From Leptolyngbya sp. FACHB-321 (lineage in GTDB: Bacteria > Cyanobacteriota > Cyanobacteriia > Leptolyngbyales > Leptolyngbyaceae), in contig NZ_JACJPI010000058.1 in NCBI RefSeq assembly GCF_014695975.1, positions 310,001 through 374,000 on the forward strand: DNA of 64,000 nt. The letters are read 5' to 3'. A program made the translations under genes and the position numbers. Every line of letters begins with the position of its first letter. The first letter of the stretch is position 1. A model generated the notes under the pieces. That model searched no databases and was not told where the DNA came from. It saw only the letters and a program-made list of their open reading frames with translations. Positions 1 through 64,000 of the stretch are shown piece after piece.

Positions 1-1054
1 CTTCAAGATTATCCAGCGGCACGTTTAAAGAAGAGAGATCCAGCAGCAGCTTTTTAGGAATGGCTACCGTGCTGCGTGAGGTTTTTTTCACAGTGTCAAA
101 TGACGAAATATCAGTCGCGCTACCCAGTGCGAGTTGAAAGAGCTTCACCTGAAAGCCTTCCAAGCCAAACGATCGCTCCAGGCTCAGGAAATGTCCGCCC
201 TGGTCGATCGCTAATAGTTCTGTTAGACCGTGACTGATGGCACCCTCCGGTGGCGGGTCAAGTTGGTATAAATGCTCCGAAAGCAACAGTGCTCGACGAG
301 CCTCCAGCAGGTAGTGGAGTAGGCGATTTTTGGCTCCTTGCGTTGGGTCAGCCGCGCTAACATCTTGCGTCAGGGCAGACTCAGTCACAGCAAACAGCCG
401 AAACGGTTCGACTGCCGTTTTGCCATAGTTGCCAGAGGCGATCGTCAAGGATTCAAACCCTAGATTGTCTTGCACGCCCTGCGGCGGCTGATCATCTGTT
501 GTCTCAGGGCTGTAGCGTTTGGGAACCTGGAGGCTGCGCTTCCATTGCCCTGTTCTAAGGTCAAATTCGCGCACAAACGGCGGAATGCCATCCTTTGTGA
601 CACCTTCGCTCGAAATAAAGACGGTTTCTAGTGGCGATAGTGCAATGCCTTCTGGGTCGATCGTGCCTTGGGGGTAGGGTTTGCCGTCCTCACCCAAAAT
701 TGTCGTAACAGACTCAATCGCCACTTGCTTAATACGTAGCGCTTCAGCCTTCGTACTATCCAGATCTAGCTTGAGCGTGTAGAAACGAGCGGGCGCAAAG
801 TCGCTGCGATCGTCTGAAAGGGCATAGAAGCGATCGCGCTGACGATCGTACGTAATGCCCGATAACCCACCCACGCGAGTCCCCTTAAAAGGCTGTTTTG
901 GTAACTGATAGTCGCCTAAAAAATCTACTGACAGATTTAAAAATAGCCGATCCTCGGCACTGACTTGCGGCAGGTCGCAACTTGTTAAAAGTGGCATGAG
1001 CGCCAGCAGGAGGGCTAGCAGACAAGATGTTAGATTGAATCGTCGATCACTCAC
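1..1054 (-). CDS. Esterase-like activity of phytase family lipoprotein (3' end cut by window)
   Basis: The reading frame is open from a GTG at 1054 down to the window edge, giving about 351 residues with no stop. The N-terminus is basic, then hydrophobic, and ends in the lipobox-like LTSC near residue 26, so an exported lipoprotein is likely. The body has the pattern of the 'esterase-like activity of phytase' family: LSGITYD, FYALSDDR, then IDPEGIALS and GFESLTI. These proteins are predicted beta-propellers; their substrate is poorly defined, and phosphoester or sugar-ester hydrolysis is only suggested. An in-frame ATG at codon 20 would destroy the signal peptide, so GTG is preferred. The gene is divergent from the GH-A-like gene at 1523. 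The family call is by pattern; the missing C-terminus cannot be judged. Confidence 0.72.
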   Translation of the reverse strand, partial: MSDRRFNLTSCLLALLLALMPLLTSCDLPQVSAEDRLFLNLSVDFLGDYQLPKQPFKGTRVGGLSGITYDRQRDRFYALSDDRSDFAPARFYTLKLDLDSTKAEALRIKQVAIESVTTILGEDGKPYPQGTIDPEGIALSPLETVFISSEGVTKDGIPPFVREFDLRTGQWKRSLQVPKRYSPETTDDQPPQGVQDNLGFESLTIASGNYGKTAVEPFRLFAVTESALTQDVSAADPTQGAKNRLLHYLLEARRALLLSEHLYQLDPPPEGAISHGLTELLAIDQGGHFLSLERSFGLEGFQVKLFQLALGSATDISSFDTVKKTSRSTVAIPKKLLLDLSSLNVPLDNLE

Positions 1055-1522
1055 AGTCTGCCTCTCGCTTACCAATAGATACACCTGAATTATGAGGGAT
1101 CTTGCGATTGTGGTGGGTTTGGCGTGTGATTACGCTTAAGGATCGTGAAGTTAATAAACCCGCAAACTGTATGGGCGGATTTGGCAGACCAAACTGCATC
1201 CTGCCATGGCTTTGGCAGCAAAACCCGCCCCTACCAAAGATCGAACTTATTTAATTCCCATTCCTAAGTCGCCAAGCCTTTTTAACAAGACTTCTAGAAG
1301 TTGAGCAGACTACCGATGGCTGTTCCTAATGAGGCGGTTATCATGATGCCATCGGGTTTTTAGGTTGGACGGTGAGTCTATGTTAAAGGCAAAGCCATCT
1401 AAGCCTGCTGCTCAGGGGCATCGTTGCACCCCATGCCGATGTACCTAACCGCCACTTTAACAGAGTGCCGAGTACGGCATTTTTGATCGCACTTTTACAC
1501 TCAAGGGGAATGTAGCCGCCGC
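1055..1522. other. Divergent intergenic region with a dispersed-repeat hairpin
   Basis: This 468-base gap separates two divergent genes and must hold both promoters, but no convincing -35/-10 pair was found. It contains an imperfect 17-base inverted repeat, 1169-1185 and 1218-1234, with 14 of 17 positions matching. The arms have the GTAGGGGCGGGTTT / AAACCCGCCCCTAC sequence common between cyanobacterial genes. No coding potential was recognised. Confidence 0.5.
1169..1234. repeat. GGGCGGGTTT-type inverted repeat
   Basis: The left arm is GTATGGGCGGATTTGGC (1169-1185) and the right arm is GCAAAACCCGCCCCTAC (1218-1234). They pair with three mismatches around a 32-base loop, which itself contains TGCCATGGCTTTGGCA-like complementarity. 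This resembles the short palindromic repeats scattered in cyanobacterial intergenic DNA. A role in transcription termination is unlikely because no U-tract follows. Confidence 0.45.
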
Positions 1523-3277
1523 GTGAAACTAACCAGTCTTTACAACAATGGCATTAGCAGCGTCGTGCTGATTGGCACGCTCCTCCAGATCAATGCAACG
1601 TTGGCTGATCCATCCAAGTTTGTGCCCCAAGCGATGGCTGACCTCGCCAGCATCGATCGCGTCAGTACGAGCGCCAACAGCAGCGTTTCTGTTACTGCCC
1701 AAACGGTTGCCCCAGTACCATCGATCGCAGCGAATGTTGCGACAATGATTGCTGGGAGTGGAGCAGGCAGTGCCCGTACCAGCAGTAAAGAGAACGCTCG
1801 TTCACCGTTGGGTATCAACCTGGCTGGCGTGACGAGCTACAGTGCAGAACGCCCGTTTGTGGACGTGTTTAAAACCACTCATCCCTGGTTTTCTAATGCG
1901 GAGGGTAAGAGTTGGGCACAGGGCGGCGACTTAGCACTTACCGCCGAGGGTTGGGTTGCGTCTTTGCGACCGGGGCAGTATGCGACGACAGGTGTGCTTG
2001 ATGGCGATCAACGCTATCCTACCGGAAACTACACGCTGCTGTATGACGGGCAGGGGAAGATCGAGATTCGCGCAATGAGCAACAAAGGTCTGACCACTGT
2101 GAGCGAAGCACCGGGTCGATCAGTGTTTAAGGTGACGACTGAAACTGAAGGTCTTTTTGTTCACCTGCGTGAGACGAATCCAGCTAATCCAGTCCGAAAT
2201 ATCCGGTTCATTATGCCGGGACACGAAAAAACCTATCAGACACAACCGTTCAATCCACAGTTTCTCAAAGCCCTGTCCAGGTTCAAGTCCATCCGCTTTA
2301 TGGATTGGCAGAAGGCAAATGGGTCTAAGCTCGCCAACTGGTCTGATCGCACCACACCCCTTTCTGCGACCCAGGCAGTAGAAAACGGCGTGGCGCTGGA
2401 GCATATGATTCAGCTTGCCAATACGCTACAGGCTGATCCCTGGTTCACAATTCCCATCAGAGCGAGTGACGACTTTGTGCGTCAATTTGCAACGCTGGTA
2501 CGTGACAAACTCGACCCTTCGTTAAAAGCCCACATTGAATACTCGAATGAAGTCTGGAACTTCGGTTTTGAACAGGCGGGGTATGTGAGAGATCAAGGGG
2601 TGCGGCTGGGGTTAGACCGCGACCAATACCTTGCTGGCACAAAGTACTACTCACAGCGATCGGTCGAGATTTTCAAAATTTTTGAAACCGTGATGGGTGG
2701 GACGAGCCGCATTGATCGTGTGTTGGCAGGGCAATCAGTCAATACCTGGTCTGGCAATGAAATACTTGCCTGGAAAGATGCTTATAAGCACGCTGATACT
2801 TATGCGATCGCTCCTTACTTTGACGGAAGAGAAACGCTGCTGAATGGAGAGAAAGGTGCCCAGATTGCCCAAATGTCGGAGGATCAAGTCCTTGATATTC
2901 TTCAGGCAGATATTAGAGGCAAGATTAAGGATGATATGGTTTCTAATGCGAAGCTGGCTCGCAAATATGGGATACAGCTTAAAGCGTACGAAGGGGGGCA
3001 ACAGCTTACGAGTTTCCAGTTTGGGGGTTACGAACCTCAAATCACCAAACTTTACACTAATGTCAACCGCAATCCTCGCATGGGCGACCTATACACCGAA
3101 TATCTCAACAATTGGAAAGCCTCAGGTGGTGGTCTTTTTAGCCACTACAACGATATTGCCCCGCCAAACAAATATGGGGTGTGGGGCGTGTTGGAATATC
3201 TCGGACAAGATCCGAAAACAGCTCCCAAATACCAGGCGTTGATTCGCTACATCGACGCGAACCCGACTTCTAAGTAA
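1523..3277 (+). CDS. Secreted clan GH-A-like (cellulase/cellulose-binding type) protein
   Basis: This 584-residue protein starts at GTG, and its first 28 or so residues form a signal peptide (hydrophobic core then TLA-DP). Residues 30-95 are a low-complexity Ser/Ala/Thr linker. From about 98 onward there is a catalytic-looking domain. EYSNEVWN places an Asn-Glu pair at 342-343, as for the acid/base residue on strand 4 of clan GH-A TIM barrels. AYEGGQQ has Glu490 where the nucleophile would be expected. Close relatives are usually annotated as cellulose-binding or hypothetical. A secreted beta-glycanase acting on a cell-surface polysaccharide is inferred. No polysaccharide gene adjoins it, though an exopolysaccharide cluster lies 55 kb away. 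An inverted repeat directly follows the gene. Confidence 0.65.
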   Translation: MKLTSLYNNGISSVVLIGTLLQINATLADPSKFVPQAMADLASIDRVSTSANSSVSVTAQTVAPVPSIAANVATMIAGSGAGSARTSSKENARSPLGINLAGVTSYSAERPFVDVFKTTHPWFSNAEGKSWAQGGDLALTAEGWVASLRPGQYATTGVLDGDQRYPTGNYTLLYDGQGKIEIRAMSNKGLTTVSEAPGRSVFKVTTETEGLFVHLRETNPANPVRNIRFIMPGHEKTYQTQPFNPQFLKALSRFKSIRFMDWQKANGSKLANWSDRTTPLSATQAVENGVALEHMIQLANTLQADPWFTIPIRASDDFVRQFATLVRDKLDPSLKAHIEYSNEVWNFGFEQAGYVRDQGVRLGLDRDQYLAGTKYYSQRSVEIFKIFETVMGGTSRIDRVLAGQSVNTWSGNEILAWKDAYKHADTYAIAPYFDGRETLLNGEKGAQIAQMSEDQVLDILQADIRGKIKDDMVSNAKLARKYGIQLKAYEGGQQLTSFQFGGYEPQITKLYTNVNRNPRMGDLYTEYLNNWKASGGGLFSHYNDIAPPNKYGVWGVLEYLGQDPKTAPKYQALIRYIDANPTSK

Positions 3278-3298
3278 AGGCTGAGTTAAGACTGCTGA

Positions 3299-3338
3299 GT
3301 AAGGCAGAAGGCAAAACATTACCTGCCCTCTGCCTTAC
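3299..3338. terminator. Bidirectional hairpin between convergent genes
   Basis: Arms 3299-3313 (GTAAGGCAGAAGGCA) and 3324-3338 (TGCCCTCTGCCTTAC) pair over 15 bases with one mismatch and a 10-base loop. The hairpin sits in the 64-base gap between two convergent stop codons. There is no good U-run, so termination is inferred from position and stem strength. Confidence 0.5.
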
Positions 3339-3341
3339 GTG

Positions 3342-4676
3342 CTACTTCAACCGTGCTTCCGCCGCTTTCAGCATACCTCTAGCATCGACGTACACAGTCG
3401 TACCCGCTTTTACCTCTCTAAGCTTGTCTGCGATTCTATGTAGTTGTCTTGCTTGGTCAGGGTTGAGTGCTTTGGCATTATTGGCTGTAGAGTCAAGCAA
3501 ATAGTTTCGTAGCTGTTGAGCTTCCTTAAAGGCTTGTGCGGATGCTTGCTCTGTTTTCAGCCGAATCTGCACGTAGCTGAAGCGCTTTTCATAATTTGCA
3601 AGCAGCGTTTGAGCTTGCCGATAATCGGGGTCTTTAAAGTCAATTGTTTTCAGGCGATCGATCGCGGTTGCCCACTGCTTTTGGTTTTCCTCCCACTCAA
3701 TTTCGGCATGGGGAACCTTTAAATCCAACTCTTGAGCCGTTTTGGCAAAGATCTTAGCTGCCTCAATTAAGTTACTTGTCTGAGTGCTGCCAAGTGCTAA
3801 ACCTGATACTTGTTGAAAATCTCGCTCATACGCCATCAATTTCGGTCGTGCCATACGAGCCGCGAGAGTCTGGTCAGGAATTTGGTGAAGCTGATCGATC
3901 GCCTGCTGCCACTGGGCAATTGCTGCCTGCTGCTCAGCGGTATTGGGTGCTTCCTGATACTGCTGTTTAGCACTACCCAGCAATTGGTCGGCTTGATTAA
4001 GCTGCGTTTGGGCATTCTTTTCCTGAAACAGCTTGGCATCCATCCGGGCAACCTCTTTACGAGCACCTTGAAACTCATCAAGCGTAAAGCGCCAACTGCA
4101 TTGAAATAAGCCGCAGTACGTCTGTGGATAGTAGCCTAGAAACCAGACAGGTAAAGCATCCAAGCTTTTTTGTGCCGTTTGCACTTTAGTGGTGCCCAGC
4201 TCTAAATCGGCGGCGCTGGTAGCTCGATTTACCAGTTGGTCTGCCTGCTCGGTAGTGGCGATCGCCTGCCGATAGTTTTTATCCATGCTGATGAAACTGG
4301 GCATCAACACGAGCGGTGCGACTCGCGCTACCGTCCAGCGAATGGGGGGATAGGGCAGGTTGAGTATCCAAACGCCTCCGGCTAGCCCCACGATGCCAAC
4401 CAATACTGCCGATGCTAGCCGAAACCGATTTGCAGTCGGAGAGGGGCAGTTGGCGCGAACTGCCGCTTTCAAAACCTTTTCGCTAAAGTCGGGAAACAAG
4501 TCGACGATCGCGTCCCGCAAGTCTTCCAGCGTCAACGGAGCGCCTGGTTTTGCCTGAAACCGTTCTAGCCGACGCAGGGCAATATCTCGCTGCACCTTCC
4601 CAACAGGATCATCAGCACTACAGCGTAAAATTTCAGCTTTGAGAATCTCGAAGGCACGCTGATTAAGACGAGACAT
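3342..4676 (-). CDS. Single-pass membrane protein with long coiled-coil region (cyanobacterial hypothetical)
   Basis: The 444-residue protein has a soluble N-terminal helical region (1-80), one membrane segment at about 87-106, and a C-terminal part of about 330 residues. That part is rich in Ala, Gln, Leu and Lys with heptad-like spacing and should form long helical bundles. A short aromatic and cysteine patch (around YYPQTYCGLFQCSW) interrupts the helices near 190. No catalytic motif was seen. The start ATG is clear. It is divergent from the DUF6335 gene. The fold resembles conserved cyanobacterial proteins of unknown function; an envelope or thylakoid scaffold role would be a guess. Confidence 0.7.
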   Translation of the reverse strand: MSRLNQRAFEILKAEILRCSADDPVGKVQRDIALRRLERFQAKPGAPLTLEDLRDAIVDLFPDFSEKVLKAAVRANCPSPTANRFRLASAVLVGIVGLAGGVWILNLPYPPIRWTVARVAPLVLMPSFISMDKNYRQAIATTEQADQLVNRATSAADLELGTTKVQTAQKSLDALPVWFLGYYPQTYCGLFQCSWRFTLDEFQGARKEVARMDAKLFQEKNAQTQLNQADQLLGSAKQQYQEAPNTAEQQAAIAQWQQAIDQLHQIPDQTLAARMARPKLMAYERDFQQVSGLALGSTQTSNLIEAAKIFAKTAQELDLKVPHAEIEWEENQKQWATAIDRLKTIDFKDPDYRQAQTLLANYEKRFSYVQIRLKTEQASAQAFKEAQQLRNYLLDSTANNAKALNPDQARQLHRIADKLREVKAGTTVYVDARGMLKAAEARLK

Positions 4677-5009
4677 AACGTTTATGGAAGAGCCGATTGA
4701 ATGGTTTGTTAGCCAGTAACTTCATTGCAGGACGATCGATTCCGTCTGCTTCATAACGACATCACAGAGCGTCCAGCTTCGATTACTATTTGGCTTCAGT
4801 GTGCCCAAAAGCGTCTGAGTGAACACAAAGCAGTGATCGCTCTCCCCTAGCCGATCTCCCTAGATTGTTTTTGCAAAGCGTCCGGTGTTGCTTGATCAGG
4901 CACCATTTGTAGAGACGTTACCCGTCATACCGTTACTTCTGTCTATTTGAGGATTTTGAGTCATTGCTAGTTGGTTAGGCTGCATAGAGAAAGACTCGCA
5001 GAGGAGCCA

Positions 5010-5483
5010 ATGCTCATGACGATGGCTGACGATCGAAACTTGGATTTGCAAACGAATGATGCCTTAGACCTGATTCCGGATGCTGAACTTGAAGAGCTTG
5101 AGGAAGAGGATCTGGGCGATGCGCCACAAGTGATTACGCAGTCCTATGGTACAGGCGTGCAGGAAATACCTGGCTATGTGGCAGGTGGACGAACAATGGG
5201 CGATCGCCAAGGTAATTTCAATGAAGCTGACGCAACGCTAACTGGTGGCGACATCGATGCAAACTACGAGCAAGCAAATGCAGTTGGCGACGAGTCGATT
5301 GGTGGTACTGTCAGTACGCCAGACATGGATGTTGTTGATGAACTGGGCGCGGCTGTGGGTTTAGAGATGGACGATCGCGCCTTTCTTCGCACTACCGAGA
5401 TCTTAGAACAACGCGATGCTCGTCGTTGGGAGCTAGAGCCGTCTTCCTCTGAAGATTACGTTGATCGAAGAGATGAGGAGTAA
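5010..5483 (+). CDS. DUF6335 family protein
   Basis: This is a small, very acidic cyanobacterial protein of 157 residues. Family-typical blocks are [59 protein letters not shown] and RRWEL. The function is unknown. The frame is open further upstream, but GAGGAG at 5001-5006 supports ATG 5010 or ATG 5016; 5016 has the better spacing (9 bases). It lies 50 bases before recQ on the same strand, so co-transcription is possible. Confidence 0.8.
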
Positions 5484-5533
5484 GGCGATCGGGTATCAGC
5501 GAAAACTGGTTGCTACCCCTCGCTGCCAAATTT

Positions 5534-7171
5534 ATGGCTAAACAGCGCAAACGGACTAAGCAAATTGAGCAGTCGGCTCAAGAGCATCTTGGCTATGACG
5601 ATCTGCGACCGGGGCAGGAAGCAGCCATTCAATCTGTATTAAATCGACAAGATACCCTGGTAGTCATGCCAACGGGATCTGGTAAATCTGCCATTTACCA
5701 ACTTGCAGCGGTTGAGTTGGCTGGTGCAACAGTGGTGGTTTCACCGCTTATTGCGTTGCAAAAAGACCAGGTGGAGTCGATCGAGAGCCAGGAACTAGGG
5801 GGTGCGGCACAGGTTAACTCGACCATTAGCGAGGGCGATCGACAGGAAAGGTTCGATCAATTGAAAGCGGGTGAGCTTGAGTTTATTTTTTTGGCTCCTG
5901 AACAGTTGAAAAAACCTGAAACGCTAGCGCAACTCCAGGCAGCAAAACCGTCACTTTTTGTCGTGGATGAAGCCCACTGCGTCACCGAATGGGGACATGA
6001 CTTTCGTCCCGATTACCGCCGACTGGGAAGCGTGATCGAAGCCTTGGAGCATCCCACTGTGCTGGCACTGACCGCTACAGCCTCGCCGCCTGTACGGCAA
6101 GGCATTCTGGAGCAGTTGGGCATGAGAAACGCTCAGGTCATTGTGCAGGGCTTCGATCGCCCCAATCTTTGGTTAGGAGTAGAGCGCTTTGAGGATGACG
6201 AGGAAAAACAAGCGGCTCTGGTACAAGGGGTATTAAAGGCAGCAAAACCAGGCATTATTTATGCAGCGACGCGTAAACGAGCCGAGTTACTGGCAACCGC
6301 TTTGAGCGATCGTGGCATTACTGCCGTTGCTTACCATGCGGGTTTAAAGCGTCGTGAGCGTGATGAGGCTCAAACCGCTTTTATGGCAGATGACGTTGAA
6401 GTGATTGTGGCAACCACTGCCTTTGGCATGGGTATTGATAAACCAAACGTGCGCTTTGTCTTTCATTACGATATCAGTGATTCGATCGACTCTTACTATC
6501 AGGAAATTGGTAGAGCCGGACGGGATGGCAACCCAGCCAGCGCCAAGTTATTCTACAACCCTAAAGATTTGAGCCTACGTCGCTTCTTTACGGGCAGTCA
6601 TCTTGATCTGGATCAACTGGCACAGGTGGCAGTTACCATTCACAAAGCCGACGCACCCATGCTGCTCAAGGATGTACAGCAGGAAGCGCATCTTTCTCAA
6701 ACGAAGGTGATGACTGCCCTCAATCATTTAGAAGCGACAGGGGTAGTGGAACTGCTGCCAACAGGTGAAGTCGTTGCCTGTGCAGAACCGACTGATTTAA
6801 GTGAGGCGTTAGAAGAAGCTGCTCAAGCAGATAAACAGCACCAACAGTTTGAGCGATCGCGTCTGGAAATGATGCGTGGGTATGCGGAAGTTCACGGCTG
6901 TCGGCGAGAATACTTACTCAACTACTTTGGCGAAAAAATCGACACTCCCTGCGGCGCTTGCGACAACTGCGACGCTGGCATCACGGTGGAAAAGACCGAT
7001 CAATTAGAACCCTACCCGCTTGACAGCCGTGTGAAGCACAAAAGTTGGGGTGAAGGTACGGTGATGCGTTACGAAGGAGACAAAGTTGTTATCTTGTTTG
7101 ATGAAGTTGGTTATAGAACCCTTGAAGTTGGTATGGCGCTTTTAGGTAGGCTTTTACAACGTTTGGAGTGA
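5534..7171 (+). CDS. recQ: ATP-dependent DNA helicase RecQ
   Basis: A 3'-5' superfamily-2 helicase for recombination repair and replication-fork processing. Counting from the ATG at 5534 (MAKQRKRT), Walker A PTGSGKS is at 46-52, DEAH at 145-148, and helicase motifs such as ALTATA, GMGIDK and [10 protein letters not shown] follow. The RecQ-C zinc site is present ([11 protein letters not shown], then CGACDNC). There is no HRDC domain. Instead the last 45 residues form a small beta-rich module around [10 protein letters not shown] and VILFDE, like the C-terminal domain seen in cyanobacterial RecQ and PcrA/UvrD proteins. An upstream TTG at 5510 would extend the protein by 8 residues and is less likely. 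Confidence 0.93.
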
Positions 7172-7248
7172 TAGCAACAGGGTCATAGCACGATGGTTTA
7201 AGACTGCAATTGGCTCAACATCTTGCTTAAAGTATAGGGATTTACGTT

Positions 7249-7995
7249 ATGACATTGAACCGCCGTCATTTTTTGGGCTTGTTGGGTGCAGGCTCAGGCG
7301 CGATCGCTGCCAGTATCTACGCACCTCGTTTTGCTTGGGCTGCTGATCCTGCTGCCAAACCAGCCGCATCAGGTGCTTTTACCTTGCCGCCTCTACCCTA
7401 TGCCTACAACGCTTTAGAACCTTATATCGATGAACGCACGATGCAGTTCCATCACGACAAGCACCATGCTGCTTACGTTAAAAGCCTTAATGATGCTATT
7501 GAGAAGCACCCCGAATTAAAGGGCAAAACTATTGAGGAGCTCATTCGCAACCTCAACGATGTGCCTGAAGACATTCGCACAACCGTTCGTAACAATGGCG
7601 GTGGGCATCTTAACCACACCATGTATTGGGAAATTATGGGACCGAAAGCAGGTGGTGAGCCAACTGGAGCGCTTGCTGCCGCTATTCAAAAAGGCTTTGG
7701 CAGCTTTGCTGAGTTCAAAAAGCAGTTCAACGAAGCTGGCACAAAACGCTTTGGCAGCGGTTGGGCATGGCTAGTACAGACAAAAGACGGCAAACTCCAA
7801 GTTACTAGTACTCCTAATCAAGACAATCCGCTGATAGAAGGACTGTATCCCATCATGGGTAATGACGTTTGGGAACACGCCTATTACCTTGCGTACCAAA
7901 ATCGCCGTGCTGACTACCTGCAAGCCTGGTGGAATGTCGTTAATTGGAATGCTGTGAGCGATCGCTTTAAACTGGCTAAAGTAAGCAGCCGTTAA
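7249..7995 (+). CDS. sodA: Exported manganese superoxide dismutase (Tat signal)
   Basis: It converts superoxide to hydrogen peroxide and oxygen. The N-terminus carries a twin-arginine signal ([12 protein letters not shown], cleavage near AWA-AD at about 31), so the enzyme is folded and metallated before export to the periplasm or thylakoid lumen. The mature part has the Fe/Mn-SOD ligands: His in MQFHHDKHH, His in [11 protein letters not shown], then the D..H pair in [10 protein letters not shown]. The TPNQDNPL block carries the active-site Gln in the place typical of Mn enzymes, and EIMGPKAGG is also Mn-like. Length (248) fits a SOD plus about 40 residues of signal and linker. Fe or cambialistic use cannot be excluded. 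Confidence 0.9.
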
Positions 7996-8058
7996 GGACG
8001 AAAGAGCGGGCGAAACCCTGGTAATCGCAATTTCTTTCGTAATGCTGCTAATCGCGCC

Positions 8059-8064
8059 TATAAT
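8059..8064 (+). promoter_or_regulatory. Possible -10 box upstream of tRNA-Gly
   Basis: TATAAT lies about 90 bases before the tRNA, in the gap after the SOD gene. No strong -35 was found at standard spacing, so this is a weak call. Confidence 0.3.
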
Positions 8065-8152
8065 AGCTGATACAGATGAGGCGCATGGGTGAGGTTACCC
8101 TCTCATTGGTTGAGGGAAAGGCGATTATGGTCAGCCTCTAGCCCCTTGTTTT

Positions 8153-8224
8153 GCGGGTATAGTTCAGTGGTAGAACGTCACCTTCCCAAGGTGAATGTCG
8201 TCGGTTCGAGTCCGATTACCCGCT
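8153..8224 (+). tRNA. tRNA-Gly(CCC)
   Basis: A full cloverleaf can be drawn. The acceptor arm is GCGGGTA paired with TACCCGC, the D-arm is GTTC..GAAC, and the anticodon stem is TCACC/GGTGA around the loop TTCCCAA (anticodon CCC). The T-arm is GTCGG TTCGAGT CCGAT, with one G-T pair. The discriminator base is T and no CCA is encoded. Confidence 0.92.
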
Positions 8225-8268
8225 TATTCAATGTTTAGAAAGCACCGTCGAAGCTCTACAACCGTTTT

Positions 8269-9078
8269 TTAAGACCAGGCGGGATGTGCTAGCAGAGAGG
8301 CAATTCCGCGCACTCCGCGCAGTTGATTTGATAGTGGCAAATGCCCTTTTGGTGCAGACAACGCCCATGTAAAGCCTTGTGGGTAGCGTGTCCAGAGATT
8401 ACCCGATCGCCAGCCAATTTTTGACCAAAGCTGATCCCAGTCTTTGCCGACGCTCAGCCAAAGCTCACGCTGGACAGAGAAACCAAAACGACCCTCAGAG
8501 TGGGCAAGCCAAAGCGCATTTAAGGTTTGTAGATCGGCGATCGGCAACCGCTCAATTTCTGTAAAGTACAGCCATTTTCGTTGTACAGCCGCAGCACCCA
8601 CCACTTCGCACATTTTTTGTAAGGTAAGCTGATCAGCCGCTTGAAAGTTTTGTTCAGCCAGAAGTTGTTGCAGTGGCGCGTAGTCGACTTCTGCGGCAGA
8701 CCGTAGGGGAACCACGCCTTGAGGAAAATGGGTTTGTAGAAAGACTGTTGCTGCTGCTGAACCAGAGCTAAAGAGTACCTGATAAATCGTTCCCACAAGG
8801 GGTAAAACGGTATTTTCTGAGGCTTTATTTTCTGAGGCTTTGCTAGTCACGTCGCTTGTCGCAGCCAGTGCAGCAACCGTTGTCTGCTGATATTCTGCAA
8901 GAAAGCGCATCAAGGCATCTAAACCAGGCTCACCGACTGCACCCAAATCGCGAACGATTTGCACTTGATTTTTAACGGAGGCAGCTTTCAGTTGCAGGTA
9001 AAGGGCGTTTGCAGAGTCTGCATTATCGGTCACGGACATAGCGATCAAGTTGCCAGTCGAATTAGCCATCCTATCCAT
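8269..9078 (-). CDS. gun4: GUN4 tetrapyrrole-binding protein (Mg-chelatase activator)
   Basis: GUN4 binds protoporphyrin IX and Mg-protoporphyrin and stimulates Mg-chelatase through ChlH, directing tetrapyrroles towards chlorophyll. The N-terminal 115 or so residues are helical, like the Armadillo-type bundle of cyanobacterial Gun4, including DLGAVGEPGLDALMRFL. The GUN4 core starts near 125: QAADQLT, RKWLYFTEIERLP, LNALWLAHSEGRFGFSVQ, then GWRSGNLWTRYPQGFTWAL. The size of about 269 residues is close to the Synechocystis protein. A TTG precedes ATG 9078, and ATG 9069 is another possible start. A repeated Ser/Glu/Asn patch (KASENKASEN) at about 83-92 is unusual. Confidence 0.88.
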   Translation of the reverse strand: MDRMANSTGNLIAMSVTDNADSANALYLQLKAASVKNQVQIVRDLGAVGEPGLDALMRFLAEYQQTTVAALAATSDVTSKASENKASENTVLPLVGTIYQVLFSSGSAAATVFLQTHFPQGVVPLRSAAEVDYAPLQQLLAEQNFQAADQLTLQKMCEVVGAAAVQRKWLYFTEIERLPIADLQTLNALWLAHSEGRFGFSVQRELWLSVGKDWDQLWSKIGWRSGNLWTRYPQGFTWALSAPKGHLPLSNQLRGVRGIASLLAHPAWS

Positions 9079-9275
9079 CAAGTCGCGTACTGCTAAGAGA
9101 TTACCAAAACATTTGAGAGACTTTTACAGCACTCAAATGTTTGTGCAACACGAAAACACCAGTATAACGTTAGCAGGTCTAAAGACCGTTTTCCAAGTCG
9201 CGTGAAGCAGTCAGCAAACGGATCAGTGGTTGACACGACACGCACGGTCAGCGCTTGGTCGCAAAACTGTTGCAG

Positions 9276-9773
9276 TTAGGTAACGTTGGTAGCCAGAATA
9301 CGCTTGACGATCGCCGATGTAGAACTGGGCACTTCAATTTGCACTAACTCTATATGACCGCCGTATGCCTGCACAATTGCGGCTTCTGGCAACGTTTCTA
9401 GCTTGTAATCGCCACCCTTGACATAGATATCTGGCTGAAGTGAGTCAAGAAGCTGGCTAGCTGTTGTTTCAGCAAAGATCACCACACCATCCACTGCTCT
9501 CAGCGCTGCTAGCACTTCCGCCCGCTGCTGCTCTGGCACAATCGGTCGTGGGGGCAGTCCTACAGCCTGTGGTTTGATTGCCTGTACTGAACGATCGCTG
9601 TTTAACCCAACTACAAGCGCTTTTCCTAAACTTCTTGCTACCTGTAAGTAGCGCACATGACCAGCATGGATTAAGTCAAAGCAACCATTTGTAAAAACCA
9701 ACGGTCGCCACCGCTGCGGGTCAGCCGCGATCGTCTGTCTTAGTTCATCTAACGTATAAAGACCAGAAACCAT
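9276..9773 (-). CDS. rfaE2: D-glycero-beta-D-manno-heptose 1-phosphate adenylyltransferase
   Basis: This is the stand-alone C-terminal half of HldE. It transfers AMP from ATP to heptose 1-phosphate, giving ADP-heptose for LPS or glycan synthesis. FTNGCFDLIHAGHVRYL carries the nucleotidyltransferase HxGH motif at about 36-39, and STSAIVKRI at the C-terminus is the second ATP-binding motif of the family. At 165 residues it matches split RfaE2 proteins. The kinase half (RfaE1) is not in the window, but GmhB and a GT9 transferase occur at 22.7-24.3 kb. It follows the NarL-type regulator on the same strand after 54 bases. Confidence 0.88.
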   Translation of the reverse strand: MVSGLYTLDELRQTIAADPQRWRPLVFTNGCFDLIHAGHVRYLQVARSLGKALVVGLNSDRSVQAIKPQAVGLPPRPIVPEQQRAEVLAALRAVDGVVIFAETTASQLLDSLQPDIYVKGGDYKLETLPEAAIVQAYGGHIELVQIEVPSSTSAIVKRILATNVT

Positions 9774-9827
9774 AGGGGAAGATAAACAAAGATGGCAGAG
9801 ATGTTTTAGCCTTTTTAAAGTTTACCG

Positions 9828-10508
9828 CTAGCTGTCGTCTCGCAATAAGCTCTCAGTTGGCAACTTGTAGCCCTGCTCAAAGGCAAAACGAACAAGCTGA
9901 GAGCGATTTTCTAGCTGCAACTTGCTAAGAATATTGCTGAGGTGAGTTTGCACCGTGCGAGGGCTAACAAAGAGATGATCGCCGATCTGTTTATTAGTAA
10001 ACCCTTGAATCACCTCCCAAAACACCTTTTCTTCAGCAGGAGTCAACGGCAAGGGCTGAGGCGCTGATGTCCCCTGTCCATTTTGATTAGAATTACTAGC
10101 TTCGCGCTGCATGAGCAGCACAATTTCGCTGTGGATACGACGCGATCGCTCCAACTGCGATTCGATCTTTGCCAATAGCTCTCTCGGTTCAAAGGGTTTA
10201 ATTAAGTAATCATCTGCACCGATCGAATGCCCCTGTACCCGATCTTCTACTTCTCCTTTGCTAGAGAGAAAAATGAAGGGTACGAGCTGTCCAGAACGGG
10301 TCGATCGCAAGCGACGGCAAAATTCAAACCCATCCATCTCAGGCATCATGACATCTGAGACCACCAGATCTGGCGGATCTTGCTCAAAGACCAGGAGCGC
10401 GTCAACGCCAGACGCGACATCTTGCGTCTGGTAGCCCCGTTTTTCTAGATACCGCGTCAACGCCATTCGCAGCGTTGCATCATCGTCCACCACTAAAATT
10501 TTTTTCAT
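9828..10508 (-). CDS. NarL/FixJ-type response regulator (REC + LuxR HTH)
   Basis: Residues 1-120 are a receiver domain with the acidic pair in VVDDDA, phospho-acceptor Asp in VVSDVMMPEMDG (about residue 53), and Lys in LIKPF. A helical linker and a Gln/Asn/Ser-rich stretch follow. The LuxR helix-turn-helix is at about 155-215: LTPAEEKV, GFTNKQIGDHLFVSPRTVQTH, LSKLQL. The architecture resembles the Ycf29-like regulators of cyanobacteria and red-algal plastids, but I cannot assign it to a pathway. No kinase gene is adjacent. Confidence 0.83.
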   Translation of the reverse strand: MKKILVVDDDATLRMALTRYLEKRGYQTQDVASGVDALLVFEQDPPDLVVSDVMMPEMDGFEFCRRLRSTRSGQLVPFIFLSSKGEVEDRVQGHSIGADDYLIKPFEPRELLAKIESQLERSRRIHSEIVLLMQREASNSNQNGQGTSAPQPLPLTPAEEKVFWEVIQGFTNKQIGDHLFVSPRTVQTHLSNILSKLQLENRSQLVRFAFEQGYKLPTESLLRDDS

Positions 10509-11348
10509 CTAGATTCCTACACAGCAGTACGGGGTACAAACACAAAACCGCTTGAGCTTTCTCCACGCACATTGTCCAGTATTGGCTTAAGCACGGTATG
10601 AGATGCCTTGAAAACTTGCCAAAAGACCGTTTCAGGTAGAAGCAGCAATCATTTTAGAGCAAGCTGATTGAGAGGCTCTGTGAGACGTAGTTCTTTTAGA
10701 GTTAGCTAACTACCCTAGGCTGCTGAGTCGTTTGCCCATTTGTGTGGGCGGCGTTTCACCATTGCTATCATCAAACGACGTCTTTAGGTTAAGCAGGCTG
10801 AATTGCTGATAAAGTTCAGCCATTACCTTGTTCCTATCTTAGAGTTCCCAAAGAGTTTGAACAAAGCAAATATAAGATTTAGAACTCATAAAAATAATTT
10901 TTTTTAGAGCGTTTAATTTAGAACACAAGATTTAACCCATCAGGCAGAATCGACCACCACTTGGTTTTAGTGATTGATCGTAAGTAGCTAGACTGTGATT
11001 ACCCTAAACAAACTTGATGCTTATTTTTTAAGTACCTAAACTTACAAACCGCTTTGTGCAGTTCTCTTAGCTATTGCTGTCTCTCCTCACAAAGATAACG
11101 ACAGGGGGTGTGTTAGTTATACGCTGCTCAACAAGTCCTTAGGTCAAATTCGGTGCAGTCATTTTACGTATGGTAGACGATCGCTCCAGCGCAGTCAGAT
11201 GGACTACAAACCTGCCTAGCCGTTGGGCTATTCTAACCACAGCAGTGCAGCTAAACGATGCTGTTAATGCACGTTGTCTGGTTAATGCCATTCAGCCGCT
11301 GCTTGTTTGCGCTGGTGCGCCGCTACATAAATACAGGAGTAACTGTAA
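10509..11348. other. Long intergenic region upstream of icd
   Basis: This 840-base region separates the divergent regulator and icd. It is AT-rich around 10,850-11,100 and has no convincing gene. A 60-codon frame at 11170-11352 runs into the icd start and lacks a ribosome site. I looked for an NtcA site (GTA-N8-TAC), since cyanobacterial icd is often nitrogen-regulated, and found no exact match. AGGAG at about 11336 serves the icd start. Confidence 0.5.
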
Positions 11349-12773
11349 ATGACCTATGAAAAGATTGCACCCCCTACCACGGGTGCCAAAATTACGTTTC
11401 AAAACGGTGAACCAATTGTTCCTGATAATCCCATCATTCCCTACATTCGTGGGGATGGCACGGGTATTGACCTCTGGCCCGCTTCTCAGCTTGTTTTTGA
11501 TGCAGCCGTAGAAAAAGCGTATGGCGGTAAGCGCCAGATTAGCTGGTTCAAAATTTTTGTGGGTGATGAAGCTTGTGATACCTACGGCACATATCAGTAC
11601 CTACCAGACGATTCGCTGGCAGCAATCAAAGAGTATGGAGTCGCGATTAAAGGACCGTTGACCACACCGATCGGTGGCGGCATTCGATCGCTCAACGTGG
11701 CGCTTCGCCAGATTTTTGACCTGTATGCCTGTGTACGTCCCTGCAAATACTATGCGGGTACACCGTCACCTCATCGCACGCCCGAAAAGCTGGATGTCAT
11801 TATTTACCGTGAAAATACTGAAGATATCTACCTGGGCATCGAATGGAAGCAAGGGAGCGAAACCGCTGATCGCCTGATCAAGCTCCTTAATGAAGATCTG
11901 ATTCCCGGCACCCCCGAACACGGCAAGAAACAAATCCCTTTGGACGCAGGCATTGGCATTAAGCCCATCAGCAAAAAAGGCTCTCAGCGGTTAGTGCGCC
12001 GCGCCATGAAACACGCTTTGCGTCTGCCCAAGGCAAAGCAAATGGTCACGCTTGTCCACAAGGGCAACATTATGAAGTACACCGAAGGTGCCTTTCGCGA
12101 CTGGGGTTACGAATTGGTGACCTCTGAGTTTCGTGCTGAATGTGTAACTGAGCGCGAATCCTGGATTTTAGGTAACAAGGAGCGCCAACCAGACATCACG
12201 CTTGAAGAAAACGCGCGTCAAATCGATCCAGGTTACAACGCGCTGACGGCTGATAAGAAGGAAAAAATCTGTGCCGAGGTGAAAGAAGTTCTGGAAGCAA
12301 TCTGGGAGACGCACGGTAACGGGCGGTGGAAAGAAAAAATAATGGTGAACGATCGCATTGCCGACAGCATCTTTCAGCAAATTCAGACGCGACCCGATGA
12401 ATACTCCATCCTGGCAACCATGAACCTGAATGGCGATTATTTATCTGATGCGGCAGCGGCGATCGTCGGCGGGCTCGGTATGGGACCCGGAGCCAACATC
12501 GGCGACGAGTGCGCCATCTTTGAAGCCACCCACGGCACTGCTCCTAAACACGCTGGGCTCGATCGCGTTAATCCCGGTTCCCTGCTTCTATCTGGGGTCA
12601 TGATGCTCGAATATATGGGCTGGCAAGAAGCGGCAGATCTGATTACTAAAGGTCTTAGTGCTGCGATCGCCAACCGCGAAGTTACCTATGACCTTGCCCG
12701 CATGATGGAACCGCCTGTTGAGCCACCGCTAAAGTGTTCAGAATTTGCTAAAGCAATTATTCAGCACTTTTAG
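11349..12773 (+). CDS. icd: NADP-dependent isocitrate dehydrogenase
   Basis: It oxidatively decarboxylates isocitrate to 2-oxoglutarate, the carbon skeleton for ammonium assimilation and the nitrogen-status signal in cyanobacteria. At 474 residues it has the cyanobacterial length, with a roughly 50-residue insert relative to E. coli Icd (the stretch around [20 protein letters not shown]). Recognisable parts are [15 protein letters not shown], the substrate loop [46 protein letters not shown], and [12 protein letters not shown] near the nucleotide site. AGGAG lies 9 bases upstream of ATG. It appears monocistronic and converges on the lptF/G-type gene. Confidence 0.96.
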
Positions 12774-12880
12774 AGGAAGTGGAGGAGGCAGAGGGGGCAA
12801 GGGGAGGTGAAGGAAGCATTCTGAGTTTTGTGCCCCTGCACCCCCTGCTCTCTTGCACTTCTTGCTCTGCCATAGTTTCT
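12774..12880. terminator. G-rich/C-rich imperfect hairpin between convergent genes
   Basis: The gap between the icd stop and the lptF/G-type stop contains GCAGAGGGGGCAAGGGG (from 12788) and CCCCTGCACCCCCTGCTC (12833-12850), which pair imperfectly. It probably ends both transcripts. It belongs to the low-complexity GAGGGG/CTCCCC repeat type seen elsewhere in the window. Confidence 0.4.
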
Positions 12881-14068
12881 TTATCGGCTAATACGAACCA
12901 ACAAAATACCGCCAAAGACTAATCCAATGAGCGTTGGTAGCCAGCCAGCCAAAAAGGAGGAGAGAATATCAAATTGGTAGAGGGCTTCGCAAATGCTGAT
13001 GAAGAGGTAGTAGGACACAATCAACACCAGGCTAATACCGAAGCTAGTGCCACGACCAACGCCTCGACGGGGCTGGGTGCCTAACGTTGCACCGACCAAA
13101 CCAAAGACTAGGCAGGCGAACGGAAACGCCATTTTTTGATCAATCCGCAGCGTCAATTTGCGAATTTCCTTCTGGTTACCTGTCTGGTTCATCAGGCTCA
13201 AGTATTGCCGGATTTGAGCAATATTCATCTCGCCAGGGTCGAGCGAGGTCTGAGCAATGTCAAGCGGTGTCCGTGGCAGTTGAATCTGCTGTTGGACGAA
13301 ACGAATGATATTACGGTAAGAGCCATCCGGCGCAACGACATAGATAGTGCCATTGAAGAAATCCCAAGTTTTCTGGTCAGTGTTCCAGAGGGCAGATTCG
13401 GAAGCAACGATTTGATTCAGTCCATCTTGCGAGAAGTCCAGAATAGTTAGCCCCTTCATGCGCTGACCATCAAATTGCTTGGCGTAAAAAATGCGAGACA
13501 GCTCGCTTCCGCGACCACCATCCGGTAGGCTAACGTCTCGATACTCCTGATAGAAAATATTTTGCTCCTGAAACGATGGCTCTTTTCTATTCAACGCTGT
13601 ATCGAGCGTTTCGGATGCTTGTCGGTTCGCTGCTGGGACGATCGCTTCATTAAACGCGAACGTAATGCCCGTGACAATTAAGCCCATGATGATCGCAGGT
13701 GCAATCAGACGATAGATGCTGACTCCACAACTTCGGAGCGCCACTAGCTCACTATCGCTCGAAAGCCGACCATATACCGTCAAGCATGACAGCAGCATCG
13801 ACATAGGAAACGATAGACCAATAAAGTAAGGCAGCTTGAGCAAAAATACCTGCACTGCAATAGACACAGGCAATCCTGCTTCTGTCACCCGCCGTACTAG
13901 ATCAAACAACACGCCGATCGCAACTCCGATCGAGGAAAACGCGCCAACCCCAAACAAAAACGGCATGATGAGTTCGCTAGCAATGTAGCGATCCATCACC
14001 GAGAAGAGCGACGGGATCCGACCAAATGGTTTTATGGGCGGCAGTTTTGTAGTGGATAGAGAAGCCAT
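12881..14068 (-). CDS. LptF/LptG family permease (YjgP/YjgQ)
   Basis: An inner-membrane component of the lipopolysaccharide transport complex, paired with the LptB ATPase to extract LPS and pass it to LptA. The 395-residue protein has three N-terminal membrane segments (about 34-125, including MDRYIASELIMPFLFGVGAF and KLPYFIGLSFPMSMLLSCLTVYGRLSSDSELVALRSCG). A periplasmic beta-jellyroll-like region (about 165-290) and three C-terminal segments follow. Only one such gene is in view, in line with cyanobacteria that use a homodimer; LptF and LptG cannot be told apart here. It lies downstream of lptB on the same strand after 172 bases. Confidence 0.88.
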   Translation of the reverse strand: MASLSTTKLPPIKPFGRIPSLFSVMDRYIASELIMPFLFGVGAFSSIGVAIGVLFDLVRRVTEAGLPVSIAVQVFLLKLPYFIGLSFPMSMLLSCLTVYGRLSSDSELVALRSCGVSIYRLIAPAIIMGLIVTGITFAFNEAIVPAANRQASETLDTALNRKEPSFQEQNIFYQEYRDVSLPDGGRGSELSRIFYAKQFDGQRMKGLTILDFSQDGLNQIVASESALWNTDQKTWDFFNGTIYVVAPDGSYRNIIRFVQQQIQLPRTPLDIAQTSLDPGEMNIAQIRQYLSLMNQTGNQKEIRKLTLRIDQKMAFPFACLVFGLVGATLGTQPRRGVGRGTSFGISLVLIVSYYLFISICEALYQFDILSSFLAGWLPTLIGLVFGGILLVRISR

Positions 14069-14082
14069 AGGTGATTAGGGAA

Positions 14083-14112
14083 TGGGGCGTTGGGCGCTGG
14101 GCGTTGGGCGTT
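14083..14112. repeat. Short tandem TGGGCG(T/C)T repeats
   Basis: About four copies of a 7-8 base GGGCGTT/GGGCGCT unit lie just upstream of the lptF/G-type start, in the 172-base spacer after lptB. This is one of several low-complexity spacers in the window; function unknown. Confidence 0.6.
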
Positions 14113-14240
14113 AGAAGTTGAGGTGGAAGGGTGAAAGAGTAAGGGTATGAAAAAAGCAAGTAGAAACGCCTCTCACTTAAAACCTTATCCTTCAGCTCTC
14201 ATTCTTCATCCTTTTACTCCTCATCCACTCCTTACCGCTT

Positions 14241-14969
14241 CTAGGGCTGAAAACTATCGCCCAAATAATACTGTCGAACGAGTTGATTGCTGTAGAGCTC
14301 TTCAGAGCTACCAGAAGCCAGGATTTGACCGTCTCGCATAATGTAAGAGCGATCGGTAATTGCCAGTGTTTCCCGAACGTTGTGGTCAGTAATGAGGATG
14401 CCGATCTGGCGATCGCGCAGGGCAGCTACGATTTGTTGAATTTCGGCAACGGCGATCGGATCAACGCCAGCAAACGGTTCATCCAGCAGCAAAAACTTTG
14501 GGCCACTGCGTCCAGCCGCCAAGGCTCGTGCAAGTTCTGTGCGTCGCCGCTCTCCACCAGAAACTTGAGAGCCTTTGGTATCAGCAACCTTTTCGAGCCG
14601 AAATTCCTTCAGCAGATAGCTCAGTCGCTCTTGCCATTCTTGGCGGGGGACTTGAGACTGCTCCATCACAAGAAGAATATTTTCCTGTACGGTCAAATAG
14701 CGAAAAATGCTGGCTTCTTGCGCCAGATAGCCGATGCCCAGCCGTGCGCGTCGATGCAGCGGCAGTGCAGTAATTTCCGTATCGTTTAGCCACACTCGAC
14801 CTTGATTTGGCTTCTCTAGCCCTGTAGCCATGTAAAATGTTGTCGTTTTGCCCGCACCGTTAGGACCCAATAGCCCTACAATCTCTCCTTGAGAAACAGA
14901 AAGGCTGACGCGGCTGACTACAACCCGCGCACCGTAGGATTTATGAACATTCTCAAGCGCAATCTTCAA
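14241..14969 (-). CDS. lptB: LPS export ABC transporter ATPase LptB
   Basis: This ATPase powers LPS extraction by LptF/G. Motifs are Walker A GPNGAGKTT, Q-loop in YLAQEASIFR, signature VSGGERRR, Walker B FLLLDEPFAGVDP and H-loop ILITDHNVRETL, all in the LptB pattern. The TTG at 14969 gives 242 residues, matching the family, and has AGGAG 7 bases upstream. A longer frame from a TTG at 15005 adds 12 non-conserved residues. The gene follows the LptA-like gene and precedes the lptF/G-type gene, forming an LPS export operon. Confidence 0.92.
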   Translation of the reverse strand: MKIALENVHKSYGARVVVSRVSLSVSQGEIVGLLGPNGAGKTTTFYMATGLEKPNQGRVWLNDTEITALPLHRRARLGIGYLAQEASIFRYLTVQENILLVMEQSQVPRQEWQERLSYLLKEFRLEKVADTKGSQVSGGERRRTELARALAAGRSGPKFLLLDEPFAGVDPIAVAEIQQIVAALRDRQIGILITDHNVRETLAITDRSYIMRDGQILASGSSEELYSNQLVRQYYLGDSFQP

Positions 14970-15044
14970 CCGTCCACTCCTGGCTGTGCTGGGCAAAAAA
15001 CACAAGGCTATCGACGATTTTATCGTGTATCAGTCGTCACTAGG

Positions 15045-15632
15045 TTAGGGCGAACCAGGAGATAACGGGCGAGAGAGCGGCGGCGCTAAATCTGATTGTG
15101 TCCGTGGCAGTGCAGGCACAGCAGGCGTAAACTGCGGTTGGTTGACAAACGGTGCAGGGTTCGCAGTAGGGACAGGCGCTGCGGTCGCATTCGGAACAAG
15201 GTAAATTGACTCGACCTGCTTGGGCGCATCTGGCAGTGCCAAGAACTTGCCCTCGTCAATCAAATAGGTGACTGTTTCACCTCTCAAACTGTTGCCCTGC
15301 TGCAAGACGTAAACATTGCCACTCAGCACAATTCGCCGTTCGCGGCTGTAGTATTGCGCTTGCGCCGATGTTGCCTGGATTTGTCGTGCTGGATAGTTAA
15401 TCTGCACATTGCCACGTGCTGTAATAACTCCCGTTCTAGAGTTTGCTTCCTGCACGTCCGATCGCAGTGTCAGCGATTGGTTTGCCCCTGTTTGTGCCCT
15501 AGCAGGCGGACTAACCAGAAAAAGATTCACGAAACTGTCGAAGACGAGGGCAGTCGCCAACGCAGCCGGAAGGAGAGCCGCTAGCTTGAGCAGTTTGAAC
15601 GGAGTGCGCGGCGATCGGAGAGAAGAAGTCAT
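15045..15632 (-). CDS. LptA/OstA-like periplasmic LPS-transport protein
   Basis: The 195-residue protein has a signal peptide (1-46, ending PPARA-QT). An OstA/LptA-type beta-jellyroll at about 50-145 follows: LTLRSDVQEANSRTGVITARGNV, ARQIQATSAQAQYY, RRIVLSGNVYV, GETVTYLIDEGKF. The last 45 residues are a Pro-rich tail. LptA proteins bridge the periplasm and carry LPS to the outer membrane. It lies 75 bases upstream of lptB on the same strand, which supports the role. Confidence 0.85.
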   Translation of the reverse strand: MTSSLRSPRTPFKLLKLAALLPAALATALVFDSFVNLFLVSPPARAQTGANQSLTLRSDVQEANSRTGVITARGNVQINYPARQIQATSAQAQYYSRERRIVLSGNVYVLQQGNSLRGETVTYLIDEGKFLALPDAPKQVESIYLVPNATAAPVPTANPAPFVNQPQFTPAVPALPRTQSDLAPPLSRPLSPGSP

Positions 15633-15831
15633 GAGGCAAAAAACTCAGCAGTAGGGCTAAAAACGGACGCTTACGGCGGTTGCAGATGCTTTACGTAGTC
15701 TACCCAATCTTGCTTCGGCTGAAGCGAATTCTTCTAGACAGAATCATGGTTGAGTGCCGCTCTAGAGGATCTGAGACTGATTATCCCTGCAAGAAGTTTC
15801 ATCGATCGCTAGCTTGGCTGAACGCAAGACG

Positions 15832-16308
15832 CTACGACTGCCCTTGATCGACTGTTTGCAGAGTAGGGAACGTAAGAAGCTGGGGATCAGCGCCAGATTG
15901 GGCTTCAGCTAGATCAGGCTCCGGTTGCAGTAGCTCTAGTTGCTGCATCACAGCAATAGCCTGGTCAGGTCCTGCCTGCTGAAGCGTGGTCAGAATGTGA
16001 GCGCTCTGCGCCAGAAATTGCTCTACGTTGATCGTCCCGTAGCTTGGCTGATAGCCGCGCAGACGATTGATGCCTTCGCCCAGCAAAATGACAGCCCCAC
16101 GCCAGTTTTGATTGCCTAAATGATAGAACGCAACCGCCACCTGCAAAATGCCCTGGTAAAACTTCTTGTCAGGCTCAGTCGCCTCAATCCACAGTGCCTC
16201 AAGGGTGTCATGGCAAGCATAAAACTCCTGCTGGTTAAATTGCTCAACCCCGTGCCAGAACTCGTCTGGTAATATCTCGTCTGTTAAGGCGTTGCTCAAG
16301 GTTTTCAT
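15832..16308 (-). CDS. DUF309 family protein
   Basis: The 158-residue helical protein has the DUF309 signature: FNQQEFYACHDTLEALW (His/Glu pair), then FYQGILQVAVAFYHLGNQNWRGAVILLGEG. The family occurs widely in cyanobacteria and archaea; its His/Glu pattern suggests metal binding, but no activity is established. It lies 200 bases upstream of lptA on the same strand; a functional link is not evident. Confidence 0.82.
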   Translation of the reverse strand: MKTLSNALTDEILPDEFWHGVEQFNQQEFYACHDTLEALWIEATEPDKKFYQGILQVAVAFYHLGNQNWRGAVILLGEGINRLRGYQPSYGTINVEQFLAQSAHILTTLQQAGPDQAIAVMQQLELLQPEPDLAEAQSGADPQLLTFPTLQTVDQGQS

Positions 16309-16456
16309 CCGATTGTGGTGGCGCGTTAGAAAAGCGGTCAGCCTTCAGCGGTCAGTAGTGAATGTAAGAGTGTTGTTGGCTAAAGAGCAAAAGTCTATGC
16401 CCCAACCGGTCTACGCTTGACAGCTGATTGCTTGCTGACGGCTATTACTTGCAACT

Positions 16457-17197
16457 CTAGCGCTGGATCGGGTGAATGGAGCTAGCTTTCAACAGTTGAC
16501 GTTCAGTGGGATCAAGTGCCACCTGATCTAGCACGGAGAGCCGAAGCGCTCGCAGCCGCGTGGTGCTGCGAACTGGAGTAAAAGCCGTTTTTAGTACGTC
16601 ATACCAGAGGTTTGCCTGAGCATACAGCTTGGCGCGATCGAGGTGATCGCGAGACCGTGCCAATTGGGTCTTCAACCCTGCTTGTAGCGGCACTACTTCG
16701 ATTGTGGCTTCAGCAAAAAGATTGCTAGAAGGGCGGCTTGGGTTGCAGACGAGTTCAACCTGCCAGCGGTAGCGCTTACCCACTGTCAACTCAGGCAGCC
16801 CATCATTTGCTGACAGCACCATGATGCCAGGGGCACTTCGCAGGCGCTCGTCCTTAATTGCTTGCACCAGTACAAAGCGATCGCCGTCCTGCTCATACAG
16901 CCTGAATTCCAACGGCACAGGTGCAGCATCACGTACAAACCAGGCAAAGGTCGGGCGTGGCGAAACCGTTTTTCCTGATTGCCCATTAGGTGTGATCAGG
17001 ATCAGTGCAGGTACATTAGCGGCAGGACGTGTGTTGCTACCACAGCCTCTGCCGCCCGATGATCTGCCGCTTGACGGTGCTTTATCGTCATCTGCTAGAG
17101 CGATCGCAGGCATAAAGCACAGCCCCGCGACTATACCGGCTAGTAACTTGGTGACAATTTGTTGTTGCTTGAGAAGCGCTGAAGCGAGGTGATTCAT
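16457..17197 (-). CDS. DUF928 family exported protein
   Basis: The 246-residue protein begins with a long signal peptide (hydrophobic 15-35, AIALA-DD), then a Ser/Gly-rich linker with one Cys (GGRGCGS). The DUF928 domain follows: LILITPNGQSGKTVSPRPTFAWFV, FRLYE, GKRYRWQVELVCNPSRPS. DUF928 proteins are cyanobacterial, exported and of unknown function, and are often encoded next to CHASE2 proteins, as here: the CHASE2 kinase stop is 41 bases upstream. The pair is probably one operon. Confidence 0.83.
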   Translation of the reverse strand: MNHLASALLKQQQIVTKLLAGIVAGLCFMPAIALADDDKAPSSGRSSGGRGCGSNTRPAANVPALILITPNGQSGKTVSPRPTFAWFVRDAAPVPLEFRLYEQDGDRFVLVQAIKDERLRSAPGIMVLSANDGLPELTVGKRYRWQVELVCNPSRPSSNLFAEATIEVVPLQAGLKTQLARSRDHLDRAKLYAQANLWYDVLKTAFTPVRSTTRLRALRLSVLDQVALDPTERQLLKASSIHPIQR

Positions 17198-17238
17198 GGC
17201 TCTCCAAAAAAGCTAGGACTCAAAAACTCTTAAGACCA

Positions 17239-19191
17239 TTAAAGCCTTTTACGTAGGTATTGCATTGACTCAAACAGGTGAGAAAGCCGCCAGGAGCGGG
17301 AGCTACGCCATATTAGTTCACATACTACGCCGTGGGGTGTATGAGGATGACGTTGAAAACGACCTCTCAGCGATCGCGCTAATTCTCTCGCCTGAGCGGT
17401 ACCACGTCCTTCTCTAGCGCTGTCAGATGCGGCGCGATCGAAAGCAGCTAGCTCCTTGCCGTTGTCAATCACCCGCAAAGTATAGCAATCTTTCTCTTGA
17501 CGGCAAATAACGTCTAGACAGCTCGCAGCAACCGCGTGATTGCCAACATTGCATAATGCTTCCTGCAAAAAAAGGCAGAGCGCTTGCTTTTGATCGGTAG
17601 AAAGAGTGCAGTGTTTGAGCAACGTAAAGTCTGGTGGGATAAAAGTATGAATAGAGCTAAACCCTGGCAAGTCACGCTTTAAAGTGTCTTCATAGACCTG
17701 ATAGAGCAACGCATCAATGGGGGTTTGGGCATAGCGTTGATCGCCTGTTACTATTGCCTGCTGCATTGATTCGTACACTGATCGCAGTTCTTGATTGAGA
17801 TTTTGCAGTTGCGATCGCACAGTTTCAGCTGGCAAATCGTCTACACTGCGTAGCATGGCTGCCAGCGTTTGTAGGGGACCGTTATGCACCGCATCGTAGG
17901 TACGCTTGAGCGTCAGGCTTCGCTGTTCTAGTAATAGTCGAGAATCACGGTCAAACAGGGCGGTGGTTAGTCCTGCTGCACTCAACGCCAGCAACGATGG
18001 CACCACAGGTAACCACCAACTGAGGAGGATGCCGCCATAGGCGATCGCCACCAGGCACATGCTGCCGATCGCTAGACCCAAAAGCGTTTTCCAGGGTGAT
18101 TGCAACAGCAGACCGAGAGCAGTGCCAAGCAACCCCCACAGCAAAATCCAGGCATATTCCCAGCCTTCTGCCCAGGTATGTAGCAAGGGACGCTGGTCTA
18201 GCACAGCACTAATAAGTTGGCTAATCGCATGGGCATGATTTTCAATGCCGTAGAGCAACTGATACTCGTCAGTGCTGCCTGTTGCCTCGCTGAGCAAGCT
18301 GCCCTTAAGAGCATCGGTCATAATGGTGTCGTTAAGGCTGTGAGAAGCAGTTACGCCTACCAGGACGATGCGATCGCGCATTAGCTCTGGTTTGACTCTG
18401 CCTTGCAGCACATCCATCATCGAAACAACTGGAAAGGGGGCTGGATGGCTGCGAAAGTTGATTAACAGTTGGTTGCCTCCCGCCCTGGCTCTCACGTAGC
18501 CGCCCGTATAGGCACGAAAGCGCGGCAAAGTAGTTGTGCCAAGTCGAATCAGGTCGCTAGCACGGGTGCCGTGTTGCAGGGCAATGCCTTTTGTCTTGAG
18601 GTAGCCTGCCGCCAACAACAGTGGTAACGAATATTTCACAGTGCCAGAATCCACCTTGCTTGCCAGCAGACAGCGCCGCAGCTTGCCATCCGGGTCAAGA
18701 ATAATATCAGCTAGCCCGACTTGTGTGGGGGGCAACTCCGGAGGCGGTTTGACTTTGAGCGTAGCGACTGAACTCACATCTGCTTCAATGCCAATTAAGT
18801 TAGGGCTAGCTCTCAAAAGCTGCGCCAGCTCAGCCCGATCGGGATCGGTGGTGATATCGCGAAACAGATCAAGCCCCATGACTGCTGGCTGATAGCCTTG
18901 GATCGCTTTGAGAAGTGTTGCCAACTCGCGATCGGGGATCGGGTACTTTCCCACCCGGCGAATGTCTTCTTCATTGATGCCAACAATGACAACCCGCGAG
19001 TCTGGTGCTTCTAAAGGACGCGATCGTAGAGCGCGATCGAACGCTGTCCATTCCAACCGTTGTAGTGAACCAGTCATCCGGGCACCTGCGACCAGCCCAA
19101 TCACTAGCAATCCTGGCAGTAACCCCACTCGCCAAACCCTAATGTGCTGACCAATCTGCGTCCAGAATCTAGCATTCACTTTAATTTCCAT
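17239..19191 (-). CDS. CHASE2-domain sensor histidine kinase
   Basis: This 650-residue membrane sensor has one N-terminal membrane segment (about 22-40) and an extracytoplasmic CHASE2 domain (about 45-335: VVIVGINEEDIRRVGKYPIPD, VMGLDLFRD, DRIVLVGVTA). Three closely spaced membrane segments follow (about 345-415), then a cytoplasmic kinase. The phospho-acceptor is likely the His in YDAVHNGPLQTLAAML, an arrangement near the HisKA_3 type. The ATPase domain is diverged: ALCNVGNHAV (N-box), VIDNGKE and GRGTAQARELARSLRGR. The partner is probably the NarL-type regulator encoded just upstream. The ligand is unknown. Confidence 0.85.
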   Translation of the reverse strand: MEIKVNARFWTQIGQHIRVWRVGLLPGLLVIGLVAGARMTGSLQRLEWTAFDRALRSRPLEAPDSRVVIVGINEEDIRRVGKYPIPDRELATLLKAIQGYQPAVMGLDLFRDITTDPDRAELAQLLRASPNLIGIEADVSSVATLKVKPPPELPPTQVGLADIILDPDGKLRRCLLASKVDSGTVKYSLPLLLAAGYLKTKGIALQHGTRASDLIRLGTTTLPRFRAYTGGYVRARAGGNQLLINFRSHPAPFPVVSMMDVLQGRVKPELMRDRIVLVGVTASHSLNDTIMTDALKGSLLSEATGSTDEYQLLYGIENHAHAISQLISAVLDQRPLLHTWAEGWEYAWILLWGLLGTALGLLLQSPWKTLLGLAIGSMCLVAIAYGGILLSWWLPVVPSLLALSAAGLTTALFDRDSRLLLEQRSLTLKRTYDAVHNGPLQTLAAMLRSVDDLPAETVRSQLQNLNQELRSVYESMQQAIVTGDQRYAQTPIDALLYQVYEDTLKRDLPGFSSIHTFIPPDFTLLKHCTLSTDQKQALCLFLQEALCNVGNHAVAASCLDVICRQEKDCYTLRVIDNGKELAAFDRAASDSAREGRGTAQARELARSLRGRFQRHPHTPHGVVCELIWRSSRSWRLSHLFESMQYLRKRL

Positions 19192-19345
19192 GTAAGCAAA
19201 GAGGGGCTAGGCTTTGATAATGTGTGACGACGAACAGATAGCTTGCACGGTAGACCCTGAAGGAAGACTGATTCACCACTGCGGTAATGAGCTTAGGGCA
19301 TTCGCACTCAAGGGGAGGGAGGGGCATTGCCCAATAGCCACCGCC

Positions 19346-20017
19346 TCAACTTAATAAACCGAGTTTACGAGCCGCGATCGCAATTTGAATCCGCAGATCC
19401 TTATCGGGTTCATCATAAATACCCAGAGCATCTTGCAACCTCACCCAGTAGTTGCGAATCGTGCGATCGCTTACCTGCATCCGCTCGGCGATCGCCTTAT
19501 CGGTCAGTCCCTCCTGAAACTTCAGCGTGAGTACCTCCAGCCATTTGCGGTCAAACTCCGATCGGGCACGCAGTTCCGGTGGCAAGTAGATCGAACCACG
19601 GAGTGCAAAATCGACTAGTCGAATCATCTCCCGAATCGGCGATGACTTGTCCATAGCTGCAAACCCACCTTCGTAGGCGTTGATCATGGGCTTAAGCTGC
19701 ACCAACGGTTTGATGTTGGTACTGACCACCAAAAGATTGGGTGCCAGCTTACTTTCGATTAGCAGCTTTAGAAACTCGATGCCCACGTCGGCACTAGCAG
19801 GCGCGTAGGGTTTTGGAGGCACGCTTAAGTCCAGCAAAACCAGGGTGGGATGGTAATAGCCGATTTGGGTCTGAGCCGTTTGAATATCCTGAGCCGTGAA
19901 AATTTCGACTGTGGGATAGGCGCGCTTGAGGGCAGGGACGGTGCCTTCCAGAATCGCTTCATGGTCATCAATTACTAGAAAGGTGTGGGTCGGGTCCGTA
20001 GACGCACGTTGACTCAT
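19346..20017 (-). CDS. NarL-type response regulator, probable partner of the CHASE2 kinase
   Basis: The receiver domain (about 10-135) has the acidic pair in VIDDHE, Asp in LVLLDLSVPP (about 62), Ser/Thr in LLVVSTN and Lys in AAMDKSSP. The loop after the Asp is longer than usual (KPYAPASADVG). The C-terminal LuxR-like helix-turn-helix reads LTLKFQEGLTDKAIAERMQVSDRTIRNYW. It is 154 bases upstream of the CHASE2 kinase on the same strand, so an operon-encoded two-component pair is likely. Target genes are unknown; DUF928 just downstream is a candidate. Confidence 0.84.
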   Translation of the reverse strand: MSQRASTDPTHTFLVIDDHEAILEGTVPALKRAYPTVEIFTAQDIQTAQTQIGYYHPTLVLLDLSVPPKPYAPASADVGIEFLKLLIESKLAPNLLVVSTNIKPLVQLKPMINAYEGGFAAMDKSSPIREMIRLVDFALRGSIYLPPELRARSEFDRKWLEVLTLKFQEGLTDKAIAERMQVSDRTIRNYWVRLQDALGIYDEPDKDLRIQIAIAARKLGLLS

Positions 20018-20470
20018 TGCTTACACCTACATAACTGCTGTCTCATAGCGTGGCTCATGACTATCAGCAAATGCTACCAGCAACGAGAATGAGGATGCAG
20101 TAATCTTTTTTAGATCCGCTTTCAGTTTGCTCCAAGGCTGGCTCTCGATCGCTTGTACCAGCGTACTTTTGCTAAAAGCTTTGAGACTGCTTTAACAATG
20201 TATGCAGGTCGTGAAGCGATGCAGGCCCCTTAACGGCTTCAAGATGCTAGGTTTTGATAGTCGTGAATGCTTGAGACTGTTCTGGCATCCAGTGCTTTGA
20301 CATCAGTTATTAGTAGATATTGATAGAATCATGGGCTGTAGGCAAAACGCAGTGATCGAGCGATCGCTGCCCTAGTCAACAAACTTTCAGCCTAGGCTTT
20401 TCAGTCAGAAAGCTTTCCTGTAATCTAATTGGTCTGCCAACTAAGCGACGATGCTCTGTCAGAAAAACGT
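20018..20470. other. Divergent intergenic region
   Basis: This 453-base region lies between the response regulator and the TPR gene, which are divergent. It is free of long open frames and strong repeats. Promoters for both genes must lie here; I could not place them with confidence. Confidence 0.4.
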
Positions 20471-21577
20471 ATGTCGGAAAAAGTAATTGTGCGTCAGCAA
20501 ACCCCTCTCCTCATAAGCCTGGTGCTGCTCCTGGGGCTGTGCCTGCCACAAGGGGTAGCAGCACAAGCCCGTAAAAATCTAAACGATGATCGGGTGACAG
20601 AACTGCTAGCGGAAGGACGCAAGCTCGTTGATGCTGGCAGGCTGCCTGATGCGATCGCCGTCTACCAACAAGCAGCAGCACTCGATAGCCAAAATCCGCG
20701 CATTTTCTCAGGTATTGGCTTTCTGGAAGCCAACCAAGGGCGCTTTCGCGAGGCAGTTTCAGCTTATCAACAGGCGATCGCCCTTGATCCCAAAAACGCT
20801 GATTTTTACTATGCGCTTGGCTTTAGCGAAGCCAATCTCGGCAACAATGGTGCAGCGATCGCGGCTTACCGTCAGGCGACGCTCTTTAATCCTCGCCACA
20901 TGAATGCCCAAATTGGTTTAGGTGTAGTGCTGACCCGCGAGAAAAACTACGGCGAGGCACTGCGGGTGACCCAGCGGGCGATCACGTTAGAACCTCGTAA
21001 CTACAGACCCTATGAACTCATGGGCAACTTGCTGCTGCAACAAGAACGACCGCAAGATGCCGTTAAGCCTTTGTTGCAGGCGGCTCAGCTCGCTCCCCGG
21101 CAGGCTAGCATTCAGGTTAGCCTAGGAACCGCCCTACTCGACGAAGGCAATCTCGAACGAGGTGTTGCAAGGCTGGAATACGCCGAGCAACTTGAACCGC
21201 GCAACGCGACGCTTCAGTTGCAGATCGCCAAAATTTTGCAAGCTAAAGGGCAGTACAACCGCGCTCTAAAGTCCTACCAGCGGGCACTCTTTCTCAAAGC
21301 CGATCTTGTAGAAGCGCAGGTTGCGATTGGTGATATTTACATGGAGAAGCAAGACTATTTTTCGGCAGCCGTTGCTTACCGTCAATATACGGCTGCTGCA
21401 CCGCAAAACCCCGAGGCGTATTACAAGCTTGGCAAAGCACTGAAAAACCGCGATCGCAAAGACGACGCGCGTACAGCACTGGAGCAAGCAAAACGACTCT
21501 ATAAAGACCAGGGCAAGCAAGATGGTGTGAGGGCTGTTGACCTCCTGTTGAGAGAGCTAAAGCAGAAAAAGGGCTGA
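20471..21577 (+). CDS. Exported TPR-repeat protein
   Basis: The ATG at 20471 gives 368 residues with a clean signal peptide (LLISLVLLLGLCLPQGVAAQA-R), better than the upstream TTG at 20429. The rest is about nine tetratricopeptide repeats, shown by recurring units such as LLAEGRKLVDAGRLPDAIAVYQQAAALDS, REAVSAYQQAIALDP and YGEALRVTQRAITLEP. TPR solenoids act as protein-interaction scaffolds; the partners are unknown. Its stop is 30 bases from that of convergent ispD. Confidence 0.87.
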   Translation: MSEKVIVRQQTPLLISLVLLLGLCLPQGVAAQARKNLNDDRVTELLAEGRKLVDAGRLPDAIAVYQQAAALDSQNPRIFSGIGFLEANQGRFREAVSAYQQAIALDPKNADFYYALGFSEANLGNNGAAIAAYRQATLFNPRHMNAQIGLGVVLTREKNYGEALRVTQRAITLEPRNYRPYELMGNLLLQQERPQDAVKPLLQAAQLAPRQASIQVSLGTALLDEGNLERGVARLEYAEQLEPRNATLQLQIAKILQAKGQYNRALKSYQRALFLKADLVEAQVAIGDIYMEKQDYFSAAVAYRQYTAAAPQNPEAYYKLGKALKNRDRKDDARTALEQAKRLYKDQGKQDGVRAVDLLLRELKQKKG

Positions 21578-21607
21578 CGATCGACAGAGTGTAGACTAAC
21601 GCTTCCC

Positions 21608-22297
21608 TTACTCCTTCCCCCGTTGGCGCAGGATAAACTCCGCGATCGCCAAATCCATCGGTGTTGTCACCTTCAAGTTGCTCTCTTCCCCTGGCACAAC
21701 GGTCACAGGCAAGCCGCATTGCTCAAATAATGCCGCATCATCAGTCACTTCCCAGCCCTGGCGAATGCCTTCATCATGACAACGCGTTAGTGGCTCTACT
21801 GCAAAGCCCTGAGGAGTTTGGGCTGCCCAAAGCTGACGGCGATCAGGTGTGCTGGCAATCAACTGCGTCGCGGGTGTCACTACTTTGATCGTGTCTTTTA
21901 CTGGCACCGCAGCAATGAGACCGGGAGAGCGAAGAAGAGCAGCCGCGCAGCGCTCGATTAACTCAGGCGTAACCAAACACCGAGCGCCATCATGAATCAA
22001 CACACGCTCTGCCACAACTGGTAATGCCTGCAAGCCCTTGTAGACCGATTCCTGACGAGTGGTTCCCCCTGGAATCCAGTGAACGCACTTCGTCATCCCC
22101 AGGCTGATCACAATTTCCTTGAAGTCAGGAAAATCGTCTGGCTGACCAATAATGCCAACCCACCGCACCGATCGTGATGCTTTGATTGCAGCCAGTGTCC
22201 AAGCAAGGACTGGCTTGTCCAACAGGGGAAGCAGCAGCTTGTTGCGACTACTGCCCATACGGCGACCGGATCCGGCGGCTGGAATCAAGAGATACAC
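21608..22297 (-). CDS. ispD: 2-C-methyl-D-erythritol 4-phosphate cytidylyltransferase
   Basis: It transfers CMP from CTP to methylerythritol 4-phosphate, the third step of the non-mevalonate isoprenoid pathway that feeds carotenoid, phytol and quinone synthesis. LIPAAGSGRRMGSSRNKLLLPL is the nucleotide-binding loop, followed by GGTTRQESVYKGLQAL, VLIHDGARCLV, VPVKDTIK, QTPQGF and TDDAALFE. The start is GTG with AGAGG 6 bases upstream; 229 residues is the usual size. It converges with the TPR gene and is divergent from the heptosyltransferase operon. Confidence 0.94.
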   Translation of the reverse strand: MYLLIPAAGSGRRMGSSRNKLLLPLLDKPVLAWTLAAIKASRSVRWVGIIGQPDDFPDFKEIVISLGMTKCVHWIPGGTTRQESVYKGLQALPVVAERVLIHDGARCLVTPELIERCAAALLRSPGLIAAVPVKDTIKVVTPATQLIASTPDRRQLWAAQTPQGFAVEPLTRCHDEGIRQGWEVTDDAALFEQCGLPVTVVPGEESNLKVTTPMDLAIAEFILRQRGKE

Positions 22298-22373
22298 GGC
22301 AGACCTCTAAGGTTGAGCGTTCATTGGTCGTGACTTCAACAGCATTTCAGAAAGACAGGCTTTTAGGAATGAA

Positions 22374-22413
22374 CTTTCAGGAAAGGGCTTTCAGGAAAGG
22401 GCTTTCAGGAAGG
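22374..22413. repeat. 14-base tandem repeat (CTTTCAGGAAAGGG)n
   Basis: Almost three head-to-tail copies of CTTTCAGGAAAGGG. The unit is itself partly palindromic (CTTTC...GAAAG), so copies can form alternative small hairpins. It lies in the divergent ispD/GT9 promoter region. Confidence 0.8.
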
Positions 22414-22520
22414 TAAGCGAACGGTGGTACTCTTACAGAGATGAGTGAGTCAGCGTATGAGGTTAAGACACCGTTAGATGCAGCATAGCCATGACATAGT
22501 AAGCGATCGCCAGGAGGCAG

Positions 22521-22550
22521 GAAAAGGTGCTGAAAGAAAAGGTGCTGAAA
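22521..22550. repeat. Perfect 15-base tandem duplication
   Basis: GAAAAGGTGCTGAAA occurs twice head to tail without mismatch, about 150 bases upstream of the GT9 start. A recent slippage product is likely. Confidence 0.85.
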
Positions 22551-22702
22551 TTTGGCTGCTGATGGCTCAACTAGAGTCTGGTTTGCTGAAGCTGCCTTCA
22601 CGCCTTAGCGTTTCAAATTATGCGCGTATGGTGACGTGCAAGACGCAAAACTTTCCGGTTTCTTCACGTAAAATTAAGAGCGAATTAGCGTAAAGAATTA
22701 TT

Positions 22703-23665
22703 ATGCGAATTGTAGCCCTCGTCCCCGGTGGAATTGGCGATCAACTTCTATTTTTTCCAACCCTGGACGATTTGAAGCAAGCCCATCCTAATGCTCTGAT
22801 TGATGTCGTGGTTGAACCGAGGGCAAAAGATGCTTATCGGGTTTGCAAATCGGTGCACAGCACAATTTTGTTTGATTTTAAAGGGCGCAACAGTCTGGCA
22901 GATTTAGGCAATCTTCTGGGTGTTATTCGCGAACGTGAGTACGATTTGGTGCTTTCGTTGGGGCAACGCTGGGCAGTTGGCTTACTCCTGTGGTTGACTG
23001 GCATTCCCAATCGGGTTGGTTATGCTGGCAGCGCTGGCGAATTCTTTCTCACCCGTGCCGTTCCCCTCAAGCAAAATCAGTACGCGGCTCAGATGTACCA
23101 CGATCTGCTGCAAGGAGTAGATATCCATAAGCCTTGCCCTGAGATGGCGATTAGCGTTCCTGTCAAAGATCTTGACTGGGCAGAGGGTGAAGCCAAGCGT
23201 TTGGGCATTCAAAGCAGTGGCTATGTGCTGATTCATGGCGGGTCTAGCCAGCTAGCAAAAGAGAAGGGCATCGACAAAATTTATCCTATCGAAAGCTGGA
23301 AAGGCATCATTCAAGACTTTGAGCACCGACAGCCCGACCTACCGATCGTCATCGTTCAAGGTCCTGATGATGCCGAATTTGTGGCTGCGCTGCTACAAAC
23401 AAGCCCTAAACTGAAAGTCACTGCGCCTGCTGATGTGGGCAAGCTGGCAGCGATGATCGCGGCAGCAAACTTAATGCTGTGTACCGATAGCGCTCCGATG
23501 CATCTGGCAGTGGCTGTAAAAACCTACACAGTGGCGCTCTTTGGTCCTACCGAGCCTAAAAAACTGCTGCCTGAAAGCAACCGCTTTATCGGCATCAAAT
23601 CGCTGACTGGCAAGATGTCTGACATTTCGCCGCAAACCGTGTTGGAGAAAGTTTGGAGCAGTTAG
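22703..23665 (+). CDS. Glycosyltransferase family 9 (ADP-heptose:LPS heptosyltransferase-like)
   Basis: The 320-residue GT-B enzyme probably transfers a heptose or related sugar from an ADP donor to a lipid or glycan core in the cytoplasm. It starts with the GT9 N-terminal block RIVALVPGGIGDQLLFFPTLDDL. The C-terminal donor site is LIHGGSS...PIESW and later LMLCTDSAPMHLAVAV and TVALFGPTEPKK, typical of WaaC/WaaF. It is followed after 3 bases by gmhB, so the two are co-transcribed and the heptose assignment is supported. Acceptor specificity is unknown. Confidence 0.87.
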   Translation: MRIVALVPGGIGDQLLFFPTLDDLKQAHPNALIDVVVEPRAKDAYRVCKSVHSTILFDFKGRNSLADLGNLLGVIREREYDLVLSLGQRWAVGLLLWLTGIPNRVGYAGSAGEFFLTRAVPLKQNQYAAQMYHDLLQGVDIHKPCPEMAISVPVKDLDWAEGEAKRLGIQSSGYVLIHGGSSQLAKEKGIDKIYPIESWKGIIQDFEHRQPDLPIVIVQGPDDAEFVAALLQTSPKLKVTAPADVGKLAAMIAAANLMLCTDSAPMHLAVAVKTYTVALFGPTEPKKLLPESNRFIGIKSLTGKMSDISPQTVLEKVWSS

Positions 23666-23668
23666 GGC

Positions 23669-24262
23669 GTGACAAGACGAGCCGTTTTTCTCGATCGTGA
23701 TGGGGTGCTCAATCAAGAAGTGGGCTACATCCACCAGGTTGAAGACCTGCACTTGATGCCGGGCGTTGCACAGGCAGTCAGGCGCTTAAACCAGGCAGGT
23801 TTGTTTTGCTGTCTGGTGTCCAATCAATCAGGTCCGGCTAGAGGCTACTATCCAGCCAGCCATGTCGATGCCTTACATGATCGCCTCTGCCATTTACTTA
23901 AAACTGAGGCAGGTGCAAAACTGGATGCCCTCTATTATTGCCCGTCTTTAAGCGCCCCCGAAGGCGGCATTGAGCCAGAGTATACCCGCTGGAGCACTTG
24001 GCGAAAACCCAATACAGGCATGCTGGTAGCGGCTGCCTGGGAACACGATCTAGACCTTAGTCAGAGCTTTATGGTGGGCGACAAAGCAACGGATGTTGAT
24101 ATGGCGCACAACGCAGGCTGTGTTGGCATTTTGGTGCAAACAGGCTTTGGCGATCGTGTCCTCAGCGGCAAGTACCAGCACTCTACCCAGCCAGACTTCA
24201 CCGCGACCGATCTTTCCATCGCAGTAGACTGGCTGTTGCAACAAGTAGCCGTCAGCAACTAA
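23669..24262 (+). CDS. gmhB: D-glycero-D-manno-heptose 1,7-bisphosphate 7-phosphatase (HAD family)
   Basis: GmhB removes the 7-phosphate before RfaE2 adds AMP. It is a HAD hydrolase of 197 residues with motif I FLDRDGVLNQEVGY (catalytic DxD), motif II LVSNQSG and motif IV FMVGDKATDVDMAHNAG. The zinc loop is recognisable but altered: YYCPS followed by EPEYTRWSTWRKP, where the usual second pair of Cys is missing. That suggests a zinc-free variant or a histidinol-phosphatase-like relative. The start is GTG, 3 bases after the GT9 stop; no closer ATG exists. Confidence 0.83.
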   Translation: MTRRAVFLDRDGVLNQEVGYIHQVEDLHLMPGVAQAVRRLNQAGLFCCLVSNQSGPARGYYPASHVDALHDRLCHLLKTEAGAKLDALYYCPSLSAPEGGIEPEYTRWSTWRKPNTGMLVAAAWEHDLDLSQSFMVGDKATDVDMAHNAGCVGILVQTGFGDRVLSGKYQHSTQPDFTATDLSIAVDWLLQQVAVSN

Positions 24263-24264
24263 CG

Positions 24265-24897
24265 TTAGCCACACACTTTTTTCACATCGGGACGCTGGCT
24301 AACGCCATCCCACCACGTTCGCAGTTTCGGCGTTTGAGCGGTAACTGTCTCAAACTCTGGCGTTTTTGAGAGATAGATAAAGATAGGAATGAGATAAAAA
24401 TCAGCAATGCCCACGTCACTACCGAGAAGATAGGGGCTGCCAACTACTAGCGACTCGATCGCCTCTAGCGCTGTTTTGGCAGGTGCAACAGCATTTGCTA
24501 TCAGAGCTTCATCTGGCTTGCCACCCTGGTTAGGCACAATTAAACGCTGAATCACAATTGTGCTGATTGCGTTTGCATAAAGATAACTATCAATGATGGA
24601 GATGATTTGACGCATCCGCGCCTGGGCAAGCGGCTCTGATGGGCTAAATTTGCGATCGGCAAGCGTTGCATCCAGGTATTCGACGATCGCATTTGTTTCG
24701 TACAGCAACGTCCCATCAACCTCCAGCGTCGGTACCTTCCCAAACGGATTTTTGGCTAAGTACTCTGCCGACTGGCTTTCGCCATTAAAGATATCCACAC
24801 TTTTAAGGTCATAGTCTGCACCAATGCCCTCAAGCAGCAACCGAGTGGTACGAACGTAAGTGCTAATGGGCGTACCGTAAACTGTAAGCTTTGCCAT
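24265..24897 (-). CDS. Glutathione S-transferase family protein
   Basis: The 210-residue cytosolic protein has a thioredoxin-fold N-terminal domain (1-80). LTVYGTPISTYVRTTRLLLE includes a possible active-site Ser or Tyr, and KNPFGKVPTLEVDGTLLYETNAIVEYLD holds the cis-Pro and glutathione-binding Glu-Thr pair. A helical C-terminal domain with GSDVGIADFYLIP follows. Detoxification or thiol transfer is likely; the substrate is unknown. Its stop is 2 bases from that of gmhB on the opposite strand. Confidence 0.85.
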   Translation of the reverse strand: MAKLTVYGTPISTYVRTTRLLLEGIGADYDLKSVDIFNGESQSAEYLAKNPFGKVPTLEVDGTLLYETNAIVEYLDATLADRKFSPSEPLAQARMRQIISIIDSYLYANAISTIVIQRLIVPNQGGKPDEALIANAVAPAKTALEAIESLVVGSPYLLGSDVGIADFYLIPIFIYLSKTPEFETVTAQTPKLRTWWDGVSQRPDVKKVCG

Positions 24898-25056
24898 GTT
24901 GTGTCAATACCTGAGCGAACGATGAACATTATGAGGATACTCGTTGTTATAGCGATCGCCTCAACTAAAAACCGCATGACATCTCGCTAGCCCAGCGTTG
25001 CGTGGATTAGCTTCTATCGGTGGGCACGCCTACATGTTAGAACAGGCACGAAAGAG

Positions 25057-26484
25057 CTAAAACGGTACAACCAACGATGCGCCTAGCAAAAGAACCGCGA
25101 TCGTATCCACAATGCCGTGAATGGTGATGGATGCCCACAAGCGATTTGTTTCACCAAAAGCAAGCGCGTAGAACATAGAAGCCAGGGTTGCCAGCGCTGC
25201 ATAAATCGCTTTGTACTGGAAGGGCGAGAGCGCGATGCCTGCACCCGGCTCATTGCCAATGTGGCAAAGACCAAAAATGATAGAACCAATGACAGCGGAG
25301 AGTAGAACAAGCCGTTTGCGATCGCGTTGCAGTGGCGATCGTGCTTGAATCTGATCGCGAATGAACACCATTAGCCCTGATCGAAACAAAATTTCCTCAA
25401 AAAGACCCACTCGAAAGCCAAACAGAATGGCATAGCTCAGAAAAAAGAGAACAGAGTGAGCGATCGTTGGCAAATTAAACGTAGAAGCTTGAGGTTGTGT
25501 AAATCTAAGCAAAAGCGCCAGCGGCACCAGAATTAAAGCCGCCGCTAAAATAGCTTTAACTGTGTAGAAAACGTCAGCTTTACGAATTTGAAAGCTGTAG
25601 CCAAAGTGTTCTCGTCCTAACCTGGTGCCAAAAATAACGACAAGGACGAAAAGAGTTAAACCAATAAATGGTCCAAAGCTGAAAAACGGTCTAGAAAAGC
25701 AAAACAAACTTAGCAGACAAGCCCCAGTTAAAAGCAGATCAAACACCGTCATGCGGGTTGCCGAGGGGGTGACGAGCGGTGATACTAGCAAAATAGCAAT
25801 TAAAATATAGGCAAGCCCAATAAAATAGCCTGAATATTCTGCTTTAAACGCAGTTGAAATCAGTGATGTGTGGACAAGACTGAAGTAAATAAAGTTGGCA
25901 ACCAGCAGAAAAGTAAGCTGACTATTTTGCTTGATCGTTGAGAGTAATGTCGGTGGCTTGAAGCCGTGTGGCTTGCGATCGCGTAGTCCCAGCATCACAA
26001 ACGGCAGCCTCAACACCACAAAAGCGCCCAGCAAAAACAAAATAACGTTGAGCCAAAAAGAATCCTGAATGATTAAGCGATCGAATTGGTTAAGCCAGCC
26101 AAACCGAGCCGGATTTAAACCAAGTAATTTGACTACGCTAATATAAACTCCAAGCAACAAGCAGGTAGCTGTTTGAAACCAAAGTCCGCTATTTCTTAAC
26201 AGCACTCGTCTAGCAAGTTCTGCCCCTTCATAGGTTGCCAAAAATAAGATTGGCAAAGCCGCAAAAACCACAAATGATGTCGCTTCAACCAACTTTTCCG
26301 TAAGCGTCCAAGGTTTACTGCTAAAGCCCAAACGAATGACGATCGCGCTAAACCAAAGAACACAGCCAATCACCGCAAATGCCAGTTCGCCATTGCCGCT
26401 GTAGCGTTTTGGTACAGCAAACTCGCAGCGGTTCGTTAAAAAGCCCAGATTCATTAATTGATCACAAATTAACTTTGAAATCAT
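25057..26484 (-). CDS. CPBP family intramembrane metalloprotease
   Basis: The protein has 475 residues and about ten or more membrane segments. The C-terminal CPBP/Abi domain has motif 1 FEEILFRSGL (EExxxR), motif 2 IFGLCHIGN (FxxxH) and motif 3 SITIHGIVD. Such proteases cleave prenylated or membrane substrates; in bacteria they act in maturation or bacteriocin immunity, and the target here is unknown. The long N-terminal membrane region is not typical of small Abi proteins. ATG 26484 is chosen because a further 97-codon extension is soluble, lacks family features and overlaps the divergent GT39 gene. Confidence 0.8.
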   Translation of the reverse strand: MISKLICDQLMNLGFLTNRCEFAVPKRYSGNGELAFAVIGCVLWFSAIVIRLGFSSKPWTLTEKLVEATSFVVFAALPILFLATYEGAELARRVLLRNSGLWFQTATCLLLGVYISVVKLLGLNPARFGWLNQFDRLIIQDSFWLNVILFLLGAFVVLRLPFVMLGLRDRKPHGFKPPTLLSTIKQNSQLTFLLVANFIYFSLVHTSLISTAFKAEYSGYFIGLAYILIAILLVSPLVTPSATRMTVFDLLLTGACLLSLFCFSRPFFSFGPFIGLTLFVLVVIFGTRLGREHFGYSFQIRKADVFYTVKAILAAALILVPLALLLRFTQPQASTFNLPTIAHSVLFFLSYAILFGFRVGLFEEILFRSGLMVFIRDQIQARSPLQRDRKRLVLLSAVIGSIIFGLCHIGNEPGAGIALSPFQYKAIYAALATLASMFYALAFGETNRLWASITIHGIVDTIAVLLLGASLVVPF

Positions 26485-26588
26485 AACACTCTGCTTTTTA
26501 TACCAGTAGTGAGAGTGCAGGACGGATCGGTGGCGTAAGACTTGGTAGCATAAGCTGTCATGCTTAGGTGTGTAAGCACGAGAACGGG

Positions 26589-28334
26589 ATGCAAGCAATA
26601 AAAAAGTGGCTGACACAGCGAGAGAACAAGCAACTGGTGAGCCTTCTCGTAGGCGGCTTTTTGCTGCGGAGTGCGATCGCCCTTTGGCTGCCAGTCGGTT
26701 TTGATGAAGGCTACTACTACCTCTACAGTCTCCATCCAGACTGGAGCTATTTTGACCATCCGCTGCTAGTAGCACTGACCACAGGCTTTGGTCCCTTGTT
26801 GACCCATACTGTGTCCCCCTTCACCATTCGGTTAGGATCGCTGCTGCTACATACAGGATCGCTGCTGTTGCTGTACTTGACCAGTGTGCGGCTGTTTTCC
26901 AGGCAAGCAGCAATCCTCACGCTGGCGATCGCCACCCTCATCCCCATCTTTCAACTCGGCTTCGGTGTATTGACGTTGCCAGACAGCCCACTGATGTTCT
27001 TCTGGACGGCAACTTTATATGTGGCAGTTTGCGAGTTTTTTGATCAGCAAGAAGATAAGGAATCGCAGCAACCTAGAGAGGCAGACCACTCTCTCCCCCT
27101 GCTGCCCCCTTACTTCTCTCCCTACCGTCCCACCTATCGACTCGCGATCGTCGGTCTACTCATTGGACTTGCCTGCTTAAGCAAATATTACGGACTGGCA
27201 CTTGGTTTCGGACTCATTGGTTTCTGCCTTACCAGCCCACGTTACCGTTTGGCGCTGCTTTCGCCCTGGACATTGGCAAGCCTGGGGCTGTTTACGCTAG
27301 CAGTTCTACCGATCGTCATTTGGAATGCTCAGCACGACTGGGTTTCACTGCGGTTTCAGTCTGGGCGGGCAGTTCCCGATCGTGGATATAGTGTCCTTGA
27401 TCTGCTGGTTACTTTTCTTGTGGGCGTGGGTTATTTGTTTCCAACCTTCGGCTTTCCGCTCTGGTGGGTCAGCGGTAAAGCAGCGATCGAATTGATCAAC
27501 CGAAGAAGATCCGTGAAAACGCAGAAGCGTAGGAGAGCAGAGGCGCAGGGGAGCAGGGAAAGCAAGAGCAAAGAAACCGGAAGCTACGCCTTAGCCCTCT
27601 CCCCTCTCCCCTCTCCCAAAACTGCCTTCCTCCTCTGGCTGTCCCTACCGCTGATGCTGACCTTTACCTTTATGGGTGGGTATCGAGCGATTCTGCCAAC
27701 CTGGGCAATGCCAGGGTTTTGGAGTGCCACACTCTTACTAGGACAGCAGGCAGTTAGTTGGCAACAGCGATCGCCCAAAGTTATCAAACATTGGTTATGG
27801 GGTTCAGGCTGGGTAGTCACCAGTGTGCTGCTGCTGCTGCTGCTGCATCTAACGCTTGGCACGCTACAAAAACCGAGCCGTTATGCCCTCCTTGGCGGGT
27901 TTTTGACTCCCAGCAATGATGCGTCTACGCAGTTGATTGACATCCAGCAACTGCGACAGGGTTTTGCGTCTCCCTTACTGACTGCAGCTATGAGCCAAGC
28001 CAATTTTGTGTTTACTAATGACCTGTTTCTCGCAGGACAGGTGGGGATGGCGATCGCACCGCTTCAGCCCAAACCAATTACCTGCTTCGATCAAGACTTG
28101 CGCGGTTTTGCTTTCTGGTCAACGCCCGATCAATGGGTAGGGCAGGATGGCTTGCTGGTCACATCAGCCTCGCAGTCAAGCAGAACGGTTAAACAATATC
28201 AGGCATACTTTCAGACGATCCAAAAGGTTGCGGATCTGCCGATTCGTCGTGGTGGGGCGATCGTTCAGGTGGTCGAAGTGTATCAATGCCAACGCTTACT
28301 CAAACCCTACCCACGACCCTACGGGCAGAGCTAG
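26589..28334 (+). CDS. GT39/ArnT-type membrane glycosyltransferase (PMT_2 superfamily)
   Basis: The 581-residue polytopic GT-C enzyme probably uses a polyprenyl-phosphate sugar to glycosylate protein or lipid on the outer face of the membrane. The first extracytoplasmic loop has LPVGFDEGYYYLYSLHPDWSYFDHPLL, whose Asp-Glu pair matches the GT-C catalytic acid, and TLPDSPLMFFW is also family-typical. ATG 26589 is preferred over GTG 26568. Two segments look inserted: a Pro/Ser-rich one after FFDQQEDKE (DNA 27055-27130), and a basic then Pro/Ser-rich one after INRRRS (27510-27620). The second is encoded by CTCCCC-type low-complexity DNA. Confidence 0.8.
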   Translation: MQAIKKWLTQRENKQLVSLLVGGFLLRSAIALWLPVGFDEGYYYLYSLHPDWSYFDHPLLVALTTGFGPLLTHTVSPFTIRLGSLLLHTGSLLLLYLTSVRLFSRQAAILTLAIATLIPIFQLGFGVLTLPDSPLMFFWTATLYVAVCEFFDQQEDKESQQPREADHSLPLLPPYFSPYRPTYRLAIVGLLIGLACLSKYYGLALGFGLIGFCLTSPRYRLALLSPWTLASLGLFTLAVLPIVIWNAQHDWVSLRFQSGRAVPDRGYSVLDLLVTFLVGVGYLFPTFGFPLWWVSGKAAIELINRRRSVKTQKRRRAEAQGSRESKSKETGSYALALSPLPSPKTAFLLWLSLPLMLTFTFMGGYRAILPTWAMPGFWSATLLLGQQAVSWQQRSPKVIKHWLWGSGWVVTSVLLLLLLHLTLGTLQKPSRYALLGGFLTPSNDASTQLIDIQQLRQGFASPLLTAAMSQANFVFTNDLFLAGQVGMAIAPLQPKPITCFDQDLRGFAFWSTPDQWVGQDGLLVTSASQSSRTVKQYQAYFQTIQKVADLPIRRGGAIVQVVEVYQCQRLLKPYPRPYGQS

Positions 28335-28692
28335 TTGATTCAGCCAAGAATAAGGGGTGTGGAGAAGCTGTTTTTAGCAGCATCCCCCAGAAAACATAGC
28401 GATCGTCTGCGTGGCTTTGTTGCTGTCATGCAGGGACTCAGGCACTCGCTCCTATCTCTTTCTCTTTTTGCAATAAACCAGTTCTGATGCTTTTAGGATG
28501 CTTTGCTATCGTACTCTGTTTCCTGCGGCACAAGTGGCTCTCCCTCCTGAGATACTGTTAAGCAACTGTTACTTTGTGTTTCACTCGCAGTATTAGTGAG
28601 CGGTGATATGCCTTCAAATGATCCGATACAGTCCAAGATTCAGTTGAAGCGCTCCGCTTTACGCCCCTGTTAATGCACTAAGCGAGGTCTGG
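28335..28692. other. Intergenic region
   Basis: This 358-base gap lies between the GT39 gene and the HdeD-like gene on the same strand. A weak AGCTG/CAGCA-type hairpin occurs near 28,360-28,380. No other gene or repeat was recognised. Confidence 0.35.
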
Positions 28693-29256
28693 ATGAATAC
28701 TGACTTGTCTACTAACGATTTAAAAAATAACGTCAACGGAGCGATCGTAACAGGCGTGCTGCTCATACTGCTGGGTGCTGCCGCGATCGCCTTTCCCTTT
28801 TTTAGTACACTTGCTGCTGAAAGCTGGATCGCCTGGATTATTCTTTTCAGCGGTATCTCTAAGCTAACTTATGCGTATCAGACGCGGCAGCAAGAGGGGT
28901 TTGTCTGGCAGCTTTTACTGGGTCTTCTTTACATCGGTACGGCAGTGCTGCTGCTGGTCTATCCGCTACAGGGAGTCTTAACGCTGACACTGGCTCTAGG
29001 CGCTTTTCTGCTTACAGAAGGCGTTTTCGAGATTGTTTATGCGTTCAAACGACGCTCACAGCCTAACTGGGTTTGGTCGTTGGCAAATGGCATTACAACA
29101 CTAGTTTTGGGCGGTCTGATTTGGTTTGAGTGGCCCCTAAATGGTCCCTTTGCGATCGGGCTACTGGTCGGTATTAGCATCGTCTTTACAGGTACTTCTA
29201 GAATCCTGCTAGCGCTTGCTGCTCGTTCTGGCTTGAATGACGCGCAAACAACCTAA
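28693..29256 (+). CDS. HdeD-family (DUF308) membrane protein
   Basis: The 187-residue protein has six membrane segments in three hairpins. Internal similarity is typical of HdeD: GAIVTGVLLILLGAAAIAFPFFS, then GLLYIGTAVLLLVYP and ANGITTLVLGGLIWFEWP. E. coli HdeD contributes to acid resistance at high density; the cyanobacterial role is unknown. It stands alone, with no operon partner. Confidence 0.82.
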   Translation: MNTDLSTNDLKNNVNGAIVTGVLLILLGAAAIAFPFFSTLAAESWIAWIILFSGISKLTYAYQTRQQEGFVWQLLLGLLYIGTAVLLLVYPLQGVLTLTLALGAFLLTEGVFEIVYAFKRRSQPNWVWSLANGITTLVLGGLIWFEWPLNGPFAIGLLVGISIVFTGTSRILLALAARSGLNDAQTT

Positions 29257-29418
29257 GACGTTACGCAGAAACTCTGTACCAGCCTTGTAGATGATTCGAT
29301 GGGTGGAGGGGCGATGTTTTTATGCTGCCATTGCCTCTTTGCGCCATCATCAAACAGTGATTCTAATAAGCAGTACTAGGGGCGATCGTTAATGGGGCAA
29401 CCCTTATTGGGGCGATCG

Positions 29419-30375
29419 CTAGTCATGTATTGAACCATCTGGCATTACTGCCTCTTTAAGATAAGCGCCCGAGAGATTTGCTTCCCGCAGGTTAGCCTCG
29501 TGGAGGTTCGCTCTATGTAGGTTGGCATCCTGCAAATTTGCCATTGTTAAATTGGCTTTCGCTAAGTTTGCGCCCTGAAGATTTGCCATCATTAAGTTGG
29601 TGCCATGCAGATTCGCAGTACTTAAGTTTGTTGTACTCAGGGTTGCTTCCCGTAGGTCAGCTTCCCGTAGGTTGGCACTAATCAAGGTTGCTTTGTAGAG
29701 GTTGACTCCAATAAGGGTTGCACTAACAAGATTTGCCCCGTCCAGTGTTGCATCAATCAGGTTTGCCATACAGAGATTTGCCAGACTGAGATTCGCCTGT
29801 TTCAGATTGCTTCCATAGAGCGTTGCACCAATCAGGTTTGCCATACAAAGGTTTGCCATACTTAGGTTGGTCATGCTTAGGTTAGCCTCTCGCAGATTCG
29901 CCATGCTGAAATCTGCCTCGCGTAGATCAGCTTTGTAAAGGCTGGCTTCGTGCAGGTTAGCTTTGTGGAGAATAGCTGTGTAAAGCGTCGCTCCTTCCAA
30001 AATTGCGGTGCTCAAGTTAGCCTCCCGCAGGTTTGCCATGCTAAGGTCAACCTGACTTAGATCCGCTTCGCGCAAGTCGGCTTTGTAAAGGTTGGCTTCC
30101 CGCAGGTTGGCTCTATAGAGTATGGCTGTATAAAGCGTGGCTCCCGCAAGCATGGCAATGCCAAGGTTTGCCCCTTCAAGGTTTGCCATACTGAGATCAA
30201 CCTTTTGAAAGCTCACTTCCCTAAGGTCAGCTTTGTAAAAATTGGCTTCTCGCAGATTAGTGTTTCTAAAGTTTGCTCCCTCAAGGTTGGGACTCGTCTT
30301 GGGATGGTTATGCCACCACTCATTCCAGGCGGCTATGCCTTGCTTAAGCAAAGCAAGGTGCCCCTCGTTTGCCAT
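29419..30375 (-). CDS. Pentapeptide-repeat protein
   Basis: The 318-residue protein begins with a short helical cap (LALLKQGIAAWNEWWHNHPK), then about 50 A(N/D)LxX units in tandem from residue 33 to the end. They should fold as a long right-handed quadrilateral beta-helix. There is no signal peptide or membrane segment, and no extra enzymatic domain. The DNA repeats with a 15-base period and higher-order blocks: MANLREANLS and ATLYTAIL recur, suggesting growth by duplication. DNA mimicry is known for a few relatives, but I have no evidence for it here. Confidence 0.9.
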   Translation of the reverse strand: MANEGHLALLKQGIAAWNEWWHNHPKTSPNLEGANFRNTNLREANFYKADLREVSFQKVDLSMANLEGANLGIAMLAGATLYTAILYRANLREANLYKADLREADLSQVDLSMANLREANLSTAILEGATLYTAILHKANLHEASLYKADLREADFSMANLREANLSMTNLSMANLCMANLIGATLYGSNLKQANLSLANLCMANLIDATLDGANLVSATLIGVNLYKATLISANLREADLREATLSTTNLSTANLHGTNLMMANLQGANLAKANLTMANLQDANLHRANLHEANLREANLSGAYLKEAVMPDGSIHD

Positions 30376-30684
30376 TTAGTCATTCCTCTTGTTGCTGCTA
30401 GTTTGCTTACGGCTAGTCTTATTACCGCCAAGACATGGCAGCAGCTTTGCCAAGGCTACCGTTGTTAGTGTTCCCACTTAAGCGGTTGTCGGTAGCAAAT
30501 TTTTCAGTGGGCTTTCGGTGTGCAGCAAAGACTTCCACAGCCGCAAAAGGATGAAGGATGAATAAAAGCCTTGCTCAAAAGTTTTAAGGCTTATGGCTGT
30601 CCTAACGTTCTCTTGACTGCTACATAATCGCAGGCATTCGTGTTTAAGCTGACTGAAATTGCCTCTGCTAGCTCTCTTCGGGTG
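30376..30684. other. Intergenic region
   Basis: This 309-base stretch lies upstream of the pentapeptide gene and downstream of ribF. No gene, RNA or strong repeat was recognised apart from short GGATGAAGGATGAA direct repeats near 30,551. Confidence 0.35.
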
Positions 30685-31647
30685 TCAAGATGTAGCATTA
30701 AGCAGCGTGCGTGCTCGATCGCTGTCTGCCTGAATTTGCGCTTTGAGGGCATCAAGGGACGGGAACGACTGTTCCGAGCGCAAAAAGGCTTCTAAGTGAA
30801 CGATAAGCGTTTGTTCGTATAGATCGCCTGCCCAATCCAGCAAATGCACTTCGATCGTCTGTGTTTTGCCATTTACCGTAGGGCGGTAGCCAATATTCAT
30901 TACGCCTGGTAAAGACGGGACGGCAGATAGGTCAACCGCATGACCGTGATCGCAGACATGAACGCGCACAGCATAGCTGCCCAAACGTGGTAAGAATTTA
31001 TCGGGTGGCAGTTGCAAATTGGCAGTCGGAAAGCCAAGCGTGCGTCCCAGTTGTTGCCCTTGCGTGACCTTACCAATGAGCCGATAGGGACGCCCCAAAA
31101 GCTGATTAGCATAGGGCAAATTGCCTTCTTGTAATGCCTGCCGAATAGCAGAACTGCTAACGCGCTCGTCTCCTAAATGCTTGAGCGACGTAATTGTAAC
31201 GGCAATCCCGTAGCGAGCCGCAATCGCCTGTAAATCTTTTGCCGTCCCCGATCGCTGCTGACCAAAGCAAAAATCTGAACCAATGCTTACCTGCACTGCC
31301 TTGAGTTGCTGCACCAGCACTTGCTCAAAAAACTGCTCTGGATTTAAGCTTGCCAACGCACGATCAAACGGCAAAAGTACAAGCTGTTTGACCCCAAGCG
31401 TACTTAGCTGTGCTGCCTTTTCTGTAAGCGGTGTCAGTAACAGGCGTGGTTGTCCTGTAAAAAACTCTTGCGGATGTGGATGAAATGTCACCACAGTCGC
31501 ATATGGATGAGCGCCTTTATCAATGGTTACAGGCTCTGGCAAAACAGGTTGAATGACCTGTCGATGCCCCTGATGCACACCATCAAAGTTTCCCAGGGCA
31601 ACGGCAGTCGGAGTCAGAACAGTAGTTGGCGATGAAGTAACCCACAC
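30685..31647 (-). CDS. ribF: Bifunctional riboflavin kinase/FAD synthetase
   Basis: RibF phosphorylates riboflavin to FMN and adenylates it to FAD. The N-terminal nucleotidyltransferase domain has VALGNFDGVHQGHRQV (HxGH-like) and DERVSSSAIRQAL. The C-terminal flavokinase domain has GQQLGRTLGFPTANLQLP (PTAN motif), MNIGYRPTVNG and VHLLDWAGDLYEQ. The length of 320 residues is normal. The start is GTG at 31647 with no better ATG nearby. It is downstream of the beta-lactamase-fold gene on the same strand. Confidence 0.94.
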   Translation of the reverse strand: MWVTSSPTTVLTPTAVALGNFDGVHQGHRQVIQPVLPEPVTIDKGAHPYATVVTFHPHPQEFFTGQPRLLLTPLTEKAAQLSTLGVKQLVLLPFDRALASLNPEQFFEQVLVQQLKAVQVSIGSDFCFGQQRSGTAKDLQAIAARYGIAVTITSLKHLGDERVSSSAIRQALQEGNLPYANQLLGRPYRLIGKVTQGQQLGRTLGFPTANLQLPPDKFLPRLGSYAVRVHVCDHGHAVDLSAVPSLPGVMNIGYRPTVNGKTQTIEVHLLDWAGDLYEQTLIVHLEAFLRSEQSFPSLDALKAQIQADSDRARTLLNATS

Positions 31648-31733
31648 GCTTTACATTTTTACACACAAAGGAACAAAGGCGAGAGGCATTTGTGTTGAGT
31701 GCATTCTGTCTTTCTTTACTCCCTGTACCCTAC

Positions 31734-32639
31734 TCATACCGACAGTCCTATTTCAGCCGCGATTGCTCTAGGCTCCAAAGCCATAACAGGCGGTGCAATA
31801 TGAATCACCAAACCTTCGCGCGCCATTAAGCTGTTAGGAAACGCAGCAGCGACATCTGCCCCCACCTGATCGAGAAAGTCGTCGCTATGCAATGGATCGT
31901 GATGGAAGATGACCAGCGTCTTTACATGAGCGGCTTTGGCAATTTTGACAGCTTCTTGCCAGGTTGAGTGCCCCCAACCAACTTTGCTGGATTTCTCTGA
32001 GTGGTATTCTTCGTCGGTGTAGGTCGCATCGTAGATGAGTAAGTCAGCTTGATGCGCCAAGGAAAGGACATTTTCATCCAATCGATCGGGAAAATGTTCG
32101 GTATCAGTGACATATGCCGCCGCATGACCCCGCCAGTTGACGCGATAGCCTACCGCTTGACCAGGGTGGTTTAGCAGTGCATTTTCGACCACTACATCGT
32201 TGATCCGAACCGTTTCGCCGATTTCAATATCATTAAACTTCAGGTCTGCACCCATAATTTGTAGCGGGACAGGGAAGTTTGGATGCAGCATCTGGTCATT
32301 TAAGCGCTGCTCCATGGTGGAGCCGTTCGGTGCGATCGCCCCGTAAATGTTGAAGCGATTACCCTTAGCAAAGGCAGGGACAAAAAAGGGAAAGCCCTGA
32401 ATGTGATCCCAATGGGAGTGGGTGAAGAACATATGTGCGTCAAGTGGCATCTGCGACAGTAGCGACTGCCCCAGGACACGAATGCCTGTCCCTCCATCAA
32501 AAATCAGGCGTTCGCCGCCGACGCGCATTTCAACACAAGGGGTATTGCCGCCATAGCGTACTGTCGAAGAGCCTGGACTGGCAATACTTCCCCGAACGCC
32601 CCAGAAGGTGACTGTAAACTGGTTTTCCGTGTTGGACAT
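31734..32639 (-). CDS. Metallo-beta-lactamase-fold hydrolase
   Basis: The 301-residue cytosolic protein has MBL metal ligands: FFTHSHWDHIQGFPFF (HxHxDH), a His in LLNHPGQAVGY, Asp in YVTDTEHFP and DATYTDEEY, and a final His in VIFHHDPLHSDDF. The N-terminal FWGVRGSIASPGSSTVRYGGNTPC is typical of the family close to PhnP and to cyclic-nucleotide phosphodiesterases. A role in cleaving a phosphodiester or cyclic nucleotide is likely but not settled. ATG 32639 (MSNTENQF) is chosen over a TTG 5 codons upstream. Confidence 0.83.
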   Translation of the reverse strand: MSNTENQFTVTFWGVRGSIASPGSSTVRYGGNTPCVEMRVGGERLIFDGGTGIRVLGQSLLSQMPLDAHMFFTHSHWDHIQGFPFFVPAFAKGNRFNIYGAIAPNGSTMEQRLNDQMLHPNFPVPLQIMGADLKFNDIEIGETVRINDVVVENALLNHPGQAVGYRVNWRGHAAAYVTDTEHFPDRLDENVLSLAHQADLLIYDATYTDEEYHSEKSSKVGWGHSTWQEAVKIAKAAHVKTLVIFHHDPLHSDDFLDQVGADVAAAFPNSLMAREGLVIHIAPPVMALEPRAIAAEIGLSV

Positions 32640-32990
32640 GGGTGTTTTTTGCAAAATTCGATCAAGCCTCCAGGCTCAGTAATTACCTCAATCACAAAAA
32701 GACATAGCCTGGATAAATGTGACATCAAAAACAGTTATTCAACGTACCCTTAAAGACAGCTTCATAAAAAAAGGTGCTCTCTGTCAGTGATCATGATCGC
32801 ACGATGGACTAAATCTCAGTAATCATGCGCTATTATTTCGGCCACTTAGATGAAACATAACGTAAAGCTAGTGCGAATCTAATGAGCTTTTAGTTAAAGT
32901 ACCCGTTCGATCGCGCACACGCACAAAAGTCAGAAGATTTTCTACCAGTATGATTTTTAGTCGCTTTAATTACCTCGTCTGTAGATAACC
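32640..32990. other. Intergenic region
   Basis: This AT-rich gap of 351 bases lies between surE and the MBL-fold gene. No gene or notable repeat was recognised. Confidence 0.35.
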
Positions 32991-33785
32991 TCAGTCCGGA
33001 AACGTAAAATTCCAGTTTTTTAGGCTGGCTAGTCCTGTTGCTGCGGTTAGGTTGTACTGCAATGGCGTTATTGTAATGTAGTTGTCGCGAATTGCCTGCA
33101 CATCAGTGGGGGCTAGTTCGCTCAGGCTTGAGTCCTCGTCTACTTCCTCCAACAGCTCGCCAGCGAGCCAGTAATAGGTTTTACCACGCGGGTCGAGCCG
33201 CTTCTCAAAAACATCAATATAGCGACGAATGCCCTGTCGCGTAACCTTGACACCTGCGATCGCTGCTGCTGCCACCGCAGGCACATTTACATTCAACAGC
33301 AGCAGTTCGGGCAGAGGTTGCTTGGCAAGTTGAGCGACTAGCGATTGGGCAAAGGCGGCGGCTGACTGAAAATCGGACGAGGAAAAACTGGTGAGGCTAA
33401 ACGCAATACTGGGAATACCCTCAATCACGCCTTCCATTGCTGCTGATACCGTGCCAGAGTACAGCACATCGGTTCCCAGGTTAGACCCGTGATTAATGCC
33501 AGAAAGTACCAGGTCGGGTGGGTGATCTAGCAACGCCCACAGTGCTAGTTTAACGCAATCTGAAGGAGTGCCGGAGCATGCCCAGGCTTTGACGCTGGGA
33601 TGAAAGATAGACTCGACAATTTCAGCGCGAATGGGCTGGTGTAAGGTCAGTCCGTGCCCAGTCGCCGATCGCTCACGATCGGGGCACACAACCGTTACAT
33701 CATGCCCTGCTTCGGCTAGACTGTTCGCCAGAGCACGAATACCCAGAGCGTAAATGCCATCATCGTTGCTGATGAGTAGTTTCAT
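32991..33785 (-). CDS. surE: 5'-nucleotidase SurE
   Basis: A metal-dependent phosphatase that removes phosphate from nucleoside 5'- and 3'-monophosphates and from short polyphosphate. [14 protein letters not shown] carries the metal-binding Asp pair. [30 protein letters not shown] and [28 protein letters not shown] are the family's active-site segments. The length of 264 residues is normal. It is divergent from pheS across a 255-base gap. Confidence 0.95.
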
Positions 33786-34040
33786 GAATCAGTGAGAGTG
33801 AGGAATGGGGCGTAGGGGGCAGGGAGTAGAGAACTTTGGAGCGCGATCGCTTATGCTTCCACTCAGCTACTAAACTGAAGAATGGATGCAGCAGAAGAAG
33901 CCGCATTAGAGCCAACGTTCCCGTTCCAGATCTTATTCAACCCTTTGGGCTGGGAAATTAACTAGTTGTTCGTTGTTCGATCGTGCTTTGTCCTAGAACA
34001 ACAACCCTAGACCAACAACTAACAACCAACAACTTTTAGT

Positions 34041-35042
34041 ATGACTGTTCAGCTTCAAGAACTCGCCGCACAATTAGAATCCATTCGTCAGGAAGCCCAA
34101 CAGGCGTTAACGGCGACTGACTCGTTAGACCAACTGGAGCAACTGCGGGTGAAGTACCTGGGCAAGAAGGGACCCATTCCTCAAGTGCTGGGTGGCATGG
34201 GGAAACTGGACGCTGCCGATCGACCCCGTATTGGTGCCTTAGCAAATGAAGTAAAGGAAACTATTCAGAAGGAACTCGATCGTCGCCGCCTTGCTCTACA
34301 AGCAATTCAGATTCAGGCGCAGCTTGAAGCAGAGACGTTAGATGTCACGATGGCAGGGGTTTATCGTCCTCAGGGGCGCATTCATCCGATTAACGGCATG
34401 ATGGATCGAGTCACAGACATCTTTGTTGGTTTGGGCTACACTGTCGCCGAAGGTCCAGAAATGGAGACAGACTACTATAACTTCGAGGCACTGAACTTCC
34501 TGCCTGATCATCCCGCACGCGATATGCAGGATACGCTGTATCTACCCGACGGGAACATCATGCGAACCCACACCTCCTCGGTGCAAATTCGCTACATGGA
34601 GACAAACGATCCGCCTGTACGAATTGTTATGCCGGGGCGCTGCTATCGTCGCGATACAGTTGATGCTACCCACTCGGCTGTCTTCCATCAAGTAGAAATC
34701 TTAGCAGTGGATGAAGGACTGACCTTCACCGACTTAAAAGGCACAATTAAAGTGTTTTTGGAACAACTGTTTGGGGAAGTGCCCATTCGCTTTCGCCCCA
34801 GTTTCTTTCCTTTCACAGAGCCATCTGCTGAAGTCGATGTGCAGTGGAAAGGGCGCTGGCTTGAGATCATGGGGTGCGGCATGGTAGACCCTAATGTGCT
34901 AAAAGCGGTTGGGTATGACCCCGAAGTCTACACAGGCTTTGCTGCTGGTATGGGTGTTGAGCGACTGGCAATGGTGCTGCACCAAATTGATGATATCCGC
35001 CGTCTCTACACAAGCGATTTGCGTTTCTTGCAACAGTTTTAG
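34041..35042 (+). CDS. pheS: Phenylalanyl-tRNA synthetase alpha subunit
   Basis: This catalytic subunit of the heterotetrameric synthetase charges tRNA-Phe. The N-terminal coiled coil (1-90) includes KYLGKKGPI. The class II core follows with [29 protein letters not shown], motif 2 [24 protein letters not shown], and motif 3 [20 protein letters not shown]. The length of 333 residues is normal. pheT is not adjacent, as in many cyanobacteria. It is followed by a hairpin. Confidence 0.96.
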
Positions 35043-35081
35043 GTTGCTGCAACAAATAGCGCATCTTTAAAGGGAGCCAGA

Positions 35082-35122
35082 AGCCAGAAGTAGTAAGTAA
35101 TGCTAAAAGCTACCTTCTGGCT
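35082..35122 (+). terminator. Hairpin after pheS
   Basis: AGCCAGAAGTAG (35082-35093) pairs with CTACCTTCTGGCT (35110-35122), with one bulged base and a 16-base loop. An extra GCCAGAAG copy just upstream offers a second pairing. It lies between the convergent pheS stop and the small-protein stop. No clear U-tract. Confidence 0.5.
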
Positions 35123-35137
35123 GCGGAACCATGTGGC

Positions 35138-35344
35138 TTAAGTGGCGGTCGTAGGGCGAATTTGCCGACGATCGATCATTGCCCGGAGCCGTTCTAAGGG
35201 ATAATCGGACACAAAGCTGTCCCACGGTTTCTTTTGCCCAGCGGCATCGTAAACGTACAAAACTCCGTTAATCATGCGGCTCGACACAATTAAATCTAGC
35301 GTTTTAGCCAAGTGTAGGCACTGCGTCAACTCAAGCTGGGTCAT
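35138..35344 (-). CDS. Small conserved-looking hypothetical protein
   Basis: The 68-residue cytosolic protein begins at ATG 35344 (MTQLELTQ); a TTG three codons upstream is less likely. Two helical segments flank a beta-like part (VLYVYDAAGQ), with a basic C-terminus. Codon use is like that of its neighbours. I recognise no family, although short proteins of this pattern occur in cyanobacteria. It converges with pheS. Confidence 0.55.
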   Translation of the reverse strand: MTQLELTQCLHLAKTLDLIVSSRMINGVLYVYDAAGQKKPWDSFVSDYPLERLRAMIDRRQIRPTTAT

Positions 35345-35688
35345 AGATTTCAATGGGGAAGCAATGCTTGCTCAGAGACGTTCGGGTTTAAACTGATCCT
35401 AAGCAAATGTGATGACAAACACTTGTGACTTCGTACCGAGCGACATGAAATTTATTAAATGTCAGGGCTTACTCAGAAATTGGGTTGCTTCCATACAGGG
35501 GACGGTTGGCATCCCAAGACTCTACAACTCGGTTTCTCTCAGCAGCGTTCTGCAATGCTGGTAGGGTGATGCTGACAGCGATCGTTGTTTCTCAAGGCAC
35601 TCCGACTTCTAAGAAGGCAGCGCAAATTAGAATGCTTTCTCTAGTGAGTTTTTGTGACGCATCGATCGCTGTTAGTAAAACTAGAAAC
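35345..35688. other. Intergenic region
   Basis: About 340 bases upstream of the small hypothetical gene and downstream of htpX. An open frame on the plus strand (35485-35730) overlaps htpX antisense and is not supported. Nothing else was recognised. Confidence 0.35.
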
Positions 35689-36573
35689 TCAAGCAAACGC
35701 AGGATCAACAGGTTGCTGCTGTTGTGCTAACTCCATCAGTCGCTGAATCCGTTCTTCTGTTGCAGGATGAGTGCGAAATAACGATTGTAACCCCTGGGCT
35801 GACAGTGGGTTAACAATCAGCAACGGAGACATAGCTGGATTGCCATGCATCGGAATTTCATGACCTGCTGCTTCCAGCTTTTCAAGTGCGTGAGCTAGTG
35901 CAAGCGGGTTACCTGTAATCGCAGCAGAGCCTTGATCTGCCGAGAATTCGCGTGTTCGAGAAATGGCAAGTTGGATCAACATTGCAGACAGTGGAGCCAG
36001 GACAATGAGAAACAGCAAAACAAAGGGATTTGCAGCACGCCGAGTGTCACGAGTAACTGGTCCATACAGTGCACCAAGGGTTAGCAACCGACCCAGATAA
36101 GTAATGGCTCCTGCCACTGTACCGACAACTGCTTGAGTTAACGTATCGCGGTTTTTCACGTGCGTCAGTTCATGAGCGATCACGCCTTCTAGCTCCTGAC
36201 GGTTCAACAATTCAGTGATGCCTTCTGTGACGGCGATCGTAGCGTGTTGAGGATCGCGCCCTGTAGCAAACGCATTCGGAGATTTTGTTGGAACGACAAA
36301 TAGCTTGGGCATGGGAATGCCAGCACGATCGCTTAAACGAGTCACCATATCGTAAAGTTCAGGTGCTTGCTCTCGTGCGATCGGCTGCGCTTGATAGGCT
36401 GACAATGCTGCCTTATCGGAGTAAAACCAGGAGCCAAAGCTAGTGACTGCGGCAATGCCTAACCCTAGATAAAGACCTGACTCATCACCCACTAGATAAT
36501 AGCCAGCGAGTACAAACAACCCGCTCAGTAGACCTAGCAGCCCTACCGTTTTGATTTCATTAATGCCAACCAT
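35689..36573 (-). CDS. htpX: Zinc metalloprotease HtpX homologue (M48)
   Basis: A membrane-bound endopeptidase for quality control of damaged membrane proteins. The 294-residue protein has two N-terminal membrane segments (about 8-45) and the zinc site EGVIAHELTHVKNRDTL (HExxH). A hydrophobic region (about 150-215) and the third ligand Glu in RTREFSADQGSA follow, then a C-terminal LFRTHPATEERIQRL. All match M48B. It is divergent from ileS with 534 bases between. Confidence 0.92.
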   Translation of the reverse strand: MVGINEIKTVGLLGLLSGLFVLAGYYLVGDESGLYLGLGIAAVTSFGSWFYSDKAALSAYQAQPIAREQAPELYDMVTRLSDRAGIPMPKLFVVPTKSPNAFATGRDPQHATIAVTEGITELLNRQELEGVIAHELTHVKNRDTLTQAVVGTVAGAITYLGRLLTLGALYGPVTRDTRRAANPFVLLFLIVLAPLSAMLIQLAISRTREFSADQGSAAITGNPLALAHALEKLEAAGHEIPMHGNPAMSPLLIVNPLSAQGLQSLFRTHPATEERIQRLMELAQQQQPVDPAFA

Positions 36574-37107
36574 AATTTTACTGACGAGGACTCATAAGGT
36601 ATTAGCGTTCCACTTAGAGTCTCAAATTACGGTTTGTCATATCTCTATCCTGTGAATGAACTTTGCCTTACTAATAAGATTGTCCTCCTGTACAAGAAGG
36701 GAGTTTGGAGGCTACGCCTACAGTCTAGAAACTCTAAATCTGTCTACCTTTAAAGCAAGCTTCAGCTTAATTGCATACAGCGATTGATTCGTTTAGGTAT
36801 GTAAGACTGTGATTCGCTAAACTTGAGGCTTCAGATCGCCGACCAACGATAGTAAGCTTTAGCTTGAGCCAGTGAGGTAACGGCTCTCAACAAGCAAAGG
36901 TGATTGCTATACTACATGAATACTACAAGCGTCACTTGATTCAGTTAAAGCGCTAGTTCCTACCTTCATCTTGGCCTCAGCCATGACAGCACCCTGCTCT
37001 AGAGACCTCACTCTAGAAAAAGGCTGTCTAACTTATGGTCCGTACTAGCTCCAGGCGTTAAGACGCTGCTCATTCGCATCCATCCCTAAACCCTAGTCCC
37101 CAATTCC
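36574..37107. other. Divergent intergenic region htpX/ileS
   Basis: This 534-base region contains no gene. I looked for a T-box or other leader before ileS and found none. A GGAGGCTACGCCTAC motif near 36,715 is a short imperfect palindrome (GGCTACGCC) that also occurs in part elsewhere in the window. Confidence 0.4.
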
Positions 37108-40056
37108 ATGACTGTGACAGAACCCGGCTCTTATAAAGACACTGTTAATCTTCCAAAGACCAATTTTGACATGCGCGCCAATGCCGTCAAACGGGAACCG
37201 GAACTACAGGCATTTTGGGATGAGCAGCAGCTATACCAACGTCTGTCGCAAGAGAATCCAGGCGAATTGTTTGTATTGCATGATGGACCTCCTTATGCCA
37301 ATGGCTCGTTGCACATGGGGCATGCGCTCAACAAGGTGCTGAAGGATGTGATCAACAAGTACCAGTTGCTATGCGGACGAAAGGTACGCTATGTGCCGGG
37401 TTGGGATTGTCATGGCTTGCCGATCGAGCTTAAAGTGCTGCAAACCCTCAAATCAGACGAGCGCAAAGCGCTGACACCGTTAAAGCTACGGCAAAAAGCT
37501 AAAGAATTTGCCCTCAAAACTGTCGATCAACAGCGACAAAGCTTTAAGAGCTATGGCGTTTGGAGCGATTGGGAGCATCCTTACCTCACTCTGAAACCAG
37601 AGTATGAAGCCGCGCAAATTGGCGTCTTTGGGCAGATGGTGCTTAAAGGCTATATCTACCGAGGCTTAAAGCCTGTCTATTGGAGTCCTAGTTCCAAAAC
37701 GGCACTGGCAGAGGCAGAGCTAGAGTATCCTGAAGGGCACACCTCGCGCAGTCTGTATGCCGCGTTTGAAATCAAGCAGCTTTCACCTGCGCTCATGATG
37801 GGGCTAGATTCCTTCATGGGTAAGGGTGAGTTAGGCGTGGCGATCTGGACAACGACTCCCTGGACGATCCCCGCCAACCTGGCAGTGAGCGTGAACCCAG
37901 AGCTGATCTATGCAGTTGTGGAAGTGGGTGAAAACGCGCCCGGTCGCTTTAAGTACCTGATTGTGGCGAAAGATCTAGTCGATCGCCTCTCAGAAGTCCT
38001 CGGCACCACGCTGACTGTACAGGCAACGATGGTGGGCAAAACGCTGGAGCATACAACATATCAGCATCCCTTGTTCGATCGCCGGAGCGAAATCGTGATC
38101 GGTGGCGATTACGTCACTACAGATACCGGTACGGGTTTAGTGCATACTGCTCCGGGGCATGGTCAAGATGACTATCTTGTGGGTCAACGCTACGGCTTGC
38201 CTATCCTTGCGCCTGTGGATGATGATGGTAACTTTACCGAAGAAGCCGGACCGTTTGCTGGGCTGAATGTGCTGGGCGACGGCAATACGGCGGTGATTGC
38301 AGCGCTGCAAGAGGCTCAGTCTTTACTGAAAGAAGAGCCTTACGTTCACAAATATCCCTACGACTGGCGCACTAACAAACCAACGATCTTTCGGGCAACG
38401 GAACAGTGGTTTGCCTCAGTAGAAGGCTTTCGGGATCAGGCACTGGCAGCGATCGCGGATGTCCGCTGGATTCCGGCTCAGGGCGAAAACCGCATCACGC
38501 CAATGGTGGCAGAGCGATCGGACTGGTGTATCTCTCGTCAGCGAAGTTGGGGTGTACCGATTCCTGTCTTTTACGACGAAGCCACTGCGGAGCCGTTATT
38601 GACTCAGGAAACGATCGCCTATGTGCAGGCGATCGTCGCTGAGCATGGTTCCGATGCTTGGTGGGAGCGCTCCGTTGATGAATTGCTGCCAGAGGCTTAC
38701 CGGAACAATGGACATACCTATCGCAAGGGCACCGACACGATGGATGTCTGGTTCGACTCCGGTTCTTCTTGGGCAGCGGTGCTACAGGAGAGGAGTGAGC
38801 AAGTGAGGGGTGAGGTGCCAGACCATTCACCCCTCTCTCCTCTCTCCTCTCCTCCTACCTACCCCGCCGATCTGTACCTCGAAGGCTCTGACCAGCATCG
38901 TGGGTGGTTCCAGTCCAGTTTGCTGACCAGCGTCGCGGTAAATAATTGTGCGCCATACAAAACTGTGCTGACTCACGGCTTTGTGCTGGATGAGCAGGGC
39001 TACAAAATGAGCAAATCCCTCGGCAACGTCGTTGATCCGATGATCATTATTAAGGGTGGCAAAAACCAGAAGGAGGAACCACCCTACGGTGCTGATGTAC
39101 TGCGGTTGTGGGTTTCGTCTGTCGATTACTCATCCGATATGCGGCTGGGCAAAACTGTCCTGAAGCAGATGGCGGACGTTTACCGTAAGATCCGCAATAC
39201 GGCGCGTTTCTTGCTGGGTAACCTGCATGATTTTGATCCTGCTAAAAATGCCGTGCCCTATGAGCAACTGCCGGAACTCGATCGCTACCTCCTCCATCGC
39301 ATTAACGAAGTCTTTAGCGAAGTAACCGATGCGTTTGACAGCTTTCAGTTTTTCCGCTTCTTCCAAACGGTGCTGAACTTTTGCGTGGTCGATCTCTCTA
39401 ATTTTTATCTAGATAGCGCCAAAGATCGACTTTATATCAGCGCTGAAAATTCGCCCCGTCGTCGCAGTTGCCAAACTGTTCTGGCAATCGCCCTCGAAAA
39501 CCTGGCAAAGGCGATCGCGCCTGTCCTCTCGCATATGGCAGAAGACATCTGGCAAGCGCTACCCTATACCACGCCGCATACGTCTGTTTTTCAAGCAGGT
39601 TGGGTCACGCTAGATGACCAGTGGCACGCACCAGCACTGGCTACCAAATGGCAAACCCTTGCTCAAAGCCGTGATGAGGTCAACAAGGTGCTTGAAAAAG
39701 CCCGTGCTGACAAAGCGATCGGTTCGTCGCTAGAAGCAAAACTGCTGCTGTATACAGCTGATGCCCAACTTAAAGAGACATTACAGGCACTTAACGTCTC
39801 TGGTAGCCTGAGCGGCAACGGTGTAGATGAACTCCGCTACCTGTTTCTCACCTCTCAAGTAGAGCTGCTAGACACTGTTGATCGCATCACTGGGCTCAAG
39901 TACAGCGCTCAGGCAAACGCCCTTCAAATTGGAGTTGTGGATGCGGAGGGTAAAAAATGCGATCGCTGCTGGAACTACTCCACTTACGTTGGCGAATCGG
40001 CTGCACATCCCTTACTCTGTGAACGCTGCATTCCAGCGTTGGAAGGGGCATTTTGA
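37108..40056 (+). CDS. ileS: Isoleucyl-tRNA synthetase
   Basis: A class I synthetase of 982 residues. Motifs are PPYANGSLHMGHALNK (HIGH-type), the CP1 editing domain with TTPWTIPANLA and DTGTGLVHTAPGHGQDDY, WCISRQRSWGVPIP, and GYKMSKSLGN (KMSKS). The C-terminal zinc site is KKCDRCWNY...LLCERC. A Ser/Pro-rich stretch of about 20 residues interrupts the conserved catalytic core just before PADLYLEGSDQHRGWF. It is encoded by 38787-38858, which is a GAGGGG/CTCCTC low-complexity hairpin-forming segment and looks like an in-frame repeat insertion. Reading frame and downstream motifs are intact. Confidence 0.96.
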   Translation: MTVTEPGSYKDTVNLPKTNFDMRANAVKREPELQAFWDEQQLYQRLSQENPGELFVLHDGPPYANGSLHMGHALNKVLKDVINKYQLLCGRKVRYVPGWDCHGLPIELKVLQTLKSDERKALTPLKLRQKAKEFALKTVDQQRQSFKSYGVWSDWEHPYLTLKPEYEAAQIGVFGQMVLKGYIYRGLKPVYWSPSSKTALAEAELEYPEGHTSRSLYAAFEIKQLSPALMMGLDSFMGKGELGVAIWTTTPWTIPANLAVSVNPELIYAVVEVGENAPGRFKYLIVAKDLVDRLSEVLGTTLTVQATMVGKTLEHTTYQHPLFDRRSEIVIGGDYVTTDTGTGLVHTAPGHGQDDYLVGQRYGLPILAPVDDDGNFTEEAGPFAGLNVLGDGNTAVIAALQEAQSLLKEEPYVHKYPYDWRTNKPTIFRATEQWFASVEGFRDQALAAIADVRWIPAQGENRITPMVAERSDWCISRQRSWGVPIPVFYDEATAEPLLTQETIAYVQAIVAEHGSDAWWERSVDELLPEAYRNNGHTYRKGTDTMDVWFDSGSSWAAVLQERSEQVRGEVPDHSPLSPLSSPPTYPADLYLEGSDQHRGWFQSSLLTSVAVNNCAPYKTVLTHGFVLDEQGYKMSKSLGNVVDPMIIIKGGKNQKEEPPYGADVLRLWVSSVDYSSDMRLGKTVLKQMADVYRKIRNTARFLLGNLHDFDPAKNAVPYEQLPELDRYLLHRINEVFSEVTDAFDSFQFFRFFQTVLNFCVVDLSNFYLDSAKDRLYISAENSPRRRSCQTVLAIALENLAKAIAPVLSHMAEDIWQALPYTTPHTSVFQAGWVTLDDQWHAPALATKWQTLAQSRDEVNKVLEKARADKAIGSSLEAKLLLYTADAQLKETLQALNVSGSLSGNGVDELRYLFLTSQVELLDTVDRITGLKYSAQANALQIGVVDAEGKKCDRCWNYSTYVGESAAHPLLCERCIPALEGAF
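38787..38858 (+). repeat. Low-complexity repeat inserted in frame within ileS
   Basis: The segment has a purine-rich left part (GGAGAGGAGTGAGCAAGTGA) and a pyrimidine-rich right part of CTCTCTCCTCT type. GAGGGGTGA and TCACCCCTC allow a stem of about 8-9 bases. It keeps the frame and adds about 20 residues absent from typical IleS. It resembles the intergenic low-complexity spacers elsewhere in the window. Confidence 0.6.
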
Positions 40057-40137
40057 GCAAAAGGAACACTCGTCTTTAATAGCCTTGCTGAGAAGGGCTT
40101 AGAAGCTGAAATGTCCAGCCCTCAAGGGCTGTAGACA

Positions 40138-40320
40138 ATGTTCACTATGCGGCGATCGTGGTTCATAGCGAATAAGCAGGCTATTTGTAGCATCGAAAGA
40201 CCAGATGAACGCACCACTTTTTGGTATGAAATTAGACTTATGGGGGAAGACGAACCTTACTTTAAGTTTGATAGTATCCATTTAGTTTTTGCCATGCAAT
40301 TCTGTAAGGTATCGAGCTAG
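40138..40320 (+). CDS. Uncertain 60-codon open frame
   Basis: The frame encodes a mixed-charge peptide with FWYEIRLMGEDEPYFKFDS in the middle, which looks more protein-like than most chance frames. There is no clear ribosome-binding site and no recognised family. It may be a small gene, a decayed fragment or chance. Confidence 0.22.
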   Translation: MFTMRRSWFIANKQAICSIERPDERTTFWYEIRLMGEDEPYFKFDSIHLVFAMQFCKVSS

Positions 40321-40412
40321 CTGATCTTACGCTGGGGTAAAGGTAATACGAATGAACAGCAATCAGTAATGAGCAAATGTTGATTTATTGCGCCATTTAC
40401 AAATAGCTGAAC

Positions 40413-40418
40413 TATAAT
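40413..40418 (+). promoter_or_regulatory. Probable -10 box of the HU gene
   Basis: A perfect TATAAT lies 42 bases before the HU start codon. TTGCGC at 40388-40393 could act as a weak -35 at 19-base spacing. The position fits a short leader with GAGG near 40,449 as ribosome site. Confidence 0.5.
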
Positions 40419-40459
40419 CACGGCACACATTTGAATCCACAATGCTAGAGGCTTAAGCT

Positions 40460-40795
40460 ATGAACAAGAGTGAATTAGTAGACGCGATCGCTGAAAAGGC
40501 ATCCATTACGAAGAAAGATGCGGATGCAGTGCTTAGTGCAGCAGTCGACGCCATTATCGAAGCGGTCTCTGCTGGTGACAAAGTGACGTTGGTTGGCTTT
40601 GGCACCTTTGAAGCTCGTCAGCGCCAAGAACGCGAAGGACGTAACCCTAGCACCGGTAAGCCAATTAAGATTCCGGCAACAACTGTTCCGGCATTCTCAG
40701 CAGGTAAACTGTTTAAGGAAAAGGTGGCTCCAGCTAAAGAGGAAAAGCCAGTAGAGGAGAAAGCCACTAAATCAAAAACGAAGGCGAAGAAGTAG
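40460..40795 (+). CDS. hup: DNA-binding protein HU with Lys/Glu-rich tail
   Basis: HU dimers bend and compact DNA. Residues 1-91 are a standard HU fold: MNKSELVDAIAEKASITKKDADAVL, GDKVTLVGFGTFEARQRQEREGRNPSTG, and PATTVPAFSAGKLFK with the intercalating Pro region. Residues 92-111 form a Lys/Glu tail not present in E. coli HU, reminiscent of basic tails on some bacterial HU proteins. Single-gene transcript with its own TATAAT. Confidence 0.94.
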   Translation: MNKSELVDAIAEKASITKKDADAVLSAAVDAIIEAVSAGDKVTLVGFGTFEARQRQEREGRNPSTGKPIKIPATTVPAFSAGKLFKEKVAPAKEEKPVEEKATKSKTKAKK

Positions 40796-41106
40796 CCCCT
40801 TGTGCGATCGCGTTGAGGGGATGAACGATTGTCAAATGACTGGGTGCTTACAAGCACTATCAGGGTGCAGTGGTTTCTCGTCTGGAATGCTCAGGCTTTT
40901 CAGAGGCAAGGCTGGAGGGCATCACTTCATAACATTGGGCAGGTTGATCGATCGCTGCATTGCCAAACGAACGGCGAACGTTAGTCTGCCCTTTTACGTC
41001 TGGTTGCCTTGAGACAAGGAGATCAGACAGTTTTGTTTCTGCTTTCTACTTATTCTGCTTCTAGAGAGCATTGCAATTTTCTAAGCACGCACTAGAGCAT
41101 CTTCAC
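40796..41106. other. Intergenic region
   Basis: About 311 bases between convergent HU and the GGDEF gene. A 70-codon frame at 40800-41012 has no supporting features. No clear terminator was identified. Confidence 0.35.
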
Positions 41107-43305
41107 CTACTCATTGCTAACCGTCTCAGACGTGGCTGCCAATTCGTAGCGGTTCTTGCCAAGCTCTTTGGCTGAGTACATGGCACTATCTGCCTCTTTG
41201 ACAAGCACATCAACGGTTAGCCCATTCTGGGGGTAAAGGCTGATGCCAATGCTAGTAGTGACAAAAATAGTGTGACCTTTAATAACAAACGGTTTGGCAA
41301 GAGTCTGAAGAATTTTTTCGGCAACGCGCGCAGCACCTTGAGCCATTGGAATGGCGGGGAGAATGACTGTAAATTCGTCTCCTCCTAACCGAGAGACAGT
41401 ATCACTGCCACGCAAGCAACTCGTTAAGCGTTTAGCCACTGCTTTTAGCAATAGATCACCGACATCATGCCCATGCGTGTCGTTGATGAGCTTAAACCCA
41501 TCCAAGTCAAGGAACAGCAGTCCAACAGGCTGACTATTTTCCTTTGCCCACTCGATCGACTGATCGAGGCGTTCGTGAAACAACTTGCGGTTTGGTAGCC
41601 CAGTGAGTCCGTCATGGTTTGCCAAATGGCGCAGGTGGCTAGCCGATTGCTCTAAGGTGGCATTGGAACGGATAAGTTCGGCAGTGGTGCGTTTTAGCTC
41701 GTCCTCCATGCGCTTACGCCCTGTGATGTCGCGTATGACACCAACGAGAAAGAGGTTGCCAGCCGCATCTTTATGGAGCGATCGCTTCGTTGCAATGTAA
41801 TGCGTTGCGCCCCACTGATCGGTAAAAACCTCCTCATGTTCGTGTTCTTGTCCGCTGCTAAAAACAAGCTGGTCTTGCTCACGAAAGACAGTGGCTTCCT
41901 GCTGAGAAAACAGGTCATACTCTGATTTTTCGAGTAAGTCTTCAAGGGGATAGCCGAGAAACCGAGAGTAAGCCTGGTTTAGCACAATCCAGCGATGCTG
42001 CCTGTCTTTCACAAAAATTGGATCGGGAATGGCGTTAATGATCTTGCCAAGAAACTCTTTGGAACGCTTTAGTTCTTCTTGCAGATAGGCAACATGAGCC
42101 ATGAGCACGATCGCTGATCCTGCCAGCGCGATCATGGGTGGCACTAGCGGTAGCCACCAACCCCACAGAAAGCCCAGTAAGCAAAAACCTACAAGACTAC
42201 CGCTTGCTAAGAGCAACTTGAGAGTGATCCGGGACGGCGATCGCACTGTCCAGCTTAGTTGGGCACCAACCCAAGCCCAGACAAAAATCCATAACCACTC
42301 CAGTGGCTCTGCCCAAACATTGATAGCACTACGTCCTTGTAAGGCAGCGCTGATGATCTGACTTGCAAAATTGGCTTGCAACTCGACTCCTGATGTCGGT
42401 TGAGGTGACGAGTTAACCAGTTCCTTGCTGTAGGCAGTTTGAAAAAAATCGCGCAGGCTGACGGCAGTAGAACCAACGATGACAATGCGATCGCGCAACT
42501 GCTCAGGATTAACCCTACCCTTCAAAACATCCGTCAGCGATACGCTCGCAAAAGTGCCTGTTGCACCTCGCAAGTTTGCCAGAATTTGATAACCACCGGC
42601 ATCGGCACGAGTATAAGCACCATCACTATTCTCAAACCGACGAAACACAGCCTGACCAAGCTGCAAATAGCGCTTACCACGGCTGGCAGCTTGAGGCGTG
42701 ATACCGTCATGGGAGAGATAGGCAAGGGCGAGCGTGAGCGCAAAGCTTCGATGACTTTTGCCATCAACACTCCAATAGAGCAAGCTCCGCCGTACCTTGC
42801 CATCAACGTCAAACACCAGATTATTAAAGCCAACCTGTTGCCGTACTGCAAGTAGGGGTGGGGCTGGTACGCCCACATTTGCTTGGTCTTTGATTTGCTC
42901 AATACCAACAAGATTAGGCAGCGTACGATAAATCTCCTGTAGCTCGGCATAACCTGGCTCGACAGGCAAATCTCGGTAGATGTCTAAACCGATCACACGC
43001 GGCTGATAAGACTGGAGCTTGGTCAGCAACTGTACTAAGACGTGATCAGGAATGGGCCATTTGCCCACGCGCCGCAGATCCATCTCATCAATGCCCACAA
43101 TGACAATGCGTTCGTCGATCGGCTCTGCTGGACGCAGACGAAACAGCATATCGAATGCGCCTAACTCTGAGGCTTGCCATAGCCCAGTAAGGCGAAGGAT
43201 GATAACGCACCCGGCAACACCTGACGACGTAAGGAGAACCCTGCTTGCCTTAAAAAATCTCTGCTTTAGCCGTGTCCAGCTAGGCATATTGCTACGTTGT
43301 TGCAT
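41107..43305 (-). CDS. CHASE2-PAS-GGDEF diguanylate cyclase
   Basis: This 732-residue membrane receptor makes cyclic di-GMP. It has one N-terminal membrane segment (about 22-40), extracytoplasmic CHASE2 (about 45-345; RIVIVGIDEMDLRRVGKWPIPD, IGLDIYRD, DRIVIVGSTAVS) and three membrane segments (about 350-415). A PAS/PAC domain follows (about 425-545; IINAIPDPIFVKDRQHRWIVLN, GVIRDITGRKRMEDEL). The GGDEF domain is at about 565-725, with HDGLTGLPNRKLFHERLDQ and the intact catalytic RLGGDEFTVI. No RxxD inhibitory site was identified. No EAL domain is present. CHASE2 is paralogous to that of the kinase at 17239-19191. Confidence 0.9.
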   Translation of the reverse strand: MQQRSNMPSWTRLKQRFFKASRVLLTSSGVAGCVIILRLTGLWQASELGAFDMLFRLRPAEPIDERIVIVGIDEMDLRRVGKWPIPDHVLVQLLTKLQSYQPRVIGLDIYRDLPVEPGYAELQEIYRTLPNLVGIEQIKDQANVGVPAPPLLAVRQQVGFNNLVFDVDGKVRRSLLYWSVDGKSHRSFALTLALAYLSHDGITPQAASRGKRYLQLGQAVFRRFENSDGAYTRADAGGYQILANLRGATGTFASVSLTDVLKGRVNPEQLRDRIVIVGSTAVSLRDFFQTAYSKELVNSSPQPTSGVELQANFASQIISAALQGRSAINVWAEPLEWLWIFVWAWVGAQLSWTVRSPSRITLKLLLASGSLVGFCLLGFLWGWWLPLVPPMIALAGSAIVLMAHVAYLQEELKRSKEFLGKIINAIPDPIFVKDRQHRWIVLNQAYSRFLGYPLEDLLEKSEYDLFSQQEATVFREQDQLVFSSGQEHEHEEVFTDQWGATHYIATKRSLHKDAAGNLFLVGVIRDITGRKRMEDELKRTTAELIRSNATLEQSASHLRHLANHDGLTGLPNRKLFHERLDQSIEWAKENSQPVGLLFLDLDGFKLINDTHGHDVGDLLLKAVAKRLTSCLRGSDTVSRLGGDEFTVILPAIPMAQGAARVAEKILQTLAKPFVIKGHTIFVTTSIGISLYPQNGLTVDVLVKEADSAMYSAKELGKNRYELAATSETVSNE

Positions 43306-43604
43306 GGTGGTTTGTTCATTTACGCCGCTCCATCACCAGTGCTCAATCGTGTCACACAACAGAACTGCTTGCCCTATCATGAACAGAATCTACCCTGCTG
43401 AACGTGCAAATGATACAAGGTTTTACCAATCTCAAAAGAAGGGCGATCGATCAAAGGCTGTAAGCGCCACCCACTGTCTGCCCTTACAAAAGATTGGTTC
43501 CAGGGCAAAACATAAAGTGTGACGATCCCACACTCCCCAGTTGCTGACCGAGTAAGTAGGTGTAACGAAGCAGACATCCTACCCAGGTACCTAAGCTCCT
43601 GCTC
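43306..43604. other. Intergenic region
   Basis: This 299-base gap separates the kinase gene (upstream) and the GGDEF gene on the same strand. Nothing specific was recognised. Confidence 0.3.
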
Positions 43605-45200
43605 TTACCGCCCAAAGGAGGAGCCGCCGGGGTCTTTCTCCATTTCAGGGGTGATGCGTAGCTTGAGCTTGTCAAACTCTGCTTTTAGGATATTTTTACT
43701 TAAGGTTGGAGAACCGATCGATCGCACTGGCTGGCTGGTAATTGCCCACTCTTGTAGCTGTAATCGCTGAGACTCGTTGATGGTGATTGTAATCGCATGA
43801 AGGCACCGTTCTGGCTGCTCTAAGGCAAAGAGCAAGACCTGGTACTCTCCTTTTTGGCTCAATAGGCGCGCCGTTTCTAAACCAGAGGGTGATTTTAGAT
43901 CTAAATAGCAGGGCAACCAGCGCGTGCCCTGTTGAGCCTCCCCGCCATTGCTTTTTTGTTGATGGCGCTGGCGGTTGTAAATGCCCGTCACCCACAGCAG
44001 TGTGGGATGGGGCGACATAGCATAGAGAAAGTTTTTGTAGATGACATTGTAGAGTCGGTACGTCTGTAAGTTCTGGATTTCTTGCCGGGGAAGCATCACC
44101 CAAACGGCTGGCAGAGCGATAGTCTCAGTTGTAAGGCTTTGGGCAAAGACGATTTGCGCGATCGGTTTATTTTTAGGCCAGACGGCTAATGTGCAGATCT
44201 CATCAATTAGAGGAACTCGGTCGCTTAGCGGTTTCGGTTGACCCTGGACTGAGGGCGGCATTTTCTCCAAATAGTCTGCAATTCGTTTGCCGACACCGGG
44301 ATTATCCTTGTACCGTTTCCCCAGTGCGTCTAGCACCTCCAAAATATCTGCCACTGACTGAGGGCGATCCTCGGGTGCCTTTGCCAGGCAGCTCATAACC
44401 AGCGTTTCTAAGGCTTTCGGTAGCTTCAGGCTAGGATTAACCGCTTCAAAAGTGCGAGGTGTTTGGTAGTGATGTGCTTTGAACCAGGCTCCAAAAGCGT
44501 GTGTTTCGACATGGAGCGGCATCTTGCCGGTTAGCATCTCGTACATCATTACGCCCAGGCTATAGGTGTCAGAGCGGGAATCGAGTTCACGACCTTCCAT
44601 TTGCTCTGGCGACGAGTAAGCCAAAGTGCCCATATAGGAACTGGTCTGATCACTATCGGCTTGCAGCAGCTTAGAGATGCCAAAGTCAAGAATTTTTACC
44701 AGTTCGCCCAAGCTAGCATCACGGCTCACGAGGATATTACTGGGCTTAATGTCGCGGTGGATGATGGGGTAAAGGCTGTCGTCAACAATGATGCCCTGAT
44801 GTGCGCACTGCAAGCCCAACGCGATCTGCCGAGAAATTGTCAAAAAGCGAGGCAACGGGAGCGGCTGATTGTTAATGACTTCGCTCAAACTTTGCCCCTG
44901 CAAGTACTCCATAACGTAGAAGGGTACGTCTTCGTCCTTGTAATCCGACACGCCATAGTCAATGACGTTAACGATATGAATACTTTTGCGACCAAGTTGG
45001 GCACAAATGCGGGCTTCGCTCTTAAAGCGATCGCGCATCTTGGGGTTCAGGAGCGTCTGAGCCAGAAACTTCACTGCAATGACACCGCCCAGTAAGATGT
45101 CTTCTGCCCGATAAACGCGCCCCATCGCACCTTTGCCGATCAGTTCAGCAAGCCGATAACGATTTGCTAGCAAGCGTCCGACGTTGGAATCTGTGACCAT
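43605..45200 (-). CDS. Serine/threonine protein kinase (Hanks type) with C-terminal unknown domain
   Basis: The kinase domain spans about 15-300: GKGAMGRVYRAED (P-loop), catalytic Lys in VIAVKFLAQ (about 44), HRDIKPSNILV, ILDFGISK, and SSPEQMEGRELDSRSDTYSLGVMMYEMLTG. All catalytic residues are present. Residues 330-531 are a domain I do not recognise. It starts around EICTLAVWPKNKPIAQIVFAQ, is beta-rich, contains LLWVTGIYNRQR, and ends Pro/Gly-rich. No membrane segment, PASTA or WD40 repeats occur, so the protein is cytosolic. Similar long C-termini are found in cyanobacterial kinases. Substrates are unknown. Confidence 0.88.
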   Translation of the reverse strand: MVTDSNVGRLLANRYRLAELIGKGAMGRVYRAEDILLGGVIAVKFLAQTLLNPKMRDRFKSEARICAQLGRKSIHIVNVIDYGVSDYKDEDVPFYVMEYLQGQSLSEVINNQPLPLPRFLTISRQIALGLQCAHQGIIVDDSLYPIIHRDIKPSNILVSRDASLGELVKILDFGISKLLQADSDQTSSYMGTLAYSSPEQMEGRELDSRSDTYSLGVMMYEMLTGKMPLHVETHAFGAWFKAHHYQTPRTFEAVNPSLKLPKALETLVMSCLAKAPEDRPQSVADILEVLDALGKRYKDNPGVGKRIADYLEKMPPSVQGQPKPLSDRVPLIDEICTLAVWPKNKPIAQIVFAQSLTTETIALPAVWVMLPRQEIQNLQTYRLYNVIYKNFLYAMSPHPTLLWVTGIYNRQRHQQKSNGGEAQQGTRWLPCYLDLKSPSGLETARLLSQKGEYQVLLFALEQPERCLHAITITINESQRLQLQEWAITSQPVRSIGSPTLSKNILKAEFDKLKLRITPEMEKDPGGSSFGR

Positions 45201-45412
45201 AGTTTACATTAAGGGGCATCCCAAACCCTGAAAGCGCAGGTGCAACGATCGTTCAGGGGCAAAAAATACATACAGGGCAGGTAATGCTTTTTTACACCTT
45301 GACACGAACTTCGATTGACGCAACGCAACCCAATTTTATGACTAACGAAAGGCAAAACGTGTTCGCGCAGTACCCTTCAAAGGCAGCCTAAAAACATCGA
45401 ACGGAGGACATT

Positions 45413-45448
45413 ATGGTTACCCGGAGAGTAAGGCTTAAAACCTACTGA
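45413..45448 (+). CDS. Candidate 11-residue leader peptide
   Basis: GGAGG (45403-45407) lies 5 bases before ATG. The frame encodes a basic peptide, MVTRRVRLKTY, then stops. A perfect palindrome follows 5 bases after the stop. No gene follows on this strand within 2.6 kb, so a classical attenuator is unlikely; a small peptide or chance is possible. Confidence 0.2.
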   Translation: MVTRRVRLKTY

Positions 45449-45453
45449 AGAAG

Positions 45454-45467
45454 GCGTTGTACAACGC
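45454..45467. repeat. Perfect 14-base palindrome
   Basis: GCGTTGTACAACGC reads the same on both strands and has no spacer, which fits a dimeric regulator site better than a terminator. Flanking bases add a G-T pair. It lies within the long gap upstream of the Ser/Thr kinase. Confidence 0.55.
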
Positions 45468-45729
45468 TTGAGGCTTTTAGAGCAGCAAGCGACAGGGTAC
45501 GCGCTCGTCAGTTGGTGTTAAAGGCTGCTTGACGAACGAAACGTTTTATTCTCCAGCTCCTAGCTTTTTAAGCAGTCAGGAACTTTGTTTTCACTCTATT
45601 GTTAGTAATCCCGTAAAGTCATTTTAGCGATCTTTCGTTTGAGCAATTTTAATTGATTCAAGCGGCTGTTTTTCCTACCAACGATCGCATTCGTTGGAGT
45701 AGATATAGACCACACGTTAGCCACCGCGA

Positions 45730-46176
45730 TCAATCGACATGGCGTTCCAAGGTAGCTTCCATTGTGCTGGTGAGGTAATGTCCTGCCATAATGCCGCTGG
45801 ACAGGTAGTATTTGTTGTCGTCCATACGATAAAGCGTTTCAAACCCGCTACGACGTTGGCGATCGCCCAAGACCCAATACCGCTGCACGATCGATTCCTG
45901 GGCAACCCAGCCTTCACCCTCAACGCGCCCCAGCAAACTGTGCTGAAGTACAAAGGTATACTGGCGCTCGCCAGCATCCAGCCGCCCCCGATACTGAAAC
46001 GAAATTTCTTCGCGATCGGCACCCGGAAAGACCAGCTTTGTTACCATCGTAAACCAGTCATCTCGGCTCCAGCCAACCAGCGTTTTGCCAATGACCGTAA
46101 GGGGCATGCCGTTGCGTTCTAGCCAGTTGCCCTGAAGTGACCAGCGTCCTGCCTCCATTAAAAAGGTGTGAGCCAC
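45730..46176 (-). CDS. Conserved-looking hypothetical protein, beta-rich
   Basis: The 148-residue protein starts at GTG (MAHTFLMEAGRW) with AAGG upstream; ATG 46158 is an alternative. It has regular alternating beta-strand patterns (WSLQGNWLERNG, ISFQYRGRLDAG, RQYTFVLQHSLLGRVEGEGWV, GFETLYRMDDNKYYLSSGIMAG), suggesting a small beta-barrel, lipocalin-like. No ligand motif is recognised. It follows anmK on the same strand after 60 bases and could be co-transcribed. Another minus-strand frame (45717-46022) overlaps it and is not supported. Confidence 0.65.
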   Translation of the reverse strand: MAHTFLMEAGRWSLQGNWLERNGMPLTVIGKTLVGWSRDDWFTMVTKLVFPGADREEISFQYRGRLDAGERQYTFVLQHSLLGRVEGEGWVAQESIVQRYWVLGDRQRRSGFETLYRMDDNKYYLSSGIMAGHYLTSTMEATLERHVD

Positions 46177-46236
46177 AGCCTTATCCCTTGCTTTGCTTGC
46201 TTCTTGCGATGCGGGTTTTTGTGGTAATCCATGCTA

Positions 46237-47541
46237 CTACGCACCCCTTCCGTACACTGAATGAATGTCTCCTAAAAGCACCGAGTTTTGAGCGCCCGTT
46301 GCCTCAGGAAGGTTGCCAGCGATACCTTGCTGCCGCCAGTACGCGAGTACAGCAAAGGCGATCGCTTCTTTAAATTCGGCATTCAACCCTACATCATCTG
46401 TCGTTAAAACAGGGATGTTACCCAATTGCCGCTGCAATCGCTGTTTCAAATATAGGTTCTTACTGCCCCCGCCGCATAGCAAGACTTGATCGGGCAGTTG
46501 CGGCAAAAAGTGACGGTAGCTATGGACGATCGAGTCTACGGTTAAGGCTGTTAGCGTTGCCAGTATATCGGCATGGGTGAGTGAGTGCGCCTCTGCATCT
46601 GCCAAACACTGGTGGAGATAGGCAGCACCAAATAATTCTCGCCCGGTTGATTTTGGCGGCTGTTGCTGGAAAAACGGCTGTTGCAGCCAGCGATCGACTA
46701 GGGCTTCGCAAGGCGTACCACTTGCTGCCCAGTTGCCGTCTTTGTCGTACGTCTTCGTACCATTGGAAAAAGTTTGCACTGCCAGGTCGAGGAGCACGTT
46801 ACCGGGTCCAGTATCCCAGCCGAGGGGAGAAAGGGGGCGTGGGGGGTAGGGAGTAGGGAGTGGGGACGCGTTTTGAGTTGTGAGCTTTTCTTGCTCCATC
46901 ATCCCATCGCCCCATCGCCCCATCGCCTTTTGCCCCCTGGTGGGTAAATACGCTACATTGCCAATGCCGCCAATGTTTTGCACGCAACGGTTGAGGGTGG
47001 GATGACTAAGGAGCGCCACATCTACAGCAGGCACGAGGGGTGCACCGTGTCCACCAGCGGCAATGTCAGCGGCACGAAAGTTACTGATGGTTGTAATGCC
47101 TGTAGCGTTGGCGATCGCCTCTCCCCGTCCCAGTTGTAAGCTGTAGCCTAGGGAGTGAGGGGTAAGGGGTGAGGGGTAAGGGGTAGGAGCCCTTTCTCCC
47201 ACTGCGCTCTCCTCTCCTCGCCTGGGTTTCGGTGGTCGATGATAGACCGTTTGCCCATGGGAACCGATGAGTACAGCCGTGGGGTGTCCCGTTTGAATGG
47301 CGATCGCGGCTTGAGCAAACTGATGGGCGATCGCGTCGTCTAGATCTGCCAGGTCTGCCATTGATAGTGATGCACCGCCACAGACTGCCAAGATCTGTGC
47401 TCGTAGCTCTGTGGGATAGGGATAGGTTGCTCCTGCTAACAGAGTGACTGCTAGAGTGCCTGTAGCATCCGAAAGATCGACTAGAGCCGCATCAATGCCG
47501 TCTACAGAGGTGCCGCTCATTAAGCCAATGACAAGAGCCAT
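46237..47541 (-). CDS. anmK: 1,6-anhydro-N-acetylmuramic acid kinase
   Basis: AnmK opens the anhydro ring and phosphorylates anhydroMurNAc in cell-wall recycling. [75 protein letters not shown] and [10 protein letters not shown] match the family. At 434 residues it is about 60 longer than usual. Two Pro/Ser/Arg-rich insertions explain this: one after YHRPP (DNA about 47148-47228) and one after YLPTRG (about 46812-46935). Both are encoded by GGGGTGAGGGG-type low-complexity DNA, and the frame is kept. Both flank conserved elements, so function may or may not survive. Confidence 0.9.
46812..46935 (-). repeat. Low-complexity repeat inserted in frame in anmK (second)
   Basis: The segment combines a (G)AGGGAGTAGGGAGT purine-rich half with a CCATCGCCCCATCGCCC pyrimidine-rich half. 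It encodes about 38 extra residues between YLPTRG and GWDTGPGN, which are nearly adjacent in normal AnmK. CATCGCCC is itself repeated two to three times. Confidence 0.6.
47148..47228 (-). repeat. Low-complexity repeat inserted in frame in anmK (first)
   Basis: GAGGGGTAAGGGGT is repeated in tandem, followed by a CTCTCCTCTCC tract. It encodes about 27 extra residues between HRPP and YSLQLGRG. Confidence 0.6.
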
Positions 47542-48099
47542 GCGGTTGTTGGTGATTGGTTGTTAAGTACATAGACTAAATTAAACTGAATAGGCTGAAA
47601 GCTAACCACTGACGGCTAATTGCTTTAAGGGATCATTTGCTTATTCAGGTGCCTCTTATCCGTTAAGTAACTGGTCAGTAGTTGAGCGTTATTAAACTAA
47701 GAATTGTTATTTAAGGGTAGACAGGTTCCACCGTAGCTTGGGAGCAAAGACCTCTAGCCCCGTCTCACAAAGCATGAGGGCTACCGACTTAGCGCTTTTC
47801 TAACATTAGACCGAGAGCATGGTAAAAGTTAATTATATGGCACTAAAACCCTTGTTCTGACCAACTTATGGCAAGGTTGAAAGGGATACGCTACACTCCT
47901 CTATTTAAACCAGCGTTTTGCCAATTGCTGATCCTTGCTCACTTAAAACTCTGTGCTACTCAACTAAAAACTGCTGTAAAAGCAGGCTTTTCTAAAGACG
48001 TGAACGCCAGAGCAAGGTTTTGCTACTTGTGTGTTCAAGCAGGCGCGCCTTTCGGCTCAATGTCTCTTTTTATCGCGCTCATACAGAGAAGCACAACTC
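47542..48099. other. Divergent intergenic region
   Basis: This 558-base gap lies between anmK and the soluble histidine kinase. It includes an ACCACTGACGGCTAATTGC stretch (near 47,606) of the dispersed CTGACGGCT repeat type. A 79-codon frame at 47868-48107 has no supporting features. Confidence 0.4.
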
Positions 48100-49209
48100 A
48101 TGTCTAACCCTGTGTCTAATCCTGCGTCTGAGCGTCTTCGGCAAAATGCTAAACGAATCATGCAACTGTGGGAAGAGTGGGCACGGAAGGAAATCAGTGC
48201 CTCCATGCATCAAGAGTCGCTGGTCTTGCAAGATTCGTTACCGCAGTACTTAAGCCATCTAGGCAATGCACTGTCAACCGATATTGAACGGACATCTGCT
48301 CGCACTGAAGCCGATAAGGCAGAAAGCGATCGGATTAGTAAACAGCATGGACGTGAACGGGCGGGTTATGCTGATTACTCCATGACTCAGCTTATTTTCG
48401 AGTATCACATTCTCCGCAAGGTGATCTTTCAGATTTTAGAGGAGGAAGCGCCTTTAGACGTACGGGAACGAGACATTATTATTGGCTCGATTGAGCAAGC
48501 TGTGAATGATGCTGCGACTCAGTTTTCACAGACGCTGAGCGAGATTCAAGAACTCTTTATGGTGACACTAACTCACGATCTGAGAAATCCCATTAACGTC
48601 GTGAAAATGGGCACGCAATTGATCCTCCGTCGGTTTGAACGCGGCGATACTCACTTTGATGTCACAGCAAGAATGATCAGCGCGATTGATCGACTGGATT
48701 CAATGATTCAGAATCTGCTCGATGCCAGTCGACTGAAGGCAGGACAGAGCTTAAAGCTTACCTTTGAGGTATGCGATTTGGAACAGCTACTCCAAGAAGT
48801 TGTGGAGGATTTGAACTTCGCCTATACGAACCGCTTTGTGGTGGTTTCTAATGGTGCAGTGATGACTCGTTGCAGCCGTAAAGAACTACGGCGGGTGATT
48901 GAAAACATTGCCACTAATGCTGTGAAGTATGGTGCGCCTAACACGCCAATTATACTCACGCTCCAACAAACTGAAACGGAGATCAGCCTGACCATCCATA
49001 ACGAAGGTACGCCGATCACGACAGAAGCGCAATCGATTCTCTTTCAACAATTTCGTCGCACCATCTCTGCGGAAGATCAAACGGGCTGGGGCTTGGGCTT
49101 ATTCTTAGCCAAAAGTCTGACTGAAGCTCATCAAGGGACGATCGAGGTTGAAAGTGCTGAGGGGATGGGGACAAGCTTCATTGTCAAATTGCCAGCGGTG
49201 CTACCTTAG
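48100..49209 (+). CDS. Soluble sensor histidine kinase with RsbRD-like N-terminal domain
   Basis: From ATG 48100 the protein has 369 residues and no membrane segment. Residues 15-150 are helical and resemble the RsbRD N-terminal sensory domain (RIMQLWEEWARKEI, LPQYLSHLGNAL, FEYHILRKVIFQIL). HisKA follows with TLTHDLRNPINVVKMGTQLI (phospho-His). The HATPase domain has VIENIATNAVKYG (N-box), a diverged G1 (HNEGTPI rather than DxGxG) and GWGLGLFLAKSLTEAHQGTIEV (G2). The signal and partner regulator are unknown; no regulator adjoins it. The upstream in-frame extension to 48031 is not needed. Confidence 0.86.
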   Translation: MSNPVSNPASERLRQNAKRIMQLWEEWARKEISASMHQESLVLQDSLPQYLSHLGNALSTDIERTSARTEADKAESDRISKQHGRERAGYADYSMTQLIFEYHILRKVIFQILEEEAPLDVRERDIIIGSIEQAVNDAATQFSQTLSEIQELFMVTLTHDLRNPINVVKMGTQLILRRFERGDTHFDVTARMISAIDRLDSMIQNLLDASRLKAGQSLKLTFEVCDLEQLLQEVVEDLNFAYTNRFVVVSNGAVMTRCSRKELRRVIENIATNAVKYGAPNTPIILTLQQTETEISLTIHNEGTPITTEAQSILFQQFRRTISAEDQTGWGLGLFLAKSLTEAHQGTIEVESAEGMGTSFIVKLPAVLP

Positions 49210-49408
49210 GTTGTTTAGTGTTTCTAACCAGCCTTTCAACGCGAGAAGCACTGCCCAACACGATCGCTCACCGACAGCGATCGTTACTCTGAAACAGCCA
49301 TAGGAGTGCGACACAGGAAGTAAGGGAAGTAAGGACAGTTTTAAGTGGTAGGTAGTGCTGCTACTCTAGAAAGCCTCGCGTTGCTTTTAGCTCTTCATCC
49401 CTCATCTC

Positions 49409-50842
49409 TTACGCCTTACCCCTCCATGTACCATGAAAACCAGGCGGTACGGTTTCGGGTAATGCCAGCCTACAGATTGGTTCGTCATCCAGACGCTCGC
49501 TGTCGAAAATCCAGGCTTCACTGTGATCGACATTTGCGTTGTACACCACCGTCAGCACCCAGCCTCGATCGACATCATCCGCATCGGGCGCATAGATCGG
49601 TTCGCTGGGATAACAGTTCGCACCAAAATCAGCTTCGGTGAGGGTTGCGGTTTGGTAATCGAAACGAGCGATCGCGCCAAACAGTTCTCGCTGCAACTCC
49701 ACATCCTGACGATGAATGGACAGGTAAGTGTAGCGTGATGGCTGACCCACAGACCTAGGCTGCACGGTTGGAAATTCGCAACTGCGGTTAACGACTTCTT
49801 CTAGCGCTAGTACGGTGCCCGCTTTGGGTTCAAGCCGCAACTGCCAGAGAGTACCCTTTGCCAAGGTTTGAGTCTGCCCAGTTGCCACTTCTTTAAGAAA
49901 TTGGTTGGTCTGAAAATCGGGGTAGCGCACAAAGTCAAAGGCGACAGTTCCGTCAGCTAGTTCACTGCCGTTGCCAAAGTGCCACTGATACCAGGGTTCG
50001 GCTTGAGTGCGGCTGACGACTTCCAGGGTGGTGCGATCGACCACAATAATTTCAGTGCCTTTCTCCGGTTGCCAGGTTAGCGCTTCACTATAGCTCTTTA
50101 GCTTCGCCAGCAAGGGCAGCGCCTTCAACCGCACAGGTGGGACGCAGAAAATCAAATACTGACCCGCCAGCACCCAGTCATGGATGAGAGGCAACCCCTG
50201 GAGTGGAATCTTGCCGTGCTGCTTTACTTTGCCACTAGCATCGCTACGGTACAGATTGAGCGTGCCGTTCCGACCAAAGCTTACCCCAAAATTAAAGATG
50301 TCACCCGTTTGCAGATCGCGCTTGGGATGTGCGGAATAAGCGGCTCCATCCAAGCCATTGAGGTCATCAAGTCCCAGCGTTTCGAGGCGATCGAGTGTCA
50401 AGGCGTGCGGTAGTCCACCTTCCCACAAGGCAAGAAGCTTGTCGGGCAAAGCCAGCACAGATGTATTGGCAGCATTCTTCAGCCCTTTGTTAAACCGCTC
50501 CCACCAATGACCAGGCGGCAACATGCCATAACCACTGTGCTTAAACGCTCCAACTTGGGTTTCTGCCCGATACGCAGCAGTTTGGACATAGCGATACACA
50601 CCTGTTGCACCTGCCGTTGTAAAGTGCAGTCCCAGAATGCCGCCATCACCATCAAACCAGTGCCCTACCCGTTGCCCACCTCGCTCCAGTAAGGCAGGCC
50701 CATTGCGATAGAGAGAGCCACGCAAGCCCGAAGGCACAGCTCCAGACAAAATGCTGAGGGGGATGGGACCAAACTCGGTGGCAGGTCGAAGCACTGCCTT
50801 TGCCCATGCCCCAACCTTGGTTGGTTGAATAGTGTTAATCAT
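49409..50842 (-). CDS. Carotenoid oxygenase (apocarotenoid 15,15'-cleaving type)
   Basis: This non-heme Fe(II) dioxygenase cleaves carotenoids or apocarotenals, probably giving retinal. The 477-residue seven-bladed propeller has GSLYRNGPALLERGG and HWFDGDGGI, and the four iron-binding His in YSAHPKRD, LIHDWVL, YQWHFGNGSE and PGFHGTW. All four ligands are present. A cytosolic or membrane-associated location is likely. The length is like Synechocystis ACO. No bacteriorhodopsin-like gene is nearby, so the product's use is unknown. Confidence 0.9.
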   Translation of the reverse strand: MINTIQPTKVGAWAKAVLRPATEFGPIPLSILSGAVPSGLRGSLYRNGPALLERGGQRVGHWFDGDGGILGLHFTTAGATGVYRYVQTAAYRAETQVGAFKHSGYGMLPPGHWWERFNKGLKNAANTSVLALPDKLLALWEGGLPHALTLDRLETLGLDDLNGLDGAAYSAHPKRDLQTGDIFNFGVSFGRNGTLNLYRSDASGKVKQHGKIPLQGLPLIHDWVLAGQYLIFCVPPVRLKALPLLAKLKSYSEALTWQPEKGTEIIVVDRTTLEVVSRTQAEPWYQWHFGNGSELADGTVAFDFVRYPDFQTNQFLKEVATGQTQTLAKGTLWQLRLEPKAGTVLALEEVVNRSCEFPTVQPRSVGQPSRYTYLSIHRQDVELQRELFGAIARFDYQTATLTEADFGANCYPSEPIYAPDADDVDRGWVLTVVYNANVDHSEAWIFDSERLDDEPICRLALPETVPPGFHGTWRGKA

Positions 50843-51160
50843 TGCTAGGCTCTTTACTTCTAATGAGGATGGTTTAACAAGTAGCTAAAGGAGAAAAATC
50901 CCTCATTTTTCGTTAAGGCTCAACGCCTGAAACACTAATTCTTTCACGGCTAAAATGTGGTTCATTAGGCTTCTTAAACGTCCTTCAATAATTATTACGC
51001 TTGAACTGGCTTTGTGCCTTCTCTTGCAGTTGTAAATCGTTAGCTTGTTTCGTGTAACTGGATCTTTTTAACTTACAGGCAGCGTATGGTTGTAGTAACA
51101 GAAGAGAACAGTTTTTAGCGGAGAGGCATAGAGTATTCAAGAGCATTGCATGGTCAAATT
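50843..51160. other. Divergent intergenic region
   Basis: About 318 bases between the carotenoid oxygenase and the aminotransferase genes. No extra gene or clear promoter motif was recognised. Confidence 0.35.
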
Positions 51161-52411
51161 ATGGTTGCAGCTATGGACAGCTTATGGTCGGATTTGCAGA
51201 GGGGTGAGTCGGCACCGTTGCTTCCTTCTCGTGCGCAGCTACTTGCCTGCTGGTCGCTTGATTCGTCCATTACCTTTTTGAATCATGGCTCCTTTGGAGC
51301 CTGTCCTTTGCCTGTGTTGACGGCTCAGCAGCACTGGCGCGACCGTATGGAGCGGCAGCCCCTCCAGTTCTTTGGGCGCGATCTGGAAGCGCTATTGGAC
51401 GATGCCCGTGTAGAGTTGGCAGCGTTTGTAGGCGCAGAGGCAGATGATCTGGCGTTTGTACCCAATGCAACGACTGCAATTAATACGGTTTTGAAGTCGC
51501 TTTCGTTTGCACCAGGCGACGAATTGCTGACGACGAACCAGGAGTATAATGCCTGCCGCAATGCGTTGAACTATGTGGCAGAGCGGTATGGCTTGAAAGT
51601 CGTGGTCGCTCAGGTGCCCTTTCCCATTGATGAGCCGCAACAAGTGATAGATGCGATCGTCGCCTGTGTGTCCGACAAAACGCGGCTGGCGCTGCTGGAT
51701 CATGTGGTCAGCCAGACGGGGTTAGTGTTTCCGCTAACTGAACTGGTACAAGTTTTGACCCAGCGGGGAGTCGAAACGCTGGTGGATGGTGCCCATGCAC
51801 CGGGAATGCTGCCGCTAAACCTGCACGCTCTTGGGGCAACGTACTACACTGGCAACCTGCACAAATGGGTTAGCGCTCCGAAAGGGGCTGCTTTTTTGTA
51901 TGTGCAGCGCGATCGCCAACCCACAATCCGTCCCCTTACGATTAGCCACGGTGCTAATGCAACGCGCACCGATCGCAGCCGCTTTCGGCTGGAGTTTGAT
52001 TGGACTGGCACCGATGATCCCACAGCTTACCTCTGCGTCCCAGAAGCAATCTGCTTTATGGGATCGTTGCTGCCAGGAGGATGGGATGAACTGATAGCGA
52101 CCAACCATGCGCTGGCGATCGCGGCTCGTCGGGTTCTCTGCGAAACGCTTCAGATTGCGCCACCCTGCCCAGAAGCGATGCTGGGAGCGATGGCGGTAAT
52201 TCCGTTGCCTGATGGCAACCCGATGGGACTACAAGATGCCCTGTTGGAGCGCTATCAGATTGAGGTGCCGATCGTACCCTTTCCAACCACTTCTAGTCGC
52301 CTAGTGCGTGTTTCGGCACAGTTCTACAATCACTTGGAGCAGTACGAGTATTTGGGAAAGGCGATCGCAGAATTGCTGCACGAAGAAGGCTCTATGAAAA
52401 AGCATCAGTAA
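51161..52411 (+). CDS. PLP-dependent aminotransferase class V (isopenicillin-N-epimerase-like)
   Basis: The 416-residue fold-type I PLP enzyme contains FLNHGSFGACPLPV, FVPNATTAINTVLKSL, LLDHVVSQTGLVFPL, ETLVDGAHAPGML, and the Schiff-base Lys in YTGNLHKWVSAPKGAAFLY. The family includes CefD-like epimerases and cysteine desulfurase relatives; the conserved Cys of desulfurases is not evident, so epimerase, lyase or transaminase activity is more likely. The start could be TTG 51146, ATG 51161 or ATG 51173. The substrate is unknown. Confidence 0.83.
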   Translation: MVAAMDSLWSDLQRGESAPLLPSRAQLLACWSLDSSITFLNHGSFGACPLPVLTAQQHWRDRMERQPLQFFGRDLEALLDDARVELAAFVGAEADDLAFVPNATTAINTVLKSLSFAPGDELLTTNQEYNACRNALNYVAERYGLKVVVAQVPFPIDEPQQVIDAIVACVSDKTRLALLDHVVSQTGLVFPLTELVQVLTQRGVETLVDGAHAPGMLPLNLHALGATYYTGNLHKWVSAPKGAAFLYVQRDRQPTIRPLTISHGANATRTDRSRFRLEFDWTGTDDPTAYLCVPEAICFMGSLLPGGWDELIATNHALAIAARRVLCETLQIAPPCPEAMLGAMAVIPLPDGNPMGLQDALLERYQIEVPIVPFPTTSSRLVRVSAQFYNHLEQYEYLGKAIAELLHEEGSMKKHQ

Positions 52412-52451
52412 GGCTTGGTACTCGCGCCACAGGTAGCAGTGGATTGCTGCA

Positions 52452-54170
52452 TCAAGCCTTTGTTTGTGCTTTCTTACTCTTTTCTTTTTCCTTTTGCTTG
52501 GCGCGTTTTTCGGCGGCTTTGGCTTCTTTTTCAGCTTCGATCGCCGCTAGGGCTGCTTTATCTTTTTCTTCGGCAATCTTGTCGAGGTAGTAGTGATAAT
52601 CGCCGCGATAAAGGATGAGTTCACCATCACGAATTTCGACAATTTTGTTAGCAACTTGGGAGATAAAGTAGCGATCATGCGAGACGATAATCACTGTACC
52701 GTCGTAGTTCTGGAGCGCTTCTTCCAGCATTTCCTTAGCGGGAATATCCAGGTGATTAGTTGGCTCATCCAGAATCAGCAAGTTAGCAGGTTGCAGCAGC
52801 ATTTTTGCCAGCGCGAGCCGTGCTTTTTCGCCACCGCTGAGCGCTTCGACTTTCTTGAACGCAGAATCGCCGCTGAAGAGAAAGCGTCCCAACAGAGTGC
52901 GGACTTCTTCATTGCTCCACTTGGGTACTTCGTCGTGAATGGTTTGAATGACGGTTTTCTGCAAATCGAGCGCTTCTGCCTGATTTTGCTCAAAGTAGCC
53001 AGGAATGACGTTGTGGCTGCCCAGCGTCACGGTGCCTTCCGTCGGTTGCTCCATGCCCATCATCAGGTGCAGCAGTGTGGATTTGCCCGCACCGTTAGGA
53101 CCCAGGAACGCGACGCGATCGCCCCGTTCTAGCAGCAGGTTTGCATCCAAAAACAGGATTTTGTCACCGTAAGAGTGCGTCATGTTTTTGATTTCCACCA
53201 TTTCGCGACCACTACGGGGCGAGGGTGGAAAGCGGAAGTGGAGGGTTCTCAAGCCACCATCGGGTGCTTCGAGCCGTTCAATTTTATCAAGCTGCTTTTC
53301 GCGGCTCTTTGCCTGGGTGCTGCGAGTCGCGCTGGCGCGGAAGCGATCGACAAACGTTTGCTGTTTCTCCAGTTCTTTTTGCTGCCGCTCAAAGGCGCTG
53401 AGTTGGGCATCGCGCATCTCTTCTTTTTGCTGAAGGTAGGCGGAGTAGTTGCCCAGGTAGGTGCTGGAAACGCCACGCTCGGTTTCAACAATCTGGGTGC
53501 AGAGGCGATCGAGAAACTCACGGTCATGAGAGACGATGACCATGGGCGTAGACAGCCCTCTGAGATAGTTTTCTAGCCACTCGATGGTCTCTAAATCGAG
53601 ATGGTTGGTCGGCTCATCCAACAGCAGCAGATCGGGCTTTTGCAGCAAGATTTTGCCTAAACTCATCCGCATCTGCCAGCCACCACTGAAGGCACTCACA
53701 AGGCGATCGCCATCTTCTAGATCAAAACCCAGGTCGGGCATGATTTTCTCAATGCGCGAATCTAACCCGTAGCCATCCATCGCCTCAAACTGCCGCTGTA
53801 GGTGATCCATCTCATGCAGCAGTTTGTCCAGTTCTTCGGGCGTGGCTGTTTCCATGTGGCGATGAACCGCACTCAGCGCCACGTGAACATCGTTCGCTTC
53901 CCCAAAGGCACGCCAAAATTCTTCGCGCACCGTGCGAGTGGGGTCTACTTCAAATTCCTGAGTCAGATAAGCAATATGCAGGCTGGCAGGGCGGATAATT
54001 TCGCCTGCGGTTGGCTCTGTTTCGCCTGCAATGATTTTAAGCTGAGTTGATTTGCCAGCACCGTTAACGCCGACTAAGCCAATGCGATCGCCGGGTTTGA
54101 CTTCCCAGTTGATGTCCTTCAGCACTTCGCCAGTCGGATAAATTTTGCTGACGTGCTCCAATCGCAACAT
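52452..54170 (-). CDS. ABC-F family ATPase
   Basis: The 572-residue protein has two ABC domains and no membrane part. ABC1 has GVNGAGKST, FSGGWQMRMSLGKILL and LLLLDEPTNHLD. ABC2 has GPNGAGKST, LSGGEKARLALAKMLL and LLILDEPTNHLD. The linker between them (about 240-310) is a charged helical hairpin, the P-site tRNA interaction motif. The C-terminal 40 residues are a Lys/Ala/Glu coiled coil. Such proteins act on the ribosome in translation rescue or antibiotic protection; the set is close to YdiF/Uup/EttA but the subgroup is not resolved. Confidence 0.92.
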   Translation of the reverse strand: MLRLEHVSKIYPTGEVLKDINWEVKPGDRIGLVGVNGAGKSTQLKIIAGETEPTAGEIIRPASLHIAYLTQEFEVDPTRTVREEFWRAFGEANDVHVALSAVHRHMETATPEELDKLLHEMDHLQRQFEAMDGYGLDSRIEKIMPDLGFDLEDGDRLVSAFSGGWQMRMSLGKILLQKPDLLLLDEPTNHLDLETIEWLENYLRGLSTPMVIVSHDREFLDRLCTQIVETERGVSSTYLGNYSAYLQQKEEMRDAQLSAFERQQKELEKQQTFVDRFRASATRSTQAKSREKQLDKIERLEAPDGGLRTLHFRFPPSPRSGREMVEIKNMTHSYGDKILFLDANLLLERGDRVAFLGPNGAGKSTLLHLMMGMEQPTEGTVTLGSHNVIPGYFEQNQAEALDLQKTVIQTIHDEVPKWSNEEVRTLLGRFLFSGDSAFKKVEALSGGEKARLALAKMLLQPANLLILDEPTNHLDIPAKEMLEEALQNYDGTVIIVSHDRYFISQVANKIVEIRDGELILYRGDYHYYLDKIAEEKDKAALAAIEAEKEAKAAEKRAKQKEKEKSKKAQTKA

Positions 54171-54271
54171 GGGGAATCTCCAGAGAAAGTCAAGTTAAGG
54201 TGGGTCTGCGATGACTGTAACAAAATTTAATCGTACATGGTTAGAGCGAATGTCGGTGCCTTTATCTGTTA

Positions 54272-55225
54272 TTACCTTACCAACGCTCTAATAGTCTCCT
54301 CTATTGATCGTGGTTGCCAACCTAATTCTTGACGAGCTTTGCTGCCATCCACTCGCACACAACGATCGTACACGTAATGAACACGCTCTCGGCTTAACGG
54401 TGGCTGCCAGTTAAACAAACGACCGATGGGATCAAGCAAATTGCCGACTAGCCGCACGATCGCCTCTGGGGTTTCGGCTGGAGCGGGAACCCCAGACTCT
54501 TTGCTAAGTAAAGCAAACATTTCGCGAGTCGTCATATCGCCTGCCGAAATAATGTAGCGTTCGCCTCGCTTGCCCTTCTCGGCTGCTAGCAGCATTGCCG
54601 TTGCCAGATCGTCTACATGAACGATGCCCGTCACCCGATCGCCCCCTGCCCAAAGCTTCAGCCCGCCTTTAAGAAACTGCTTCACCACAGGACCAAAGTG
54701 CGGGTCGTCAGCACCAAAGATTCCAGACGGAAGAACGCTAACGACATGAAAGCCAGCCGCAGCAGCACGATCGACTAATTGCTGAGCATCATATTTGGTG
54801 CGGTCGTACGCTGACGAAAAATCTTTTTGCATGCGCTCAAAGGTTTCATCAATAACGCGCCCCTGCGTATCACCGAAAATGCCGATCGTGCTGCAATAAA
54901 CCATCTTAGGGACTCCCGCCGCCTGCGCTGCTGCCAACACTGCCCGCGTGCCGTCCACATTCACCCGTGTCATTTCGGCTGCATTGACAATGCCTAGTTC
55001 GACATAGGCAGCAATGTGAAAGACTATATCCACGCCTGCCATCGCAGTCTTCAGGGTATCAACGTCGCACAAGTCGCCGTACACTAGCTCTACCTTGCTT
55101 CCTGCCAGGCGTGCCAGATCGCTCGACTTTCGCACCAGCCCTACGACAGAATCGCCGCGTTGCTCCAACGCTTGAATTAAATGTGCTGCGGAAAAGCCAT
55201 TTGCCCCGGTTACGAATGCTCTCAT
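54272..55225 (-). CDS. Extended SDR NAD(P)-dependent epimerase/reductase (HpnA/dihydroflavonol-reductase-like)
   Basis: ATG 55225 (MRAFVTGANGF) gives 317 residues. The Rossmann loop reads TGANGFSAAHL; the third Gly of the usual GxxGxxG is Ala. The active site has YCSTIGIFG and YDRTKYDAQQL (YxxxK). LPSGIFGADDPHFGP and GIVHVDDLATAMLLAAEKG are typical of hopanoid-associated sugar epimerases and dihydroflavonol-4-reductases. The substrate is unknown; a nucleotide sugar or lipid-linked sugar is a guess. It stands alone. Confidence 0.85.
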   Translation of the reverse strand: MRAFVTGANGFSAAHLIQALEQRGDSVVGLVRKSSDLARLAGSKVELVYGDLCDVDTLKTAMAGVDIVFHIAAYVELGIVNAAEMTRVNVDGTRAVLAAAQAAGVPKMVYCSTIGIFGDTQGRVIDETFERMQKDFSSAYDRTKYDAQQLVDRAAAAGFHVVSVLPSGIFGADDPHFGPVVKQFLKGGLKLWAGGDRVTGIVHVDDLATAMLLAAEKGKRGERYIISAGDMTTREMFALLSKESGVPAPAETPEAIVRLVGNLLDPIGRLFNWQPPLSRERVHYVYDRCVRVDGSKARQELGWQPRSIEETIRALVR

Positions 55226-55421
55226 AGTGCTACAGCCATCTCCACCTGCATAAGCCCCACTCACCAACTTTACCCTTGCGTTGATCGACCAACCGACCGT
55301 TTACTAGCGTCATCGTGAAGGCATAACCAACTGATAAAGCCAGAGTAGCGCAGTGTTACCCTCGTTGCTTGAGTGAGAACGAGCCAGCATTGAGCCACGA
55401 TCGCGGCAACTAAGAGCTTTT

Positions 55422-56627
55422 TCAGGTCAATGCTTTCTCATAGATTCTATAGGTCTTATAAATCGTGCCGCCAGAGGCTTCGATAAGTTTGCGAGAGGGA
55501 TAGTTGTCTTCGTAAACCCAGGAGAGTTCAGCGCGTTTGTAGGGTTTTCCTTTTTGAATGCCACCCTGCATACCCAAATAGATAAGCCCTAACGGCACCA
55601 TTTTGCGGCGAAATTCTGGCAATGAACAAATAGCAACGACTCGTCCTTGATCGATCTGGCGGCGATACCAGAGAAACTTAAGAATGCCGAGCCAATTTAG
55701 CTTGCCGTTAATGTGTTTGAGGGCAATATTGTAATCCGGTAGCCCCATCCAAAAACCAATCATCTCACCGTTGTATTCGGCGATCGGAAACACATCTGGA
55801 TCAACCAAACTTTGTAAATCTTTTGCTTCTTCTAAAAACTCTTCTTGCGTGCGTGGCGTGGAACTCCAGTTATTTGAAAAGGCTTTTGTAAACAGGTTAT
55901 ACAGGCTAATGCAATCTTGCTCAAACCCATCACCTTTGGTTCGTAAAGGACGGAACGTGACACCCGATTTCAGCGCAATGCGATAACCCTTTTCAAACTC
56001 TGGCGACAGCGGTTTGTCTAAGGGAAAGTTGTACGCATAGGCATCTTTCGCCTTCTGCCAGCCATCCTGCTCTACAAACTGCGGGTAGTGGGGCGGATTG
56101 TAGGGCATCATCATCATCGGTGGCGAGTCAAACCCATCCACCAAAAACAGACAGTTGTTATGGGTTGAGAGGTCGATCGGTCCGCGTACAGTGCTCATGC
56201 CCTGATCCCGCAACCACTCACACGCTGCATCCAGTAATGCCTTCGCTACGGCGAAATCAGGCACACACTCAAAATAGCCAAAGAGTCCGACCTTCTGCCC
56301 TTCGCGAGCGATCAAGCGATCGTTGACCGCTGCCACGATTCGACCTAGAAGTGAGGGGTTTCCTTGCTGACGGTTGACCGCCACAAACTGCTGTAAGCGC
56401 CCGTACTGCAAAAACGGATTGGTCGGCGCAAGCTGCTTGGCAATGCTACTGCGGATCGGCGGCACCCAGTTGGGATCGTTGGCGTAAACAACAGCCGGAA
56501 CGTCTAAAAACCATTCTTGCTCTGTTGCTGTTGTTACTGGAATGATTTGAACGGCGATCGCGCTGCCAGTGGTTGCAGTTGGGTTGCTATTAGTTGGGTT
56601 GCTATCAACAGAGGGCTTCACAGTCAC
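55422..56627 (-). CDS. GNAT-like acyltransferase family protein
   Basis: The protein has about 402 residues from GTG 56627, or 400 from GTG 56621, which has AGAGG at better spacing. The longer open frame reaching 56882 crosses a hairpin and a second small frame, and its N-terminus is basic and non-conserved. The body has a low-complexity N-terminal part, then VPAVVYANDPNWVPPI, RGPIDLSTHNNCLFLVDGF, MMMPYNPPHYPQFVEQDGW, and a C-terminal GNAT-like half (FPIAEYNGEMIGFWMGLPD, ELSWVYEDNYPSRKLIEASGG). It resembles a widespread bacterial family of unknown substrate. A 16-base inverted repeat lies directly upstream and may control it. Confidence 0.72.
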   Translation of the reverse strand: MTVKPSVDSNPTNSNPTATTGSAIAVQIIPVTTATEQEWFLDVPAVVYANDPNWVPPIRSSIAKQLAPTNPFLQYGRLQQFVAVNRQQGNPSLLGRIVAAVNDRLIAREGQKVGLFGYFECVPDFAVAKALLDAACEWLRDQGMSTVRGPIDLSTHNNCLFLVDGFDSPPMMMMPYNPPHYPQFVEQDGWQKAKDAYAYNFPLDKPLSPEFEKGYRIALKSGVTFRPLRTKGDGFEQDCISLYNLFTKAFSNNWSSTPRTQEEFLEEAKDLQSLVDPDVFPIAEYNGEMIGFWMGLPDYNIALKHINGKLNWLGILKFLWYRRQIDQGRVVAICSLPEFRRKMVPLGLIYLGMQGGIQKGKPYKRAELSWVYEDNYPSRKLIEASGGTIYKTYRIYEKALT

Positions 56628-56644
56628 GTACCTCTTCCCTTGCT

Positions 56645-56694
56645 TATAGTGCTTTTTAACGATGGAGTCACCGCCATGGTTAAAAAGCACTATA
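56645..56694 (-). promoter_or_regulatory. Long perfect inverted repeat just upstream of the GNAT-like gene
   Basis: Arms of 16 bases (56645-56660 and 56679-56694; core ATAGTGCTTTTTAAC / GTTAAAAAGCACTAT) pair without mismatch. After one mismatch, ATGG/CCAT adds four more pairs, leaving a short loop. It ends about 18 bases before GTG 56627, so on the transcript it would be a strong 5' leader hairpin next to the ribosome site. Alternatively it is an operator. Confidence 0.65.
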
Positions 56695-56718
56695 TCAGCC
56701 TTCCTTGAGCGATCGCGT

Positions 56719-56904
56719 TCACTTTTTGGTATTTTGCGGGTCGTTTCTACCGTTATTCTTTGCAGCAAGATATTTGGTGATCGCTTCTCCAATCTCCTCT
56801 TCTGAAGTCTTTGATGGCTTTTTGGGTGTAAGGCAGTCTGTGATGACCAGAAAGAGTAGACCGGTAAACGTTGCAACGGCAATTTCTATAAGTGTGCAGC
56901 TTTT
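56719..56904 (-). pseudogene. Small single-TM protein frame lacking a normal start codon
   Basis: The open frame of 61 codons reads as a membrane segment (IEIAVATFTGLLFLVI), then TDCLTPKKPSKTSEEEIGEAITKYLAAKN and a polar tail. This looks like a genuine small protein. However, no ATG, GTG or TTG occurs between the upstream stop (56905-56907) and the membrane segment. It is either a gene whose start has mutated, one using a rare ATT/CTG start, or a fragment. It lies upstream of the GNAT-like gene on the same strand. Confidence 0.35.
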
Positions 56905-56949
56905 TTAGTTAAATTAGTTTGCTTTGAGTTGGTTCGTTGGCTGAAAAAA

Positions 56950-57081
56950 CTACTGGGCACAATTGCCGAGTCCTAAGGAAAACAATTGGCAGGCAGCCTG
57001 TCTTTGCTTCAGTGCGCTGGCACTAGCCATAACTTTTTGCTTACGTTCTTGCCAGGGTGCGTTATCTGGGAGGGTGTTATA
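56950..57081 (-). pseudogene. C-terminal gene remnant abutting a repeat end
   Basis: A clean 43-codon frame ends in a stop at 56950-56952 and reads YNTLPDNAPWQERKQKVMAS, then SALKQRQAACQLFSLGLGNCAQ. Its upstream end coincides with the 28-base repeat end at 57081-57108, and no start codon or conserved N-terminus lies beyond. A truncated gene is the simplest reading. The family is not recognised. Confidence 0.4.
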
Positions 57082-57108
57082 CCAATTCCTTAAGATGAGG
57101 CTACAGAT
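57081..57108. repeat. Solitary copy of the 28-base MITE-end motif
   Basis: The sequence starts ACCAATTCCTTAAGATGAGG and ends CTACAGAT. It shares the ACCAATTC start and CTACAGAT end, and the exact 28-base length, with both termini of the element at 58622-58752. No partner end was found within 300 bases. Confidence 0.55.
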
Positions 57109-57110
57109 AC

Positions 57111-57254
57111 TATAAAGTTTCGATCGGATTCAAGCAGCAACCATTAGGACGTGATTCACTTGCAGCTGAGTTGATTGAGCTTTTTCAAACCTCTCGTTTT
57201 ACATCTACTAGCTTTATTGCTACGAGTTGGCAGTTCACGAATCCATGCCGTTAA
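57111..57254 (+). pseudogene. Possible C-terminal gene remnant
   Basis: A 47-codon frame directly after the repeat motif reads YKVSIGFKQQPLGRDSLAAE, then LIELFQTSRFTSTSFIATSW, before a stop. Composition is protein-like but no family is recognised and no start codon exists. It may be the other side of an interrupted gene or chance. Confidence 0.25.
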
Positions 57255-57447
57255 AAGGAATAGCGATCGACAGCATCTTTGAGAAACCACAGCCTTTGGC
57301 AATGTGCATGACGTTATGTCTATCTCTAAGTCATGTGGCACCCCCTCCAACTACGTTGAGAGGATTAGTGTATTGTCATCTGATGCTGACAACAGGCTAG
57401 CAACGTGTCTGTATAGTGAGCCTTTATGAAAGTGACGTAAGGCTTGA
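57255..57447. other. Non-coding stretch among gene remnants
   Basis: No gene, repeat or RNA was recognised between the two remnants. A 64-codon minus-strand frame (57156-57350) has no protein-like features and overlaps the plus-strand remnant. Confidence 0.3.
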
Positions 57448-57707
57448 TCATGCTGCTGGTAATTTAAGACGAACGATCGTACCAGCCATCGGTGCAAGTT
57501 GAATCGCTAGCATTCCACCATGAGTTTGTACAGTACGTTTAGTAAGCGCTAGCACTAGCCCTAACCCAGTACCATCAAACTTTATAGAGCAAAAGCGCTA
57601 GGCAAGGTTCGCAGAATATCGGTTGGGATCGGGTTGTCACCATTAAAAATCTTGATGTAAACATAGTGTGCAGTTAGATGGTTTATTTCCCACTTAATTG
57701 AAGCTAC
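57448..57707 (-). pseudogene. Histidine kinase C-terminal remnant with a frameshift
   Basis: The minus strand reads WEINHLTAHYVYIKIFNGDN then PIPTDILRTLPSAFAL in one frame, matching the N-terminal strands and G1 region of a HATPase domain. After a frameshift near 57,585 it continues KFDGTGLGLVLALTKRTVQT, then HGGMLAIQLAP and GTIVRLKLPAA before a stop at 57448-57450. GTGLGL..TK..V..HGG is a clear G2 box. The upstream half of the kinase is missing (in-frame stop at 57708-57710). Non-functional fragment. Confidence 0.75.
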
Positions 57708-57898
57708 CTACTTATAGACAATGCAGAAGTTATACATATGAACCATAAAGCCTGCGTTCTCATACAAGCTCAATTTGTTTTTAAGCCTCTTCTCATGCAA
57801 AGTGTCGAGAAGTGTTCTAAGGTTCCTTTCAAGCGGTACGATTTGCAGCTCAATTTGCAAAAGTATCTAACTATAAATTGATTCAGGAGAGCTTTCCA

Positions 57899-58354
57899 AT
57901 GAAGAAACTTGCTTACGGTGTTTTGTCTAGCTTACTGATTTTAGCTGCGACAGTACCTGTTCAAGCGACAACGCCAGCCGTGACAGTTGCCCAATCGAAC
58001 TCAGCGGCGATCGAGCAAATGTTTCGAGAACAAAAGGTCTTAGCTGACGAGCTACAGACGCTGATGACGCAAGCAAAAACAATGATGGCTGAAATGAAAG
58101 TGCTCACTTCACTGCCAGAAGGACAGGCTCCAACGATGACTGATTTATACAAGCAGCAACAGATGATACTGGCACGAATTATGACGTTGAGCCAGTCGCG
58201 CTTAGATACTATCTTGCCTAAAAACAATGCGGCAACAGTACAAGATGTCTATCAGCAACAAGCAGCAATAATGACTGAAATGAAAACCATGATGGCTGAA
58301 ATGAAGACCATGATGGAAGCCTATCGCGGTCGGGCTGGCGTTTATAAAAAGTAA
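57899..58354 (+). CDS. Small exported Met/Gln-rich helical protein
   Basis: ATG 57899 has AGGAG 9 bases upstream and gives 151 residues. Residues 1-23 are a signal peptide (LLILAATVPVQA-TT). The mature protein is predicted to be helical with repeated MMAEMK/MTEMKTMM blocks: TQAKTMMAEMKVL once, then TEMKTMMAEMKTMME near the C-terminus. Two halves share a YKQQQMI / YQQQAAIMTEMK pattern, so internal duplication is likely. No family was recognised. A coiled-coil periplasmic protein, or a metal-sequestering Met-rich protein, are the two guesses. Confidence 0.7.
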   Translation: MKKLAYGVLSSLLILAATVPVQATTPAVTVAQSNSAAIEQMFREQKVLADELQTLMTQAKTMMAEMKVLTSLPEGQAPTMTDLYKQQQMILARIMTLSQSRLDTILPKNNAATVQDVYQQQAAIMTEMKTMMAEMKTMMEAYRGRAGVYKK

Positions 58355-58359
58355 TGGGT

Positions 58360-58416
58360 CTTGCAGCAGAGAACGCAGAAGTGCTGAGCAAAAACACTAA
58401 ACTACTCTGCTGCAAG
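58360..58416 (+). terminator. Hairpin after the Met-rich protein gene
   Basis: CTTGCAGCAGAG (58360-58371) and CTCTGCTGCAAG (58405-58416) form a perfect 12-base stem around a 33-base loop. It begins 5 bases after the stop codon. No U-tract follows, so termination or mRNA protection are both possible. Confidence 0.55.
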
Positions 58417-58621
58417 CTTTAACCATTATTGCTACACCTTTTCCAATTGAATAAGCCACACTCTTTGATCCCTTCACTCACTGAAAAGAAACTGTGTCTT
58501 CAATTCAAAAAGTGCTGACTACAGCTTTCTCTGACTGATCCCCCTCAATTCTCCTTATGAAGGGGAAGTCTTAGATAGAGGGATCTTGCTTCGTAGCGTG
58601 CCAAAAGGAAATTAGTATTAC

Positions 58622-58752
58622 ACCAATTCTCCAAAATAGCCCTACAGATTCGTTGCTGCTGACCGCTGACCGTTAGAAGGCTAAAAAGCTGACGGCTGAC
58701 GGCTGACCGCTCACCAAAGATTGCATCTGTAGCGACAGTTTAGGGAAATGGT
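58622..58752. mobile_element. MITE-like element, about 131 bases, with 28-base imperfect terminal repeats
   Basis: The left end (58622-58649) and the inverted right end (58725-58752) match at 21 of 28 positions without gaps, including ACCA.TTC at the outside and CTACAGAT at the inside. The core contains CTGACCGCTGACCG and GCTGACGGCTGACGGCTGACC repeats, also seen in short form near 16,330, 16,420 and 47,600. GTATTAC occurs at both boundaries (58615-58621 and 58751-58757), possibly a target duplication. No transposase is present. Confidence 0.55.
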
Positions 58753-58846
58753 ATTACCTATGGAAATTTGCCTTAGGTCTACCTGAAAAGGACTACGTGA
58801 CTGGATCGGCAAGCACCACAGTATGGAGCGGTTGAACAAAAAAATG

Positions 58847-59749
58847 CTACTGTTCAATCGAGAAATTGGCGAAATCAACAGTGACATCCTTGGGTGTTGC
58901 CCATGATGGATCGTTGCCGCCAAAGAACGTGGAGAAGAAAATGCCTTCAATTTTTAGGGCGTTAGTTGTCCGAAATTGAAGTTTACTTTGATCTAATACT
59001 TTTTTCCCATCTAGCCAAACTTGAACGCGACCGTTTTTCTTTTGAGGGTCGTTCAGTTCAACCTGTTGCTCTAGATGATGCCAAGTACCAGGTGTAAAAG
59101 ACCACTTGCCGCGCCCGATCGAGGTTCCATACTTAGAGCTAGTTGGCAAATAGGCATAAAGTTCGCCCTGCCCCTCTTTACGCCACATAAACCGGGTGGA
59201 AAAGCCGTTTGTACCGTCGGGGTTATCGCCACCACTAGTTTCAGTGCCACCAAATAAGCCTGGTAATTTTCCACCTTTAACAAAGTCAAAGGGCTTAGAG
59301 AAGCGAACGTAATAGCTCAACCGTACAGAGTCTTGTGGTGCTGAAGGCAGATTTGTGTAAAATTGAGTGCCGCCCAAGGGAGCGCCTGTTTTACGGTTAA
59401 CTGCTGGGCTAGCAGATTTGGCTGGATAGCGAACTCTCAAGACTTGTGAGAATCTGGGGTCAGCAAGAATGGCTGTATTTTGCCAACCCCAGTCACCTTG
59501 CTTGCGGATGCGCCATTGTGAGGGCCAGCTAGAACGAGAGAAATTTCCTTTCCACACGCTGCGCTTGGCAACCGAGCGATCGCTAGCGTTGGCTACTTTA
59601 TTAGACTCGGAATTAGATTCAGAGTAAGGCGATCGCTCAACGTTCTCAACGGCTGCGATTGAATTTGGCTGACTACAGCTACTTACAAGCAGGGCAGAAC
59701 CTAGCAATGCAGAGAGCCATAGACAAGCATGAACAACGCTAAACTTCAT
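58847..59749 (-). CDS. Polysaccharide lyase (PL14/PL20-like) lipoprotein
   Basis: The 300-residue protein has a lipoprotein signal (LLVSSC, Cys25), then a Ser/Asn/Glu-rich linker to about 65. A concanavalin-like beta-jellyroll follows: VLRVRYPAKS, GGTQFYTNLP, DSVRLSYYVRFSKPFDFVKGGKLPGLFGG, FSTRFMWRKEGQGELYAY, GTWHHLEQQVELNDP, RVQVWLDGKKVLD. KLPGL with the following loop is characteristic of alginate and glucuronan lyases of PL14 and PL20. It probably cleaves a uronate polymer outside the inner membrane. It lies 26 bases downstream of the Alg8-like polymerase on the same strand, hence in one operon. Confidence 0.75.
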   Translation of the reverse strand: MKFSVVHACLWLSALLGSALLVSSCSQPNSIAAVENVERSPYSESNSESNKVANASDRSVAKRSVWKGNFSRSSWPSQWRIRKQGDWGWQNTAILADPRFSQVLRVRYPAKSASPAVNRKTGAPLGGTQFYTNLPSAPQDSVRLSYYVRFSKPFDFVKGGKLPGLFGGTETSGGDNPDGTNGFSTRFMWRKEGQGELYAYLPTSSKYGTSIGRGKWSFTPGTWHHLEQQVELNDPQKKNGRVQVWLDGKKVLDQSKLQFRTTNALKIEGIFFSTFFGGNDPSWATPKDVTVDFANFSIEQ

Positions 59750-59775
59750 GGCTACCGCAAGGGAATAGATTGTTT

Positions 59776-62013
59776 CTACTGAACACGATCGGCTCTAAGA
59801 TCAGGTTGAACATTAGCATCATTCATAACAATTTTGCTGCGATCAACACCATCTTCTGCCGTCACGTATTGCATTATGACATCCCGCGATCGTTTCAACA
59901 CTAAAGGATAGCGAATGCCTCGCTCTAAATGAAGGTTGCTAAGTGTCGCTTGAGCCACGTTGTCTAAGACCAGGCTATTGATTGCCTTTACAGCATCGGA
60001 GCCAGACGAGCTGTGACGCAACGTAAAGCCGCCAACCTGCACGTTTTGAACAGGTTTTTGTTCAACCTTTGCTGCCGTTTGTGCAACAGCGAGGGCTACT
60101 GTCTGACCCGCTTTTGGCGTAGAAATCGTCAAGATGGCTGTGTCAGCCGTGGGATCAAACTGCGCTAGCAGGATTGTTCTACTAATACCCTGTCCTTTAA
60201 GACGAATGTTGCTGCGATCGATACTAATCGGTTTGAATAAATCAAGCTCACCAATCGGCAGATTGATTTGCACTGGTTTGTCTAGAGGCTGCCGTTTAAT
60301 TAATGCCTGTAAAGCGGCGGCATCATCTTTGCCATCATTCGGCATAATACCGTGGTTAATTGCCTCAACTTGCTGCACTGCTACTTGTTGAGACGCACTA
60401 TGTTTCAGGTGTAAGCCCTCTAGATCCCACAGGGGATTGATCACACCATTCAACCACAGAAGAAAGATTGCAAAGCTAAAAACCTGACTAGCCAGTAAAA
60501 AGCGAGAAATACCAAGTTTCGCAACGCGGCTTCTGCCAGTGCCGTCTGCAGAAATACTTTGATTGCCCCGGTTTGCCCATTTCTGCTTCGCCAAGTTCAT
60601 CTGAGTCCAAATCTTGACCAATGATGAACTCCATTGAGTTGCCAGCAGAATTGGTAAATGAATGGGTTTTGGAGAAGAAGGTCTACCCTGAAAAACGAGC
60701 AGCAGCATCAAGGAGCGACTAAACAAAATCCATGAGGCAATAATGCTAGCCGCAATGAAATGACCTCGAACCATCGAAAGAATGAGGCAGCTTGGGCTAA
60801 TGAGAGAGGTCCAAATACTAATGCGCTGATCCAGCAAGCCATACCAGAGGTAGAAACCTGTTACTTTGGGTCCCAAGGCGATCGCCCGACTATTGTTGCG
60901 GAGCATATTGCCATACCAGCGCCGCATATTTTCATACGCGCGATCAATCACTGAACCTGATACAGTTTCGATCGAGTAAACCAGCGCATCGGGAATGTAG
61001 AGCATATCGTAGCCACGACGGAGCAGCCAGAACCAGGTGCTTTTGTCGTCACCAGAAAGGAATTTAAATCGCCCCCACAACCAATCATCCAGGTTATCGT
61101 TCTCTAGTTGGTCACTGAAAGAGGGATGCAGCGCTGCCTCTGCCCGAAACAGTGAAAAGCGCCCGGTGAGACACATCACTTTGCGAGATAAAGAGTCTGA
61201 GCACATTTGCTGATGTCGCTGAGCAAACCGCATCTGGAACCATTCAGCAAAGAGATAAGACCCTTGCACAACTGGCAGTTCATCCGTGGTTAGCGCTCCC
61301 AAGCGAGGAAACAAACGAAAGAACGGCAGACACTGGCGCAGCGTACCCGGACTTAACTCTGAATCCCCATCCATCAGGGCAATAATCGTCTCTGAGGGAA
61401 GACCATGGCGAACCAACTCTTTTAACCCATCCGCCATTGCCTTACGTTTGCCGTCTTTTTGCACCATCTGAATTAGGTGCATGGAGCGTAACCCTGGATC
61501 TTCAGCCTCCAATACTTGATGAATAAAAGCATTTTCTTCATCACTACTGCTATTGACTAGCAGGGTGATGGGTTGAGCCAGCGTTCTAGCTTCTTGAGCG
61601 ATCGCTCGAAAAACTCGCTCCGTAATCCAGGTTTTCTCTTTATAAGTTGGAACAAGTAAACAGACGGGAGGAAGTTGCTCAGCAGTTAAGGCATTGGCTC
61701 GGCGACGCCAGCGTGGAAAAACCCAACTTAAGTAAATTCGGGAGCGAATACCTCGCAGTATAAAGAGGCTCCACCGCCAGGTACCGACAACACCAAGGCT
61801 AATGAGTGCAAAGACATCCCATACAGCGATTTGCTTTGAACCGTGAGCTAAATACAGCGATGCAAACCCAATGATAGTAATGGCTAGACACGCCAACCAA
61901 TTGAGCTGGTCGTTGAGCGTTTTTTTTGGGGCAGAAACAACTGTAGACATAGACCGGCACTCTCGCAATTTAAAAACACAAAATGAGGGGCTTAAGCGCG
62001 TACGATCGTCCAT
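59776..62013 (-). CDS. Alg8-like family 2 glycosyltransferase fused to a pectate-lyase-like domain
   Basis: The 745-residue inner-membrane polymerase has two N-terminal membrane segments (about 40-90). The GT2 domain has LLVPTYKEK, KRKAMADG, DGDS (215-218), SGDDKSTWFWLL (321-325) and NMRRW (363-366), equivalent to the D, DxD, GDD and xxxRW motifs of processive synthases. FLSGDDKSTW and RNNSRAIALGP with LLDQRISIW match alginate polymerase Alg8. More membrane segments follow (about 385-520). Residues 551-745 are unlike Alg8: NDGKDDAAALQALI and SNIRLKGQGISRTILL are the start of a pectate-lyase-type beta-helix, probably periplasmic. The start may be ATG 62013 or ATG 61950; neither has a strong ribosome site. 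Confidence 0.82.
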   Translation of the reverse strand: MDDRTRLSPSFCVFKLRECRSMSTVVSAPKKTLNDQLNWLACLAITIIGFASLYLAHGSKQIAVWDVFALISLGVVGTWRWSLFILRGIRSRIYLSWVFPRWRRRANALTAEQLPPVCLLVPTYKEKTWITERVFRAIAQEARTLAQPITLLVNSSSDEENAFIHQVLEAEDPGLRSMHLIQMVQKDGKRKAMADGLKELVRHGLPSETIIALMDGDSELSPGTLRQCLPFFRLFPRLGALTTDELPVVQGSYLFAEWFQMRFAQRHQQMCSDSLSRKVMCLTGRFSLFRAEAALHPSFSDQLENDNLDDWLWGRFKFLSGDDKSTWFWLLRRGYDMLYIPDALVYSIETVSGSVIDRAYENMRRWYGNMLRNNSRAIALGPKVTGFYLWYGLLDQRISIWTSLISPSCLILSMVRGHFIAASIIASWILFSRSLMLLLVFQGRPSSPKPIHLPILLATQWSSSLVKIWTQMNLAKQKWANRGNQSISADGTGRSRVAKLGISRFLLASQVFSFAIFLLWLNGVINPLWDLEGLHLKHSASQQVAVQQVEAINHGIMPNDGKDDAAALQALIKRQPLDKPVQINLPIGELDLFKPISIDRSNIRLKGQGISRTILLAQFDPTADTAILTISTPKAGQTVALAVAQTAAKVEQKPVQNVQVGGFTLRHSSSGSDAVKAINSLVLDNVAQATLSNLHLERGIRYPLVLKRSRDVIMQYVTAEDGVDRSKIVMNDANVQPDLRADRVQ

Positions 62014-62078
62014 GCCTGCACTATAAGAACAGACTTACAAGGACAGACATACAAGGATAAATAGCAACGAAATCGTCT

Positions 62079-63350
62079 CTAACGGGTGCCAAAGGTCAGT
62101 TTTGCAGTTTGACCAGTGCCGCAAAAACGATGAGCTTGTGTTTGCTGTGCTGAAGGCGGAATTTTCACCGTAACGCGCACCAGTGGTTGATTAATCAAGT
62201 TGGCAGGGGTTGCTGGAGTAATTGCCTGTGTTTGTTCCTTGATTGTTTCAATAGTGCTAACGGATTCAATCAGGTCAACGTCTCCAATTAAAGTCTTGGG
62301 TTCACCCGCCAGTTGCACCCGGACTGGCTGCTGGCTATCGATGCGGTTTGCCTGGTCTACACTAACTAGGGTTTCAACCCAAAGGTTACTGCAATCCAAC
62401 ATCGTTAATAGATTGCTCGGACGGTTGACCTGTGCATCTTGCTCTTGCTCTGTGCGGTAAATCACCCCGCTAAAAGGAGCCTTAACTGTAAGGTCTTTTC
62501 GGCTGGTGTAAATGGCTTGAGCTTGAGCAAGAAGATTTTTCTTGTTAACTCGCTGCACCTCTAACGTTTTAAGCAACGTTGATTGAGTTTGAATCGTCTG
62601 TGCAAGGCTGACTCGCTGGCTCAACAAACTATCGTCTGCTTTAAATGCTGTGCCCTCTCGCAAGACAGTATGAGATGTTTTAGCTGAAGCTAAAACCGCC
62701 TCTGCCTGTTTCACCTCAGCTTCAGTTGACTGCCAAAGCGCTTTCAATTGGTCAACCTTTTGCTGGGCAACAGCGCCTTCGCTCATTAGTTGAGAGTAGC
62801 GTTCGTAATCTGAACGTGCAGAGCGAGCTTTAGCACTTGCTTCATCCACTGCTGCCTGGTAACGACGAATATCATTGCCCGCTAGCTCAACGTTGGCTCC
62901 CTGGATTGATTGATCCTGAGATTCTAAGCCTCTTAATTGCTGTTGCAATAGGGCTAGAGATTGCTGACTAGCAGCTATCTGCGTGTCAAGAGAACTAATC
63001 TCACCTTGAAGCCGTAAAATGTTCTGCTCGTCTTGAGGTGTTGGCGCAATACGAGCAAGCACTTGCCCTTGTTTAACAACTGCTCCTGGCTGTGCATAAA
63101 ACGCTTTAATGGTGCCGTTGATTGGTGATTGTACGCGCACGGTTCGACCATTAACAATGCCAGTATCAATCGTTAAATGCGTTAGGCGGTAACTAATTGA
63201 AGATAGTCCAAAGGCTACTGCTGTAGCACCTAATGATACCAACGCGAGCGTTAGCATTAAACGCTGCCATCGAGACTGCTTTGGCTCAACCTCAAGAGGT
63301 AAACCGATTGCATGGTCAGAATAAGATCGCTTAACAGGAACTTCTAGCAT
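62079..63350 (-). CDS. HlyD/Alg44-like periplasmic adaptor
   Basis: The 423-residue protein has a short cytoplasmic N-terminus and one membrane segment (about 31-50). A lipoyl/barrel-sandwich half (GRTVRVQSPINGTIKAFYAQPGAVVKQGQVLARI) and a long helical hairpin (about 115-280) follow. The second lipoyl half reads KDLTVKAPFSGVIYRTEQEQDAQV, and the beta-barrel NLWVETLVSVDQANRI. This is the membrane-fusion-protein architecture. Alg44 of alginate systems has the same periplasmic part but carries a PilZ domain; none is present here. It is the first gene of the operon with the Alg8-like polymerase (65-base spacing). No TolC-like gene is in view. Confidence 0.85.
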   Translation of the reverse strand: MLEVPVKRSYSDHAIGLPLEVEPKQSRWQRLMLTLALVSLGATAVAFGLSSISYRLTHLTIDTGIVNGRTVRVQSPINGTIKAFYAQPGAVVKQGQVLARIAPTPQDEQNILRLQGEISSLDTQIAASQQSLALLQQQLRGLESQDQSIQGANVELAGNDIRRYQAAVDEASAKARSARSDYERYSQLMSEGAVAQQKVDQLKALWQSTEAEVKQAEAVLASAKTSHTVLREGTAFKADDSLLSQRVSLAQTIQTQSTLLKTLEVQRVNKKNLLAQAQAIYTSRKDLTVKAPFSGVIYRTEQEQDAQVNRPSNLLTMLDCSNLWVETLVSVDQANRIDSQQPVRVQLAGEPKTLIGDVDLIESVSTIETIKEQTQAITPATPANLINQPLVRVTVKIPPSAQQTQAHRFCGTGQTAKLTFGTR

Positions 63351-64000
63351 TCACTACGTTCTCCAATTCGAGAAGTATATTTAAGTACAGACTTGCAAAG
63401 AGAAAAATGCTGAAACAATCTGCGTGAAATTGCTGATGAATTACTCCTACAGCTAAGATTAGGCGCAAAAACTTCCCACAACATAAATATTCGGTAAACC
63501 TTCAATAAACTGAAAATGAAGGTTCTAAGAGTAAGTTAAATAACTTCTCTAAGAGTTTATTCTTGCTAATGCTAGCCAAGGTTTGAAATTGCAGCCCATC
63601 AGCAGTTTTGCCCGTTTTTAACCCATGTATAATTTGTGACATCGGTTCAAACTTTATGAACAGGTTAACAGCGCGATCGCTCGATTCAACAACTAAACCT
63701 GACTATTTGTAGAGCAGAAAATACTTAATTAGGCTCTATTAACTACGAGCGAAAAAATACTTCTTAAGACAGATAGACTCCTCCTTAAGAATAGGGAAAC
63801 TACTCCTTAAGATAGATGAATCGCTCGGTGGGATAGAAAAACTATTCCCTAAGATAGATAGAGTACGCCTTTACCTGTATAGGCTATTCCTTTAGATAGA
63901 AAATATTGTTTTGATACAGGCTAATGTCGAGAACCGTACAGACTAGACTGTCAAGCAGATGGTTCGATCAGGTTTAGCACTTTGGTTCAGGGCAAAAGGA
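63351..64000. other. AT-rich region upstream of the HlyD-like gene
   Basis: This 650-base stretch extends to the window end. No reading frame looked real. It should contain the promoter of the exopolysaccharide operon and carries the degenerate repeat array at 63763-63905. Confidence 0.45.
63763..63905. repeat. Degenerate direct repeats of CTTAAGATAGAT type
   Basis: Five related units are visible: CTTAAGACAGATAGACTC, CTTAAGAATAGGGAAAC, CTTAAGATAGATGAATC, CCTAAGATAGATAGAGT and CTTTAGATAGAAAATA, spaced roughly 22-45 bases apart. It lies 400-550 bases upstream of the HlyD-like start. Multiple regulator sites or a decayed tandem repeat are possible. Confidence 0.5.

Follow-up and report, generated by a model that had tools for sequence, protein, structure and literature searches.

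In the 64,000-nucleotide stretch of the Leptolyngbya sp. FACHB-321 genome analysed here (the window), a pair of heptad arrays of the STRR type has probably entered the gene for isoleucyl-tRNA synthetase (IleRS), ileS, in the helix-strand loop before YLEGSDQ, where, judging from the letters, it would be translated as a flexible, Ser/Pro-rich insert. STRR, as Mazel 1990 and Vioque 1997 reportedly use the name, are short tandemly repeated repetitive sequences, mostly of 7-nt units. The window IleS is encoded by one open reading frame (ORF) of 982 aa, which scores 1000.6 bits against TIGR00392 (cut-off, 621.4), and the insert follows DVWFDSG and precedes YLEGSDQ. The loop measures 117 nt there against an ordinary 63 nt, a net excess of 54 nt (18 residues), and the added stretch is bounded by DVWFDSGSSWAAV and YPADLYLEGSDQHRGWF. 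A G-rich left arm of 7-nt units is followed by a brief spacer and a C-rich right arm of 7-nt units, and Tandem Repeats Finder reports a period-7 array at 38832-38856, the unit length of STRR. The earlier note on this DNA had described a purine arm and a pyrimidine arm joined by a stem, and this was correct: the stem arms are GAGGGGTGA (38805-38813) and TCACCCCTC (38827-38835). The folding energy of the segment 38787-38860 is -44.2 kcal/mol, while its shuffles average -26.9 (sd 3.0; z -5.76; 0 of 200 as low). With up to 3 mismatches allowed, a related heptad pattern occurs 11 times in the window where 1.27 would be expected, and none of 100 shuffles reached 11. Enrichment of a CYYCNCY x3 pattern, at 61 genome matches against 46 for its reversed control, proved unusable as evidence.

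Features of the window discussed in the text, with their coordinates
Feature	Position	Strand	Remarks
ileS, isoleucyl-tRNA synthetase	37108..40056	+	HMGHA, KMSKS and two CxxC found; internal stops absent
Heptad-array hairpin insert, exact edges ambiguous	38787..38858	+	adds 54 nt net to the usual loop; codes for about ERSEQVRGEVPDHSPLSPLSSPPT
Left G-rich arm, degenerate heptads	38787..38815	+	TGA out of frame only
Right C-rich arm, CCTCTCT heptads	38827..38856	+	
anmK (PF03702), two in-frame heptad-array loops	46237..47541	-	loops at about 46834-46866 and 47150-47187
PMT_2-like glycosyltransferase	26568..28334	+	heptad array 27589-27617; second variable Ser/Pro-rich loop near residues 160-185
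Degenerate heptad array	49400..49424	-	overlaps 3' end of carotenoid-oxygenase-like ORF 49409-50842 (PF03055)

The insert in the window protein is predicted to form a disordered helix-strand loop. In an AlphaFold2 model of only fair quality (mean pLDDT 73.6; TM 0.62-0.67 and rmsd of at least 13 Å to the closest solved IleRS), residues 563-583 have pLDDT < 50 and lie between a helix (551-565) and a strand (587-593), the latter running into the EGSDQ motif. The three best-matching solved IleRS structures (8c9e, 8c9f and 1ffy) have gaps opposite the insert in the alignment. In a Rossmann-type sheet the helix-to-strand side points away from the active site. The earlier description of about 20 Ser/Pro-rich residues in the catalytic core therefore stands in part: the net gain is 18 residues, in the core by sequence and probably not in space.

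The same loop was read in relatives of the window genome, whose family was represented by 42 genomes, 41 of them with the ileS core; all 41 loops could be read. Nine carry 7-nt arrays, which lengthen the loop by 39 to 123 nt: +54 nt in the window genome (G000) and in G005, +75 in G002, +57 in G004, G010 and G019, +123 in G006 and G032, and +39 in G023. Two further loops, in G003 and G014, are 12 nt longer without heptads, and the remaining 30 differ from the ordinary 63 nt by at most 6 nt. In all nine filled alleles the autocorrelation at lag 7 (0.43-0.71) is the highest among lags 5-9, and every one adds a multiple of three, in frame and without stops. The ORF is full length in seven of the nine, contig ends cutting the genes of G004 and G032. 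Since the filled genomes showed no second match of IleS strength among the matches listed, down to about 1e-47, the insert-bearing enzyme is presumably the working one. A further array lies near the IleS C-terminus in G019.

By eye, the arrays at this loop are of several types. The window allele pairs GAGGAGT-like units with CCTCTCT; G005 and G002 have GGCAGAG and a C-rich right arm; G004 and G006 join a GAGT-rich arm to CTCAAAA; G019 and G010 combine CAGTTCT with CTCAAAC or CTCAAAA; and G032 has GACGAAG with CGCCACT, of which G023 has a shorter relative. The congeners G023 and G032 differ in length by 84 nt, or twelve heptads, and the window allele and G002 by 21 nt, or three; the remaining length differences between filled alleles are not multiples of seven. 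Both the 7-nt period and the different arrays at the same place in relatives go beyond what the earlier note had noticed. Its suggestion that relatives would lack the segment with clean edges held for the absence, seen in the congener G001, and less well for the edges, since the codons just 5' of the array also differ between the filled alleles and this empty congener.

Most of the cyanobacteria read have the ordinary loop, and a same-length segment shared by distant ones, which the earlier note had named as evidence against an insertion, was not seen among them. In a scan of 80 named loci, ranked by similarity to the query and including family members, 78 were read; the heptad type occurred only in Leptolyngbya sp. 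ULC077bin1 (L034), with the same loop as G023, and the other long loops were L106 (+54 nt without heptads) and L045 and L100 (+12), the rest lying within 6 nt of the ordinary length. A class-wide survey covered 388 genomes of completeness at least 90, sampled evenly from a larger group, and matched 380. An E-value weaker than 1e-60, a rough and leaky sign of a split loop that missed the filled G023, was found in 7 of 37 family genomes and in 6 of 343 matched genomes outside the family (G051, G127, G247, G329, G350 and G360, judged by E-value alone). Six plasmid records related to the region, three of them annotated as ileS, matched downstream of the insert only.

The window insert is of a heptad type dispersed in its own genome, while its exact 121-nt sequence is unique: a 121-nt query across the insert returned one match, itself, and no second copy in that genome. 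This tells against the copied mobile small repeat, like the palindromic elements of Rickettsia, that the earlier note had envisaged; moreover, where an arm does recur, in G010 and G019, the adjoining loop and right arm differ in the inspected copies. Most of the tested repeat types follow the repeat pool of the host. Repeat types were counted in 14 genomes each, overlapping registers of one array included, and for three of the four types tested (the G023 and G032 types and the right arm of G019 were left out) the ileS carriers are the richest genomes in that type. For the GGCAGAG type, the carriers G005 and G002 have 1093 and 503 matches, and the other 12 genomes range from 0 to 455. For the GAGTTCTCAGTTTTAAGTTCTCAGTT arm, the carriers G019 and G010 have 39 and 20, and the other 12 have 0-5; for CTCAAAA, the carriers G010, G004 and G006 have 310, 248 and 176, and the other 11 have 0-163. 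Moreover, the GAGTTCTCAGTTTTAAGTTCTCAGTT arm is identical in the ileS genes of G010 and G019, which belong to different genera and share a 26-nt left arm exactly. The CCTCTCT type of the window (right arm, up to 3 mismatches) breaks the pattern: it has 24 matches in its own genome, fewer than in G005 (155) or in G030 (132), which has an empty loop. Richness also occurs without a copy in ileS, as with the 163 CTCAAAA matches of G001, which has an ordinary loop, and the 455 GGCAGAG matches of G010. Reversed-pattern controls were high for CTCAAAA and CCTCTCT because heptad arrays partly read alike backwards, and the counts for these two types serve for comparison between genomes only.

Surface loops of enzymes are often variable, and L106 shows that this one can gain 54 nt without any heptads. 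Ordinary growth of a low-complexity loop at the protein level, unrelated to genomic repeats, is nevertheless scarcely credible for the filled alleles, as their 7-nt period is no multiple of a codon and arrays of these types occur scattered across the genomes.

Arms of the same allele pair at a mean of -27.7 kcal/mol, against -19.3 for swapped arms (permutation p 0.001, with related alleles treated as independent). The fold z-scores of single alleles are uneven: three alleles score -4.8, -6.9 and -4.7, five lie between -1.0 and -2.3, and G019 is at +1.5. The G-rich array precedes the C-rich one in nine of nine ileS alleles and, among arrays at most 120 nt apart in G010, in 21 pairs against 1 in the reverse order. 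Array pairs in G000 are too few to count for or against this order, with none of the two mixed kinds, or 3 to 0 at a looser threshold. The G-then-C order is identical when read from either strand.

Heptad insertion is not peculiar to ileS. In 394 kb of the window's own genome we found 18 period-7 arrays, compared with 0-3 for periods 5, 6, 8-11 and 13, and 6 of the 18 lie inside five ORFs, namely ileS, anmK (twice), a PMT_2-like transferase, a RecN/SMC-like ATPase and one further ORF. A stricter scan found 14 arrays of period 7 and 0-2 of any other period, again with 6 in ORFs, from a partly different set. At another threshold, a heptad array is seen in a HerA-like gene. In 400 kb of the relative G010 there are 123 period-7 arrays against 0-6 for other periods, 28 of them inside 15 ORFs (period 14 also yields 28 arrays in G010 ORFs, as expected of a multiple), and in 400 kb of G011 there are 3, none inside ORFs. 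The ORFs in these counts came from mechanical calling and not from a gene finder, and arrays that break genes would not count as intragenic. The anmK sites repeat the behaviour of the ileS loop, in that most congeners read have heptad arrays of differing sequence there; within genus g1, site 1 holds an array in 5 of 6 covering genomes and site 2 in 6 of 7, all open, G003 being the exception at both. At the second array site of G010 anmK, by contrast with ileS, open in all nine filled genomes, there are stops and a frame change, and this gene looks broken from its sequence. The anmK product is probably nonessential.

These distributions bear on whether the insert could be a selected functional extension, for instance for docking or regulation, whose coding by repeats is incidental. 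One place in the gene filled at four places in the tree is what such a role might produce. However, the peptides diverge strongly between species and are missing in the congener G001, the window segment is predicted to be disordered, and like arrays occur in unrelated proteins, so that we regard a functional extension as improbable.

Among 22 G-to-C array pairs outside G010 ORFs, only 17 of 132 frames are free of stops, and the rarity of such frames, set against nine ileS alleles that are all open and in frame, favours selection on the translated product. Because 7 is one more than a multiple of 3, a run of three exact units containing TGA shows it in every frame; a single 8-nt step would let the G-rich arm of the window escape an in-frame TGA. 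It is very unlikely that the segment goes untranslated, whether through excision from the mRNA or through ribosomal bypassing, as in phage T4 gene 60 and the mitochondrial byp elements. A strong hairpin in mid-gene and the tolerance of 13-41 added residues near an active-site motif in sequence would suit such an escape, yet it needs neither frame nor open codons, and all nine alleles have both against the background of 17 in 132. Moreover, the frame also stays open across the anmK loops that were read in genus g1, and the out-of-frame case of G010 reads as a broken gene.

The ileS gene is under strong purifying selection, with dN/dS of 0.035-0.052 at dS of 0.65-1.24 among congeners. This part of the earlier note's interpretation is supported: the insert in this constrained gene keeps the frame and consists of repeat DNA of a type found across the genome. 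Strong constraint combined with several still-crisp tandem arrays points to recent or continuing re-writing. In an IleS tree of 42 rows (41 from the family and one outside, loop excluded), built by a quick method with 10 of 39 inner branches weak, the presence of heptad arrays requires at least 5 changes, a count that cannot separate gain from loss, and filled rows stand in four places: genus g1, G010, G019, and G023 with G032.

One history compatible with this tree is a single ancient insertion in the family ancestor, inherited, re-written in place by slippage and quasipalindrome correction, and lost several times; we regard it as a real possibility, though a doubtful one. Every filled genome has the array at the identical position, and Leu follows SSWAAV in nine of nine filled alleles; the +12-nt loops of G003 and G014 could be remnants, the G004 and G006 alleles look homologous by eye, as do the left arms of G002 and G005, and G019 falls with the G023/G032 pair in one larger clade. 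However, many lineages would have to revert to the ordinary loop, including G001, whose near flanks are closest to the filled G004 (identity 0.90 and 0.91 on the two sides). Replacement of the whole ileS region of G001 by recombination was also considered, and a long tract was not seen; tracts shorter than about 90 nt would escape. Nor does a single inherited array readily explain why three of four tested repeat types follow the pool of the host genome or why the exact 26-nt arm is common to G010 and G019 across genera.

Our preferred account, the entry of an array pair into a tolerant loop, is compatible both with one old insertion re-written many times and with several separate insertions. 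Dispersed heptad arrays or hairpins would be spread within the genome by copying or template switching, and 7-nt slippage would lengthen or shorten them. In ileS only stop-free products divisible by three would survive, and the loop may be tolerant because helix-to-strand connections are on the side of the sheet that points away from the active site. The insert peptide would then be near neutral, with no specific function. More tentatively, though it may prove right, we propose an ongoing genome-wide process by which the heptad arrays that a genome currently carries are written in G-rich/C-rich pairs into preferred coding loops, each site being re-written as the pool changes. If so, the ileS loop is a recurrent landing site that was separately hit or overwritten in up to four lineages, and essential enzymes bear disordered loops that change fast and take their sequence from repeats and not from point mutation. 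These observations suggest that, in some filamentous cyanobacteria, 'junk' repeat DNA repeatedly enters working proteins, a route from repeats outside genes to new protein sequence. An array that several genera carry at the same homologous position in an essential gene also offers a selectable readout of arrival, type change and departure: each event must preserve the frame, so that failures are purged and successes are easy to align.

Several known repeat systems resemble parts of this picture. The palindromic elements of Rickettsia are units of conserved sequence, about 100-150 nt long, that occur in many copies in frame within proteins and are tolerated in loops. The ileS insert is likewise an in-frame coding insertion absent in relatives; it differs in being single-copy in the window genome, with no conserved many-copy unit. 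In the P6b stem-loop of the Nostoc tRNA-Leu intron, complementary 7-nt repeats occupy both arms at one fixed site, in a noncoding stem, unlike the coding ileS insert. The very small and apparently mobile SDR repeats of cyanobacteria are said by Elhai et al. 2008 to have fixed units of about 20 nt and to nest in heptamer arrays; here it is the array arm that repeats, and not a fixed unit with many near-identical copies. A nested palindrome in G006 was considered as a high-copy SDR and rejected, having (at up to 3 mismatches) 1 match in G006, 1 in G000, 1 in G002 and 3 in G001. An STRR has reportedly been found inside an RNase P RNA gene, to go by the title of Vioque 1997.

The closest likeness is to STRR themselves, which the accessible text of one study describes as hairpin-capable 7-nt units of filamentous cyanobacteria, in promoter or intergenic positions and of a function given as not known (PMC2670836). 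The window insert shares the 7-nt unit, the dispersed multi-copy type and the capacity for a hairpin, the last being uneven among alleles elsewhere. It departs from the usual noncoding location as given in that part of the literature, which is not strictly defining, by lying within the frame of the essential ileS, and its types vary by lineage. In Nostoc sp. PCC 7120, GGGGA(C/T)T heptamers form multi-copy arrays that are 68% intergenic, according to the available portion of a G-quadruplex study (PMC4692102), so that an intragenic fraction of heptamers is already published; that portion makes no mention of an in-frame peptide, a shared insertion site or G-then-C pairing. Short in-frame variable segments inside genes, differing between strains, are described for Escherichia coli and other species in the accessible part of a further paper (PMC2884548), where, unlike the ileS insert, they are not tied to heptad arrays. 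A literature search of partial coverage, by which absence from print is unproven, did not return any account of translated heptad arrays in ileS or another aminoacyl-tRNA synthetase, nor any of a shared coding site or a G-then-C order for such arrays. Thus, STRR hairpins, intragenic heptamers and in-frame palindromes are known, and translated arrays at a shared site of a synthetase may be a new addition to them.

Loops of anmK, encoded in the window, are made of heptad arrays, tandem 7-nt repeats, at two sites (table below). Within genus g1, to which the window's genome belongs, an array is present in five of the six that cover site 1 and in six of the seven that cover site 2. In the family relative G010 (locus L175), the second array does not keep the reading frame, and anmK looks broken there.

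The PMT_2-like glycosyltransferase has a second variable loop, which is Ser/Pro-rich, besides the one holding its array, and the length of both loops differs between the relatives read. A degenerate array overlaps the 3' end of the carotenoid-oxygenase-like ORF and is perhaps the source of its stop region. The 150-nt tandem repeat of the window is perhaps a pentapeptide-repeat-like coding region.

Features of the window and of two other loci of the same genome
Feature	Location	Strand	Remark
PMT_2-like glycosyltransferase	window 26568-28334	+	heptad array at 27589-27617
Tandem repeat	window 29927-30260		150-nt unit with 15-nt subunits (TRF)
anmK	window 46237-47541	-	two array loops
anmK site 1	window, near 46834-46866		array
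anmK site 2	window, near 47150-47187		array
Degenerate heptad array	window 49400-49424		
Carotenoid-oxygenase-like ORF	window 49409-50842	-	
RecN/SMC-like gene	L142 7602-9578	-	heptad array in frame
HerA-like gene	L157 5782-7515	-	heptad array in frame

In ileS, short palindromes are additionally nested within the arrays that fill the loop in two family relatives, G006 (L006) and G002 (L004), and the nested palindrome of G006 has one match across that genome. The ileS matches of two other relatives, G014 (L134) and G013 (L160), fall into two pieces on one contig, in differing frames and outside the loop, and may reflect either a real frameshift or an assembly error.

Across 400 kb of G010 (L308-L327), 15 ORFs contain 28 period-7 arrays, several of which are chains mixing repeat types, with the in-frame reading EGRGQKAEG...TQNSKLKTQNS...PTPHTPHP.
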